Positions 1-42,330 of a DNA stretch of 42,330 bases are shown piece after piece; position 1 is the first letter of the stretch, and each line of letters begins with the position of its first letter. Source of the DNA: Methylobacterium sp. GTDB taxonomy: Bacteria; Pseudomonadota; Alphaproteobacteria; Rhizobiales; Beijerinckiaceae. Location: the NCBI RefSeq assembly GCF_019750675.1, contig NZ_JAIEOF010000100.1, positions 1-42,330 on the forward strand, in the 5' to 3' direction. A program made the translations under genes and the position numbers. The notes beneath the pieces are model-generated. The model saw only the letters and a program-made list of their open reading frames with translations, ran no database searches and was not told the origin of the DNA.

Positions 1-572
1 GTGTGATTTCTCAGCAAAGTTTATCTCAATTTCGGCCTCGGCTCGAATGATCGTCTCAATCGGGTTTGACTCGTTTCTCCAAGAATCCTGCCCTTGGGCT
101 GCGCCACTCTCAAAGAAGTTAGCCTTAATCACGAACGAATAAACTAAATATTTGAAATGCGGTACGAAATATTGGGAACAGAAGCATGGATCGGCGTACA
201 GCATGCGCTCCGATTACAGGCTGGAGATGGAGCCAACGCAGCTGATAGGGTCTTACAGGGTTGAGCCTGTTATGCGCCGCGAAGTGCTTGAATTTCGGCC
301 TCATTGCATTGCCACCCCACAGCGGACCGGCGGAGATTCACCCGATCCAGACGAATGCGGACAGGCGGGTCCCGACCCATTTTCGCCGTTCCAGCGCCCT
401 AGGTGGCTCCTCCGAAGCGGACGTTAAATAAGGCCAAGCCATAAGTTACTAAACGGAACGACTCTGCTAGGACAAAGCACCCTCCGCTTCATACGCCTTT
501 AGCAAACTCTCAAGCGACCGTGCGATGACAGCGTGCAGTCCAAGATATTGCACGAGCAAACGAGGAAGTTTA
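1..572. other. no convincing gene; AT-richer flank
   Basis: I see no supportable gene here. The ORF-track entry at 152-427 has no recognisable domain, no clear ribosome binding site and an arginine/proline-rich tail typical of a chance frame. The DNA is less GC-rich than the sulfur island that follows the next gene, consistent with accessory DNA. The last part is the leader of the FRG gene, with a GAGGAAG ribosome binding site just before its start. Confidence 0.5.
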
Positions 573-1619
573 ATGAAACAGGATAGTCTCATCAAACACT
601 TGAGAGAAAATGATGTATCTGAGCAGATTATAGAAGACGTTATCGATTCTGGATATTTCTTCAGGACTTGGAGTGACCCTTCCAGGGGATTGTATACGAC
701 AGTAAGTGATCCTTTTTACGGAAGCAAACAATTCTCGAGCAGTTTTTCTACGGTTGATTTTATTTCCCACATTAAAGGCGAGAGACCAATTTCGAATAAT
801 TTACCGCCATTTCACCGTATTTGCGCGAAATCGTTTGCTGATGTTCAAGAAATACTCAGGACTAAACACTTAGCCAGATACGCCCAGGACGGATCACTGA
901 CTTTCCGAGGTCAGCCCCGTGAGTACTATGTTCGTCGTCGTATTCCGAACCCGTTACGCAGTGATGCATCGGGCCGTGAGATTTCGATTATGCCGGGGGC
1001 GTACCGTCAAGGAACAGATAAATACTCCTTAGCTGCCGACGTAAACGAGCATCGAACGTTCGAATTTTTGACTGGTATTATAGAAGATCACGATGAATAC
1101 AGCGGTCTAGGCGACCAATTTAGCTACGATTTAATGAGGACCGAGCAACACTACGCAACGCAGACCAGGGGGCTGGATCTTGCCTTCGATATTCGCTCGG
1201 CGCTCTTCTTTGCAACCAATCAATTTATGAGGGACGAGCAAGGAAAAGCATTTTACCGGTCGATCTCGAAAGGCGAGCACCAAGGAGTATTGTACCTGTT
1301 CCGATTCACCATGCCGTCAGTGAATAGGACAGAATATCTGATACGTGATTTCGATTTCTTCAAGAAGCATCGACCCGAGCGGATCATTCGTCAGAGTTGT
1401 GGGCTTCCACTGATAGGAGATTATGAAAGAAATATAGCTATAACAGACATCGATTGCATAATAGAACTCGATAAAGATTTCGAATATGACAATGGCCTAA
1501 CGCAGGAATTCATGTTTCCTAGCACAGATGAAGATCTTTTTTATAAAAAGCTTCTCGATCTGAAAAACGACTTTCCGGACGATCTTGACAAGATCGTTGA
1601 GTATCAGTGTGCAAGATAA
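573..1619 (+). CDS. FRG-domain protein
   Basis: A 348-residue protein if started at the ATG at 573, chosen because GAGGAAG lies a few bases upstream; the longer track start has no such site. The centre carries the FRG signature: an FRGQ motif followed about 80-90 residues later by QHYATQTRGLDLAFDIRSAL and FFAT, matching the QHxGxxTRxLDxT..AxxFA pattern of the family. FRG domains occur widely in phage-defence and toxin contexts and their biochemical activity is poorly known. The C-terminal part is acidic and unassigned. No signal peptide or membrane segment is visible, so it is probably cytosolic. The gene is noticeably AT-richer than the island downstream, suggesting horizontal acquisition. 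No partner gene is visible inside the window on this side. The family call is fairly firm; a defence role is inference. Confidence 0.75.
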   Translation: MKQDSLIKHLRENDVSEQIIEDVIDSGYFFRTWSDPSRGLYTTVSDPFYGSKQFSSSFSTVDFISHIKGERPISNNLPPFHRICAKSFADVQEILRTKHLARYAQDGSLTFRGQPREYYVRRRIPNPLRSDASGREISIMPGAYRQGTDKYSLAADVNEHRTFEFLTGIIEDHDEYSGLGDQFSYDLMRTEQHYATQTRGLDLAFDIRSALFFATNQFMRDEQGKAFYRSISKGEHQGVLYLFRFTMPSVNRTEYLIRDFDFFKKHRPERIIRQSCGLPLIGDYERNIAITDIDCIIELDKDFEYDNGLTQEFMFPSTDEDLFYKKLLDLKNDFPDDLDKIVEYQCAR

Positions 1620-2090
1620 TCGCAAAACTTGTCATCAGCTTGCGTGCGCGCGGCTTAGTTGCTTATAACTCATGCATCGGGCGTGCTGTTTCGGCCAGTT
1701 CGCCGGAGCAAGCTCTATCGGGCCGGCCATAGAAACCAGTGGTGTCGTTCCCAAAGAATGGTTCAGCGCTGTAGAACGATCGGTATCCTGTCATTTCAGA
1801 TATTATTGGGACATCGACGATGCAGCCGAGCCGTTTGCGGACGGGAGGTGCGACACGGTTCCATTTTGGAGTTGGGTGGCTCAACGTCGGAGTTTTATAT
1901 ATCTGCAGCAAATTATCCAAACCCGCCTGCTGAATATCGCGGAACGTCCGCTCGTCCGATCTGGCGCCCAGAAGCCGACTGGCGGAAATCCACCCCAAGC
2001 AGCCATCCCGCTTCCGACCCAACCCGGTTGTAGATGCGGCCGCAATGGCCGTCGGATTGCAGACCACAACGACCGGTCTTCTCGGAACCC
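1620..2090. other. intergenic, no supported gene
   Basis: Several overlapping ORFs cover this stretch in opposite frames (for example 1663-2067 minus and 1672-2316 plus), but none shows a recognisable domain or a convincing start. I treat them as chance frames. The stretch marks the transition from AT-richer accessory DNA to the GC-rich sulfur island. Confidence 0.5.
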
Positions 2091-2113
2091 GGACGAGGCG
2101 AGATCTCCTCGTC

Positions 2114-2114
<1 letters not shown>
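2091..2114 (-). terminator. hairpin abutting the cysteine desulfurase stop
   Basis: GGACGAGG (2091-2098) and CCTCGTCC (2107-2114) form a perfect 8-bp stem with an 8-nt loop. The stem overlaps the last base of the TAG stop of the minus-strand cysteine desulfurase gene, the natural place for the operon's terminator. There is no uridine tract afterwards, so intrinsic termination would be weak; it could equally be an RNA 3'-end stabiliser. Confidence 0.4.
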
Positions 2115-4166
<2,052 letters not shown>

Positions 4167-4180
<14 letters not shown>

Positions 4181-5558
4181 GGTAGTTGCCCAGCAGAACG
4201 TTATCGAGGCGTGCGATGGCGTCCTCCACCAGCACGGCGGCGGAGAAGTAGCGGGTCACCAGGTGCGAGGCGATGGAATGGTCGTTGGTGCCCATGTAGC
4301 GCACCGACAGGCCCGGCTCGATCTCACCGGTGACGCCGGACTTCTGCAGGCCGACCACGCCCTGCTCGCCCTCGCCGACGCGCAGCAGCAGGATCGAGGT
4401 GGTCTGGGCACCGCTGACCGGATCGATGTCGATCGGCAGCTTGTCGCTCGGCACCAGCGGCACGCCGCGCCAGGTGATGAACGGCGCACCGAACAGGTGG
4501 ATCACCACCGGGGGCACGCCGCGGCGGGTGGCTTCCCGGCCGAAGGCCGCGATGGCGCGGGGATGCGCCACGAAGAACGCGGGCTTCTTCCATACCAGCG
4601 TCAGCAGCTCGTCGAGGTCGTCCGGGGTCGGCGGGCCGCCGCGGGTGGGGATGCGCTGGCGTCCGCCGACCTCGTTCAGCAGGCCGAACTCGGAATTGTT
4701 GAGCAGCTCCCACTCCTCCCGCTCCTTCACGGCGTCGACCGTGAGGCGGATCTGCTCGCGCAGCTGGTCGATCTCGTTGGAGTAGAGGTCGGTGACGCGG
4801 GTATGGGTGTTGAGGATCGTCTGGATCGTGGAGAGGTGGTACTCGCGCGGGTCGATCTCGTAATCCACGAAGGTGCTCGGCAGGCGCGGCGCGCCGGTCT
4901 GCACCGCGAGCAGCTCGATGCCCTGCTCGCCGTGGCTGTTGGTGTGACCCTTCAGACGGTCACGCTCCTCGACATACTGCGCGATGCGATTCTTGACGGC
5001 GTCGTCGTCCAGGGCCGCCCGGTCGAGGGTCAGCAGCGTGACGGCCGAGAGCGCCTTGACGGCGGGCGCGGGCTGGCCGTCGCCCGTGAGGGTGTCGTCG
5101 CCGAAGAAGTCGCCGCGTGTGGCGAGCCCCGAGCGCAGGCGGTTCTGGTAGGGGCCGGACAGGGACAGCTCGACGGTGCCGTCGACGACGATGGTCAGGC
5201 GGCGATCGCCCGCGCCACCGTCCGAGATCGTCTCGCCGGCGCTGTGCTTGCTCTCGGTGAACCGATCGGCGAGGGCCGCGAGTTCGGCATCGCCCAGCCG
5301 GCTGAACGGCGGCACGGCGCGTAAGGAAGCGGGGCTGATCGCGCGCCCCTTGTCGGCGGCGGCGAACGCGATGCGGCCGGGCTTGGCCAGCACGACGGCG
5401 CGCCGGTTCACGCGGTAGACGCCGCCATCCACGTTGACGAAGGGCAGGAGCCGCAGGAGCCAGCGCGGGGTGTTGGCGAGGTTCTGGACCGACGTGACGG
5501 TCGCCGTCGATAGATTGCGTGCTGCGGATGCGCCCACGCTCTGCCCCTGTCCGCTCAT
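4167..5558 (-). CDS. family 2 encapsulin shell protein with cNMP-binding-like domain
   Basis: A 463-residue protein started at the ATG at 5558 (GGAG upstream; MSGQGQ start). The N-terminal arm contains NTPRWLLRLLPFVNVDGGVYRVNR, typical of family 2 encapsulins. Residues about 75-190 are a Crp-like beta-roll, and the rest is the HK97-type shell fold. A cNMP-like insertion and a length near 460 residues mark the 2B subgroup; 2A shells are about 300-330 residues. The phosphate-binding cassette position reads GDFFGDDTLTGDGQPAPAVKALS, lacking the usual Glu and Arg that hold the cyclic phosphate, so canonical cAMP/cGMP binding looks doubtful. The expected product is an icosahedral cytosolic compartment loaded with the overlapping cysteine desulfurase. 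Older automatic labels may call this a Crp-family regulator; no HTH is present. Confidence 0.88.
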
Positions 5559-6020
5559 GGTTGGTCGTCTCCGTCTGGATTGTCGGGTGATGGCGTGCGA
5601 ATCCGGCCATGGATCGGCGCGGCCACAGTCGAGCGACTGCGCGCTCAAGAATAACGCTGCAGCGACCACATCTAATTCTTGTCATATCCGGCGCGATTAT
5701 TTGCACTGCGCTGGATGTAATGCGGTACTAATCGTGGTGGCGACCCAGCGTCAATGGAATAATATTCTAAAATATAGCCTGTATTAGACGAATATAACTA
5801 TAATTCGTTCGTATGCAGAATAGGTTGCTTATGCAATGGATAAATAGAGAATACCATTCTCCAAAGAGGGTGATCTGGAGAAACGGTTGGAACAATCTGG
5901 TCCGTGAGCCATCCGCCTAGCAGGGGTGACCCGTGCACGCGGCAGGTCGCTGCGTTTGCCCTAGGATGGAAAGTCGGCTCCACCGAAGCCCTCGAGTCCG
6001 CCCGTCCGGCCCCCGAACCC
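5559..6020. promoter_or_regulatory. AT-rich leader upstream of the encapsulin operon
   Basis: This 462-bp gap between cysE and the encapsulin gene is much more AT-rich than its surroundings, especially about 5680-5870, and probably holds the encapsulin/desulfurase promoter (minus direction). A short hairpin GAGAAT-ACC-ATTCTC lies at 5847-5861. ORF-track entries here (5434-5787 plus, 5798-5983 minus) show no domain and no clear ribosome binding site. I recognise no riboswitch. Confidence 0.4.
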
Positions 6021-6884
6021 TCAGATTCCGTCGCCGAAGAACTGGTCCATGGTCTGGGCGGGGTCCTCGGCGGCAGTGATTCGCGACACGACGCGGGCCG
6101 GCACGCCCGCCACGGTGGTGTGGGCTGGTACGTCGTGCAGGACGACGGCCGCGGCGGCCACCTTCGCGCCCTCGCCGACCCGGATGTTGCCGAGCACCTT
6201 GGCGCCGACGCTGAGGAGCACGCCGCGCTCGATCTTCGGGTGGCGGTCGCCGCTCTCCTTGCCGTTGCCCCCGAGCGTCACCGATTGCAGGATTGAGACG
6301 TCGTCGGCGATCACCGTGGTCTCGCCGATGACGACGCCGGTGGCGTGGTCGATGAAGACACCCGAGCCAATCCGCGCCGCCGGGTGGATGTCGGCGCCGA
6401 ACACCTCGGAGATCCGGCTCTGGATGTGCAGCGCCAGGGTTGCGCGGCCCTGGTGCCAGAGCCAGTGCGCCACCCGGTAGCCCTCCAGGGCGGCGAGCCC
6501 CTTGTAGAACAGGAAGGGGTCGAGGTAGCGCCGGCAGGTCGGGTCGCGCTCGCGGATGGCCACGAGGTCGCGCACGGCGTGCTCGCCCGCATGCGGGTCG
6601 GCCTCGAAGGCCGAGAGGCAGAGGTCGCGGGTGGAGAGCCGCGCGAGGTCGCCGTCGCCGAGGCGATGGGCGAGGCGGTAGGCGAAGGCGTGGACCAGGC
6701 TCGGCTGGTCGAGCACCGTCGCCTGGATGATGCCGGCATAGAGCGGCTCTTCGATCAGGGCCGCCTCCGCCTCGGCGCGCATCGCCCGCCAGACGTCCGA
6801 GCCGGCCGTGGTCTGGCTCACGCTGCGCAGGGGCGGGCGCAGGAGGTTGCTGGGACCGCGCGAGGCCTGGCTGCCGGCGGTCAT
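6021..6884 (-). CDS. cysE: serine O-acetyltransferase
   Basis: A 287-residue enzyme making O-acetylserine from serine and acetyl-CoA, the committed step of cysteine synthesis. The N-terminal half is the helical SATase domain (VWRAMRAEAEAAL, FEADPHAGEHAVRDL). The C-terminal half is a left-handed hexapeptide helix with the catalytic-site segments DHATGVVIGET and GNGKESGDRHPKI. The protein ends in FFGDGI; a C-terminal Gly-Asp-Gly-Ile tail is what docks into the active site of O-acetylserine sulfhydrylase (CysK), so complex formation is expected, although no cysK is in the window. It lies between the encapsulin pair and the sulfite dehydrogenase genes, all minus strand. A serine acetyltransferase gene is a known neighbour of encapsulin/cysteine desulfurase pairs, which supports the nanocompartment reading. 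Confidence 0.95.
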   Translation of the reverse strand: MTAGSQASRGPSNLLRPPLRSVSQTTAGSDVWRAMRAEAEAALIEEPLYAGIIQATVLDQPSLVHAFAYRLAHRLGDGDLARLSTRDLCLSAFEADPHAGEHAVRDLVAIRERDPTCRRYLDPFLFYKGLAALEGYRVAHWLWHQGRATLALHIQSRISEVFGADIHPAARIGSGVFIDHATGVVIGETTVIADDVSILQSVTLGGNGKESGDRHPKIERGVLLSVGAKVLGNIRVGEGAKVAAAAVVLHDVPAHTTVAGVPARVVSRITAAEDPAQTMDQFFGDGI

Positions 6885-6938
6885 GCGGATAGGCTCATGC
6901 GGATCGCGAGGTCCGGGCGGTGCGCGGCGGCATCGGCC

Positions 6939-7130
6939 TCACCCGACGCGCTGGAACAGAGCGGCGATGTAGCCCACCAGGAGGCCGTGCCCCTCGAACT
7001 GCACGTCCACCACCTGCGCCCCGTCCCGGGCCGGCAGGACGTCGACGATGCGACCGGTGGCGTGGCGCCAGATGCCGAGGGCATCGGCCACGTCGAGCCG
7101 GGCGAACACAACCTGATCTCCGAGAACCAT
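6939..7130 (-). CDS. small conserved-looking protein, unknown function
   Basis: A 63-residue protein whose ATG is preceded by GGAG at good spacing, ending 54 bp before cysE on the same strand. The sequence (GDQVVFARLDVADALGIWRHATGRIVDVLP, then DVQFEGHGLLVGYIAALFQRVG) alternates hydrophobic residues in short strands and looks like a small beta-barrel of SH3/KOW size. I do not recognise the family. It has no cysteines and no signal peptide, so it is not an obvious sulfur carrier. Its place between the sulfite dehydrogenase genes and cysE suggests a sulfur-linked role, but that is context only. Confidence 0.6.
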   Translation of the reverse strand: MVLGDQVVFARLDVADALGIWRHATGRIVDVLPARDGAQVVDVQFEGHGLLVGYIAALFQRVG

Positions 7131-7379
7131 CGTTTTCTCCGGTCTGTACGTCGTCGCTCGAGGAGGGTGGCGAGGGGGTGCCGGTGGCGCGGTCCGGGGT
7201 CCGCGAGCGGGCCGTCGCGGGGCGCGGACGGGAGGGGCCGCGCCTCGGGGAAGTGTGCCGATCCGGGGCCTCCAGGGTCAATGAGAGCGGTTTCCAAAGA
7301 TCGCCCGCCCGCGGGCACAGCCTTCCTCCCGAACGGGTCCCGGGAGCAGGCTTGTCCTGCGCGGGCGATTCCGGCCGGC

Positions 7380-7955
7380 TCAGCGGGCCGGCACCGGGAT
7401 GTCGGGGCGCGCGTCCCTGGTGAAGCCGTTCCGGTTCGGCATCGCCACCGCCGGGAGCGTGCCGGCGTCCAGCGCGGCATCCTCCGGCAGGAGGCCATTG
7501 AGGTGGAGAACGTAGGCGCTCAGGGCGTAGGTCTCGTCCGCGCTGAGGGATTGCGGCGCATCGAAGGGCATGGCGCGGCGGATGTAGTCGAATAAGGTGG
7601 TGGCGTAGGGCCAGTAGCTGCCCACAGTCCGGACCGGCTTCGGTGTGGCGAGGGAGCCCTGGCCGCCCACGAGAACGTCGGCCGCGCCGCCTTCGCCCTT
7701 CGCCCCGTGGCAGGCCGCACAGCGAGCCCCGAACAGGGCAGCGCCGTCGCGGACGCTGCCGTGGCCCGGAGGCAGGCCCCGGCCGTCGGCCCGGACGTCG
7801 ATATCCCAGGCGGCCAAGCGTTCGGGTGTGGCCGCTTGGCCGAGGCCGAGGCGATCCGACGGGCGGTGCAGGCTGGCGGCGGGCCCACTGGGATCGGCCA
7901 GGGCCGCACCGGTCAGGACAAGGCAGGCAAGGGTTCCGAGGAGGCTAACCCGCAT
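7380..7955 (-). CDS. monohaem c-type cytochrome, sulfite dehydrogenase subunit
   Basis: A 191-residue exported cytochrome. The ATG at 7955 is chosen because GGAGG lies 8 bases upstream and a clean signal peptide follows (MRVSLLGTLACLVLTGAALA). It overlaps the end of the molybdoenzyme gene by about 11 bases, indicating translational coupling. One CAACH haem site is visible near the middle, and the distal Met probably lies in the AMPFDAPQSLS segment. The C-terminal segment with PNRNGF resembles SorB/SoxD-type cytochromes that take electrons from a periplasmic sulfite or sulfane dehydrogenase. It should pass two-electron sulfite oxidation into the respiratory chain one electron at a time. SoxD proper has two haems; this one has a single site, so SorB is the closer analogue. 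Confidence 0.85.
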   Translation of the reverse strand: MRVSLLGTLACLVLTGAALADPSGPAASLHRPSDRLGLGQAATPERLAAWDIDVRADGRGLPPGHGSVRDGAALFGARCAACHGAKGEGGAADVLVGGQGSLATPKPVRTVGSYWPYATTLFDYIRRAMPFDAPQSLSADETYALSAYVLHLNGLLPEDAALDAGTLPAVAMPNRNGFTRDARPDIPVPAR

Positions 7956-9195
7956 GGCTGACGCCTCCATCGGCGGCGACCTGCCAGCCGAACGTCGCGT
8001 TGTTGTGGTAGAAGGACTGGGTGCCCCGAACCGCGATCAGGGCGGCGCGGTCGGGCTGGACGTAGCCGGTCTCGTCGGTGGCGCGGCTGAGGAGCTGGGC
8101 CGGGCCGCCCTCCCAGCGCCAGGGCAGCCGGAACCGGGTGAGGCAGCGCGGCAGGACCGGACCCTCGAGGGTCGCCGCCTGCCAGCGAGCGCCCCCGTCC
8201 GTCGAGACCTCGACCCGGGCGATCCGCCCTCGCCCGGTCCAGGCGAGGCCCCGGATCTCGCGGAAGCCCGGCGCGCCCAGGCGCTCGCCGCCCGAAGGCG
8301 TGGTGATGACGGATTTGGCCTCCATCACGAAGGTGAACTGCCGGGCCGTGCCGTCCGGCATCAGGTCGGTGTACTTCGCGGTCTCTTCGCGGGTCTGGAA
8401 CGGCTGGTCGCCGACCTTGAGGCGGCGCAGCCACTTGACGCTGAGGTTGCCCTCCACGCCCGGCACGAACAGCCGCAGGGGATAGCCCTGCTCCGGCCGC
8501 AGGCGCTCGCCGTTCTGGGCATAGGCCAGGATCGCCCCGTCGCGGGCGAGGTCGAGGGGAAGGCTGCGGCTCATTCCCGAGGCGTCGGCGCCCTCGGCGA
8601 GGATCCAGGCGGCCCCCGGCTTCACGCCGACCTCGTCGAGCAAGGTGGAGAGCTCGACCCCGGTCCACTCGGAGCAGGAGAGCAGGCCGTGGCTCTCCTG
8701 CAGGGTCCAGGACGGCTTGGCCCCGAGCCAGGGCGTGTTGCCCGAGCATTCGAGGAAGTGGATGCGCGACACGGCGGGCATCCGCACCAGGTCGTCCATG
8801 GTCAGGACGAGGGGGCGCTCCACCAGACCGTGGATCGCCAGCCGGTGCCGGTCCGGGTCGATCGCCGGCACGCCGGCATGGTGACGCTCGAAATGGAGCC
8901 CGTTCGGGGTGATGATTCCATGTAGGTGCTGAAGCGGCGTGCCCGTCGACGCCGCCCCCGGGAAGGGCGGCGGCGTGCGGGGCCGTCGTCCCAGCCGCTC
9001 GAAGGAAGACGGCTGACCATAGGCCGGCGAGGCCACCGGCGCCCCGGGGGTGCGGCTCCACGGGGGAACCTCCAGGGGCTCCACGGCGCCCGCGGCGCGG
9101 GCCCTCGCGGCGAACCCGACCCCACCGGCGGCGCCGGCGGCGAGGCGGAGGAAACTGCGTCGATGTGCGAGCCGGCGCAGTGCGTCAGGGGGCAT
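7945..9195 (-). CDS. periplasmic molybdenum sulfite dehydrogenase (SoxC/SorA-like)
   Basis: A 416-residue protein when started at the ATG at 9195, which puts a Tat-type signal HRRSFLRLAAGAAGG near the N-terminus; the longer track start adds an unlikely arginine/proline-rich tail. The molybdopterin domain of the sulfite oxidase family is present. The molybdenum-ligand cysteine lies in HFLECSGNTPW, and a C-terminal dimerisation domain follows (ARVEVSTDGGARWQAATL). It oxidises sulfite to sulfate, or as SoxC the sulfane sulfur of a carrier protein. No soxA, B, X, Y or Z is visible, so a stand-alone sulfite dehydrogenase that removes sulfite from sulfonate cleavage is the better reading. It is coupled to the downstream cytochrome c gene. 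Confidence 0.88.
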   Translation of the reverse strand: MPPDALRRLAHRRSFLRLAAGAAGGVGFAARARAAGAVEPLEVPPWSRTPGAPVASPAYGQPSSFERLGRRPRTPPPFPGAASTGTPLQHLHGIITPNGLHFERHHAGVPAIDPDRHRLAIHGLVERPLVLTMDDLVRMPAVSRIHFLECSGNTPWLGAKPSWTLQESHGLLSCSEWTGVELSTLLDEVGVKPGAAWILAEGADASGMSRSLPLDLARDGAILAYAQNGERLRPEQGYPLRLFVPGVEGNLSVKWLRRLKVGDQPFQTREETAKYTDLMPDGTARQFTFVMEAKSVITTPSGGERLGAPGFREIRGLAWTGRGRIARVEVSTDGGARWQAATLEGPVLPRCLTRFRLPWRWEGGPAQLLSRATDETGYVQPDRAALIAVRGTQSFYHNNATFGWQVAADGGVSHAG

Positions 9196-9711
9196 GGGCA
9201 AGGGACATGGGACGGAATCCGCACGAGAGTGGGTAGGATCGGGGCACGAAGGCCGCACGCGACGGTGCGCGAGTGTGCCGGATCGACGATGCCCCGAAGT
9301 CCAGCATTCAACTGTATTCAGGCGGGGCGATCAACGAAATGATCTTTCCATTTTCAGCGGACTGCGAGAGAAATAGCCTCCGGACGAGCCGGTTCCGGGG
9401 TGAAATTCTTGCCAAGACGTTCGACCGGGCTCCGGTTTCCGCGGAGGGCGCAACGCCAGCAGAGAGCGCTGGCGAAAGGAGCGGCACTTGCCCGCATCGG
9501 AGCGGGGCTTCCGGCGCTAATTTGCACGTCGGGAGAAATACTCTCCCGAAGACCGAACGTGAAATACGAACAATCTCCGGAGCGACCGGAATAAAGACAG
9601 CGTTTTTATTGACCCGCCTCGAACACAGGATACCATCTTCTTCATTGATCCAGGGCTTTTGAACGACCCAGTTCACTTGAATTGTCTTCAGATAAGACAG
9701 CTTCTCCAGAC
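9196..9711. promoter_or_regulatory. divergent intergenic region, sulfite dehydrogenase / ABC transporter
   Basis: About 515 bp separate the minus-strand sulfite dehydrogenase from the plus-strand transporter, so promoters for both should lie here. A hairpin CGGGAGA-aatac-TCTCCCG (7-bp stem) sits at 9530-9548. The DNA becomes AT-richer toward 9590-9700. Track ORFs in this stretch have no recognisable domain. Confidence 0.45.
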
Positions 9712-10764
9712 ATGTCGGCGGCGAACACGATGACGACCAGGCAACACACCTTCCTCTCGCGGCGGCTGGCGGGTGCACTGATCGGCGTGCTTGCTCTGTG
9801 CGCGTCGCTCGCCGGCGGCGCGGCGGCGGCCGAGGGACAGTTGCGGATCGCCAAGCAATTCGGCGTCGTCTACCTGCTCCTCAACGTGGTCGAGGACCAG
9901 AAGCTCATCGAGAAGCACGGCAAGGCAGCCGGCCTCAACATCAAGGTCGACTACGTCCAGCTCTCGGGCGGCTCGGCCGTCAACGACGCGCTGCTGTCAG
10001 GCAACATCGAGGTCGCAGGGGCCGGCGTCGGGCCGCTCTTCACCCTCTGGGACCGCACCCGGGGCCGGCAGAACGTCAAGGGCATCGCCTCGCTCGGCAA
10101 CTTTCCCTACTACCTCGTCACCAACAATCCCGACGTGAAGAGCATCGCCGACTTCGGTGAGAAGGACCGGATCGCGGTTCCGGCGGTGGGCGTCTCGGTG
10201 CAGTCGCGCATCCTGCAATGGGCCTCGGCCAAGCTCTGGGGCGACAAGGACTTCGCCAAGCTCGACCGGATCAGCGTCGCGGTCCCGCACCCGGAGGCGG
10301 CCGCCGCGATCATCAAGGGCGGCACCGAGATCACCGGCCATTTCGGCAACCCGCCCTTCCAGGACCAGGAACTGGCCGAGAACCCCAAGGCGCGCATCGT
10401 CCTGAATTCGTACGACGTCCAGGGCGGCCCGTCCTCCTCGACAGTGCTCTACGGGACGGAGGCGTTCTACAAATCCAGCCCGAAGACCTACAAGGCCTTC
10501 CTGGACGCGCTCGACGAGGCGGCGAAGTTCATCACCGAGAACCCCGACAAGGCGGCCGAAATCTACGTCCGGACGACCAACAGCAAGCTCGATCCGGCGC
10601 TGCTCAAGACGATCATCACCAACCCGGCCGTGACCTTCAAGGTGGCGCCGGAGAACACCCTCGGGCTGGGCCAGTTCATGCATCGGGTCGGGGCGATCAA
10701 GTCCGCGCCCCAGGCCATCGGCGACTACTTCTTCGCCGATCCGCGCATCGATACCGGCAGCTGA
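9712..10764 (+). CDS. ABC transporter substrate-binding protein (sulfonate/taurine/nitrate type)
   Basis: A periplasmic binding protein of about 350 residues. The TTG start given by the track (9682) is doubtful; ATGs at 9712 and 9730 both give a signal peptide (SRRLAGALIGVLALCASLAGGAAAAEG). The mature part begins QLRIAKQFGVVYLLLNVVED, typical of the SsuA/TauA/NMT1-like family, with the ligand-domain GNIEVAGAGVGPLFTLWDR segment. It is the first gene of a three-gene plus-strand transporter operon, followed directly by its ATPase. The ligand cannot be read from sequence; sulfonates are favoured because of the surrounding monooxygenases and sulfur genes. Confidence 0.85.
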   Translation: MSAANTMTTRQHTFLSRRLAGALIGVLALCASLAGGAAAAEGQLRIAKQFGVVYLLLNVVEDQKLIEKHGKAAGLNIKVDYVQLSGGSAVNDALLSGNIEVAGAGVGPLFTLWDRTRGRQNVKGIASLGNFPYYLVTNNPDVKSIADFGEKDRIAVPAVGVSVQSRILQWASAKLWGDKDFAKLDRISVAVPHPEAAAAIIKGGTEITGHFGNPPFQDQELAENPKARIVLNSYDVQGGPSSSTVLYGTEAFYKSSPKTYKAFLDALDEAAKFITENPDKAAEIYVRTTNSKLDPALLKTIITNPAVTFKVAPENTLGLGQFMHRVGAIKSAPQAIGDYFFADPRIDTGS

Positions 10765-10774
10765 GCGGCCCGCG

Positions 10775-11686
10775 ATGCTCTGCGCCGCCACCCTGTCCGA
10801 CCTCTCCGTTCTCGAACTGGCCGAGCCGCGCCCGCGCGACGGCGGCCGGCGCGACGCCGCGCCCGCCCGGCCGGCACCGGAGCCCGCGCCTCCCCCCGCG
10901 CCCGACCCGTCGCCCCTGCTGCAGATCCGCGGCGTCACCCTGGAATACCGCACGCCGCAGCGGGTGGTGCGGGCCACGCACCGGATCGACCTCGACATCC
11001 ATGCGGGCGACCGCTTCGTCCTGCTCGGGCCATCGGGCTGCGGCAAGTCCACCCTGCTGAAAGCAGCGGCCGGCTTTATCACGCCGGTGGAGGGCGCGAT
11101 CACCCTAGCGGGCGCTCCGGTGCGGGCGCCCGGGCCCGACCGCATTGTGGTGTTCCAGGAATTCGATCAGCTGCCGCCCTGGAAGACGGTGGCGCAGAAC
11201 GTCGCCTTCCCGCTGCGCGCCGCCAAGGCGCTCGGCCGGCGGGAGGCGCAGGAGCGCGCGCGCCACTACATCGACAAGGTCGGGCTCACCCCCTTCGCCG
11301 ACAGCTACCCGCACCAGCTCTCGGGCGGCATGAAGCAACGCGTCGCCATCGCCCGCGCCCTGGCGATGCAGCCCCGGGTGCTGATGATGGACGAGCCCTT
11401 CGCGGCGCTCGACGCCCTGACCCGGCGGCGGATGCAGGAAGAGCTGCTCGCCCTCTGGGACGAGGCCCGCTTCACCCTGCTCTTCGTCACGCATTCGATC
11501 GAGGAGGCGCTCGTGGTCGGCAACCGGGTGGCCCTGCTCTCGCCCCATCCCGGCCGGGTGCGGGCGGAGTTCAACAGCCACGCCTTCGATCTCTCCAGCA
11601 TCGGCAGCGAGGCCTTCCAGGGAGCGGTGCAGCGGCTGCACGCGCGTCTGTTCGAGACCGACGCCCCTGCGGAGGCGGCCCGATGA
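10775..11686 (+). CDS. ABC transporter ATP-binding protein (SsuB/TauB type)
   Basis: A 303-residue ATPase. The first 45 residues are an unusual Pro/Ala-rich extension; the nucleotide-binding domain starts at LLQIRGVTLEY. Walker A is GPSGCGKSTLL, the signature is LSGGMKQRVAIARAL, Walker B is VLMMDEPFAALD and the switch histidine is in FVTHSIEEAL. It powers the importer formed with the flanking binding protein and permease. It starts 10 bases after the binding-protein stop and overlaps the permease start by ATGA, so all three are one operon. The extension could mean the true start lies further in, but no better start with a ribosome binding site is obvious. Confidence 0.9.
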   Translation: MLCAATLSDLSVLELAEPRPRDGGRRDAAPARPAPEPAPPPAPDPSPLLQIRGVTLEYRTPQRVVRATHRIDLDIHAGDRFVLLGPSGCGKSTLLKAAAGFITPVEGAITLAGAPVRAPGPDRIVVFQEFDQLPPWKTVAQNVAFPLRAAKALGRREAQERARHYIDKVGLTPFADSYPHQLSGGMKQRVAIARALAMQPRVLMMDEPFAALDALTRRRMQEELLALWDEARFTLLFVTHSIEEALVVGNRVALLSPHPGRVRAEFNSHAFDLSSIGSEAFQGAVQRLHARLFETDAPAEAAR

Positions 11687-12600
11687 GCGCGTCCGCGACC
11701 CGCCCCGATCGCTTCACCCGGAACCGCGTCCCGCGCGATCTGGTGCCGCCGGTCCGCCCGGAATACGACCGGGTGCTCGCGCCCTTCGTGGAGGCACCGG
11801 TGGAACGCACGCTGCCGCTCGGCGCGCGGCTGTGGCAGCGAGACTGGCTGCGCAAGGGCCTGATCATCGCCGCCCTGGCGCTGGTCTGGGAGGGGCTGGC
11901 GCGCTGGCAGGACAACGACCTGCTGCTGCCCGGATTCCTGGCCACGATGTCGGCCCTCTTCGACGGCCTCGCCAACGGCGAGCTCATCGACCGGATGCGG
12001 ATCTCGCTCACCGTGCTGGTGCAGGGCTACCTCGCCGGCATCGTGCTGGCCTTCGGGCTGACGACGCTCGCGGTCTCGACGCAGTTCGGCCGCGACCTGC
12101 TCTCGACCCTGACGGCGATGTTCAATCCGCTGCCGGCCATCGCCCTGCTGCCGCTCGCCCTGCTCTGGTTCGGCCTCGGCTCCGGCAGCCTGATCTTCGT
12201 GCTGATCCACTCGGTGCTGTGGCCGATGGCGCTCAACACCTATGCGGGCTTCCAGGGCGTACCCGAGACCCTGCGGATGGCGGGGCGCAACTACGGCCTG
12301 CGCGGGCCGTCCTACGTCCTGCAGATCCTGATCCCGGCCGCCCTGCCGGCGATCCTGTCCGGCCTGAAGATCGGCTGGGCCTTCGCCTGGCGCACCCTGA
12401 TCGCGGCCGAGCTCGTGTTCGGGGCTTCCTCGGGGCGGGGTGGCCTCGGCTGGTACATCTTCCAGAACCGCAACGAGCTCTACACCGACCGGGTCTTCGC
12501 CGGGCTCGTCCTGGTCATCGTCATCGGCCTCGTGGTCGAGAACCTCGTGTTCGCGGCCTTCGAGCGGCTGACCGTGCGGCGCTGGGGCATGGCCCGCTAG
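11683..12600 (+). CDS. ABC transporter permease (SsuC/TauC type)
   Basis: A 305-residue inner-membrane permease coupled to the ATPase gene by an ATGA overlap. It has a soluble N-terminal leader of about 60 residues, then about six membrane helices. The EAA-type loop that contacts the ATPase is visible at RMAGRNYGLRGPSYVLQILIPAALPAILSGLKIGWAFAW. The long cytoplasmic leader is longer than in typical SsuC. With its neighbours it completes a NitT/TauT-class importer, probably for sulfonates. Confidence 0.9.
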   Translation: MSASATRPDRFTRNRVPRDLVPPVRPEYDRVLAPFVEAPVERTLPLGARLWQRDWLRKGLIIAALALVWEGLARWQDNDLLLPGFLATMSALFDGLANGELIDRMRISLTVLVQGYLAGIVLAFGLTTLAVSTQFGRDLLSTLTAMFNPLPAIALLPLALLWFGLGSGSLIFVLIHSVLWPMALNTYAGFQGVPETLRMAGRNYGLRGPSYVLQILIPAALPAILSGLKIGWAFAWRTLIAAELVFGASSGRGGLGWYIFQNRNELYTDRVFAGLVLVIVIGLVVENLVFAAFERLTVRRWGMAR

Positions 12601-12656
12601 GATAGGGCTCGGTAGAGTATGAGGCGACACGCGGTGGCGGAGCAGGACCCATCCCG

Positions 12657-13070
12657 ATGAACACCTATGCGTCAGGGTTCGCCGGCGGCGCGCTGGTCGG
12701 CCTGTCGGTGGCGCTCCTGATGCTCCTGAACGGGCGCATCGCGGGGATCAGCGGCCTCGTGGCCGGCCTCGGCCGGGATCGGGGCCTGCGCCGGTGGGTC
12801 GATGCCGCCTTCGTCGCCGGCCTGATCGCCGGGCCGCCGGTCTTCGCCCTCGCCACCGGGGCCTGGCCGGCGATGCGGTTCGTCGCCCCGCTGCCGGTGC
12901 TCGCCGTCGCCGGCCTCCTCGTCGGATTCGGCACGCGCCTCGGCTCGGGCTGCACCAGCGGCCACGGTGTCGCCGGCCTCGCCCGGCTCTCGGCCCGCTC
13001 GCTGGCGGCGGTCCTGACCTTCCTGGGGGCCGGCATGCTCACCGCCGCCCTGTTGCGGGCGCTGGCGTGA
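12657..13070 (+). CDS. YeeE/YedE (DUF395) family membrane protein, first half
   Basis: A 137-residue protein with about four membrane helices, preceded by an AGGA ribosome binding site. It carries GFGTRLGSGCTSGHGVAGLARLS, the conserved cysteine motif of the YeeE/YedE (TsuA, PmpA/B) family, which moves thiosulfate or related sulfur species across the inner membrane using cysteines in the pore. Full-length members are about 350 residues; here the function is split over two genes, this one ending in a GTGA overlap with the next. It follows the sulfonate transporter by 56 bp. Confidence 0.85.
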   Translation: MNTYASGFAGGALVGLSVALLMLLNGRIAGISGLVAGLGRDRGLRRWVDAAFVAGLIAGPPVFALATGAWPAMRFVAPLPVLAVAGLLVGFGTRLGSGCTSGHGVAGLARLSARSLAAVLTFLGAGMLTAALLRALA

Positions 13071-13510
13071 GCGCGGCGCTCCGGCTGCTCGCGGCCCTCG
13101 CCGCCGGACTGATCTTCGGGCTCGGCCTGTCGCTCTCGGGCATGCTCGACCCGGCCCGGGTCCAGGGCTTCCTCGACGTGACCGGCGCCTTCGACGGGCG
13201 TCAGGCCTGGGACCCGACCCTGGCCTTCGTGCTCGGCGGCGCGGTGAGCGTCGCCGGCCTCGGCTACGCTCTGGCCCGGCGCCTGCCGCGCCCGGCCCTG
13301 GCAGCCGCCTTCGAGTTGCCGACGAACCGCCGGATCGACCAGCCGTTGATCGGGGGCGCGGCCCTGTTCGGGATCGGCTGGGGCTTGTCGGGCCTCTGTC
13401 CCGGCCCCGCCGTGGCGGCCCTGTCGACGGGGGCGTTGCCCGTGGCGATCTTCGTCGCCGCCATGCTGGTGGGCATGGCCGTCCACCAGCGGTTCGTCGC
13501 CCGGGCCTGA
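13067..13510 (+). CDS. YeeE/YedE family membrane protein, second half
   Basis: A 147-residue membrane protein started at the GTG at 13067, which overlaps the stop of the preceding gene (GTGA); the ORF-track start at 12794 runs inside the neighbour and is not used. It begins SAALRLLAALAAGLIFGLGLSLSGMLDP and contains FGIGWGLSGLCPGPAVAAL, the second cysteine motif of the family. Together with the first half it should form one transport unit for a reduced or oxidised inorganic sulfur species. Its stop lies three bases from the convergent monooxygenase gene. Confidence 0.85.
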   Translation: MSAALRLLAALAAGLIFGLGLSLSGMLDPARVQGFLDVTGAFDGRQAWDPTLAFVLGGAVSVAGLGYALARRLPRPALAAAFELPTNRRIDQPLIGGAALFGIGWGLSGLCPGPAVAALSTGALPVAIFVAAMLVGMAVHQRFVARA

Positions 13511-13513
13511 ATC

Positions 13514-14557
13514 TCAGCGTACCCGGGATAAGACCTTCTCTGCGAAGCGCCGCATCTCGGCCTCGAATGGCTGGAATTGCAGCATGAAGAGCTCGATGCC
13601 GGCGGCATGGAAGGCGCGGATGCGGGACGCGACGGTGTCGTAGCTGCCGACGAGTCCGGCGGCGGTGCCGCCGTTGGTCCCGACATGGCGGGAGGCCGCG
13701 GCGTCGGTCTTGGCGAACATCACGCTCGCCGTGTCCGTACGCGCCCGGGTGTCCGCCCGCAGGCCCGCGTCGCGGTCGGCCAGGGCCAGGAGGCGCGCGT
13801 GTTCGGCCTGCGCCGCCGCATCGGTCTCGCGGGCGATGACGAAGGCCGAGAGCCCGTAGCGCAGGGGGCCGTTGGCAGCGGGCCGGCGGGCGACGTCGGC
13901 GATCAGCGCCGCGACATCCGCGAGGGGCTGGCCGTTGATGAACCAGACGTCGGCTTCGCTCGCCGCCAGCGCCCGGGCCGGTTCGGATTCGCCGCCGAGA
14001 TAGATCGTCGGGCGCGGCCGGAAGCTGCCGGCCGGGCGCAGCTGGTAATCCGACACCCGAAAGTGCGGACCCGCATGGGTGACGCGCTCGCCCCGCATCA
14101 GCCGGTCGACGAGGCCGATCCATTCGGCGCCGTAGGCGTAGCGCGCGTCGTGGGCCGGGAAGGGCAGGCCCGCTCGCTCGAACTCGGCCCGGTTCCAGGC
14201 ATTCACGAGGTTGAGGGCGAACCGCCCCTGCGCGATGTGCTCGATCTGCAGGGCCATCTTGGCCAGGACCACGGGGTGGTAGAGCCCGGGCTTGATCGCC
14301 GCGATAATCTCGATGCGCCGGGTCAGGGCGGCCAGGGCGGCCGAGGCGGTCCAGGCCTCGAGCTGGTCGCGCCCGTCGTCGTAGGGGTTGGCGGTGTGCT
14401 GGGCGACGAGCACGGCGTCGAAGCCCAGGGCCTCGGCCTCCAGCACCAGGGCGCGGTTGCGGTCCCAGCTGGCGTCGTCGGCCTCGTCCGGATCGTGGTG
14501 GGCGGCGCGGGAGCCGTGGACGGCCGCCCAGATCCCGAAGCGGAGGGGATGGGTCAT
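13514..14557 (-). CDS. FMNH2-dependent monooxygenase, SfnG/SsuD-like
   Basis: A 347-residue bacterial-luciferase-family (LLM class) enzyme. Family features include FGIWAAVHGSR at the N-terminus, ALVLEAEALGFDAVLVAQHT, ALNLVNAWNRAEFERAGLPFPAHDARY and the C-terminal HVGTNGGTAAGLVGSYDTVASRI. This layout is closest to dimethylsulfone monooxygenase SfnG and alkanesulfonate monooxygenase SsuD, which use reduced FMN and oxygen to cleave C-S bonds and free sulfinate or sulfite. No dedicated flavin reductase (SsuE/SfnF) lies nearby, so reduced flavin must come from elsewhere. It follows an orphan sulfonate-binding-protein gene by 4 bp in the same operon. The exact substrate (sulfone or sulfonate) is not decided. 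Confidence 0.8.
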   Translation of the reverse strand: MTHPLRFGIWAAVHGSRAAHHDPDEADDASWDRNRALVLEAEALGFDAVLVAQHTANPYDDGRDQLEAWTASAALAALTRRIEIIAAIKPGLYHPVVLAKMALQIEHIAQGRFALNLVNAWNRAEFERAGLPFPAHDARYAYGAEWIGLVDRLMRGERVTHAGPHFRVSDYQLRPAGSFRPRPTIYLGGESEPARALAASEADVWFINGQPLADVAALIADVARRPAANGPLRYGLSAFVIARETDAAAQAEHARLLALADRDAGLRADTRARTDTASVMFAKTDAAASRHVGTNGGTAAGLVGSYDTVASRIRAFHAAGIELFMLQFQPFEAEMRRFAEKVLSRVR

Positions 14558-14561
14558 GCGC

Positions 14562-15551
14562 TCAGCCCCGCTCCGCCGCTGGCTGCCAGATCTTCACCGC
14601 GGTCGCGTCGAGGTCGCGGGGAATCAGCCTGGCCTCGCGGAAGGTGTCGGCGATGGCCTGCTGCTCGCCGAGCTCTGACCGCACCACCGGCGTGACCTCG
14701 TAGGTCCGGCGCCGGTTCACGGTGGCGACCACCTCCGGGGAGAGGTCGCCCCAGATCGGCGCGAGGAGCGCCACCGCCGCATCGGGCTCGGCCTTGACCC
14801 AGCGTCCCGCTTGCCGGAGCGCGTCGTAGACGATCCTGACGACCCCCGGGTTCTCGGCTACGAAGCGGTCGTTGGCGAGATAGTAGCGGTGGTAGCTCGA
14901 CAAGCCGGTGGCGTCGGCCAACACCCGCACCGGCCGCTTGGCCTGCGCGATAGCGAGGAACGGGTCCCAGATCACCCAGGCGTCGAGGCTGCCCTGGCCG
15001 AAGGCCGCCAGCCCCTCCGGCGCTTGGAGATAGGCCGGCTTGATGTCGGTGAAGGCGAGGCCCGCCCGCTTGAGGGCGGCTGCCAGGATGAAGTGGCAGC
15101 CCGACCCGCGCGAGACGCCGACCATGCGGCCCTTCAGGTCGGCGATGGAGCGGATCGGCGAGTCCTCGGGGACGATGATGGCTTCCGCCGAGGGCGAGCC
15201 GACCTCGCGGGCATAGAAGGTGAGCGGCGCATCGGCAGCCTGGGTGAAGATCGGCACCGCGTCGGCGACGTCCGCGTGGAGATCGACGGCCCCGGCGTTC
15301 ATCGGCTCAATCACGCTGGTGAAGAGGTGCCAGGAGGGCGCGAAGCCCAGGGCCTTCAGGCGCTCGTCCAGGGTACCCTTCGCCTTCAGGACGGTGAGCA
15401 GGGTCGAGGAGCGCTGGTAGCTCAGGCGGACGGTCCGCTCGGCAGCGTGGAGCGCCGGCATCCCGAGGGGCGCCAGCGCTGCGGCCCCGAGGCCGGCGCG
15501 CAGGATCCTCCGGCGCGACAGGACGGTCCCGCGCGGCGTGTCGTCGGTCAT
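14562..15551 (-). CDS. aliphatic-sulfonate-type ABC substrate-binding protein (orphan)
   Basis: A 329-residue protein from the ATG at 15551, preferred because CCGGAGACG lies just upstream and it gives a Tat-like signal SRRRILRAGLGAAALAPLGMPALHAAE; the longer track start reads through a tandem repeat in the leader. The mature part starts TVRLSYQRSSTLLTVLKAKGTLDERLKALG, close to SsuA-family proteins. A further SsuA-family segment is LAAFGQGSLDAWVIWDPFLAIAQ. No permease or ATPase accompanies it; it shares an operon only with the SfnG-like enzyme, so it may feed one of the two nearby SsuBC-type transporters. Confidence 0.85.
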   Translation of the reverse strand: MTDDTPRGTVLSRRRILRAGLGAAALAPLGMPALHAAERTVRLSYQRSSTLLTVLKAKGTLDERLKALGFAPSWHLFTSVIEPMNAGAVDLHADVADAVPIFTQAADAPLTFYAREVGSPSAEAIIVPEDSPIRSIADLKGRMVGVSRGSGCHFILAAALKRAGLAFTDIKPAYLQAPEGLAAFGQGSLDAWVIWDPFLAIAQAKRPVRVLADATGLSSYHRYYLANDRFVAENPGVVRIVYDALRQAGRWVKAEPDAAVALLAPIWGDLSPEVVATVNRRRTYEVTPVVRSELGEQQAIADTFREARLIPRDLDATAVKIWQPAAERG

Positions 15552-15567
15552 GAATCGTCTCCGGGTG

Positions 15568-15621
15568 GCAAGTCTTGCACGGAGCAAGTCCCGCAGGGCG
15601 CAAGTCCCGCAGTGGAAAGTC
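15568..15621. repeat. four-copy tandem repeat, 16-bp period (GCAAGTC)
   Basis: GCAAGTC recurs at 15568, 15584 and 15600, exactly 16 bp apart, with a degenerate fourth copy GAAAGTC at 15615. The first copy is part of the perfect palindrome GCAAG-T-CTTGC; copies two and three read GCAAGTCCCGCAG. The array lies 17 bp upstream of the sulfonate-binding-protein start, inside the probable 5' leader. It could be a tandem operator for a sulfur regulator or an RNA element. Its function is inferred from position only. Confidence 0.6.
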
Positions 15622-16135
15622 TCGTGGGACAACGTCGCGCACCGCGCCGCCGACGGTCTTCGCGGGACCGTTCGCGGATCACTTGTGCCGTTGCTGTGAG
15701 ATCACGATCCCGTGCCGAAGATTTACCGGCGCGCGCCAAGATTTCGAAAGAAAATAGTTTTTCGAATTTGTGCGCTTTCTTGGGGGAATGCGCCTGCGGA
15801 TCGACAATGCTCGAGAATGGTGGCGGTCCAGGACTGCATCGCGGGGTGACGCGGCCCACACCCCTCTTTCCACCGGGAGGCATTGATCATGGCCAGGAGC
15901 GGGATCACGCCTCCGGTGCGCGGATCGCGGGCCCGGGGAAGACCCTTCTCGCGCGACCGTCCGGCACCACGGCTTTCATCCTTGATGGCGTCGCAATTTG
16001 GCCTCTGCTTTCATTGACTGAGTGCGGAATGGTCGTGAATAAATGAAGCTCATTTCTTTGCTTCAAGAGACCTGACCTCGTCTTCCGGCTCCCGAGATCG
16101 GCAAGCGCGGGGCCGGGCCGCGGATCATCCCGTCC
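15622..16135. promoter_or_regulatory. divergent intergenic region before metN
   Basis: This region separates the minus-strand sulfonate gene from the plus-strand methionine importer. Two TTCGAA palindromes lie 18 bp apart (15743 and 15761) in an AT-rich patch, and TGAAGC/GCTTCA (16044-16065) forms a small inverted repeat near the metN side. These are plausible operator sites. I looked for a SAM riboswitch before metN and did not recognise one. The track ORFs here have no domains. Confidence 0.4.
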
Positions 16136-17233
16136 ATGCCGTCGACCATCCATTCCGCCGAGGCCGTGATCCGCTTCGAATCCGTCTCGAAGACCTACGC
16201 GCCCCGGCGCAACGGGGCGGCGGTCGCCGCCCTGGACGGCATCGACCTCGCGGTTCCGGCCGGGTCGATCCTGGGCATCATCGGGCGCTCGGGTGCCGGC
16301 AAGTCGACCCTGATCCGCCTGATCAACGGCCTGGAGCGGCCGAGTGCGGGCCGTGTCTGGGTCGGGGATGCCGAGGTGTCGGCCCTGCGTGCGCGGGAGC
16401 TGCGCGCCCTGCGGGCCCGGGTCGGGATGATCTTCCAGCACTTCAACCTGCTCTCGTCCCGGGACGCCGCCGGCAACGTCGCGCTGCCCCTGGAGATCGC
16501 CAGCTGGGCACCGGTCGCGATCCGGGCGCGGGTCGCCGAGTTGCTCGATCTCGTGGGGCTCACGGATCAGGCGGGGCGCTATCCCGCCGAGCTGTCGGGC
16601 GGACAGAAGCAGCGCGTCGGCATTGCCCGGGCCCTGGCGACGCGGCCGGAGGTGCTGCTCTCCGACGAGGCGACCTCGGCCCTGGACCCCGAGACCACCC
16701 GGTCGATCCTGGCGCTCCTCGCGCGCATCAACCGGGAGCTCGGCCTCACCATCGTGCTCATCACCCACGAGATGTCGGTGATCCGCGCCGTGGCCGACCG
16801 CGTCGCAGTGATCGAGCACGGCGCCATCGTCGAGCAGGGCTCGGCCTTCGACGTCTTCACCCGGCCGCAGACCGAGATCACGCGCTCCCTCCTCGCGGGC
16901 GAAATGGGCCACGGGCTGCCCCCGGTCCTGGCGGCGCGGATCGGAGCCGGCCCACGCCCGGGCGCGACCGTGGTGCTGCGCATCGCCTTCGAGGATGCCC
17001 CGGACGGCAGCGCGATCCTGGCGCGGCTCGCCCGCGACACCGGCATCGAGGCCGCGATCCTGGCCGGCACCGTGGACGAGATCGGCGGTCGTTCGTTCGG
17101 CTCCCTGGCGATCGGGCTGCCGCCGGCGCCCGACGTGGCGGCACGGGCGCGGGCCTACCTGGCGCAGCACGGCATCGACAGTCAGGTCCTGGGATACCTG
17201 CCGCCGGCCCAGGAGGCGTCCCGTGTCGCCTGA
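16136..17233 (+). CDS. metN: methionine ABC transporter ATP-binding protein
   Basis: A 365-residue ATPase of the D/L-methionine importer. Walker A is GRSGAGKSTLIRLINGLERP, the signature is LSGGQKQRVGIARAL, Walker B is VLLSDEATSALDPET and the switch is ITHEMSVIRA. After the ATPase domain a C-terminal NIL-type regulatory domain of about 90 residues follows (VVLRIAFEDAPDGSAILARLARDTGIEAAILAGTVDEIGGRSFGSL), the site where cytoplasmic methionine shuts the E. coli transporter off. The SDEATSALD wording, with Ser before Asp, is typical of MetN. It overlaps metI by 11 bases. Confidence 0.93.
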   Translation: MPSTIHSAEAVIRFESVSKTYAPRRNGAAVAALDGIDLAVPAGSILGIIGRSGAGKSTLIRLINGLERPSAGRVWVGDAEVSALRARELRALRARVGMIFQHFNLLSSRDAAGNVALPLEIASWAPVAIRARVAELLDLVGLTDQAGRYPAELSGGQKQRVGIARALATRPEVLLSDEATSALDPETTRSILALLARINRELGLTIVLITHEMSVIRAVADRVAVIEHGAIVEQGSAFDVFTRPQTEITRSLLAGEMGHGLPPVLAARIGAGPRPGATVVLRIAFEDAPDGSAILARLARDTGIEAAILAGTVDEIGGRSFGSLAIGLPPAPDVAARARAYLAQHGIDSQVLGYLPPAQEASRVA

Positions 17234-17888
17234 ACTGATCCGTCTCCTCGTCCAGGCCACCGGCGACACCCTCACGATGGTGGCGCTCGCCGCCTCCCTC
17301 GGCACCCTGTTCGGCCTGCCGCTGGGGATCTTCCTGGCCACGAGCCGGCGGGGCGAGCTCCTCGCCGCGCCGATCGCAAACGCCGTGCTCGGCTTCGTCG
17401 TCAACGCGACCCGCTCGACGCCCTTCATCATCCTAGTGGTGGCGATCATCCCCTTCACCCGGCTCATCGCCGGCACCTCCATCGGGACCCTCGCCGCCAC
17501 GGTCCCGCTCACGGTGGCGGCGACGCCCTTCCTGGCGCGCCTGATCGAGGCGGCGATCCGTGAGGTCGATCCGGGCCTCGTGGAGGCAGCCCGCGCCTTC
17601 GGGGCGAGCCCGGGGCAGATCATCGCCAAGGTGCTGATCCCCGAGGCGCTGCCCGGCATCGTGTCGGGCCTGACCCTGGCGGTGGTCTCCCTCCTCGGCT
17701 TCTCCGCCATGGTCGGCGCCGTCGGCGGCGGCGGCCTCGGCGATCTCGGCATCCGCTACGGCTACCAGCGCTTCCGGCCCGAGATGATGCTGGCCGTGGT
17801 CATCGTCCTCGTGGTCCTCGTCCAGGCGGTGCAGACCGTCGGCGAGGGCCTGGCGCGGCGCCTGAACCGGCGCATCCGGCAGGCCTGA
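17223..17888 (+). CDS. metI: methionine ABC transporter permease
   Basis: A 221-residue permease started at the GTG at 17223 (SPELIRLLVQATGDTLTMVALAASLGTLFGLPLG), overlapping the end of metN; the track start at 16995 is an in-frame extension into metN. About five membrane helices are visible. The coupling loop is AIREVDPGLVEAARAFGASPGQIIAKVLIPEALPGIVSG, and GFSAMVGAVGGGGLGDLGIRYGYQRF is the highly conserved MetI C-terminal segment. It works with MetN and the binding protein MetQ encoded 46 bp downstream. Confidence 0.93.
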   Translation: MSPELIRLLVQATGDTLTMVALAASLGTLFGLPLGIFLATSRRGELLAAPIANAVLGFVVNATRSTPFIILVVAIIPFTRLIAGTSIGTLAATVPLTVAATPFLARLIEAAIREVDPGLVEAARAFGASPGQIIAKVLIPEALPGIVSGLTLAVVSLLGFSAMVGAVGGGGLGDLGIRYGYQRFRPEMMLAVVIVLVVLVQAVQTVGEGLARRLNRRIRQA

Positions 17889-17933
17889 CGCGCCCCTTCG
17901 CACCCCTCCCGCCTCCAACCCGGACGATCCGCC

Positions 17934-18728
17934 ATGCTGCGCGCCCTGACCCTCGCCGCCCTCCTCGCCGTGTCCGTCTCGGCTGTGCCCGCTCCAGTGC
18001 GGGCCGAACCCCTGACGCGGCTCCGCATCGGGGCGACGCCGGGGCCGCACGCGCAGATCCTCGAGGCGGTGAAGCCGATCGCGGCGCAGCGGGGGCTCGA
18101 TCTCCAGATCATCGAGTTCTCCGGCTACGTCGTGCCGAACGAGGCCCTCTTGCCCGGCGAGATCGAGGCGAACTCGTTCCAGAACCAGCCCTTCCTCGAC
18201 AACCAGAAGGCCGACCGGGGCTACCGGATCACCGGCGTCGGCCTCACGGTGAACTTCCCCCTCGGCATCTATTCGAAGCGCCACAAAAGCTTCGACGCGG
18301 TGCCGAACGGCGGCACCGTGGCGATCCAGAACGACCCGACCAATGGCGGGCGCTCGCTGCTGCTCCTGCAGGACAACGGCGTGATCAAGCTGGCCCCCGG
18401 CACCGGGTTCAAGCCGACGGTGGCAGACATCGTCGAGAATCCGCGCAGGCTCCGCTTCATCGAGGTGGACGCGGCCCAGACGCCTCGCGCCCTCGACGAC
18501 GTGGACGCCGCGGCGGTCAACACCAACTACGCGACGCCCGCCGGCCTCAAGCCCTCCGACGCGCTCCTCAAGGAGGAGCCGAAGGGGCCCTACGTGAACA
18601 TGCTGGCGGTCCGCGAGGCCGACAAGGACAAGCCCTGGGTCAAGGCCCTGGTGGAGAGCTACCGCACGCCGGAGACCAAGGCCTTCGTGGAGACGACCTT
18701 CGGCGGGGCGGTGCTCACGAGCTGGTAG
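17934..18728 (+). CDS. metQ: methionine-binding protein, NlpA/MetQ family
   Basis: A 264-residue binding protein with a signal peptide ending near APVRAEP. There is no lipobox cysteine, so unlike E. coli MetQ it is probably a free periplasmic protein. The mature domain starts TRLRIGATPGPHAQILEAVKPIAAQRGLDLQIIEFSGYVVPN, and the conserved EANSFQNQPFLDNQ, AIQNDPTNGGRSLLLLQ and AAVNTNYATPAGL segments fit the NlpA family. It is the last gene of metN-metI-metQ and ends 10 bp from the convergent ssuB-like gene. Confidence 0.93.
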   Translation: MLRALTLAALLAVSVSAVPAPVRAEPLTRLRIGATPGPHAQILEAVKPIAAQRGLDLQIIEFSGYVVPNEALLPGEIEANSFQNQPFLDNQKADRGYRITGVGLTVNFPLGIYSKRHKSFDAVPNGGTVAIQNDPTNGGRSLLLLQDNGVIKLAPGTGFKPTVADIVENPRRLRFIEVDAAQTPRALDDVDAAAVNTNYATPAGLKPSDALLKEEPKGPYVNMLAVREADKDKPWVKALVESYRTPETKAFVETTFGGAVLTSW

Positions 18729-18738
18729 GCCGCGCCGG

Positions 18739-19494
18739 TCAGGCGGTCTGCGCCACCGGACGCGGGGGCGCGGCGAGGGACTGGTCCAGCAGGGCCCGCA
18801 GGGTGCGCGCGGTCAGATCCTGGGCCGCCGCGTCCCCGGAGCGAGGCGCATCGAGCGCGACCGTCTCGTGGATGCGGCCGGGATGGGGGCGCATGACCAC
18901 GACCCGGTCCGCGAGGGACGCGGCCTCGGCGACGTCGTGGGTGACGAGGACGACGGTCGGGCGGGCCTCGGCCCAGAGCGCCAGCAGGTGGCGGTGCAGG
19001 TCCTCGCGCGTGACGGCGTCGAGGGCCGAGAAGGGCTCGTCGAGCAGGAGAACCCGGGGGTCGGCCACGAAGGCCCGGGCGATGGCGACGCGCTGCTGCT
19101 GGCCGCCGGAGAGCTCGCGCGGCCAGCGCCCCGCATGCTCGGCGAGACCGACGCGGTCGAGGGCGCGGGCCACCCGGGCCCGGCGCTCGGCCGCCGGCCG
19201 GTCGGCGAGGCCGAAGCCCACATTCTCGGCGATGCTGAGCCAGGGCAGCAGGCGCGGCTCCTGGAAGACCAGGCCGAGGCCGGGATGCGGGCCGTCAATG
19301 GTGACGCCGTCGAGCCGGATGGAACCCGCCGTCGCCACGTCGAGGCCCGCCACAAGGCGCAGGAGGGTGGTCTTCCCGCAGCCCGAGCCACCCACCACGG
19401 CGACGATCTCGCCGGGCGCGAGGGAGAGGGTCAGGCCGGAGAGCGCCCGCGTCCCGTCCGCGTAGGTCTTCGAGAGGTCCTGGATCGTCAGCAT
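18739..19494 (-). CDS. ssuB: sulfonate ABC transporter ATP-binding protein
   Basis: A 251-residue ATPase of SsuB size. Walker A is GGSGCGKTTLLRLVAGLD, the Q loop is in FQEPRLLPWLSIAENVGFGL, the signature is LSGGQQQRVAIARAF, Walker B is VLLLDEPFSALDAVT and the switch is VTHDVAEA. The LLPW Q-loop wording is typical of SsuB/TauB. It is the last gene of a five-gene minus-strand operon (DszC-like, NtaA-like, ssuA, ssuC, ssuB), starting 39 bp after the permease stop. The whole operon imports and cleaves organosulfur compounds. Confidence 0.9.
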   Translation of the reverse strand: MLTIQDLSKTYADGTRALSGLTLSLAPGEIVAVVGGSGCGKTTLLRLVAGLDVATAGSIRLDGVTIDGPHPGLGLVFQEPRLLPWLSIAENVGFGLADRPAAERRARVARALDRVGLAEHAGRWPRELSGGQQQRVAIARAFVADPRVLLLDEPFSALDAVTREDLHRHLLALWAEARPTVVLVTHDVAEAASLADRVVVMRPHPGRIHETVALDAPRSGDAAAQDLTARTLRALLDQSLAAPPRPVAQTA

Positions 19495-19533
19495 CGCTCT
19501 GTGTCCGAAGCCATGATTTCGGCGGGGCCGGTC

Positions 19534-20406
19534 CTAGAGGACGCCGCGGCTGACATCCTGCCAGCGCAGCAGCGGCCGGGTCGCCAGGACGAGGAGGCCG
19601 TCGGCGAGCTTGCCCAACAGGGCGAAGGCCAGGATGGCCGCCAGGATCTGGTCCGGCTTCCCGAATTGCTGGCCGTCCACCAGGAGGTAGCCGAGCCCTT
19701 CCGAGGCGCCCATCAGCTCGGCCGCCACCACGAACAGGAAGCCGAGCCCGAGGCCGGTGCGGAGCGCCACCAGGGTGCCGGGTAGTACCGCCGGCAGGAG
19801 GATGCGGCGGGCGAGCGCGAGGCGCGACAGGCGGAAGATGCGCCCGACCTCCACGAGCTTGCGATCCACCGACGCGATCGCGCCGGAAACTCCAACATAG
19901 ACCGGGAAGAACACCCCGACGGCGATGAGCACGACCTTCGGCGTCTCGAGGATGCCGAGCCAGAGGATGAAGAGCGGCACCCAGGCGAGCGAGGGCACCG
20001 CCCGCAGGGCCTGCAGGCTGGGGTCGAGGAGGTGACGGGCCAGCGGCAGCGTGCCGGTGAGGGCGCCCACGAGGATGCCCGCCCCGGCGCCGGCCACGAA
20101 GCCGAGGGCGACGCGCAGCAGCGTCGCCTGGACGTGCAGGCGGAGGTCCCCGGACTGGGCCAGCGCCAGCAGCGTCCCCAGGACCCGGCTCGGCGGCGGC
20201 AGCAGCCGCCCCTGGGCGAGGCCCGACCGGATAGCGAGCTCCCAGCCCAGGGCGAGGGCCAGGGGGATCAGGATGCCGAGGACGAGGCGCCCGCCCGTGC
20301 GACCGGCACCCCGTCGCCAGGATCGGTTCAGCCCGGGCATTGCCGGAGCGGTGCCGTCGCCTCCCGTGCCGGACGCGAGGAGCGGGGACGCGGTTCCCGC
20401 GCTCAC
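19534..20406 (-). CDS. ssuC: sulfonate ABC transporter permease
   Basis: About 290 residues from a GTG at 20406 that overlaps the stop of the binding-protein gene (GTGA); an internal ATG at 20340 giving 268 residues is the alternative. The 501-aa track ORF extends into the upstream gene in the wrong frame. Membrane helices begin at LVLGILIPLALALGWELAIRSG. The permease coupling loop is VGRIFRLSRLALARRILLPAVLPGTLVALRTGLG, and the region GASEGLGYLLVDGQQFGKPDQILAAILAFALLG fits SsuC. It is co-transcribed with ssuA and ssuB. Confidence 0.88.
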   Translation of the reverse strand: MSAGTASPLLASGTGGDGTAPAMPGLNRSWRRGAGRTGGRLVLGILIPLALALGWELAIRSGLAQGRLLPPPSRVLGTLLALAQSGDLRLHVQATLLRVALGFVAGAGAGILVGALTGTLPLARHLLDPSLQALRAVPSLAWVPLFILWLGILETPKVVLIAVGVFFPVYVGVSGAIASVDRKLVEVGRIFRLSRLALARRILLPAVLPGTLVALRTGLGLGFLFVVAAELMGASEGLGYLLVDGQQFGKPDQILAAILAFALLGKLADGLLVLATRPLLRWQDVSRGVL

Positions 20407-21446
20407 CGCTCGGACCCGGCTGTGAAGCGGGGATCGATCAGCCCGTCGACGGCCGCGGCCACGTCGGTCTCCGCCGGGATCACGCCGGCCTGCTGAAGGG
20501 CGACACCCGCCGCTCGGATGCTCTCGGCCTGGACCCGGCCGATCTCGGGCCGGCTCAGATCGGTGCGGGCGAGCTGGCGGGCGATCACGGCTTCGGGCAG
20601 CTTGGTCGCGGCCACGAGGGCGCGCGTCACGGCCTCCGGGTTGGCGATCGCATAGGTGCGCGCCTGCTCGTAGGCGGCGATGACAACTTTCACGAGGTCC
20701 GGATGGGCCTTGGCGAAATCCTCGCGCACGTCGAGGACGCCCCAGGTGTTGGCGGCCGGGTCCCGGAAGAACAGGCGGGTGCCGCCCTCGATCTCGGAGG
20801 CCGCCATCATCGGGTCGAGGCCGGCCCAGGCGTCGACGTCGCCGCGCTCCAGGGCGGTGCGCCCGTCGGCATGCTGGAGCAGGACGAGCTTGGCGTCCTT
20901 CTCGGTGAGCCCTGCGCCTTGGAGGGCGCGGACGAGGAAGATGTGCGGATCGGTGCCCCGCGTCACCGCGATCCGCTTGCCCTTGAGGTCCGCGGGCGTC
21001 CGAATACCGCTGTCCTTCGTGGTCACCAGGGCGGTCCATTCCGGCTGCGAGTAGGCGTAGATCGCCTTGACCGGGTTGCCGTTGAGGCGCGCCAGCAGAG
21101 CGGCCGCCCCGGCCGAGGAGCCGAAGTCGATGGCCCCGCCGTTCAGGAATTCCAGCGCCTTGTTCGAGCCGAGCGACTGCGTCCAGCGCACGGCGATGCC
21201 CCGCTCCTTCAGGGCGGATTCGAGGAAGCCCCTCTCCTTCAGGACAAGGCTGACCGGGTTGTAGGTCGCCCAGTCGAGGCGAACCTCCGTCACCTCGGCG
21301 GCCTCGCTCCGCCGGGCCGCGCCCAGCGGCAGGAGGGCCACGCAGGCGGCGGCGAGGAGAAAGCGGCGGTTGAGGGAGACGTGGCGGCGCCGCGGGCGGA
21401 TCGTCATGGGCTCGGGGTCCTGATGCGTAGAGGAGGGACGGGTCAT
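20403..21446 (-). CDS. ssuA: aliphatic sulfonate ABC substrate-binding protein
   Basis: About 347 residues from the ATG at 21446, which overlaps the monooxygenase stop (ATGA). An internal ATG at 21407 with AGGA upstream (MTIRPRRR start) is a real alternative and gives a cleaner signal, LNRRFLLAAACVALLPLGAARRSEA. The 1223-aa track ORF is a readthrough frame across the upstream genes. The mature protein has EVRLDWATYNPVSLVLKERGFLE, SLGSNKALEFLNGGAIDFGSSAGAAALLAR and IRTPADLKGKRIAVTRGTDPHIFLVRAL, all typical of SsuA. It binds sulfonates in the periplasm and hands them to SsuBC. Confidence 0.9.
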   Translation of the reverse strand: MTRPSSTHQDPEPMTIRPRRRHVSLNRRFLLAAACVALLPLGAARRSEAAEVTEVRLDWATYNPVSLVLKERGFLESALKERGIAVRWTQSLGSNKALEFLNGGAIDFGSSAGAAALLARLNGNPVKAIYAYSQPEWTALVTTKDSGIRTPADLKGKRIAVTRGTDPHIFLVRALQGAGLTEKDAKLVLLQHADGRTALERGDVDAWAGLDPMMAASEIEGGTRLFFRDPAANTWGVLDVREDFAKAHPDLVKVVIAAYEQARTYAIANPEAVTRALVAATKLPEAVIARQLARTDLSRPEIGRVQAESIRAAGVALQQAGVIPAETDVAAAVDGLIDPRFTAGSER

Positions 21447-22807
21447 GGGGCGGTCGGCACCCGGATCGCGGCGGCGGGGAGGCGATGGGGCGGCCGCGGC
21501 AAGCCGAGGTTTTCGCGCAGGGTGCGGCCCTCGTAGTCCGTACGGAACAGGCCGCGGCGCTGAAGCTCGGGGATCACCAGGGCGGCGAAGTCGTCGAGGC
21601 CGCCGGGCAGGGTCGGCGGCATGATGTTGAAGCCGTCGGCGCCGTGGGCCTCGAAACGCTCCTGCAGCGCGTCGGCGATCTGGCCCGGGGTGCCGACGAG
21701 GGTCCAGTGCCCGCGCGCGCCGGCGATGCGCAGGTAGAGCTCGCGGATGGTCAGCCCCTCGCGCCTTGCCAGCGTCAGCATCAAGGCCTGCCGGCTCTTG
21801 CCGCCCTCGGTCTCGGGCAGGTCCGGCACCGGGGCCTCGTCCGGATAGGCCGACAGGTCGGCGCCGGCGAGCTGTTCGAGGAGCGAGCGGCCGACCACGG
21901 GGTGGATCAGATCCTGCAATTCCCCATAGCGGTCCTGAGCCTCGCCCTCCGTGCGCCCGACGACCGGGAAGGCGCCGGGCATGATCTTGAGATGATCGGG
22001 GTCGCGCCCGAAGCCGGCCATGCGGCCCTTCACGTCGGCGTAGAAGGCGGTCGCATCCGCCAGGGTCTCTTGCGCGGTGAAGACGATCTCGGCGGTGCGG
22101 GCGGCCAGCGCCTTGCCGGCCTCGGAGGAGCCGGCCTGCACCACGACCGGGTGGCCCTGCGGCGGGCGCGGCACGTTGAGGGGGCCGCGCACCGAGAAAT
22201 GCGCGCCCTCGTGGGCCAGCAGGTGCAGCCGGTCGGGGTCGAAGAACCGGCCGGACTCCCGGTCGCGCACGAAGGCGTCGTCCGCGTAGGAATCCCACAG
22301 GCCCCGGACCACGTCGACGAACTCCTCCGCCCGGGCGTAGCGGTGGGCATGGGCGAGGTGGCTCTCGCGGCTGAAGTTCCAGGCTTCGCGCGGATCGGCG
22401 GAGGTCACGAGGTTCCAGCCGGCCCGGCCCTCGCTGAGGTGGTCGAGGGAGGCGAACTTGCGGGCGACGTGGAACGGCTCGTTGTAGGTGGTGGAGGCGG
22501 TGGCCACGAGGCCGATCCGCTCGGTCACCGCCGCGAGGTGGGAGAGCAGGGTCAGGGGCTCGAACTGCCCGACGTAGCGGATCGCCGTCCGGCTCAGGGC
22601 GTCGATGTCCTCGCCCCGGACCGCGACACCGTCGGCAAGGAAGATCAGATCGAACTTCGCCGCCTCCGCCGTCCTGGCGATCCGCCGGTAATGCGCGGCG
22701 TTGACCCCGGCATCGGCCTGGGCGGACGGGTGCCGCCAGGCCGCGACGTGGTGCCCGCCAGGATACAGGAAGGCGCCGAGGCGCATGCGGTCGGAGCGGG
22801 CCGGCAT
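21443..22807 (-). CDS. NtaA/SnaA/DszA-family FMN-dependent monooxygenase
   Basis: A 454-residue LLM-class enzyme of the NtaA/DszA branch (usual length 430-460). Family landmarks are MRLGAFLYPGGHHVAAWRHP, FDLIFLADGVAVRG, YNEPFHVARKFASLDHLSEGRAGWNLVTS, HYRRIARTAEAAKF and HGADGFNIMPPTLPGGLDDF. Members use reduced FMN from a separate reductase to oxidise sulfones, dimethyl sulfide, dibenzothiophene sulfone or chelators. Its position between a DszC/SfnC-like gene and ssuA argues for an organosulfur substrate. The stop overlaps ssuA by ATGA. Confidence 0.88.
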   Translation of the reverse strand: MPARSDRMRLGAFLYPGGHHVAAWRHPSAQADAGVNAAHYRRIARTAEAAKFDLIFLADGVAVRGEDIDALSRTAIRYVGQFEPLTLLSHLAAVTERIGLVATASTTYNEPFHVARKFASLDHLSEGRAGWNLVTSADPREAWNFSRESHLAHAHRYARAEEFVDVVRGLWDSYADDAFVRDRESGRFFDPDRLHLLAHEGAHFSVRGPLNVPRPPQGHPVVVQAGSSEAGKALAARTAEIVFTAQETLADATAFYADVKGRMAGFGRDPDHLKIMPGAFPVVGRTEGEAQDRYGELQDLIHPVVGRSLLEQLAGADLSAYPDEAPVPDLPETEGGKSRQALMLTLARREGLTIRELYLRIAGARGHWTLVGTPGQIADALQERFEAHGADGFNIMPPTLPGGLDDFAALVIPELQRRGLFRTDYEGRTLRENLGLPRPPHRLPAAAIRVPTAP

Positions 22808-22819
22808 CGCGGGCTGACC

Positions 22820-24037
22820 TCAGGCCGAACCGACTCGGTACTCGCGCGGCGGCGCGGTGCCGTTGACCGCGAAGGCCCCGACGATGCGGTCGCGGTAGAT
22901 CCGCGGATTGTGCGAGGCGATGGTGCGGGCGTTGCGCCAGTAGCGGTCGAGGCCCAGGCCCTCCTTCACCGCGGAGGCGCCCAGCGCGTCGAACAGGCCG
23001 GTGGTGGCCTCCAGCACGAGGTTCGTCACCACCGTGACCGCCTGGTTGACCTCGACGTCGGCAAGCGCCGCCGATCCCGTCGGATCGGCCCCGTCGCGGC
23101 GGACCTCGAACACCCGCTGCAGCGCCTCGGCCGCCTTCAGCACGATGGCGCCGGCCGCGTAGGCGTTGCCCCGCACGCGGCCGACCACCGCCTGGATCTG
23201 CGGGTCGTCGCCGGTGCGGGCCGCGTTGCCGTGGCTGTAGACGCGCCGGCGCTCGCCCACGAGCCGGGCGACGTCCTCGGCCGCCGCCCGGCCGATGCCG
23301 GCCAGCGTGGCGAGGTGCACGAGCTGGAAGAACGCCATGGCGTAGGGGAAGCGCGCCGGGTCCGGCTTGATCCAATCGGCCTCGACTACCACCCCGGTGA
23401 AATGCGCGGTGCCGCTCGCCGTCAGCGCCTGCCCGAACCCGTCCCAGTCGTCGACGATCTCGACGCCCGGGGCCTGGGTCGAGACCACCGCGACCACGGG
23501 CGCGCCGTCCTCGTCCTGGGCCGAGAGGTGGATCCAGTCGGCGAAGAGCGAGCCGGTCGTATAGAACTTCCGACCGTCGACGACCCGCTCGGCCCCGCGC
23601 CGGCGGAGGATGGTGTCGAACTGGCCGACCTTGGCCTCCCCGGTCTCGGAGACGCCGCTGCCGATGGTCTCCCCGGCGGCGATCCGCTCGGTCCAGCGCG
23701 CCCGCCATTCGGGCGAGGTCGAGCACAGCACGTCCTTGGTGAAGCCGAAATGCGCGCGCAGCGCGTTGGTGACGTTGGAATCTCCCTGCGACAGCTCGAT
23801 CAGCAGATTGAACAGTTCGGGCAGGCTCGCCCCGTGCCCGCCCGCCGCTTCCGGTAGCCGAAGGGTGGTGAAGCCCGCTTCCTTGAGCCAGCCGATCTCG
23901 GCATGCGGCAACCGGCGTTCGCCGTCCCGGGCCACGGCGGTCGCACGGATCTCGGCAAAGGCCGGTCGGAAGCGTGCGGCGAGGTCCTCGTAGCGAGCGC
24001 TCGGGCCGGCACCCCAGCCCGCATCCGTTTGCGACAT
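22820..24037 (-). CDS. acyl-CoA-dehydrogenase-like flavin monooxygenase (DszC/SfnC-like)
   Basis: A 405-residue protein with the acyl-CoA dehydrogenase fold: N-terminal helical domain (LPHAEIGWLKEAGFTTLRLPEAAGGHGASLPEL), central beta domain (ETIGSGVSETGEA, VDGRKFYTTGSLFADWIHLSAQDEDG) and C-terminal helices (QLVHLATLAGIGRAAAEDV). The usual catalytic Glu region of true dehydrogenases is not evident, and the end reads RNARTIASHNPRIYRDRIVGAF, as in DszC/SfnC flavin monooxygenases that work on sulfur compounds. As the first gene of the operon with NtaA-like monooxygenase and ssuACB, it probably oxidises an organosulfur substrate before cleavage. The exact substrate is unknown. Confidence 0.82.
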   Translation of the reverse strand: MSQTDAGWGAGPSARYEDLAARFRPAFAEIRATAVARDGERRLPHAEIGWLKEAGFTTLRLPEAAGGHGASLPELFNLLIELSQGDSNVTNALRAHFGFTKDVLCSTSPEWRARWTERIAAGETIGSGVSETGEAKVGQFDTILRRRGAERVVDGRKFYTTGSLFADWIHLSAQDEDGAPVVAVVSTQAPGVEIVDDWDGFGQALTASGTAHFTGVVVEADWIKPDPARFPYAMAFFQLVHLATLAGIGRAAAEDVARLVGERRRVYSHGNAARTGDDPQIQAVVGRVRGNAYAAGAIVLKAAEALQRVFEVRRDGADPTGSAALADVEVNQAVTVVTNLVLEATTGLFDALGASAVKEGLGLDRYWRNARTIASHNPRIYRDRIVGAFAVNGTAPPREYRVGSA

Positions 24038-24301
24038 GATCCTGCAATCCCGTCCTGAGCCGCGTCCGAACCAACGGACCAGACGCGGCGGCAGCCGTTG
24101 GAATCCGGGATTATCGCTCGAAACTCAAGTCTTCGTGCCGATAATACCGTGATATCGCACCAATTTGGGATGCGTATCTCTTCGATCATCCATGGATGAA
24201 CGATCCTGCTACTACGAAGTCATTGAGGAAAAGAACGTTCTTGTTGACCGGATGGACGGGACCAATACCCTGACCTTCCCACCCTGCGGACGGATCCTCC
24301 G
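24038..24301. promoter_or_regulatory. divergent promoter region with inverted repeat
   Basis: Two monooxygenase operons diverge from here. ATTATCG (24110-24116) and CGATAAT (24139-24145) are perfect inverted copies separated by 22 bp in an otherwise AT-rich centre, a geometry that suits a dimeric or looped regulator site. A regulator shared by both operons (for example a LysR-type or Rrf2-type sulfur regulator) is inferred; no regulator gene lies beside it. Confidence 0.45.
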
Positions 24302-25699
24302 ATGACGATGCGCCGAGAACTGCGGCTGAACGCCTTCCAGATGGCCTCGCCGGGCCATACCTGGGCCGGCCTGTGGCGGCATCCGCGCGACACCGGCAGC
24401 GCCTATTACAGCCTCGACTATTGGGTCGATCTGGCGCGCACCGCCGAGCGCGGCCTCTTCGACGGAATTTTCCTCGCCGACGTGCTCGGGCAATACGACG
24501 TCTACGGCGGCAGCGCCGACACGGCCCTGGCGCGGGCCGCGCAGGCGCCCAATCTCGATCCGTTCCTGCTGGTGCCCGCCATGGCGCAGGCGACGCGCCA
24601 TCTTGGTTTCGGCGTCACTGCCAATCTGACCTACGAGCACCCCTATCTCTTCGCCCGCCGGATCACGACCCTCGACCACCTCACCGGCGGCCGGGTCGGC
24701 TGGAACATCGTCACCGGCTATCTCGAGAGCGGCGCCCGCGGCATGGGCCAGGACACGGCCCGGGCGCACGACGCCCGCTACGAGGCGGGGGACGACTTTC
24801 TGGAGGCCGCCTACAAGCTGTGGGAGGGCAGCTGGGAGGCGGGCGCCGTGCGGCGCGACCGGGCCGGCGGCGTCTTCACCGATCCGGAACGGGTCCACCG
24901 CATCCGGCACGACGGTCCTTACTACCGCGTCGACGGCCGCCACCTCGCCGAGCCCTCGCCCCAGCGCACGCCGGTGCTCTACCAGGCGGGCACCTCCCGG
25001 CGGGGCAAGCTCTTCGCGGGGCGCCACGCCGAGGCCGTGTTCCTCAACGGCCAGACGAAGCCGCTCGCCGCCAAGGCCGTGCGCGACCTGCGCGAGGCGG
25101 CCCGCGCCGCAGGGCGTGACCCTTACGACATCCGCATGTTCCTCGGCGCCACGGTGATCGTGGCGCCGACCCGCGCCGAGGCCCTGTCCTTACGCGACGA
25201 GTATGCGCGCTACATCGACGTCGAGGGCCAGCTCGCCCTGGTCTCGGGCTGGACCGGCATCGACCTCTCGACCCTGGGGCCCGAAGAGGGCTTGGCCTAT
25301 GTCCAGACGAACGCCATGCAGTCCCTGGTGGAGACCCTGACGCAAGCCGGGGAGCGGCCCTTCACCCGGGCGGACTTCGCAGCGTTCGGCCCGCGCGGGG
25401 CCCGGGCGCCCTTCATCGTCGGCGCGCCCTCGGAAGTCGCCGACGAACTCGTCGCCTGGGCCGAGGCCACTGACGCCGACGGCTTCAACCTGACCCGCGC
25501 GGTAGCGCCGGAAACCCTGGAAGCTTTCGTCGACCTCGTCGTGCCGGAACTCCAGACGCGTGGCGCCTTCAAGACTCAGTATGCGGAGGGCACAATGCGC
25601 GAGAAGCTTTTCCCTGGCAGCGGCCCACTCCTGAAGGCAAGCCATCCCGGAGCGGTCTTCCGCCGCGGGACGCCGGAGGCCTTGCTGGCCGCGTCATGA
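24302..25699 (+). CDS. NtaA/SnaA/DszA-family FMN-dependent monooxygenase
   Basis: A 465-residue LLM-class flavin monooxygenase. Landmarks are LRLNAFQMASPGHTWAGLWRHPRD, FDGIFLADVLGQYDVYGGSADTALARAAQAP, TYEHPYLFARRITTLDHLTGGRVGWNIVTGYLESGARG, PVLYQAGTSRRGKLFAGRHAEAVFLNGQ and ATDADGFNLTRAVAPETLEAFVDLVVPELQTRGAF. This is the NtaA/DmoA/DszA branch, using FMNH2 and oxygen. It is transcribed away from the DszC-like operon and stands alone, ending before the IS element. It is only distantly similar to the other NtaA-type enzyme of the window, so the two probably act on different substrates. Confidence 0.88.
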   Translation: MTMRRELRLNAFQMASPGHTWAGLWRHPRDTGSAYYSLDYWVDLARTAERGLFDGIFLADVLGQYDVYGGSADTALARAAQAPNLDPFLLVPAMAQATRHLGFGVTANLTYEHPYLFARRITTLDHLTGGRVGWNIVTGYLESGARGMGQDTARAHDARYEAGDDFLEAAYKLWEGSWEAGAVRRDRAGGVFTDPERVHRIRHDGPYYRVDGRHLAEPSPQRTPVLYQAGTSRRGKLFAGRHAEAVFLNGQTKPLAAKAVRDLREAARAAGRDPYDIRMFLGATVIVAPTRAEALSLRDEYARYIDVEGQLALVSGWTGIDLSTLGPEEGLAYVQTNAMQSLVETLTQAGERPFTRADFAAFGPRGARAPFIVGAPSEVADELVAWAEATDADGFNLTRAVAPETLEAFVDLVVPELQTRGAFKTQYAEGTMREKLFPGSGPLLKASHPGAVFRRGTPEALLAAS

Positions 25700-25840
25700 A
25701 AGAGCGGAGGCTTGCGGCTCGCTACGAGCCAACTCGCGGTGACTTCGAAGCAAGCGTCCGCTTTATCAATTCGCGCACCCCAAAGCTGACAGGCCGAAAA
25801 CCACCCGACCCGGTCGTCGAAAGGACGGGCGGGTTCCGAC

Positions 25841-27418
25841 CGAGGCTGTGTCAAAAGTCCCTTCTGAGATAGACTTGCGGCCTCATCTGCGGAGGCCAGC
25901 ATGCGTCGGTTCGTCGAAGGGCAGGATCGTCGGCAGTCCTGGTTGCTGCCCAGTTCGCTGGACGATTATGTCACCGCGGACAATCCGGTTCGGGTGATCG
26001 AGGCCTTCATCGACGAACTCGATCTCGGCACCCTCGGCTTCACCCGCTTCGAGCCCGCGGCGACGGGACGGCCTGCCTATGATCCGGCCACGCTTCTGAA
26101 GCTCTACCTCTATGGCTACCTCAATCGGGTCCCGTCGAGCCGGCGGCTTGAGCGGGAGGCGCAGCGCAACATCGAGGTGATGTGGCTGACTGGCCGCCTG
26201 GCTCCCGATCACAAAACGATCGCCAACTTCAGGCGCGACAACGGACCTGCGATCCAGGCGGCCTGTCGGCAGTTCGTGGTGCTGTGCCGCGATCTGCATC
26301 TCTTCGCTGGGGCAACCGTCGCCTTGGACGGGTCGAAGTTCAAGGCGGTCAACAACCGGGACCGCAACTACACCGTGGCCAAGGTCGCCAAGCGCCTGGA
26401 ACAGGTGGAGGTCAGCATCGCCCGCTATCTCGCGACGCTCGACCGGGCGGACAGGGAAGGCAGCGACGTTCCCGAGGCGCGGACGCAGCGCATCGGCGAG
26501 AAGATTGCCGCTCTGCGCCGACAGATGGCCTTCCTGCGCGAGATGCAGGCGCAGGTGGAGATCGCGGACGACGGGCAGGTCTCCCTGACCGACCCGGACG
26601 CCCGCTCGATGGCGACGAGCGGGCGCGGCACCGGCATCGTCGGCTACAACGTCCAGATCGCCGTCGATCCCGAGCATCATCTCGTCGTGGCCCATGAGGT
26701 CGTCAACGAGGGCCACGACCGCACCCAGCTCGTGCCGATGGGCGGTCAGGTCAGACAGGCCATCGGTGAGCAGGAGATCACAGTTCTGGCCGATCGCGGC
26801 TACTACAACGGCGATGAGGTTCTGGCCTGCGAAGGCACGGGCGTCCTGCCGGCCATGCCGCGGGCCGACACGTCGGGTCGGGCCAAGAAGGGGCTCTTCG
26901 TGCGCGCCGCCTTCGTCTACGATGCCGCGGCCGATCACTACGTCTGCCCCGCCGGCGCTGTGCTGACGAAGTCCAACGCGCGCTCCGATCGACACGGTGA
27001 CATCGACCACTACCGCAACCTGGACGCCTGTCATGCCTGCGCGACGCGGGCGCGCTGCACGCCCGAGAAGGTCAAGCGCTTCAAGCGCTGGAAGCACGAG
27101 GCGGTGCTGGAGGCCATGCAGAGGCGGCTCGATGCCATGCCCGATGCCATGGCGGTCCGGCGCGCCACGGTCGAGCATGTCTTCGGGACGCTGAAAGCCT
27201 GGATGGGCAGTACGCCCTTCCTGACGAAGGGCCTGAAAGGCGTGAGAACCGAGATGAGCCTCGCCATCCTCGCCTACAACGTGAAGCGGATGATCCGCCT
27301 GTTCGGTGCAACTTGGCTCATCCAGGCCATTCGAGCCTAAAGCTGCCCGCTGCGCCGCCGTCGTCATCCTGCTGATCGATGCTGGCGGCCACGATCAATG
27401 CGTTTTGACACGGCCTCG
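25841..27418 (+). mobile_element. IS1182-family insertion sequence
   Basis: A complete-looking element of about 1.58 kb. The left end CGAGGCTGTGTCAAAA (25841-25856) and right end TTTTGACACGGCCTCG (27403-27418) are inverted repeats with one mismatch, enclosing a full transposase gene. I could not settle an exact target duplication; the flanks share only a short CGA/CGACC-like string. It sits at the border between the sulfur island and the Tn7-like module. Confidence 0.85.
25901..27340 (+). CDS. IS1182-family transposase
   Basis: A 479-residue transposase. The N-terminal part (RQSWLLPSSLDDYVTADNPVRVIEAFIDELDL, then YDPATLLKLYLYGYLNRVPSSRRLEREAQRN) is the DUF772-type domain of this family. Catalytic acids are seen in VALDGSKFKAVNN (first Asp), VLADRGYYNGDE (second Asp) and VEHVFGTLKAWMG (Glu). 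A cysteine cluster (CPAG, CHACATRARC) lies between. The gene is full length with no frameshift and is flanked by inverted repeats, so the element may be active. Confidence 0.93.
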   Translation: MRRFVEGQDRRQSWLLPSSLDDYVTADNPVRVIEAFIDELDLGTLGFTRFEPAATGRPAYDPATLLKLYLYGYLNRVPSSRRLEREAQRNIEVMWLTGRLAPDHKTIANFRRDNGPAIQAACRQFVVLCRDLHLFAGATVALDGSKFKAVNNRDRNYTVAKVAKRLEQVEVSIARYLATLDRADREGSDVPEARTQRIGEKIAALRRQMAFLREMQAQVEIADDGQVSLTDPDARSMATSGRGTGIVGYNVQIAVDPEHHLVVAHEVVNEGHDRTQLVPMGGQVRQAIGEQEITVLADRGYYNGDEVLACEGTGVLPAMPRADTSGRAKKGLFVRAAFVYDAAADHYVCPAGAVLTKSNARSDRHGDIDHYRNLDACHACATRARCTPEKVKRFKRWKHEAVLEAMQRRLDAMPDAMAVRRATVEHVFGTLKAWMGSTPFLTKGLKGVRTEMSLAILAYNVKRMIRLFGATWLIQAIRA

Positions 27419-27566
27419 ACCCAACCCGGCCGTACAATCATCTGTCGCGCGTTCTCAGAAGTGGATCCAGAGTGACGCACTGCATGGCGAGGTCCGTCGA
27501 AGTCGGGGCTTGCGGTGCTGTAGGAGCTCGCAGGAGAACTAAGGCTTACACAGGCCTCAGGCATGC
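27419..27566. other. gap between IS1182 element and tniQ
   Basis: A 148-bp stretch with no supported gene, downstream of both the insertion sequence and the minus-strand tniQ. It could hold the tniQ-distal part of the transposon, but no repeated TnsB-type site is visible. Confidence 0.4.
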
Positions 27567-29426
27567 CTAGGATTGCAGCGCCTGCGACTTCTGCATTCGT
27601 CGCTGGAGGTCTGACAGTACTTTGCTTCGGCACCACACCGCCGTCGTCTTTCTGGCCCTCGTTTCGAAGACCGGCTCGATGCCGGCTTGATCCAGGGCTT
27701 CCCTCATCCAACGGATGCCGGTTCCGATCTCCCTGGCGAGCGCGCCTGTGGTTGCGTAGGTGGCCTCGAAGGCAGCCAATGCATCCTCCTTGACCAAGAT
27801 CTCTCCACAGGGCGACATGACTCCTCTCAGTAGGCCCTTTCGAACTATCCGGCCGATGTTGTCGGTTGGGACCTTGATGCGTCGTCCAACTTGTTCAAGG
27901 GTGAGGCCACCGCCTGCCTGCGCACGCCGTGCAATCCTGATGTCCTGCGGATCGACGAGCAAACCAGCAAACCCGGGTGCATCGCGTAGGACCGCTTTGA
28001 CCTTCAGGTGTCCGGCAAGGATCATGGCGGCGCTACCTCGAACACCGTCAACTCTGGCGAACTTGCTGGCACGTGCGAGCGGGAGAAGTTCGATCGGAGT
28101 GACATCCACGATCGGCGCAGTACCGCGGAGCCGGTCTAAAACAGCAGTTATTTCGTCTCTGTCGAACACGTCCGTTTTCACACCTGATCGTCGATGAATC
28201 TCGGCCGGTAGTATGATTCGAGCCGAAACCAACATGTAGATCTGGCGCTTTGCCAGCCCAATCATGGCAGGTAGTTCATCTGCCCGAACGATTCGGGCGT
28301 GGATTGCACAAATTTCGTCGGCAACTTCCTGAGTAATGGCGAGTGGTGTTCCCCTTTTTGTTCGTTTAGGCCATGCGCCGAGTGCCTTGAGGTACCCTGC
28401 TGCAATCTGTGGTGAGCGTCCGCACCGTGTCGCGAGGTCTGAAAGGCTAAGCAGGGGCTGAACAGCCTGACGGTTCACCACCGAAGTCTTGTGAACCGGT
28501 CCTCGCGCTGCGGAATGTGTGAAAAGAGCCGCTCTGATGGCGTTCCCGCTGAAGCCCACTGGTAGCCGCTTGGCCCATAGATAGAGATATCCATAAACCT
28601 GTTCTGCGCCCCAGGCACCTAACCCAACGTGATCAGCTCGCGCCAATTTGTCTAGTAGAGCATCGAAGGCGTCAGGCCAGTCTCGGGCAATTTCGAAACC
28701 GGCTGAATGTATCTCGGCATGGCGTTCAGATGGAAACTTTGACAGGGCTCCAGTTGCTCCCCCTAGGAGAGCAACGCCCAAGCGTTCCATCGTATCGCAG
28801 GCCTCGTCCAGCGTTAGGCCGTCGAGAATCGGTACATCTACTCGAGGCATGCCGCCCAAACGTCCGACGACGTAGGCGTCCGCCAACGTTTCTCGACCCG
28901 CGATCGATATACCCTTGCAGGTCAGCAGAGAGTGGCCATTCCTGCAGCGGGTCAGCGAGCCCGCTTCCCAAGTGACGTCCGTTCCGCAAGTCATGCAAGT
29001 CGTGGCCAAGCGGGTACAATGTATTGGACACGTCTTGACTACGGCCACGTCCCACCAGAAGCGGCGATAGATGTTCCAATGTAGATGACGTCCCGATGGA
29101 GGCGCGCGAAGATCGTCCTCCCAGCAGCATGGACACCAGCGCCGTTCCGAGGTGGTCCAGTCATCCCTATGAAGTTTCTCACCCCCGAGTGTGACTCCCC
29201 GTTTCGTCACCTCGGCGGGTGTCCACCTTCGTACCATATCGTCGTCTCGGCCTAGGAAATCCAGGAAGGGTTTGGCCGTGCGCCCCTGAAGGATGTCGCT
29301 CAAGGTGTGTCCGGCGGTCCTGAGGCGCTCTCGGCTCCAAGGCTCGCCATTGATGTCGAAGGCGCGAAGTAAGTGCGCGGCCGCGGTCTCACCCTTCAAC
29401 ACGGGCGGGATAATGGTCAGGCGCAT
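27567..29426 (-). CDS. tniQ: TniQ/TnsD-like target-selection protein of a Tn7-like element
   Basis: A 619-residue protein. The ATG at 29426 is chosen because TAGGAGG lies 6 bases upstream; the track start runs into tnsC. The N-terminal TniQ domain is clear (MRLTIIPPVLKGETAAAHLLRAF, RRWCPCCWEDD, WWDVAVVKTCPIHCTRLATTCMTCG), with zinc-binding cysteines and histidines. The C-terminal roughly 350 residues contain several successive HTH-like stretches (LLSLSDLATRCGRSPQIAAGYLKALG; ELPAMIGLAKRQIYMLVSA; LTLEQVGRRIKVPTDNIGRIVRKGLL). That fits a TnsD-type protein recognising a fixed attachment site, rather than the short TniQ of CRISPR-guided elements. It is the last gene of the tns operon, 10 bp after tnsC. 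The target site is unknown. Confidence 0.87.
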   Translation of the reverse strand: MRLTIIPPVLKGETAAAHLLRAFDINGEPWSRERLRTAGHTLSDILQGRTAKPFLDFLGRDDDMVRRWTPAEVTKRGVTLGGEKLHRDDWTTSERRWCPCCWEDDLRAPPSGRHLHWNIYRRFWWDVAVVKTCPIHCTRLATTCMTCGTDVTWEAGSLTRCRNGHSLLTCKGISIAGRETLADAYVVGRLGGMPRVDVPILDGLTLDEACDTMERLGVALLGGATGALSKFPSERHAEIHSAGFEIARDWPDAFDALLDKLARADHVGLGAWGAEQVYGYLYLWAKRLPVGFSGNAIRAALFTHSAARGPVHKTSVVNRQAVQPLLSLSDLATRCGRSPQIAAGYLKALGAWPKRTKRGTPLAITQEVADEICAIHARIVRADELPAMIGLAKRQIYMLVSARIILPAEIHRRSGVKTDVFDRDEITAVLDRLRGTAPIVDVTPIELLPLARASKFARVDGVRGSAAMILAGHLKVKAVLRDAPGFAGLLVDPQDIRIARRAQAGGGLTLEQVGRRIKVPTDNIGRIVRKGLLRGVMSPCGEILVKEDALAAFEATYATTGALAREIGTGIRWMREALDQAGIEPVFETRARKTTAVWCRSKVLSDLQRRMQKSQALQS

Positions 29427-29436
29427 CGGCATCCTC

Positions 29437-30561
29437 CTACGAGACGTCGTCAGCGGGCGTCTTGTCTTCACCCATGCCAACCAGACGAGTGAGCGTGTCG
29501 AACTCGGCTTCCTTGATTTTCGGGCAAATCGAGATGTTCGGTACAAGGAAGGGATTGCGACGTGCGCCCACTTCGAAGATTTCCTCGAATACGAAGGCCA
29601 GGTGCTTGGTCTGATCGATGCAGGGGGCGCCCTGATCAATGGCGCGAAAGGCTGCCTTCTTGATTAGGTGCATCATGCGCCCAGTGTATCCCGACGAAGC
29701 CTTCAGCATGCGCTGGACCATGTCGGGGTCGGAGAGGCCGGAAGGGTCGGGGAATCCAAGTTTTGGCTCAACCAAGCTCAGGAATTTTTCGGCCTTCTTC
29801 ACACCGGGACCCGTGTGGTCCAAGGGCTTGATGGAAACAACTGCACGTCGTCGAACCAGTTGGAAATCTTCCTTGAGCACTTGCCTCAACCAGGGCATAC
29901 CCGAAAGTACGAGGCATATGGGCCGCGTGACTGCTCCGGGCGATAAAAGGGGATCTTCCGGGTTCGGGATGACGAGGTTTTTCAAGGTTTCTACCAAGGT
30001 TCGCCGCTCGTCGCTGGTGCGTCCCCGCAAAGTATGGTGAAATTCATCGATAATAAGGACGGAGACAAGCTGGGCATGCATCTGGCTTACAACACGGGAC
30101 CAGATGTCGTGTTCTCTGAGATTTGCGCTTAGATCATCTCCTGTCATAGATTTATACAGAGAAAGTCCCAAGGTTTTTAGGGTGCAGGGACTCGGCGCCT
30201 TGATGAAGACCAGCGGACGGACGGGACCCGTCTCGTCGCTAAACGGCGCGAGAAGCGAATTCTTCTGTAGCCGAGCAAGAAGGTGTGACTTCCCGGCTCC
30301 AGATGGTGCCGGAATGATGAGGCAATCTCCTTCGATCTCTGCCGCAACGTTGTCCAGCATTTGGTTGAAGCGAGCAACTCCATTGATAATGACGTTCGTG
30401 TTGATGTGAATGCTGTCGACGCTCTTTTTCCATGCCCGTCGTTCCAAGTCTTGAGAACTTGCGGCAACGGCAAATCGCTCGCGCAGCCTGGGGACGTCCT
30501 CTCGGAGCTCGGTGACCGTGACGTCAGGACGGAGGATCTTCGGATCGTTCACTTGCAGCAT
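29437..30561 (-). CDS. tnsC: TnsC/TniB-like AAA+ ATPase
   Basis: A 374-residue ATPase from the ATG at 30561 (AGGGG upstream, 10 bp after the tnsB stop). Walker A is in LIIPAPSGAGKSHLLARL and Walker B in LVSVLIIDEFHHTLRG; sensor-type LVLSGMPWLRQVL and the arginine-rich QLVRRRAVVSIKPL follow. In Tn7-like transposition this regulator bridges the target-bound TniQ/TnsD and the transposase. The gene is intact and in operon with tnsB and tniQ. Confidence 0.9.
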   Translation of the reverse strand: MLQVNDPKILRPDVTVTELREDVPRLRERFAVAASSQDLERRAWKKSVDSIHINTNVIINGVARFNQMLDNVAAEIEGDCLIIPAPSGAGKSHLLARLQKNSLLAPFSDETGPVRPLVFIKAPSPCTLKTLGLSLYKSMTGDDLSANLREHDIWSRVVSQMHAQLVSVLIIDEFHHTLRGRTSDERRTLVETLKNLVIPNPEDPLLSPGAVTRPICLVLSGMPWLRQVLKEDFQLVRRRAVVSIKPLDHTGPGVKKAEKFLSLVEPKLGFPDPSGLSDPDMVQRMLKASSGYTGRMMHLIKKAAFRAIDQGAPCIDQTKHLAFVFEEIFEVGARRNPFLVPNISICPKIKEAEFDTLTRLVGMGEDKTPADDVS

Positions 30562-30571
30562 GGGTTGGCCC

Positions 30572-32785
30572 CTACTCGGCGGTCCAGTTGTCGGGATCAT
30601 CGGCGTCGAACGCCTCGGCGCTTGGCACCGCCGACGAGGTCGACGCGTGCGCCTGCGCCGCAAAAACCGCAGGCAGGGCTACGGTTTGGCCATGGGAAGC
30701 GATGAACTGGCGGCCGCCTTGTCCAACACGCGCCGAAGCTCTCCCGCTTTCGGCCGAGTTCATCCGGGCAGACCTCGCCGGGCGCCGCGTACGCAGGCGC
30801 TCGACCCCATGGGCTTGATCGTCCTCTGCCTCCCCAGCGATGTCGAACATCAGGTCGTCCGCGTGCTCGCGGAACCAGTCGATATCGGTATCGACCAACC
30901 GTTGCGGCCTAACGCCGGCCTTTCGGCACTCGGCTCGAAGCAGCTCCATCGAACGGAAAAGGGTCGCACGTGCAACGCGCTGGCCCTCTCGAGTCATGCG
31001 TCGGGCCGTCCGGACAACGTCGCGCCACTCTGCAAGGGAGGTGCCGTCTGCCAGGGGATCAATGCAAGGGACCTTGATCCAGCCGACCCCTTCGTCGACG
31101 AGGACAAGGAGGTGACTGAGATCGGATGCATCGACCTTGACGAGGAATTCATCGCCGAAGTGGAAGCCTTTCCTGCGGCGGACTCCCCTCAATTCGTTCG
31201 ACTGATAGGTAAGGCCGAGGTAGGTGATTCCATCCCGTTGGATTGTTCTTGGCACGACCAATGCGATCAGTGGATCGAGGTCGTCGGCCGACGGCGGCAG
31301 GCGTACGCCCCAACCTCCCAGATCCTGCCAGCGTTGCAGGGGCGTGCGACCAAGCAAGCCGCCATGCTCACGATTGTGATAGATGTCGACGACCCATAAC
31401 GTAAAGTATTCGACGATTTGGGGAAGTGTCAGAGCAGCCAGACCGACGCTGTCGTAATCGCCCTTCTCGCGGACATCTCGAAAAGTCCGACCCGGTAGGT
31501 AGGCACAGAAATCGCGTGCAATCGTGCCAAGGACACGTTCGACTTTCCCCTTAAGGTGTGGCTTGCGCCGCGGCATGTAGCGGAGTTCGAACCGCAGTTG
31601 CCCGGCAGCTGCCTTCATCGAGCGGGAGTGGAATTCACGTCCATTGTCGAGTTTGACCACCTCGGGAATGCCGAACACAGGCCAAGCCGTCATGACTCGA
31701 ACGTTGGATAAGTCCTTCGGCAGCACCGCCATGCGCAGACAGTGCATGACCGACGTCCAAGACGGGCGTTCGTCGCTGATGTGAAATCCGACAATCATCC
31801 GGGTAGTGGCGCAGATCGCGATCGTAAGCCAGACGCGCTTCGTCCGCTTTTCCCTGCGACGCCGGTCCCGCGCCGGACTTCCATCGCTTTCCAAGACCAA
31901 TACGTCGAGGGGTGTATGGTCGATCTCGACGACCTCAAGCGGACGCGTTGACTGAGGAGCCCTTTGGACGTGCCTGAAATGCTGCTCCGCCGCCGCCTTG
32001 CCCTCTCGATGTCTGATTTGGTCGAACAGACTGACGTTCGCCTTCACCCACCGCCGAATGGTCATTCCGTCCGGCGTCTTCAACGCTATAACTTGTTTGT
32101 TGTTTCTACGCTCGATTTCACCTTGGATGAGATTGATGACTTGGCTCAAGGGAGGGCCGTTTAGTAGGAGCCAGTCCTCGCGTATCCGTTTCGCGATAAT
32201 GTGTTCGACTTCCGGGTCCAGGCGAAAACCCGTACGCCCCTTCCGATCATCCAACGGGATCAATGCCGCGAGAGACCTGCCTCCCTTGCGCCAGCGCCCG
32301 TACCATCCCTTGAGCGCGGAGCCGCTCCACCGTTCGAGCGGCACGTCGGCCGGATTGGAGCATTCATGCTCGATGGCCCGTTCGCGACGCTCGGCTGCGA
32401 CGCGCTGCGAAATATCGTCAAAACCTTGGGGAACCTTCGTATGAGTGCCCAAGGCGAAGCACTGATCGCAGGCCTGCATATAGTCCAGGCGCATCAATGC
32501 CACCTCCTGCTGATGGACGGTGAAGCTATCAATGCTGCGAAGAATATTGTCCTTGACAGCCTGAGGTAGTCCGTCAGTTAAGTCGGTAATCAGCTGTAGT
32601 CGTCTAGGCTCACCAAAGTAGAGCTCGGCGAGCTCAGCATGCGTCTTCGTGATCGAGACTGGTCGCGCTCCGAGAGTGCGTAGGGTCACGCCGCTTTCAT
32701 CGCGCGAGAGCACCTTGTGATACACGCCTTCGATGATGACGATGGCGTCTTCGTGCAGGCGGATTTGGCAGACGCTCATGCGCAT
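30572..32785 (-). CDS. tnsB: TnsB-like DDE transposase
   Basis: A 737-residue transposase (735 if the second ATG at 32779 is used). The N-terminal half carries HTH DNA-binding parts (GMTIRRWVKANVSLFDQIRHREGKAAAEQHF). The RNase-H core has its catalytic acids in VVEIDHTPLDVL (about D289), VVKLDNGREFHS (about D380) and LKGKVERVLGTI (about E416), and a Mu-type C-terminal barrel follows (LTYQSNELRGVRRRKGFHFGDEFLVKVD). It makes the 3'-end cuts and strand transfer. GGAGG sits 5 bases before the 32785 ATG, while the 32779 ATG overlaps the stop of the small upstream ORF (ATGA). Confidence 0.92.
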   Translation of the reverse strand: MRMSVCQIRLHEDAIVIIEGVYHKVLSRDESGVTLRTLGARPVSITKTHAELAELYFGEPRRLQLITDLTDGLPQAVKDNILRSIDSFTVHQQEVALMRLDYMQACDQCFALGTHTKVPQGFDDISQRVAAERRERAIEHECSNPADVPLERWSGSALKGWYGRWRKGGRSLAALIPLDDRKGRTGFRLDPEVEHIIAKRIREDWLLLNGPPLSQVINLIQGEIERRNNKQVIALKTPDGMTIRRWVKANVSLFDQIRHREGKAAAEQHFRHVQRAPQSTRPLEVVEIDHTPLDVLVLESDGSPARDRRRREKRTKRVWLTIAICATTRMIVGFHISDERPSWTSVMHCLRMAVLPKDLSNVRVMTAWPVFGIPEVVKLDNGREFHSRSMKAAAGQLRFELRYMPRRKPHLKGKVERVLGTIARDFCAYLPGRTFRDVREKGDYDSVGLAALTLPQIVEYFTLWVVDIYHNREHGGLLGRTPLQRWQDLGGWGVRLPPSADDLDPLIALVVPRTIQRDGITYLGLTYQSNELRGVRRRKGFHFGDEFLVKVDASDLSHLLVLVDEGVGWIKVPCIDPLADGTSLAEWRDVVRTARRMTREGQRVARATLFRSMELLRAECRKAGVRPQRLVDTDIDWFREHADDLMFDIAGEAEDDQAHGVERLRTRRPARSARMNSAESGRASARVGQGGRQFIASHGQTVALPAVFAAQAHASTSSAVPSAEAFDADDPDNWTAE

Positions 32786-32997
32786 GTCTGCCTCCGTCCA
32801 ATCACGCTTCTAGTTTGGCGCCGCTGACTGCTGTCCTGGAGACCCGTAGCAGCTTCGCTGGGGAGCGGCGCCGTACGAGCGGTTCGAAGTCGCCGCAAGA
32901 TTCGCTCGTCGCGTTGCGCATCAATGCGAAAGGGATCTCGGTGCCAACTGGGGAGCGAATCCTGGTAAGTGCCGAAGCGAAACGCTTGTCCTGGCAT
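32776..32997 (-). CDS. 73-codon ORF between tnsA and tnsB
   Basis: It starts 4 bases after the tnsA stop at an ATG preceded by AGAAGG and ends by ATGA overlap with the second tnsB ATG. The product (MPGQAFRFGTYQDSLPSWHRDPFRIDAQRDERILRRLRTART, then a basic tail) matches nothing I recognise; it is arginine-rich with a predicted short helix. The longer 88-aa track version begins inside tnsA. Tight packing on both sides argues that it is translated, perhaps as a DNA-binding accessory or simply to couple tnsB translation. It could still be a non-coding spacer. Confidence 0.45.
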   Translation of the reverse strand: MPGQAFRFGTYQDSLPSWHRDPFRIDAQRDERILRRLRTARTAPLPSEAATGLQDSSQRRQTRSVIGRRQTCA

Positions 32998-33001
32998 GGA
33001 T

Positions 33002-33688
33002 CTACCTTCTCTCAGTGGAACGTCGGATAAGAGCGTAGTCATCGAAGGGCCGTCCTAAATCAGCGAGCTCGGCTTCTCCGCGGGCCACAAGGGAGACGAT
33101 GGCTCGGAAAGCACGAGCCCCGAGGCTTGAGGCTGCCCGAAGTTCACGGACGCGGCCCAGGCCGCCAAAACGATCCAAAACCATCCGCATGGTATGCTGC
33201 TCCGTTTCGTCGACGACGAAGCTACGCTCGCTGGCAATCAGCGCCGCGTTCGCAACTCCGAGCGCGTCGATCTCGATCTCGGTCCAAAGTTCGAAGCTAT
33301 CGTAGCCGGCTGCTCGTGCTCCAACTTCGATGAGGGGGCGGAATTCATCCCAGCCAAGCTTGACCACCTTCTTCAGTGGTTTGACCTCGACGCATATTGA
33401 GCGCCCATCGTCGAGATCCACGGCGAAATCTGGCGTGTAGCTTCGTCTCCGGAAGCCATCGTGCCACCAAAAGGCGGTGGGTTCCTCCTGGTAGCGTAGG
33501 ACGGAATCGTCCTGCTCGAGTAGGATGATAAAGTCCCTAGCGAGCAGCCCCTCGTAGGCCACCATGCGGTAACCCATTCCTGGCTTGCCAGATGGAAATT
33601 CACCCGTGATGCAGTCGCGTCGTCCCGTGACTAGCTTGCGTGATGGGTTCGGCCGACCGACGTGACGGCTTTGCAGGCGGGGGGGCAC
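33002..33688 (-). CDS. tnsA: TnsA-like endonuclease
   Basis: A 228-residue protein starting at a GTG (GAGGG about 10 bases upstream). The N-terminal restriction-like nuclease domain shows the full catalytic set: YEGLLARDFIILLEQDDSVLRYQEEP (Glu), YTPDFAVDLDDG (Asp) and ICVEVKP (E-x-K). The C-terminal winged-helix part is MRMVLDRFGGLGRVRELRAASSLGARAFRAIVSLVARGEAELADLGRPFDDYALIRR. It cuts the 5' strands at the transposon ends, so the element should move by cut and paste. It belongs to the minus-strand operon with tnsB, tnsC and tniQ. Confidence 0.88.
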   Translation of the reverse strand: MPPRLQSRHVGRPNPSRKLVTGRRDCITGEFPSGKPGMGYRMVAYEGLLARDFIILLEQDDSVLRYQEEPTAFWWHDGFRRRSYTPDFAVDLDDGRSICVEVKPLKKVVKLGWDEFRPLIEVGARAAGYDSFELWTEIEIDALGVANAALIASERSFVVDETEQHTMRMVLDRFGGLGRVRELRAASSLGARAFRAIVSLVARGEAELADLGRPFDDYALIRRSTERR

Positions 33689-33723
33689 GGTAGGCAGCCC
33701 TCGATATCTCGACCCCAGGCCTG

Positions 33724-33978
33724 TCAGCCTCCTCTCGGCTGATATTCGGAGTTGATCTGAAACGGCGCGAACGCTGCCGATGGCAGCCCGATGTAGAAGC
33801 GTAGGTTAGCCGCCTGAGATCCTCCCGGAGAAGCGGGCTGATCTACTGCCCAGCCTTCGAATTCATACTCGTGGATCCACAGCACACAATGAGATTTTCG
33901 CCAAGCCTTCTGTATCGGCTGGAGAACCGAAAAACTGCTTGGCAGGAAGTCTGGTTTCGATATGCGCGACAGATTCAT
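33724..33978 (-). CDS. 84-aa hypothetical protein upstream of tnsA
   Basis: An ATG at 33978 with AGGAG 7 bases upstream opens an 84-residue ORF ending 35 bp before tnsA on the same strand. The sequence (LQPIQKAWRKSHCVLWIHEYEFEGWAVDQP, then NLRFYIGLPSAAFAPFQINSEYQPRGG) is not one I recognise. It may be the first gene of the tns operon. A 16-17 bp string around its ribosome binding site recurs before the small ORF at 34164-34244. Confidence 0.45.
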   Translation of the reverse strand: MNLSRISKPDFLPSSFSVLQPIQKAWRKSHCVLWIHEYEFEGWAVDQPASPGGSQAANLRFYIGLPSAAFAPFQINSEYQPRGG

Positions 33979-34163
33979 GGGAAGTCTCCTCGAAAGGTCG
34001 ACCTCACCTGCTGGTCAAAGCGCATCCATGCGCGCTCGTTGCGCGACGTTGCCGAATCTGGCAAAAACGTCGTCGCAGAGCGAACGCAATTGCGTCCGGC
34101 CAGCCGGGTGTGGTTCGAGATTTGGGTTTTGAGCGAGGGTTTCGAAGGCGCCCGCTCTTGACC

Positions 34164-34244
34164 CTACTGCGCTTGAGGAAGCACGCGATCCAAAGGATCG
34201 CGTGCTTCTTGCGTTGTAGGCGGATCGGTCTTGTTCCGTGACAT
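34164..34244 (-). CDS. 26-aa leader-like ORF containing a strong hairpin
   Basis: An ATG at 34244 preceded by GAAGGAGAATGATCACC opens a 26-codon frame, MSRNKTDPPTTQEARDPLDRVLPQAQ. It is too short for the ORF track. A 14-bp perfect hairpin (34178-34208) is embedded in it, so translation would melt the hairpin; this resembles leader-peptide control, but no attenuator is proven. It could also be a chance frame. Confidence 0.3.
   Translation of the reverse strand: MSRNKTDPPTTQEARDPLDRVLPQAQ
34178..34208. repeat. 14-bp perfect inverted repeat with 3-nt loop
   Basis: GAAGCACGCGATCC (34178-34191), AAA loop, GGATCGCGTGCTTC (34195-34208). It is the strongest hairpin I see in the mobile region. There is no T-run on either side, so it is not a standard terminator. 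A second hairpin, CACTCCTTC-TTC-GAAGGAGTG, lies at 34556-34576. Roles could include a transposon-regulator site, an RNA structure or an IS target. Confidence 0.6.
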
Positions 34245-35070
34245 GGTGATCATTCTCCTTCGAAAGATCGCGGGCTTTGGCCGAGGGTCGCTTTCAGAGC
34301 CGAACGTCTTTCCCGACACTGCTTCGGCCACCGAATGCTATCGGGAAGGAATGATGTGGGCAAGTCATCCCACTGCTCTCCATCCAAATGAAGGCTCGCT
34401 TGAAGCTGCAAAGTAAGATTTCTTCCTAGTCTTATAGACCATCGGATCGAGCCATTCACTCAAATCGAGCCAATTCTATTACCTCAGGTTGGTAAAAATC
34501 CTATCGGCCCGTTTCTTCTTGATGACTCTTCTGCGTGTGCGCGCAGCCACACCGCCACTCCTTCTTCGAAGGAGTGAAAATCTCTATTGATGCAATGAAG
34601 CACGCCAACAAACGTCGGGTTTACTGCCTCTGGCTCCTTTGTTGGGGCTGAGCCGACGCCTTTCTAGAAAACGTCTCGAGACACGTGCGCTTGCGATCAA
34701 GTTGTGCGCGCTTCGCTCCACTGGAACAGTCTCAAAATTTTGATCAGATATAAAAAATTGTGTATCAGATTATAAACTCGCGGTTGTACTACGGAAACTG
34801 TGTAGTTTTATTGCCGAATATCTATATTTACACGTCGTGATCGAACAGATTTGGGGGGCGAGATTTTCCGGCAGGCGGTCACAGCTTATCGTTCGGTGAG
34901 ATGTCCACCGTGTACAGTCGCTTCACTGGCTGATGAAAGGCCAAGCCTGTCTCACAATTCATCAAGAATTTGTAGGAGGATGCATTTCGAACTGATGAGA
35001 GTTCTGTCAGAGTATGCAACACGCTGCGGCCACTTCGGACGACAGACTCAACCAAGATGCTTCGTCACGT
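34245..35070. other. non-coding, AT-rich stretch upstream of the tns operon
   Basis: No supported gene. It holds the 9-bp hairpin at 34556-34576, a smaller CTGCG/CGCAG stem at 34531-34546, and an AT-rich patch at about 34730-34850 with two near-repeats (GATCAGATATAAA and TATCAGATTATAAA) and ACTAC/GTAGT around 34788-34806. This is where a Tn7-like end with TnsB sites might lie, but I cannot define a terminal TGT/ACA pair or a target duplication. Track ORFs here have no domain. Confidence 0.4.
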
Positions 35071-35712
35071 TCAATCGTGCGGTGAGCAGGCCGGATCTCG
35101 AGACCGAGATCTATTCGACTCGTCGACTTTTTCGGATCTAGGGCAAATCCGGACCATCGTCTCCGGAACCAGCGGGCTGTCGATATCAAGGACGAGGAGG
35201 CCATCACAAGCGAGGGACAGGACCGCGTCCACCGGCTCGATGGAAGATGTGTTAACGCAGGAAATAAGCGCCGAGATTGCCACTCCATCACTTGGTGCGT
35301 TTTGTAAGCGCATCAAGATTCTCAATCTATCCGCAGGTGGTACGATTTTCTTTCGCATCGACCATATTATTCTTGCATTACTCATCCTGGGTTCTTGGAT
35401 CACTGCGGATCTGCGAAGACAAATATCCACTTGATCTTCGAAAGCGGCCGGCAGCTCGAGCTCGTCTCGAACTCCGAGCAGACGGACAACTCCAGTGTCC
35501 ATCTCAACGATGAGATCGAGAATTCCGCTTGAAGCCGAGCCTGGTCCAGCTGTTATTCGTCGTACGGCGGCATCGAGCGTGAGCTGTATTAGTATGTCGC
35601 GATGCCAGCGTTGTACATAGAGGATAGGGGCTAAGGTCTTGCAGGATCTAAAGCCAGGCCTTTGTGTGATTAATTCCCGTCGCTGAGGTTCTTTTTGCCT
35701 TGGTGCAAACAT
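35071..35712 (-). CDS. TnsA-fold protein with degenerate nuclease site
   Basis: 213 residues from the ATG at 35712 (GGAG 9 bases upstream; the track start is a GTG). It parallels the TnsA of this window by eye. HRDILIQLTLDAAVRRITAGP aligns with ARDFIILLEQDDSVLRYQEEP, and ILDLIVEMDTGVVRLLGVRDE with PDFAVDLDDGRSICVEVKPL. ADRLRILMRLQNAPSDGVAISALISCV...VDAVLSLACDGLLVLDIDSPLVPETMVR aligns with the TnsA winged-helix tail. The Asp is kept, but E-x-K is replaced by G-V-R and the leading Glu is missing, so it is probably not a nuclease. It may be a DNA-binding regulator or end-recognition protein. The family link is my own alignment, not a database result. Confidence 0.5.
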   Translation of the reverse strand: MFAPRQKEPQRRELITQRPGFRSCKTLAPILYVQRWHRDILIQLTLDAAVRRITAGPGSASSGILDLIVEMDTGVVRLLGVRDELELPAAFEDQVDICLRRSAVIQEPRMSNARIIWSMRKKIVPPADRLRILMRLQNAPSDGVAISALISCVNTSSIEPVDAVLSLACDGLLVLDIDSPLVPETMVRICPRSEKVDESNRSRSRDPACSPHD

Positions 35713-36001
35713 GATGATCGGCTCCACACTCTCGTAAAAGCCGGCATCACAACGTTGCGCGAAGTCGACTATGCCATAGACAGGAACATATTTGCGATCT
35801 AGCTAGGTACTAATAGCCGAGAGTGCGGATCACCGCAAAGCAGGGACAATTTCTCGAAATGGCTATGGTGTAATGGTAGCGCCATATTGGCGTATTACAA
35901 GCTGAGATGCCAATGTCGGGCCTGTGGATTGCGGTGGTAAATTTGAGAATTACCCGACGTGCTATGTTTGCGTACTGCTTTTGATAGATTTTCGGTTTGA
36001 T
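35713..36001. other. intergenic, no supported gene
   Basis: About 290 bp with no convincing ORF. It contains ATGGTGTAATGGTAGCGCCA near 35876, which faintly recalls a tRNA D-arm, but no acceptor stem, anticodon arm or T-arm follows, so no tRNA is called. Promoters for the flanking minus-strand gene (35071-35712) probably lie here. Confidence 0.45.
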
Positions 36002-36436
36002 TCAATCTTCGATTGATAGTCGCCCGGCCGGTCTATCTTCTTTGTCTGCTACTTCGGCCAGCCAAGTGCGAACATCTTTAAGAGTTTCGGTCCTGCGTCC
36101 CAGCGCTGTCGCCCGTGCCAGAACACGGTCGAGCTCGTCTCGAACTGCAAGGTCTAGTGGTTTCGGTGCAAGCTCCATCTGAGATGCCCCGACATGCAAT
36201 TCGAGGGTCTCAAGCAGATCCAGGAGGTATGCTACCGCCGGCGGTGGACCCTCGTTAGACCAGCGGTTGACGCTGCGAAGCGAACTGCCGATCTCCTGCG
36301 CGAAACCGTCTTGCGTGCGGCCGAGCTCGCGCAGGCGCGCACGAAACTCAGCCGCAGACAATGGTGCGATGGAGCTTTGCGGTTTTCCAACCACAGTCGG
36401 TTCTTTCGGATCCTGTAATCTGCGAATGGAAGGCAT
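36002..36436 (-). CDS. HTH (XRE-like) DNA-binding protein
   Basis: A 144-residue protein with an HTH in the middle: FRARLRELGRTQDGFAQEIGSSLRSVNRWSNEGPPPAVAYLLDLLETL, the pattern of short XRE/Cro-type domains. The N-terminal 25 residues are probably flexible. The C-terminal 60 residues (LAVRDELDRVLARATALGRRTETLKDVRTWLAEVADKEDR) look like a helix-rich dimerisation segment. The start has only a weak ribosome binding site. It lies downstream of the FtsH-like/59-aa pair on the same strand and may regulate that module. Confidence 0.65.
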   Translation of the reverse strand: MPSIRRLQDPKEPTVVGKPQSSIAPLSAAEFRARLRELGRTQDGFAQEIGSSLRSVNRWSNEGPPPAVAYLLDLLETLELHVGASQMELAPKPLDLAVRDELDRVLARATALGRRTETLKDVRTWLAEVADKEDRPAGRLSIED

Positions 36437-36617
36437 GCTCGTCCGTTTCGCGAGAGCATCGTTCCTTTGTCGGCGCTTGTCACCAAGAGGTGCCAGCTCA
36501 AAACGTCGCTGTCGATTCGGTCGGCGACGATCTGATTGGAGCCGGCGAGCTTACGGCTTCATTCACGAACGAAGGGCGAACCAGTCGACAGGATGCGCCC
36601 AACCCGGCCCGTTATTC
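36437..36617. other. gap between HTH gene and 59-aa ORF
   Basis: A stretch of about 180 bp with no supported gene. Track ORFs through it are shadows without domains. It may contain the HTH gene promoter. Confidence 0.4.
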
Positions 36618-36797
36618 CTACCGAGGGTCCATTCGCTGTCTTAAAGCTTCAAACTCGATGCGACGCCGCAGGATCTCGGCTAAGCCCTCGATGACAGCCT
36701 CCCGGTCGCCGTCGAGAATTTTGCAAAAATCGTCGATGGCTTCCACCAGGGGCTGCAGTTCGCCGATATCGGGTTCTTCGAGAGGAAGCACGAACAT
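36618..36797 (-). CDS. 59-aa small protein coupled to the FtsH-like protease
   Basis: Missing from the ORF track. Its ATG at 36797 overlaps the TGA of the protease gene by one base (TGATG), a classic termination-reinitiation junction. The product, MFVLPLEEPDIGELQPLVEAIDDFC...ILRRRIEFEALRQRMDPR, is acidic at the start and then strongly amphipathic-helical, ending basic. I do not recognise a family. The overlap argues strongly that it is made together with the protease, as an adaptor, inhibitor or substrate. Confidence 0.6.
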   Translation of the reverse strand: MFVLPLEEPDIGELQPLVEAIDDFCKILDGDREAVIEGLAEILRRRIEFEALRQRMDPR

Positions 36798-38947
36798 CAG
36801 ACTTTCTCCGTTGCAACCGACGGTACGGACATCTCGGCTGAGTGCGCGTGGGTTGCTTGATCCCTTAAGATTCGGTCAAGGTCTCGTGCGGAGAGGTAGC
36901 CGACCTCGGCAAGTTCCGAAGCAATAGCCCGCAGCGCGGTCGAATGCGTTTTCAGTATTGCGCGGGCTCGCTCATAGGCCTCCCACAACCGATCGGCCAT
37001 CGAATCGACGATGCCCTTTGCGAGGAAGAGGTCACGTTCGGCGGGGTCGACGTGGAATAGTCCCAGTTTGCCGTAGCCGAACTGCAGATCCATGCAACGC
37101 ACGATCTTGGTCGCCTTGGCGAGATCGGAGTTTGGTCCGAGGCCGCTTCCGATCGAGGCTGCGCCGAACTCTATCTCCTCGGCCGCGCGTCCGGCCAGCA
37201 GAACCGCGAGTACCGCTTCGATCTCCGGGAGCGTTGCGGCACCATTCGGTAGCTGCGCGAACTGAGCTTCGCCGCCTTCGTCATGAAGCGATAGGTCAAC
37301 GATCGTGACTCGACCGAGCACTCGGCCCACGATTGCATGCCCTGCCTCGTGGATTGCGGCGCGCAAGCGCGCCTCCCTGGGCATTCCATCTCGGCCCTGA
37401 CGGATCTCCATCAGGACATCGTTGAGGTCGATCTGGCGCCCGGCACGACGCGCCGCGCCCCGAGCGCGGCGTACATACGCTTCGACATCGGCACCCGTTC
37501 TGCCACGGGCGGCAAGTGCGAGTGGCAGCAGAGAATCGCCGGCGAGGACGTTGGCCCCGAGATGATGACGGAAGATCTTCTCCAAGTTTGTCGTGTCAGG
37601 CTTTTCGATGACGATCTCTCGATCCAAGCGCCCTGCCCGCTTTACGGCCGGGTCGATCCTGTCGGGATGGTTCGAGGCTGCAACGACGATCACGCCCGGC
37701 CGCTCCTCGACGCCAGCAAGCAACTCGAGGAACAGGTTCACGATCTGCGTCCAGTATTGGACGTTCTCGCCACGGATCTGCGCGCGGTCTGAGATGCCGT
37801 CGAGCTCGTCGATAAATAGGATGCAGGGCGCCTGCGCCCGAGCTTGCGCAAACACCTTGCGGATTGCCTGCAAGGTGCCGGAGAGATAGTCCGATGCGCA
37901 CCACTCCGCGACGGATGTTGCTACAAGTGGAACGTGTGCCGACTTTGCCAATGCGCGTGCGAAGCTTGTTTTGCCAACACCGGGCGGACCCGATAAAAGC
38001 AATCCTCGGTTGTCTATGGCATCCCAGATCAAACCACCAGTGCGGTAGGCCTGCAAATCGGACGCAAGAGCCAGCCCCCAATCCTTCGCGGCGCCGTAAC
38101 CGTCGAGCTCTTCCAGTGTCACGCCCGTCTGGAGGTAATCAGCCTTGGCGGCCATGACCCTTGCAACGGCATCCAAACAGTTGTCCGGCGAGGCAGCTCC
38201 CCGGAGTGCTATCGGTAGATCGGAGATTTCGATGGTACGCACGAGATCAGGATCGATCCGCCGCGTAGGAATTCCACCGGTGACCGCTTCGATGACGAGG
38301 TCGAGCCCGCTCTGATCTAGGACCGGGAGCAAGATGCGATGCTCGGCAGCGCGCAGGAGATCTCGCGGCAGCTGGCGCTTCGGATCGGGGGCGACGCCGA
38401 CAATGGGAACCCGGGCATAGAGGGCCGAGGCCACCATGAGATTGCCGATTTCCGGTCTGTGATCTTTGTGGGAGCCATCGCGAACGAGCAGACCGCCCTG
38501 CTTCGGTCCCAGAACGACAGCTCTGTTGCCGTTCAGATCCATTGCCCGAACACCGGGTCTGAAGGCGCATCTCTCGAGAACGTCCCGCACCGGCTCGACG
38601 AGATCGGGCAGGTGGGTGGTGATGACGACCACCGGAGCCTCGCGTCGCAGGCGACGAACCAAACCGTCTTCCGCCTCAATGGCGCGCGCGACGAGCACGG
38701 CCACGGCAGCCAGATCCGCAGGGATGGGTACGTGCTCGGTCTTCCTCTCGCCTTCCGTCTTGGCGAGGATGAGTTCTACGGGGTCGTTGGTGGGTTCATC
38801 GCACTCGGAGTCTGGCTCGAAGTCCCGGGCGCCCTTAAGGTTTCTGCGCTCGCTCTGCGCCAAGGTTCGCAGGAAGGCTCGAGCCAGTGAATCGGCGGGT
38901 TCGGCGTCCGGATGCTGGTCCTGCGAGATTGTTGAGGTCGACAACAT
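36797..38947 (-). CDS. soluble FtsH-like AAA+ ATPase/M41 metalloprotease
   Basis: A 716-residue protein with GGGAG before its ATG. Residues 1 to about 300 are an unfamiliar N-terminal region (VVVITTHLPDLVEPVRDVLERC, AVVLGPKQGGLLVRDGSHKDHRPEIGNLM). The AAA+ domain follows: Walker A GPPGVGKTS about 320-328, Walker B CILFIDELDG about 375-384, and the arginine-finger/sensor region NHPDRIDPAVKRAGRLDRE. The M41 zinc protease has HEAGH about 533-537 and the third-ligand segment NSDLAKAT about 606-613. Housekeeping FtsH has two N-terminal membrane helices; none are visible here, so this should be cytosolic. Such proteins occur in accessory islands with unclear targets. It is coupled to a 59-aa ORF downstream. 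Confidence 0.87.
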   Translation of the reverse strand: MLSTSTISQDQHPDAEPADSLARAFLRTLAQSERRNLKGARDFEPDSECDEPTNDPVELILAKTEGERKTEHVPIPADLAAVAVLVARAIEAEDGLVRRLRREAPVVVITTHLPDLVEPVRDVLERCAFRPGVRAMDLNGNRAVVLGPKQGGLLVRDGSHKDHRPEIGNLMVASALYARVPIVGVAPDPKRQLPRDLLRAAEHRILLPVLDQSGLDLVIEAVTGGIPTRRIDPDLVRTIEISDLPIALRGAASPDNCLDAVARVMAAKADYLQTGVTLEELDGYGAAKDWGLALASDLQAYRTGGLIWDAIDNRGLLLSGPPGVGKTSFARALAKSAHVPLVATSVAEWCASDYLSGTLQAIRKVFAQARAQAPCILFIDELDGISDRAQIRGENVQYWTQIVNLFLELLAGVEERPGVIVVAASNHPDRIDPAVKRAGRLDREIVIEKPDTTNLEKIFRHHLGANVLAGDSLLPLALAARGRTGADVEAYVRRARGAARRAGRQIDLNDVLMEIRQGRDGMPREARLRAAIHEAGHAIVGRVLGRVTIVDLSLHDEGGEAQFAQLPNGAATLPEIEAVLAVLLAGRAAEEIEFGAASIGSGLGPNSDLAKATKIVRCMDLQFGYGKLGLFHVDPAERDLFLAKGIVDSMADRLWEAYERARAILKTHSTALRAIASELAEVGYLSARDLDRILRDQATHAHSAEMSVPSVATEKV

Positions 38948-39291
38948 GGCATGATCTCCCGCGACCGGGCAGCGGCGCCGGCCGTCAGCATGATGGCTGG
39001 ATCGGATGCAGCGACGTGGCTGGCTCGTAGTCGGAGCACTCTGCGGACGTCGGTTTCAGGAGACCGCCTGCTTCATAGGCGATATGAGAGGGAATAGAAC
39101 AAAACAAGAACGTATGCAAGCTTCCGTTCGGTTCACGTGAATTCCTCAGAGGATGAAATCGATCGCCCTCCCGCTGCAAGCGATGAGGGCCGCAGCTCCC
39201 TTCGTGCAGAACGAACTGTGCAATCTGTAGCCCGCAGCTTGGACTATGTCGGCACGACCGACAGTTCTCCCTTGTTGCTGGGTAGTTGCGC
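38948..39291. other. intergenic, no supported gene
   Basis: About 340 bp between the protease start and the arsH remnant. It should contain the protease promoter (minus direction). No recognisable ORF, repeat or RNA gene was seen; the track ORFs are shadows. Confidence 0.45.
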
Positions 39292-39606
39292 CTACCGTTT
39301 CACGAACCCGATGTCGGCCGCGACTGCCCCGAGCTGTTCGGGCTCGCGCTCCTTCCGCTCGCTGTAGCGGTTCACGAGGTAGTCTGTCCGCGCGCGTGTC
39401 ACCCTCGTGAACTTCATTAGCTCCTCTGAGACATCCTCTACCCGGTCGTAGAGGGGGCCCGGCTTCATCCAGCCGTCGTCGAACTCCTTGTAGGCCATCG
39501 GCACCGAGGATTGGTTCGGGATCGTGACCATCCCGATCCAACGCCCGAGCACGCGCAGGCTGTTCACGGCGTTGAAGGACTGCGAGCCACCCGGAACCTG
39601 CACCAC
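39292..39606 (-). pseudogene. arsH: arsH C-terminal remnant
   Basis: The frame [86 protein letters not shown] matches the C-terminal third of ArsH, an NADPH-dependent FMN reductase linked to organoarsenical resistance. Intact ArsH is about 230-240 residues; here only about 100 remain. In the same frame an in-frame TAA lies a few codons upstream, so the 5' part is gone and the start given by the track is only a chance GTG. No other ars gene is nearby. It is a leftover of an earlier insertion or deletion. Confidence 0.8.
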
Positions 39607-40043
39607 CGCAAGGGGCCGTCCTTACGTTGGCCGCACCGATCCCTCGCTCAGCGGTGCATGCAGACCAGGGAATTAGGAGCTCGAATGATTGGGTCGGGTC
39701 GGCTTCTGCCGGCCCGCTCTATGATCGAATCGAGTAGGACCTTGCCGTTCTGCTTTTAGAAAATGAAAGCTTGAAATTTGACGTTCGTACGAGTCTCGAC
39801 GAACTGCCGATTTGCGCCATGAGCAGACATCAGCCCCATGCCTGGAAGCAGACGTTCCGTTTGCGACCCGCCTCGGTCGCCTGGGGCGCCATGGGCGCTT
39901 ACTGAAGGCGGCCATTGGTTTGCTACCGGGCAATTTCCGCTCGGGGTGAAAAACCGGAAGTCGGCCCCGCGAAACCGAACCACCAATCTGAACCGGAGCT
40001 TCAAGGAAAAGCGCCAAAAGCTCTTTCGGAAGCTCGATGAGCG
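39607..40043. other. scrambled intergenic DNA
   Basis: About 440 bp joining the arsH remnant to the TIR gene. The track ORFs (39673-40017 and 39756-40004 minus) read like fragments of degenerate repeats common in Rhizobiales intergenic DNA rather than genes. The abrupt end of arsH homology near 39610 marks a recombination junction. Confidence 0.4.
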
Positions 40044-40916
40044 CTACGGCTGAAGCTCTTCGATCCTCTGCTCGATGAAGGCGGCAAGCTCCTCGGGGGA
40101 GTGTCTGCGGGCGTCCACATACCCATCCGTGGCGCGTATCCCTTCAACGTCACCGTCACCCGTTCGGATGAGCATGATCCGGTCATGATCGCGACGGAGG
40201 ATGATATCGCGGATCGCGCGAAACTCGATGCCGCACCAGTCCTTTAGCTGGTAGTGACCGCTGATAAAAACGACGATGATCTTCGAGCGCTCGCCGTAGA
40301 TCTGCTGCAGGAGCAAATCCATGTTCGGCCGGGCGAGCTGACCCGGGTAGTTGCGGTCGTAGAAATATTTGTCTGGCCCTAGTCGGTGCTCAAGCTCGCG
40401 CGCAATCTTCTCGATTAGGTCTCGCTCTTCACCGGGGAATGACAGCGCTACGTCAAACACGTGGGTGCGGATATTTATACCTCGGCCGGGATGCCGCGCC
40501 CAGCCCGGAAGGGCGATGCCTTGGGCATTTAGAACAGCCGTCAGGTCCACGTCTTTCACCGCCCAGTGGGTGCGGTACATCTCCATCTTCGCGATATCGA
40601 GTTCGAACCTCAGCTTCTCCAGATCCTCAAAGCCAAGAAACGGATCAACGTCAAAAAGCTCATACGCAACCCGCACGTCGTTTTGCCGAACGATCACGTC
40701 GCGGATCATCCCGAACTTTGGGTCCAGCTCGTGACCTAATTCGTAGGCGAACACGGAAGGATAGCGTTTCAGCTCGGCGATAGCGGCTGCGTCTAGGTTT
40801 CCGTAGCGGTCCCGCAAGGCGTCCGAGGTATACTCATAGACGCAACGACCCTTTTCGATATTCCACGGGTCGCCGTTCCAGCTCTCGTCGTTGCCGGAGA
40901 CAAACAGGTTGTACAT
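40044..40916 (-). CDS. TIR-domain protein with novel N-terminal domain
   Basis: A 290-residue protein with GGAAGG 6 bases before the ATG. The C-terminal TIR domain starts at VFDVALSFPGEERDLIEKIARELEHRLG (about residue 153). It continues through YFYDRNYPGQLARPNMDLLLQQIYGERSKIIVVFISGHYQLKDWCGIEF, with the probable catalytic Glu near residue 231, and ends in YVDARRHSPEELAAFIEQRI. Bacterial TIR domains typically hydrolyse NAD+ or make signalling nucleotides on infection. Residues 1 to about 145 form a separate domain (MYNLFVSGNDESWNGDPWNIEKGRCVYEYT, then HWAVKDVDLTAVLNAQGI) that I do not recognise, perhaps the sensor. It is divergent from an Abi_C-type gene, so a two-gene defence unit is plausible. 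Confidence 0.82.
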   Translation of the reverse strand: MYNLFVSGNDESWNGDPWNIEKGRCVYEYTSDALRDRYGNLDAAAIAELKRYPSVFAYELGHELDPKFGMIRDVIVRQNDVRVAYELFDVDPFLGFEDLEKLRFELDIAKMEMYRTHWAVKDVDLTAVLNAQGIALPGWARHPGRGINIRTHVFDVALSFPGEERDLIEKIARELEHRLGPDKYFYDRNYPGQLARPNMDLLLQQIYGERSKIIVVFISGHYQLKDWCGIEFRAIRDIILRRDHDRIMLIRTGDGDVEGIRATDGYVDARRHSPEELAAFIEQRIEELQP

Positions 40917-41311
40917 GGCGCCTTCCGATAAGGGTTGTGCAAAGGCCTCTGCAACTGAGCCATGAGGATGTTGGGGGTAGTTGGCAAGCCCACATTGACT
41001 CTAATGGCGCTACGTTTGTTCCTTTTTCGTTCTTACAATGAGAGTGATCATGGCAACCGCGAAGCAGTCGGAGAAGGTGAGGGCGATGAGCGACGTAGAC
41101 GTTGCCGCCATCGCCTATGTCGAGGGGCCGAAGGTGATTTAAGCCAGGCGCTGCAGTGGGCTGTCACCGACCTCTTGCGGACGAGAATCGCTGTGGCAGA
41201 AGCCCGAAATGCAATCTCTTATGGGTATGTTCGGAAGTCCCCATCGTCGGCGGGGGATTCGAGGCGGCGTTTATGGTACAAGCAGCGAGTTTAGCCTAGC
41301 TTGTTAGACGC
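40917..41311. promoter_or_regulatory. divergent region, TIR gene / Abi_C gene
   Basis: About 395 bp. A short 30-codon frame at 41051-41143 (MATAKQSEKVRAMSDVDVAAIAYVEGPKVI) is visible but unsupported. Promoters for the two outward-facing genes should lie here. No repeat stands out. Confidence 0.4.
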
Positions 41312-42145
41312 ATGGCCCAGATACCGCCTTCCATCATCGGCACCGCCGCCCCTGTTCTCGCGGAGAGGTACACGCACTCGGAACTCAACTCCCTGTTCAT
41401 GGCGAACAGCTTCCCGGGTGACCCGCCGGAGGGTAATAAGGAGAAGAAGTGTCTTGATTGGCTGCGGCGCGGGAACCATCGTCTGGCAGATCCTCTAGCG
41501 TCGTTCGGGCGCTTAATTGCCGAGTTTATGGATACGGAGCAGAGCATTCCGTACGCCAGTTCATGGTCGGCTCCGCGCGAGGAAAAGCCGGACCCGCGTC
41601 AGTTTCTGGCCTCGGCGCTGGATAGGGAAGGTCTTAGCTATCAGCGCGGCGGAATGATCCTTGGCGCTCATCTCTCAGGCCCTTCACGGTCTTTAGCCGA
41701 ACGTCTCCGTAGCGAGGGCATCAAAGCCGTTGAGGATGAATACCAGCGAGCTTACGCCGCTATCGGGTCCGACTCGCGGGCGGCGCTGACGGCAGCGTGC
41801 GCAATCCTCGAAAGTGTGTGTCGCACCTATCTGGAAAGCGCCGGTATCGAGCCACCGAAGATGCGTGGCCTTCAGGCGGTTTGGCCGGAGACCGCACGCC
41901 ATCTAGGGTTGAACCCGGCTGCCGTCGCCGACGATGACATAAAGCGCATTCTTCAGGGCCTTTACAGCCTAGCGGATGGAATTGCCGCGCTTCGGACCCA
42001 TGAAGGGTCTGCCCACGGTAAGGGTGATACTGAGCAGCGTCGATACAATATCGAGCCACGGCATGCTCGACTTGCGGTTCATGCTGCGCATACGATGGCT
42101 TTATTCGTTATGGAAACTTGGTCGGCAACATCGCGTAGGCATTAA
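41312..42145 (+). CDS. abortive-infection (Abi_C-type) protein
   Basis: A 277-residue protein; no good ribosome binding site precedes the ATG at 41312, so the start is uncertain. The C-terminal roughly 120 residues match the Abi C-terminal domain: ALTAACAILESVCRTYLESAGIEPPK, LLGLYSLADGIAALRTHEGSAHGKGDTE-like segment, then ARLAVHAAHTMALFVMETW. The conserved LR...GSAHG stretch is characteristic. The N-terminal half has no clear domain. Such proteins occur in abortive-infection and related defence genes; mechanism unknown. It faces away from the TIR gene. Confidence 0.75.
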   Translation: MAQIPPSIIGTAAPVLAERYTHSELNSLFMANSFPGDPPEGNKEKKCLDWLRRGNHRLADPLASFGRLIAEFMDTEQSIPYASSWSAPREEKPDPRQFLASALDREGLSYQRGGMILGAHLSGPSRSLAERLRSEGIKAVEDEYQRAYAAIGSDSRAALTAACAILESVCRTYLESAGIEPPKMRGLQAVWPETARHLGLNPAAVADDDIKRILQGLYSLADGIAALRTHEGSAHGKGDTEQRRYNIEPRHARLAVHAAHTMALFVMETWSATSRRH

Positions 42146-42184
42146 CTCAAACTGGCAACAACAAATAGGCGAGGGCCGCAACAA

Positions 42185-42330
42185 ATGCCCAATCACAAAG
42201 GGTTTCCGTACTCAATTGAAGACGTACGGCAGGCGAGCGAAGTCATAGGGGGTGACCTCGCCTGGAATCCTGAAACCGAGAACCAGATTCGTGACGCTTT
42301 TACCATTGCAAACCACTGGCGAGATTCCCA
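42185..42330 (+). CDS. 5' end of a probable RelA/SpoT-domain gene (partial)
   Basis: An ATG at 42185 with GAGGG about 10 bases upstream opens a frame that runs off the window end after about 48 codons: MPNHKGFPYSIEDVRQASEV...NQIRDAFTIANHWRDS. The closing IANHWRDS resembles the start of RelA/SpoT synthetase domains, where an NWRxSH motif follows a helical lead-in. In a defence island this would suggest a toxSAS/CapRel-like protein. Too little sequence is present for a firm call. Confidence 0.4.
   Translation, partial: MPNHKGFPYSIEDVRQASEVIGGDLAWNPETENQIRDAFTIANHWRDS

Follow-up and report, generated by a model that had tools for sequence, protein, structure and literature searches.

A soluble FtsH-type protease and its coupled small gene

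The window, by which we mean the whole 42,330-nucleotide stretch of Methylobacterium DNA that was analysed, carries on its minus strand a single open frame (36797..38947) encoding a 716-residue protease of the AAA+M41 (FtsH) type. Pfam identified an AAA domain (PF00004, E 1.2e-32, residues 316-448) and a Peptidase_M41 domain (PF01434, 64.6 bits against a cut-off of 29.9, residues 524-693). The AAA module, taken as residues 314-448 (37604..38008, minus strand), contains Walker A, Walker B and R437/R440, and the M41 domain (36869..37378, minus strand) contains the HEAGH motif (37351..37337, minus strand) and D608. Residues 1 to approximately 300 match no Pfam family, which bears out the proposal of the first-pass annotation that the protein has a new N-terminal region of roughly 300 residues. 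The same annotation described the protease as lacking the membrane helices of FtsH, and this too was upheld: no transmembrane helix was detected in the protein, the highest 19-residue Kyte-Doolittle mean being 1.57, and the N-terminal domain is soluble in the structural model. The AlphaFold2 model (pLDDT 85, pTM 0.78) places a confidently modelled, soluble alpha/beta plus helical domain (residues 77-275; 38123..38719, minus strand) ahead of the AAA and M41 domains, in that order, and its top Foldseek matches are FtsH structures. A weak profile match (hhalign 26%) hints that this N-terminal domain may derive from an AAA fold in degenerate form.

Walker A and B, both arginine-finger positions (R437 and R440), the HEAGH motif and the third zinc ligand, D608, are all intact, and residues H533, E534, H537, D608, K326, D380, E381, R437 and R440 show no variation across 42 relatives. 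Since the zinc ligands, Walker motifs and arginine positions are conserved, the protease is catalytically complete and should be active. It resembles FtsH/HflB, YME1 and AFG3L2 in fold, in catalytic motifs and in the order of the AAA and M41 domains, but differs from all three in lacking membrane helices, in having an unrelated N-terminal domain of ~200 ordered residues and a coupled small gene, and in being accessory and mobile. The NCBI FtsH model (TIGR01241), for which the cut-off is 600 bits, aligns over residues 314-689 and gives it a score of 188.8 bits. In a sister group (L036 and other Rhizobiaceae plasmids), a pair of neighbouring genes encodes the AAA and the M41 part separately, with the annotations ATP-binding protein and ATP-dependent Zn protease, respectively. 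The open-access literature on soluble FtsH yielded nothing relevant. Even if it turns out to be transposon cargo, the protease stands for a soluble branch of the FtsH fold that is widespread, apparently has no name and comes with a conserved coupled partner. In the window's own assembly (G000, 95.9% complete) no canonical membrane FtsH was found, only a weak M41 fragment on C137; the absence probably reflects an assembly gap.

The gene that follows the protease (36618..36797, minus strand) encodes a 59-residue protein, our type A family, that is modelled as a two-helix hairpin (pLDDT 85). The overlap with the protease stop codon noted in the first-pass annotation (TGATG) was confirmed, the two frames sharing one base, and a GGAG sequence is located ~9 nt upstream of the small gene's start. 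A homologue with the same start point is present in 13 of 13 members of the window's protease clade (the window itself, L002, L003, L034 and L040-L048), and it is also retained at this start in an interrupted copy from Methylorubrum extorquens AM1 (L033). In this AM1 megaplasmid copy (L033:6000-9750) an insert with a 436-aa open reading frame on the other strand splits the protease gene into two parts, yet the small gene is intact. In a Bosea plasmid the small gene is annotated as a hypothetical protein. Pairwise dN/dS values range from 0.07 to 0.49, are mostly 0.1-0.25 and fall below 0.5 in all measurable pairs, and variable sites are distributed 26/18/47 over the three codon positions. The shared start across the clade, the low dN/dS and the third-position variation together argue that this open reading frame did not arise by chance, and the small gene is, judged from its substitution pattern, under purifying selection. 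A second kind of coupled small protein, 68-83 aa long, follows 12 more distant proteases (L057, L063, L065, L066, L069, L072, L078, L081, L088, L094, L146 and L147), and most examples of it end in a VVxFP-like motif. Homology between the two kinds of small protein was not detectable by hhalign (0.1%), but the arrangement of a protease with a coupled small gene recurs. A toxin-antitoxin relation between the two genes would be conjectural, what was observed being their coupling and conservation.

Tn7-like genes and the HTH gene of the window

Downstream of the protease and its partner lies a minus-strand row of genes (36436..27567) for an HTH protein, a degenerate TnsA, TnsA, TnsB, TnsC and TniQ. 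The last four form the core of a Tn7-like element in the usual order (33688..27567, minus strand). The TnsA-type endonuclease (33002..33688) falls 0.3 bits under the Pfam cut-off (PF08722, E 1.2e-5) and exceeds the cut-off in a second profile comparison. It is followed by a TnsB-type transposase (30572..32785; rve and Mu-transpos_C domains), a TnsC/TniB-type ATPase (29437..30663; TniB, E 3.8e-15) and a TniQ-type target selector (27567..29639; TniQ, E 4.6e-8). The window therefore has all four core genes of Tn7-like elements in order, but differs from known elements in the addition of the HTH gene, the degenerate TnsA, the protease and the small protein upstream of tnsA. Beside tniQ, 29-bp inverted repeats (76% complementary) enclose an open reading frame of ~490 codons (25828-27431) that, when read on the minus strand, has no Pfam match; this repeat-bounded unit is probably an insertion sequence.

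The 218-aa open reading frame at 35071..35727 (minus strand) also has no Pfam match. When profiles of its family and of tnsA were built separately and compared by hhalign, they aligned over their full length (probability 99.6%, E 5e-24), identifying the protein as a degenerate TnsA. By eye, its PD-(D/E)xK nuclease residues are lost: where the window's TnsA has its EVK motif this protein has GVRDE, and it no longer has the FES/E site. In many distant loci, too, such a degenerate TnsA gene immediately precedes the protease, whether tnsB is present or not. The tns operons of L113 and L154 contain additional TnsA-like genes other than the adjacent partner of tnsB; duplication and decay of TnsA seem to have happened repeatedly in these Tn7-like elements.

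The first-pass annotation had joined the protease, the small protein and the HTH gene into a trio that might constitute a regulated proteolysis or defence module. The HTH gene (36002..36436, minus strand) is real, with a weak match to HTH_3 that lies under the Pfam cut-off (E 4e-4), and it sits outside the interval 36618-38947 to which the trio had been assigned. In each of the eight loci with both genes, the HTH gene and the adjacent degenerate TnsA lie on the same strand, which is that of tnsA wherever tnsA is in reach; in L003, L041 and L044 it is opposite to that of the protease. Moreover, in L108 and L122 the HTH gene and the degenerate TnsA stand in a row with tnsA-tnsB-tnsC-tniQ and no adjacent protease. 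We rejected the HTH gene as a third member of the protease system because it shares the strand of tnsA and occurs in the absence of an adjacent protease. The HTH gene, while indeed a neighbour of the protease pair, belongs with the Tn7-like module; what stands of the trio is the protease with its conserved coupled partner. An AAGGAAC box is present upstream of the HTH gene (36461..36467, minus strand) and recurs 9-165 bp upstream of it in seven of the eight loci, L108 and L122 among them. An array of TnsB sites was considered and rejected since the box is not clustered elsewhere, and for the same reason we read it as a possible HTH operator, which would fit autoregulation of the HTH/tns operon.

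Linkage of the protease with tns genes

Among 97 mapped protease loci, drawn from the source organism's family, the wider order and plasmids, tnsB lies within 12 kb (<=12 kb) of the protease in 32, about a third. In every one of these 32 loci the protease is found on the tnsA side, 26 times codirectional and six times divergent; by our estimate the mapped stretches make detection on this side about twice as likely, a bias that does not account for 32 of 32. Across 52 genomes of the source organism's family, 18 of 43 TnsB matches lie <=10 kb from a protease locus, compared with 0.37 expected under random placement (P ~3.5e-26). In 11 loci the gene order is degenerate TnsA, (DUF6634), protease, TnsA, TnsB, TnsC, TniQ. 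The tns-linked copies are spread over the major groups of the protease tree, requiring 16 changes versus 26.2 with shuffled labels, and the link has therefore been made or kept many times. L059 and L061 have in common a block that starts ~150 bp ahead of the protease and extends past tniQ, and the sequences flanking it are unrelated on both sides.

The linkage is partial. Some two thirds of the protease loci lack a tnsB at <=12 kb, and there are many complete tns operons in the same genomes with no protease nearby. In L055 the protease matches that of L083, which is without tns genes, and the tns genes match those of L060; this mosaic indicates that recombination can join the protease to different tns genes, which counts against strict co-inheritance. 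L055 and L083 were also considered as a filled and an empty site, an interpretation that we rejected given that their common sequence ends before the protease stop codon. Searches for near DNA matches of the protease module in plasmids returned none. Transposon ends, meaning terminal inverted repeats with TnsB sites and a 5-bp target duplication around the protease, were sought through clustered 16-17-mers, through inverted repeats and by comparing upstream with downstream sequence in nine relatives. Nothing convincing emerged, and neither the window nor the sequences downstream in the nine relatives, some of whose contigs end too early, had such repeats, so that a place of the protease inside the element is putative. 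Its position just upstream of the tns genes in about a third of copies suggests that it may be part of a Tn7-like element's own machinery or of its cargo.

A possible role in transposition and its alternatives

Our tentative preference is that the protease and its 59-residue hairpin protein form an accessory module of Tn7-like elements in Hyphomicrobiales that acts on transposition proteins in the manner of ClpX. This role is proposed from the gene neighbourhood, with rather less than even confidence, and the substrates are putative. The anatomy of the protease speaks for an ATP-driven machine that degrades cytosolic proteins and has dedicated means of selecting them; the steps that follow are all conditional. 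The protease would form a hexamer by analogy with other FtsH proteins, the hairpin partner would be made by translational coupling with it, and the N-terminal domain and the small protein might choose or gate substrates. If, as the neighbourhood suggests, these substrates are components of the transposition complex, the protease would dismantle or clear TnsA/TnsB/TnsC assemblies once productive transposition is over, or apart from it, a task ascribed to ClpX in Mu and CAST elements, and the degenerate TnsA could be an adaptor that marks or delivers TnsB/TnsC assemblies to it. As a precedent, a type I-F CAST selection in E. coli showed ~200-fold lower propagation upon deletion of clpX, and disassembly of the post-transposition complex has been hypothesised to be the task of ClpX (PMC12326709). 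The likeness would be one of functional analogy alone: an AAA+ machine that disassembles transposase complexes, as proposed for ClpX in Mu and CAST transposition (PMC12326709). ClpX, however, is a host unfoldase from another AAA clade, whereas the gene for the protease lies next to the transposition genes. A more specific proposal gives a family of Tn7-like transposons an AAA+ protease module of their own, made up of the degenerate TnsA as adaptor, the soluble FtsH-type protease and the coupled hairpin protein, which would dismantle or limit the TnsABC complex as a dedicated, element-borne counterpart of ClpX; we consider this somewhat unlikely.

The proposed need for host ClpX gives practical weight to the question of how Tn7-like and CRISPR-associated transposition complexes are disassembled. 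If our preferred reading is true, an AAA+ protease encoded by the element next to tnsA, together with a degenerate TnsA, would make disassembly directly testable in a natural system. We found no paper in the open-access literature that joins FtsH with Tn7-like elements and cargo, and term searches of the main text of two surveys of Tn7-like elements gave no mention of FtsH or of such a peptidase. The novelty of the locus resides in an FtsH-fold protease that has no membrane anchor, has a coupled partner and is linked to transposition genes.

Close behind comes defence, which we regard as distinctly possible: the protease and its small partner would be an anti-phage or anti-plasmid system carried as cargo on Tn7-like elements, in which the N-terminal domain or the small protein senses infection, the protease degrades a host or phage target, and the small protein may keep the protease silent. 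Upstream of the protease, the window encodes a TIR-domain protein (40916..40044, minus strand) and an AbiJ-like (Abi_C) protein (41312..42145, plus strand), both likely defence genes, and many defence systems are known on Tn7-like elements (PMC8649781). The distribution of the protease is patchy, and the best PADLOC resemblance of its AAA part is to IetA. In L040 (10112-14092), and in the same block of L041, there is an IetAS-type pair, consisting of an AAA ATPase and a large S8 subtilase and headed by a 128-aa DNA-binding-like protein, immediately after the protease and its small gene. The block of protease, small gene and IetAS lies 33 kb from the tns genes in G270, as cargo would; in G147 it is about 5 kb from them. 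The protease is similar to IetAS in joining an AAA ATPase to proteolysis on mobile DNA but is a zinc M41 enzyme fused in one chain, whereas IetAS uses a separate S8 subtilase; the gene downstream of the window's protease encodes the 59-aa protein, and in L040 and L041 IetAS is a separate pair. No PADLOC model covers the protease or its partner, and neither the pairing with a degenerate TnsA nor a fixed tnsA-side place across deep divergence (26 of 32 codirectional) would be expected of general defence cargo. The defence element of the first-pass proposal keeps some ground from the TIR, AbiJ-like and IetAS neighbours, but statistically the protease is associated most strongly with Tn7-like transposition genes.

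It is improbable, in our estimation, that the protease is a general housekeeping or regulatory enzyme of mobile DNA with the small protein as its adaptor and with no direct role in transposition, removing, for example, a repressor to induce conjugation or excision. The many copies on plasmids and islands without tns genes, and the DUF6634, metallophosphoesterase or PolB-type exonuclease neighbours of these copies, are in its favour, but it leaves the strong linkage to tnsA/tnsB and the TnsA-like partner unexplained.

Tn7 inserts downstream of glmS, and a target gene of this kind is expected on the tnsA side and codirectional with tnsA. That the protease gene is such an attachment site, outside the element, in which case the neighbourhood would say nothing of its function, is the least probable reading: it agrees with the tnsA-side, mostly codirectional position and with the end searches, which placed no transposon end beyond the protease, but is made less likely by the six of 32 linked loci with an oppositely oriented protease and the 11 in which it is sandwiched between a TnsA-like gene and tnsA, and it sits poorly with the L059/L061 protease-to-tniQ block, whose flanks differ on both sides, and with a protease that is itself accessory, unlike the usual attachment genes.

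Two minor observations concern the surroundings of the protease. DUF6634 (PF20339), a calcineurin-like phosphoesterase and a PolB-type 3′-5′ exonuclease are recurring neighbours in L034, L035, L046-L049, L166, L167 and L169. Upstream of the protease, the window contains a C-terminal remnant of arsH (39292-39606, minus strand; positions 134-219 of the NCBIfam ArsH model), longer copies of which are present in relatives (248 aa in L040 and 212 aa in L044).
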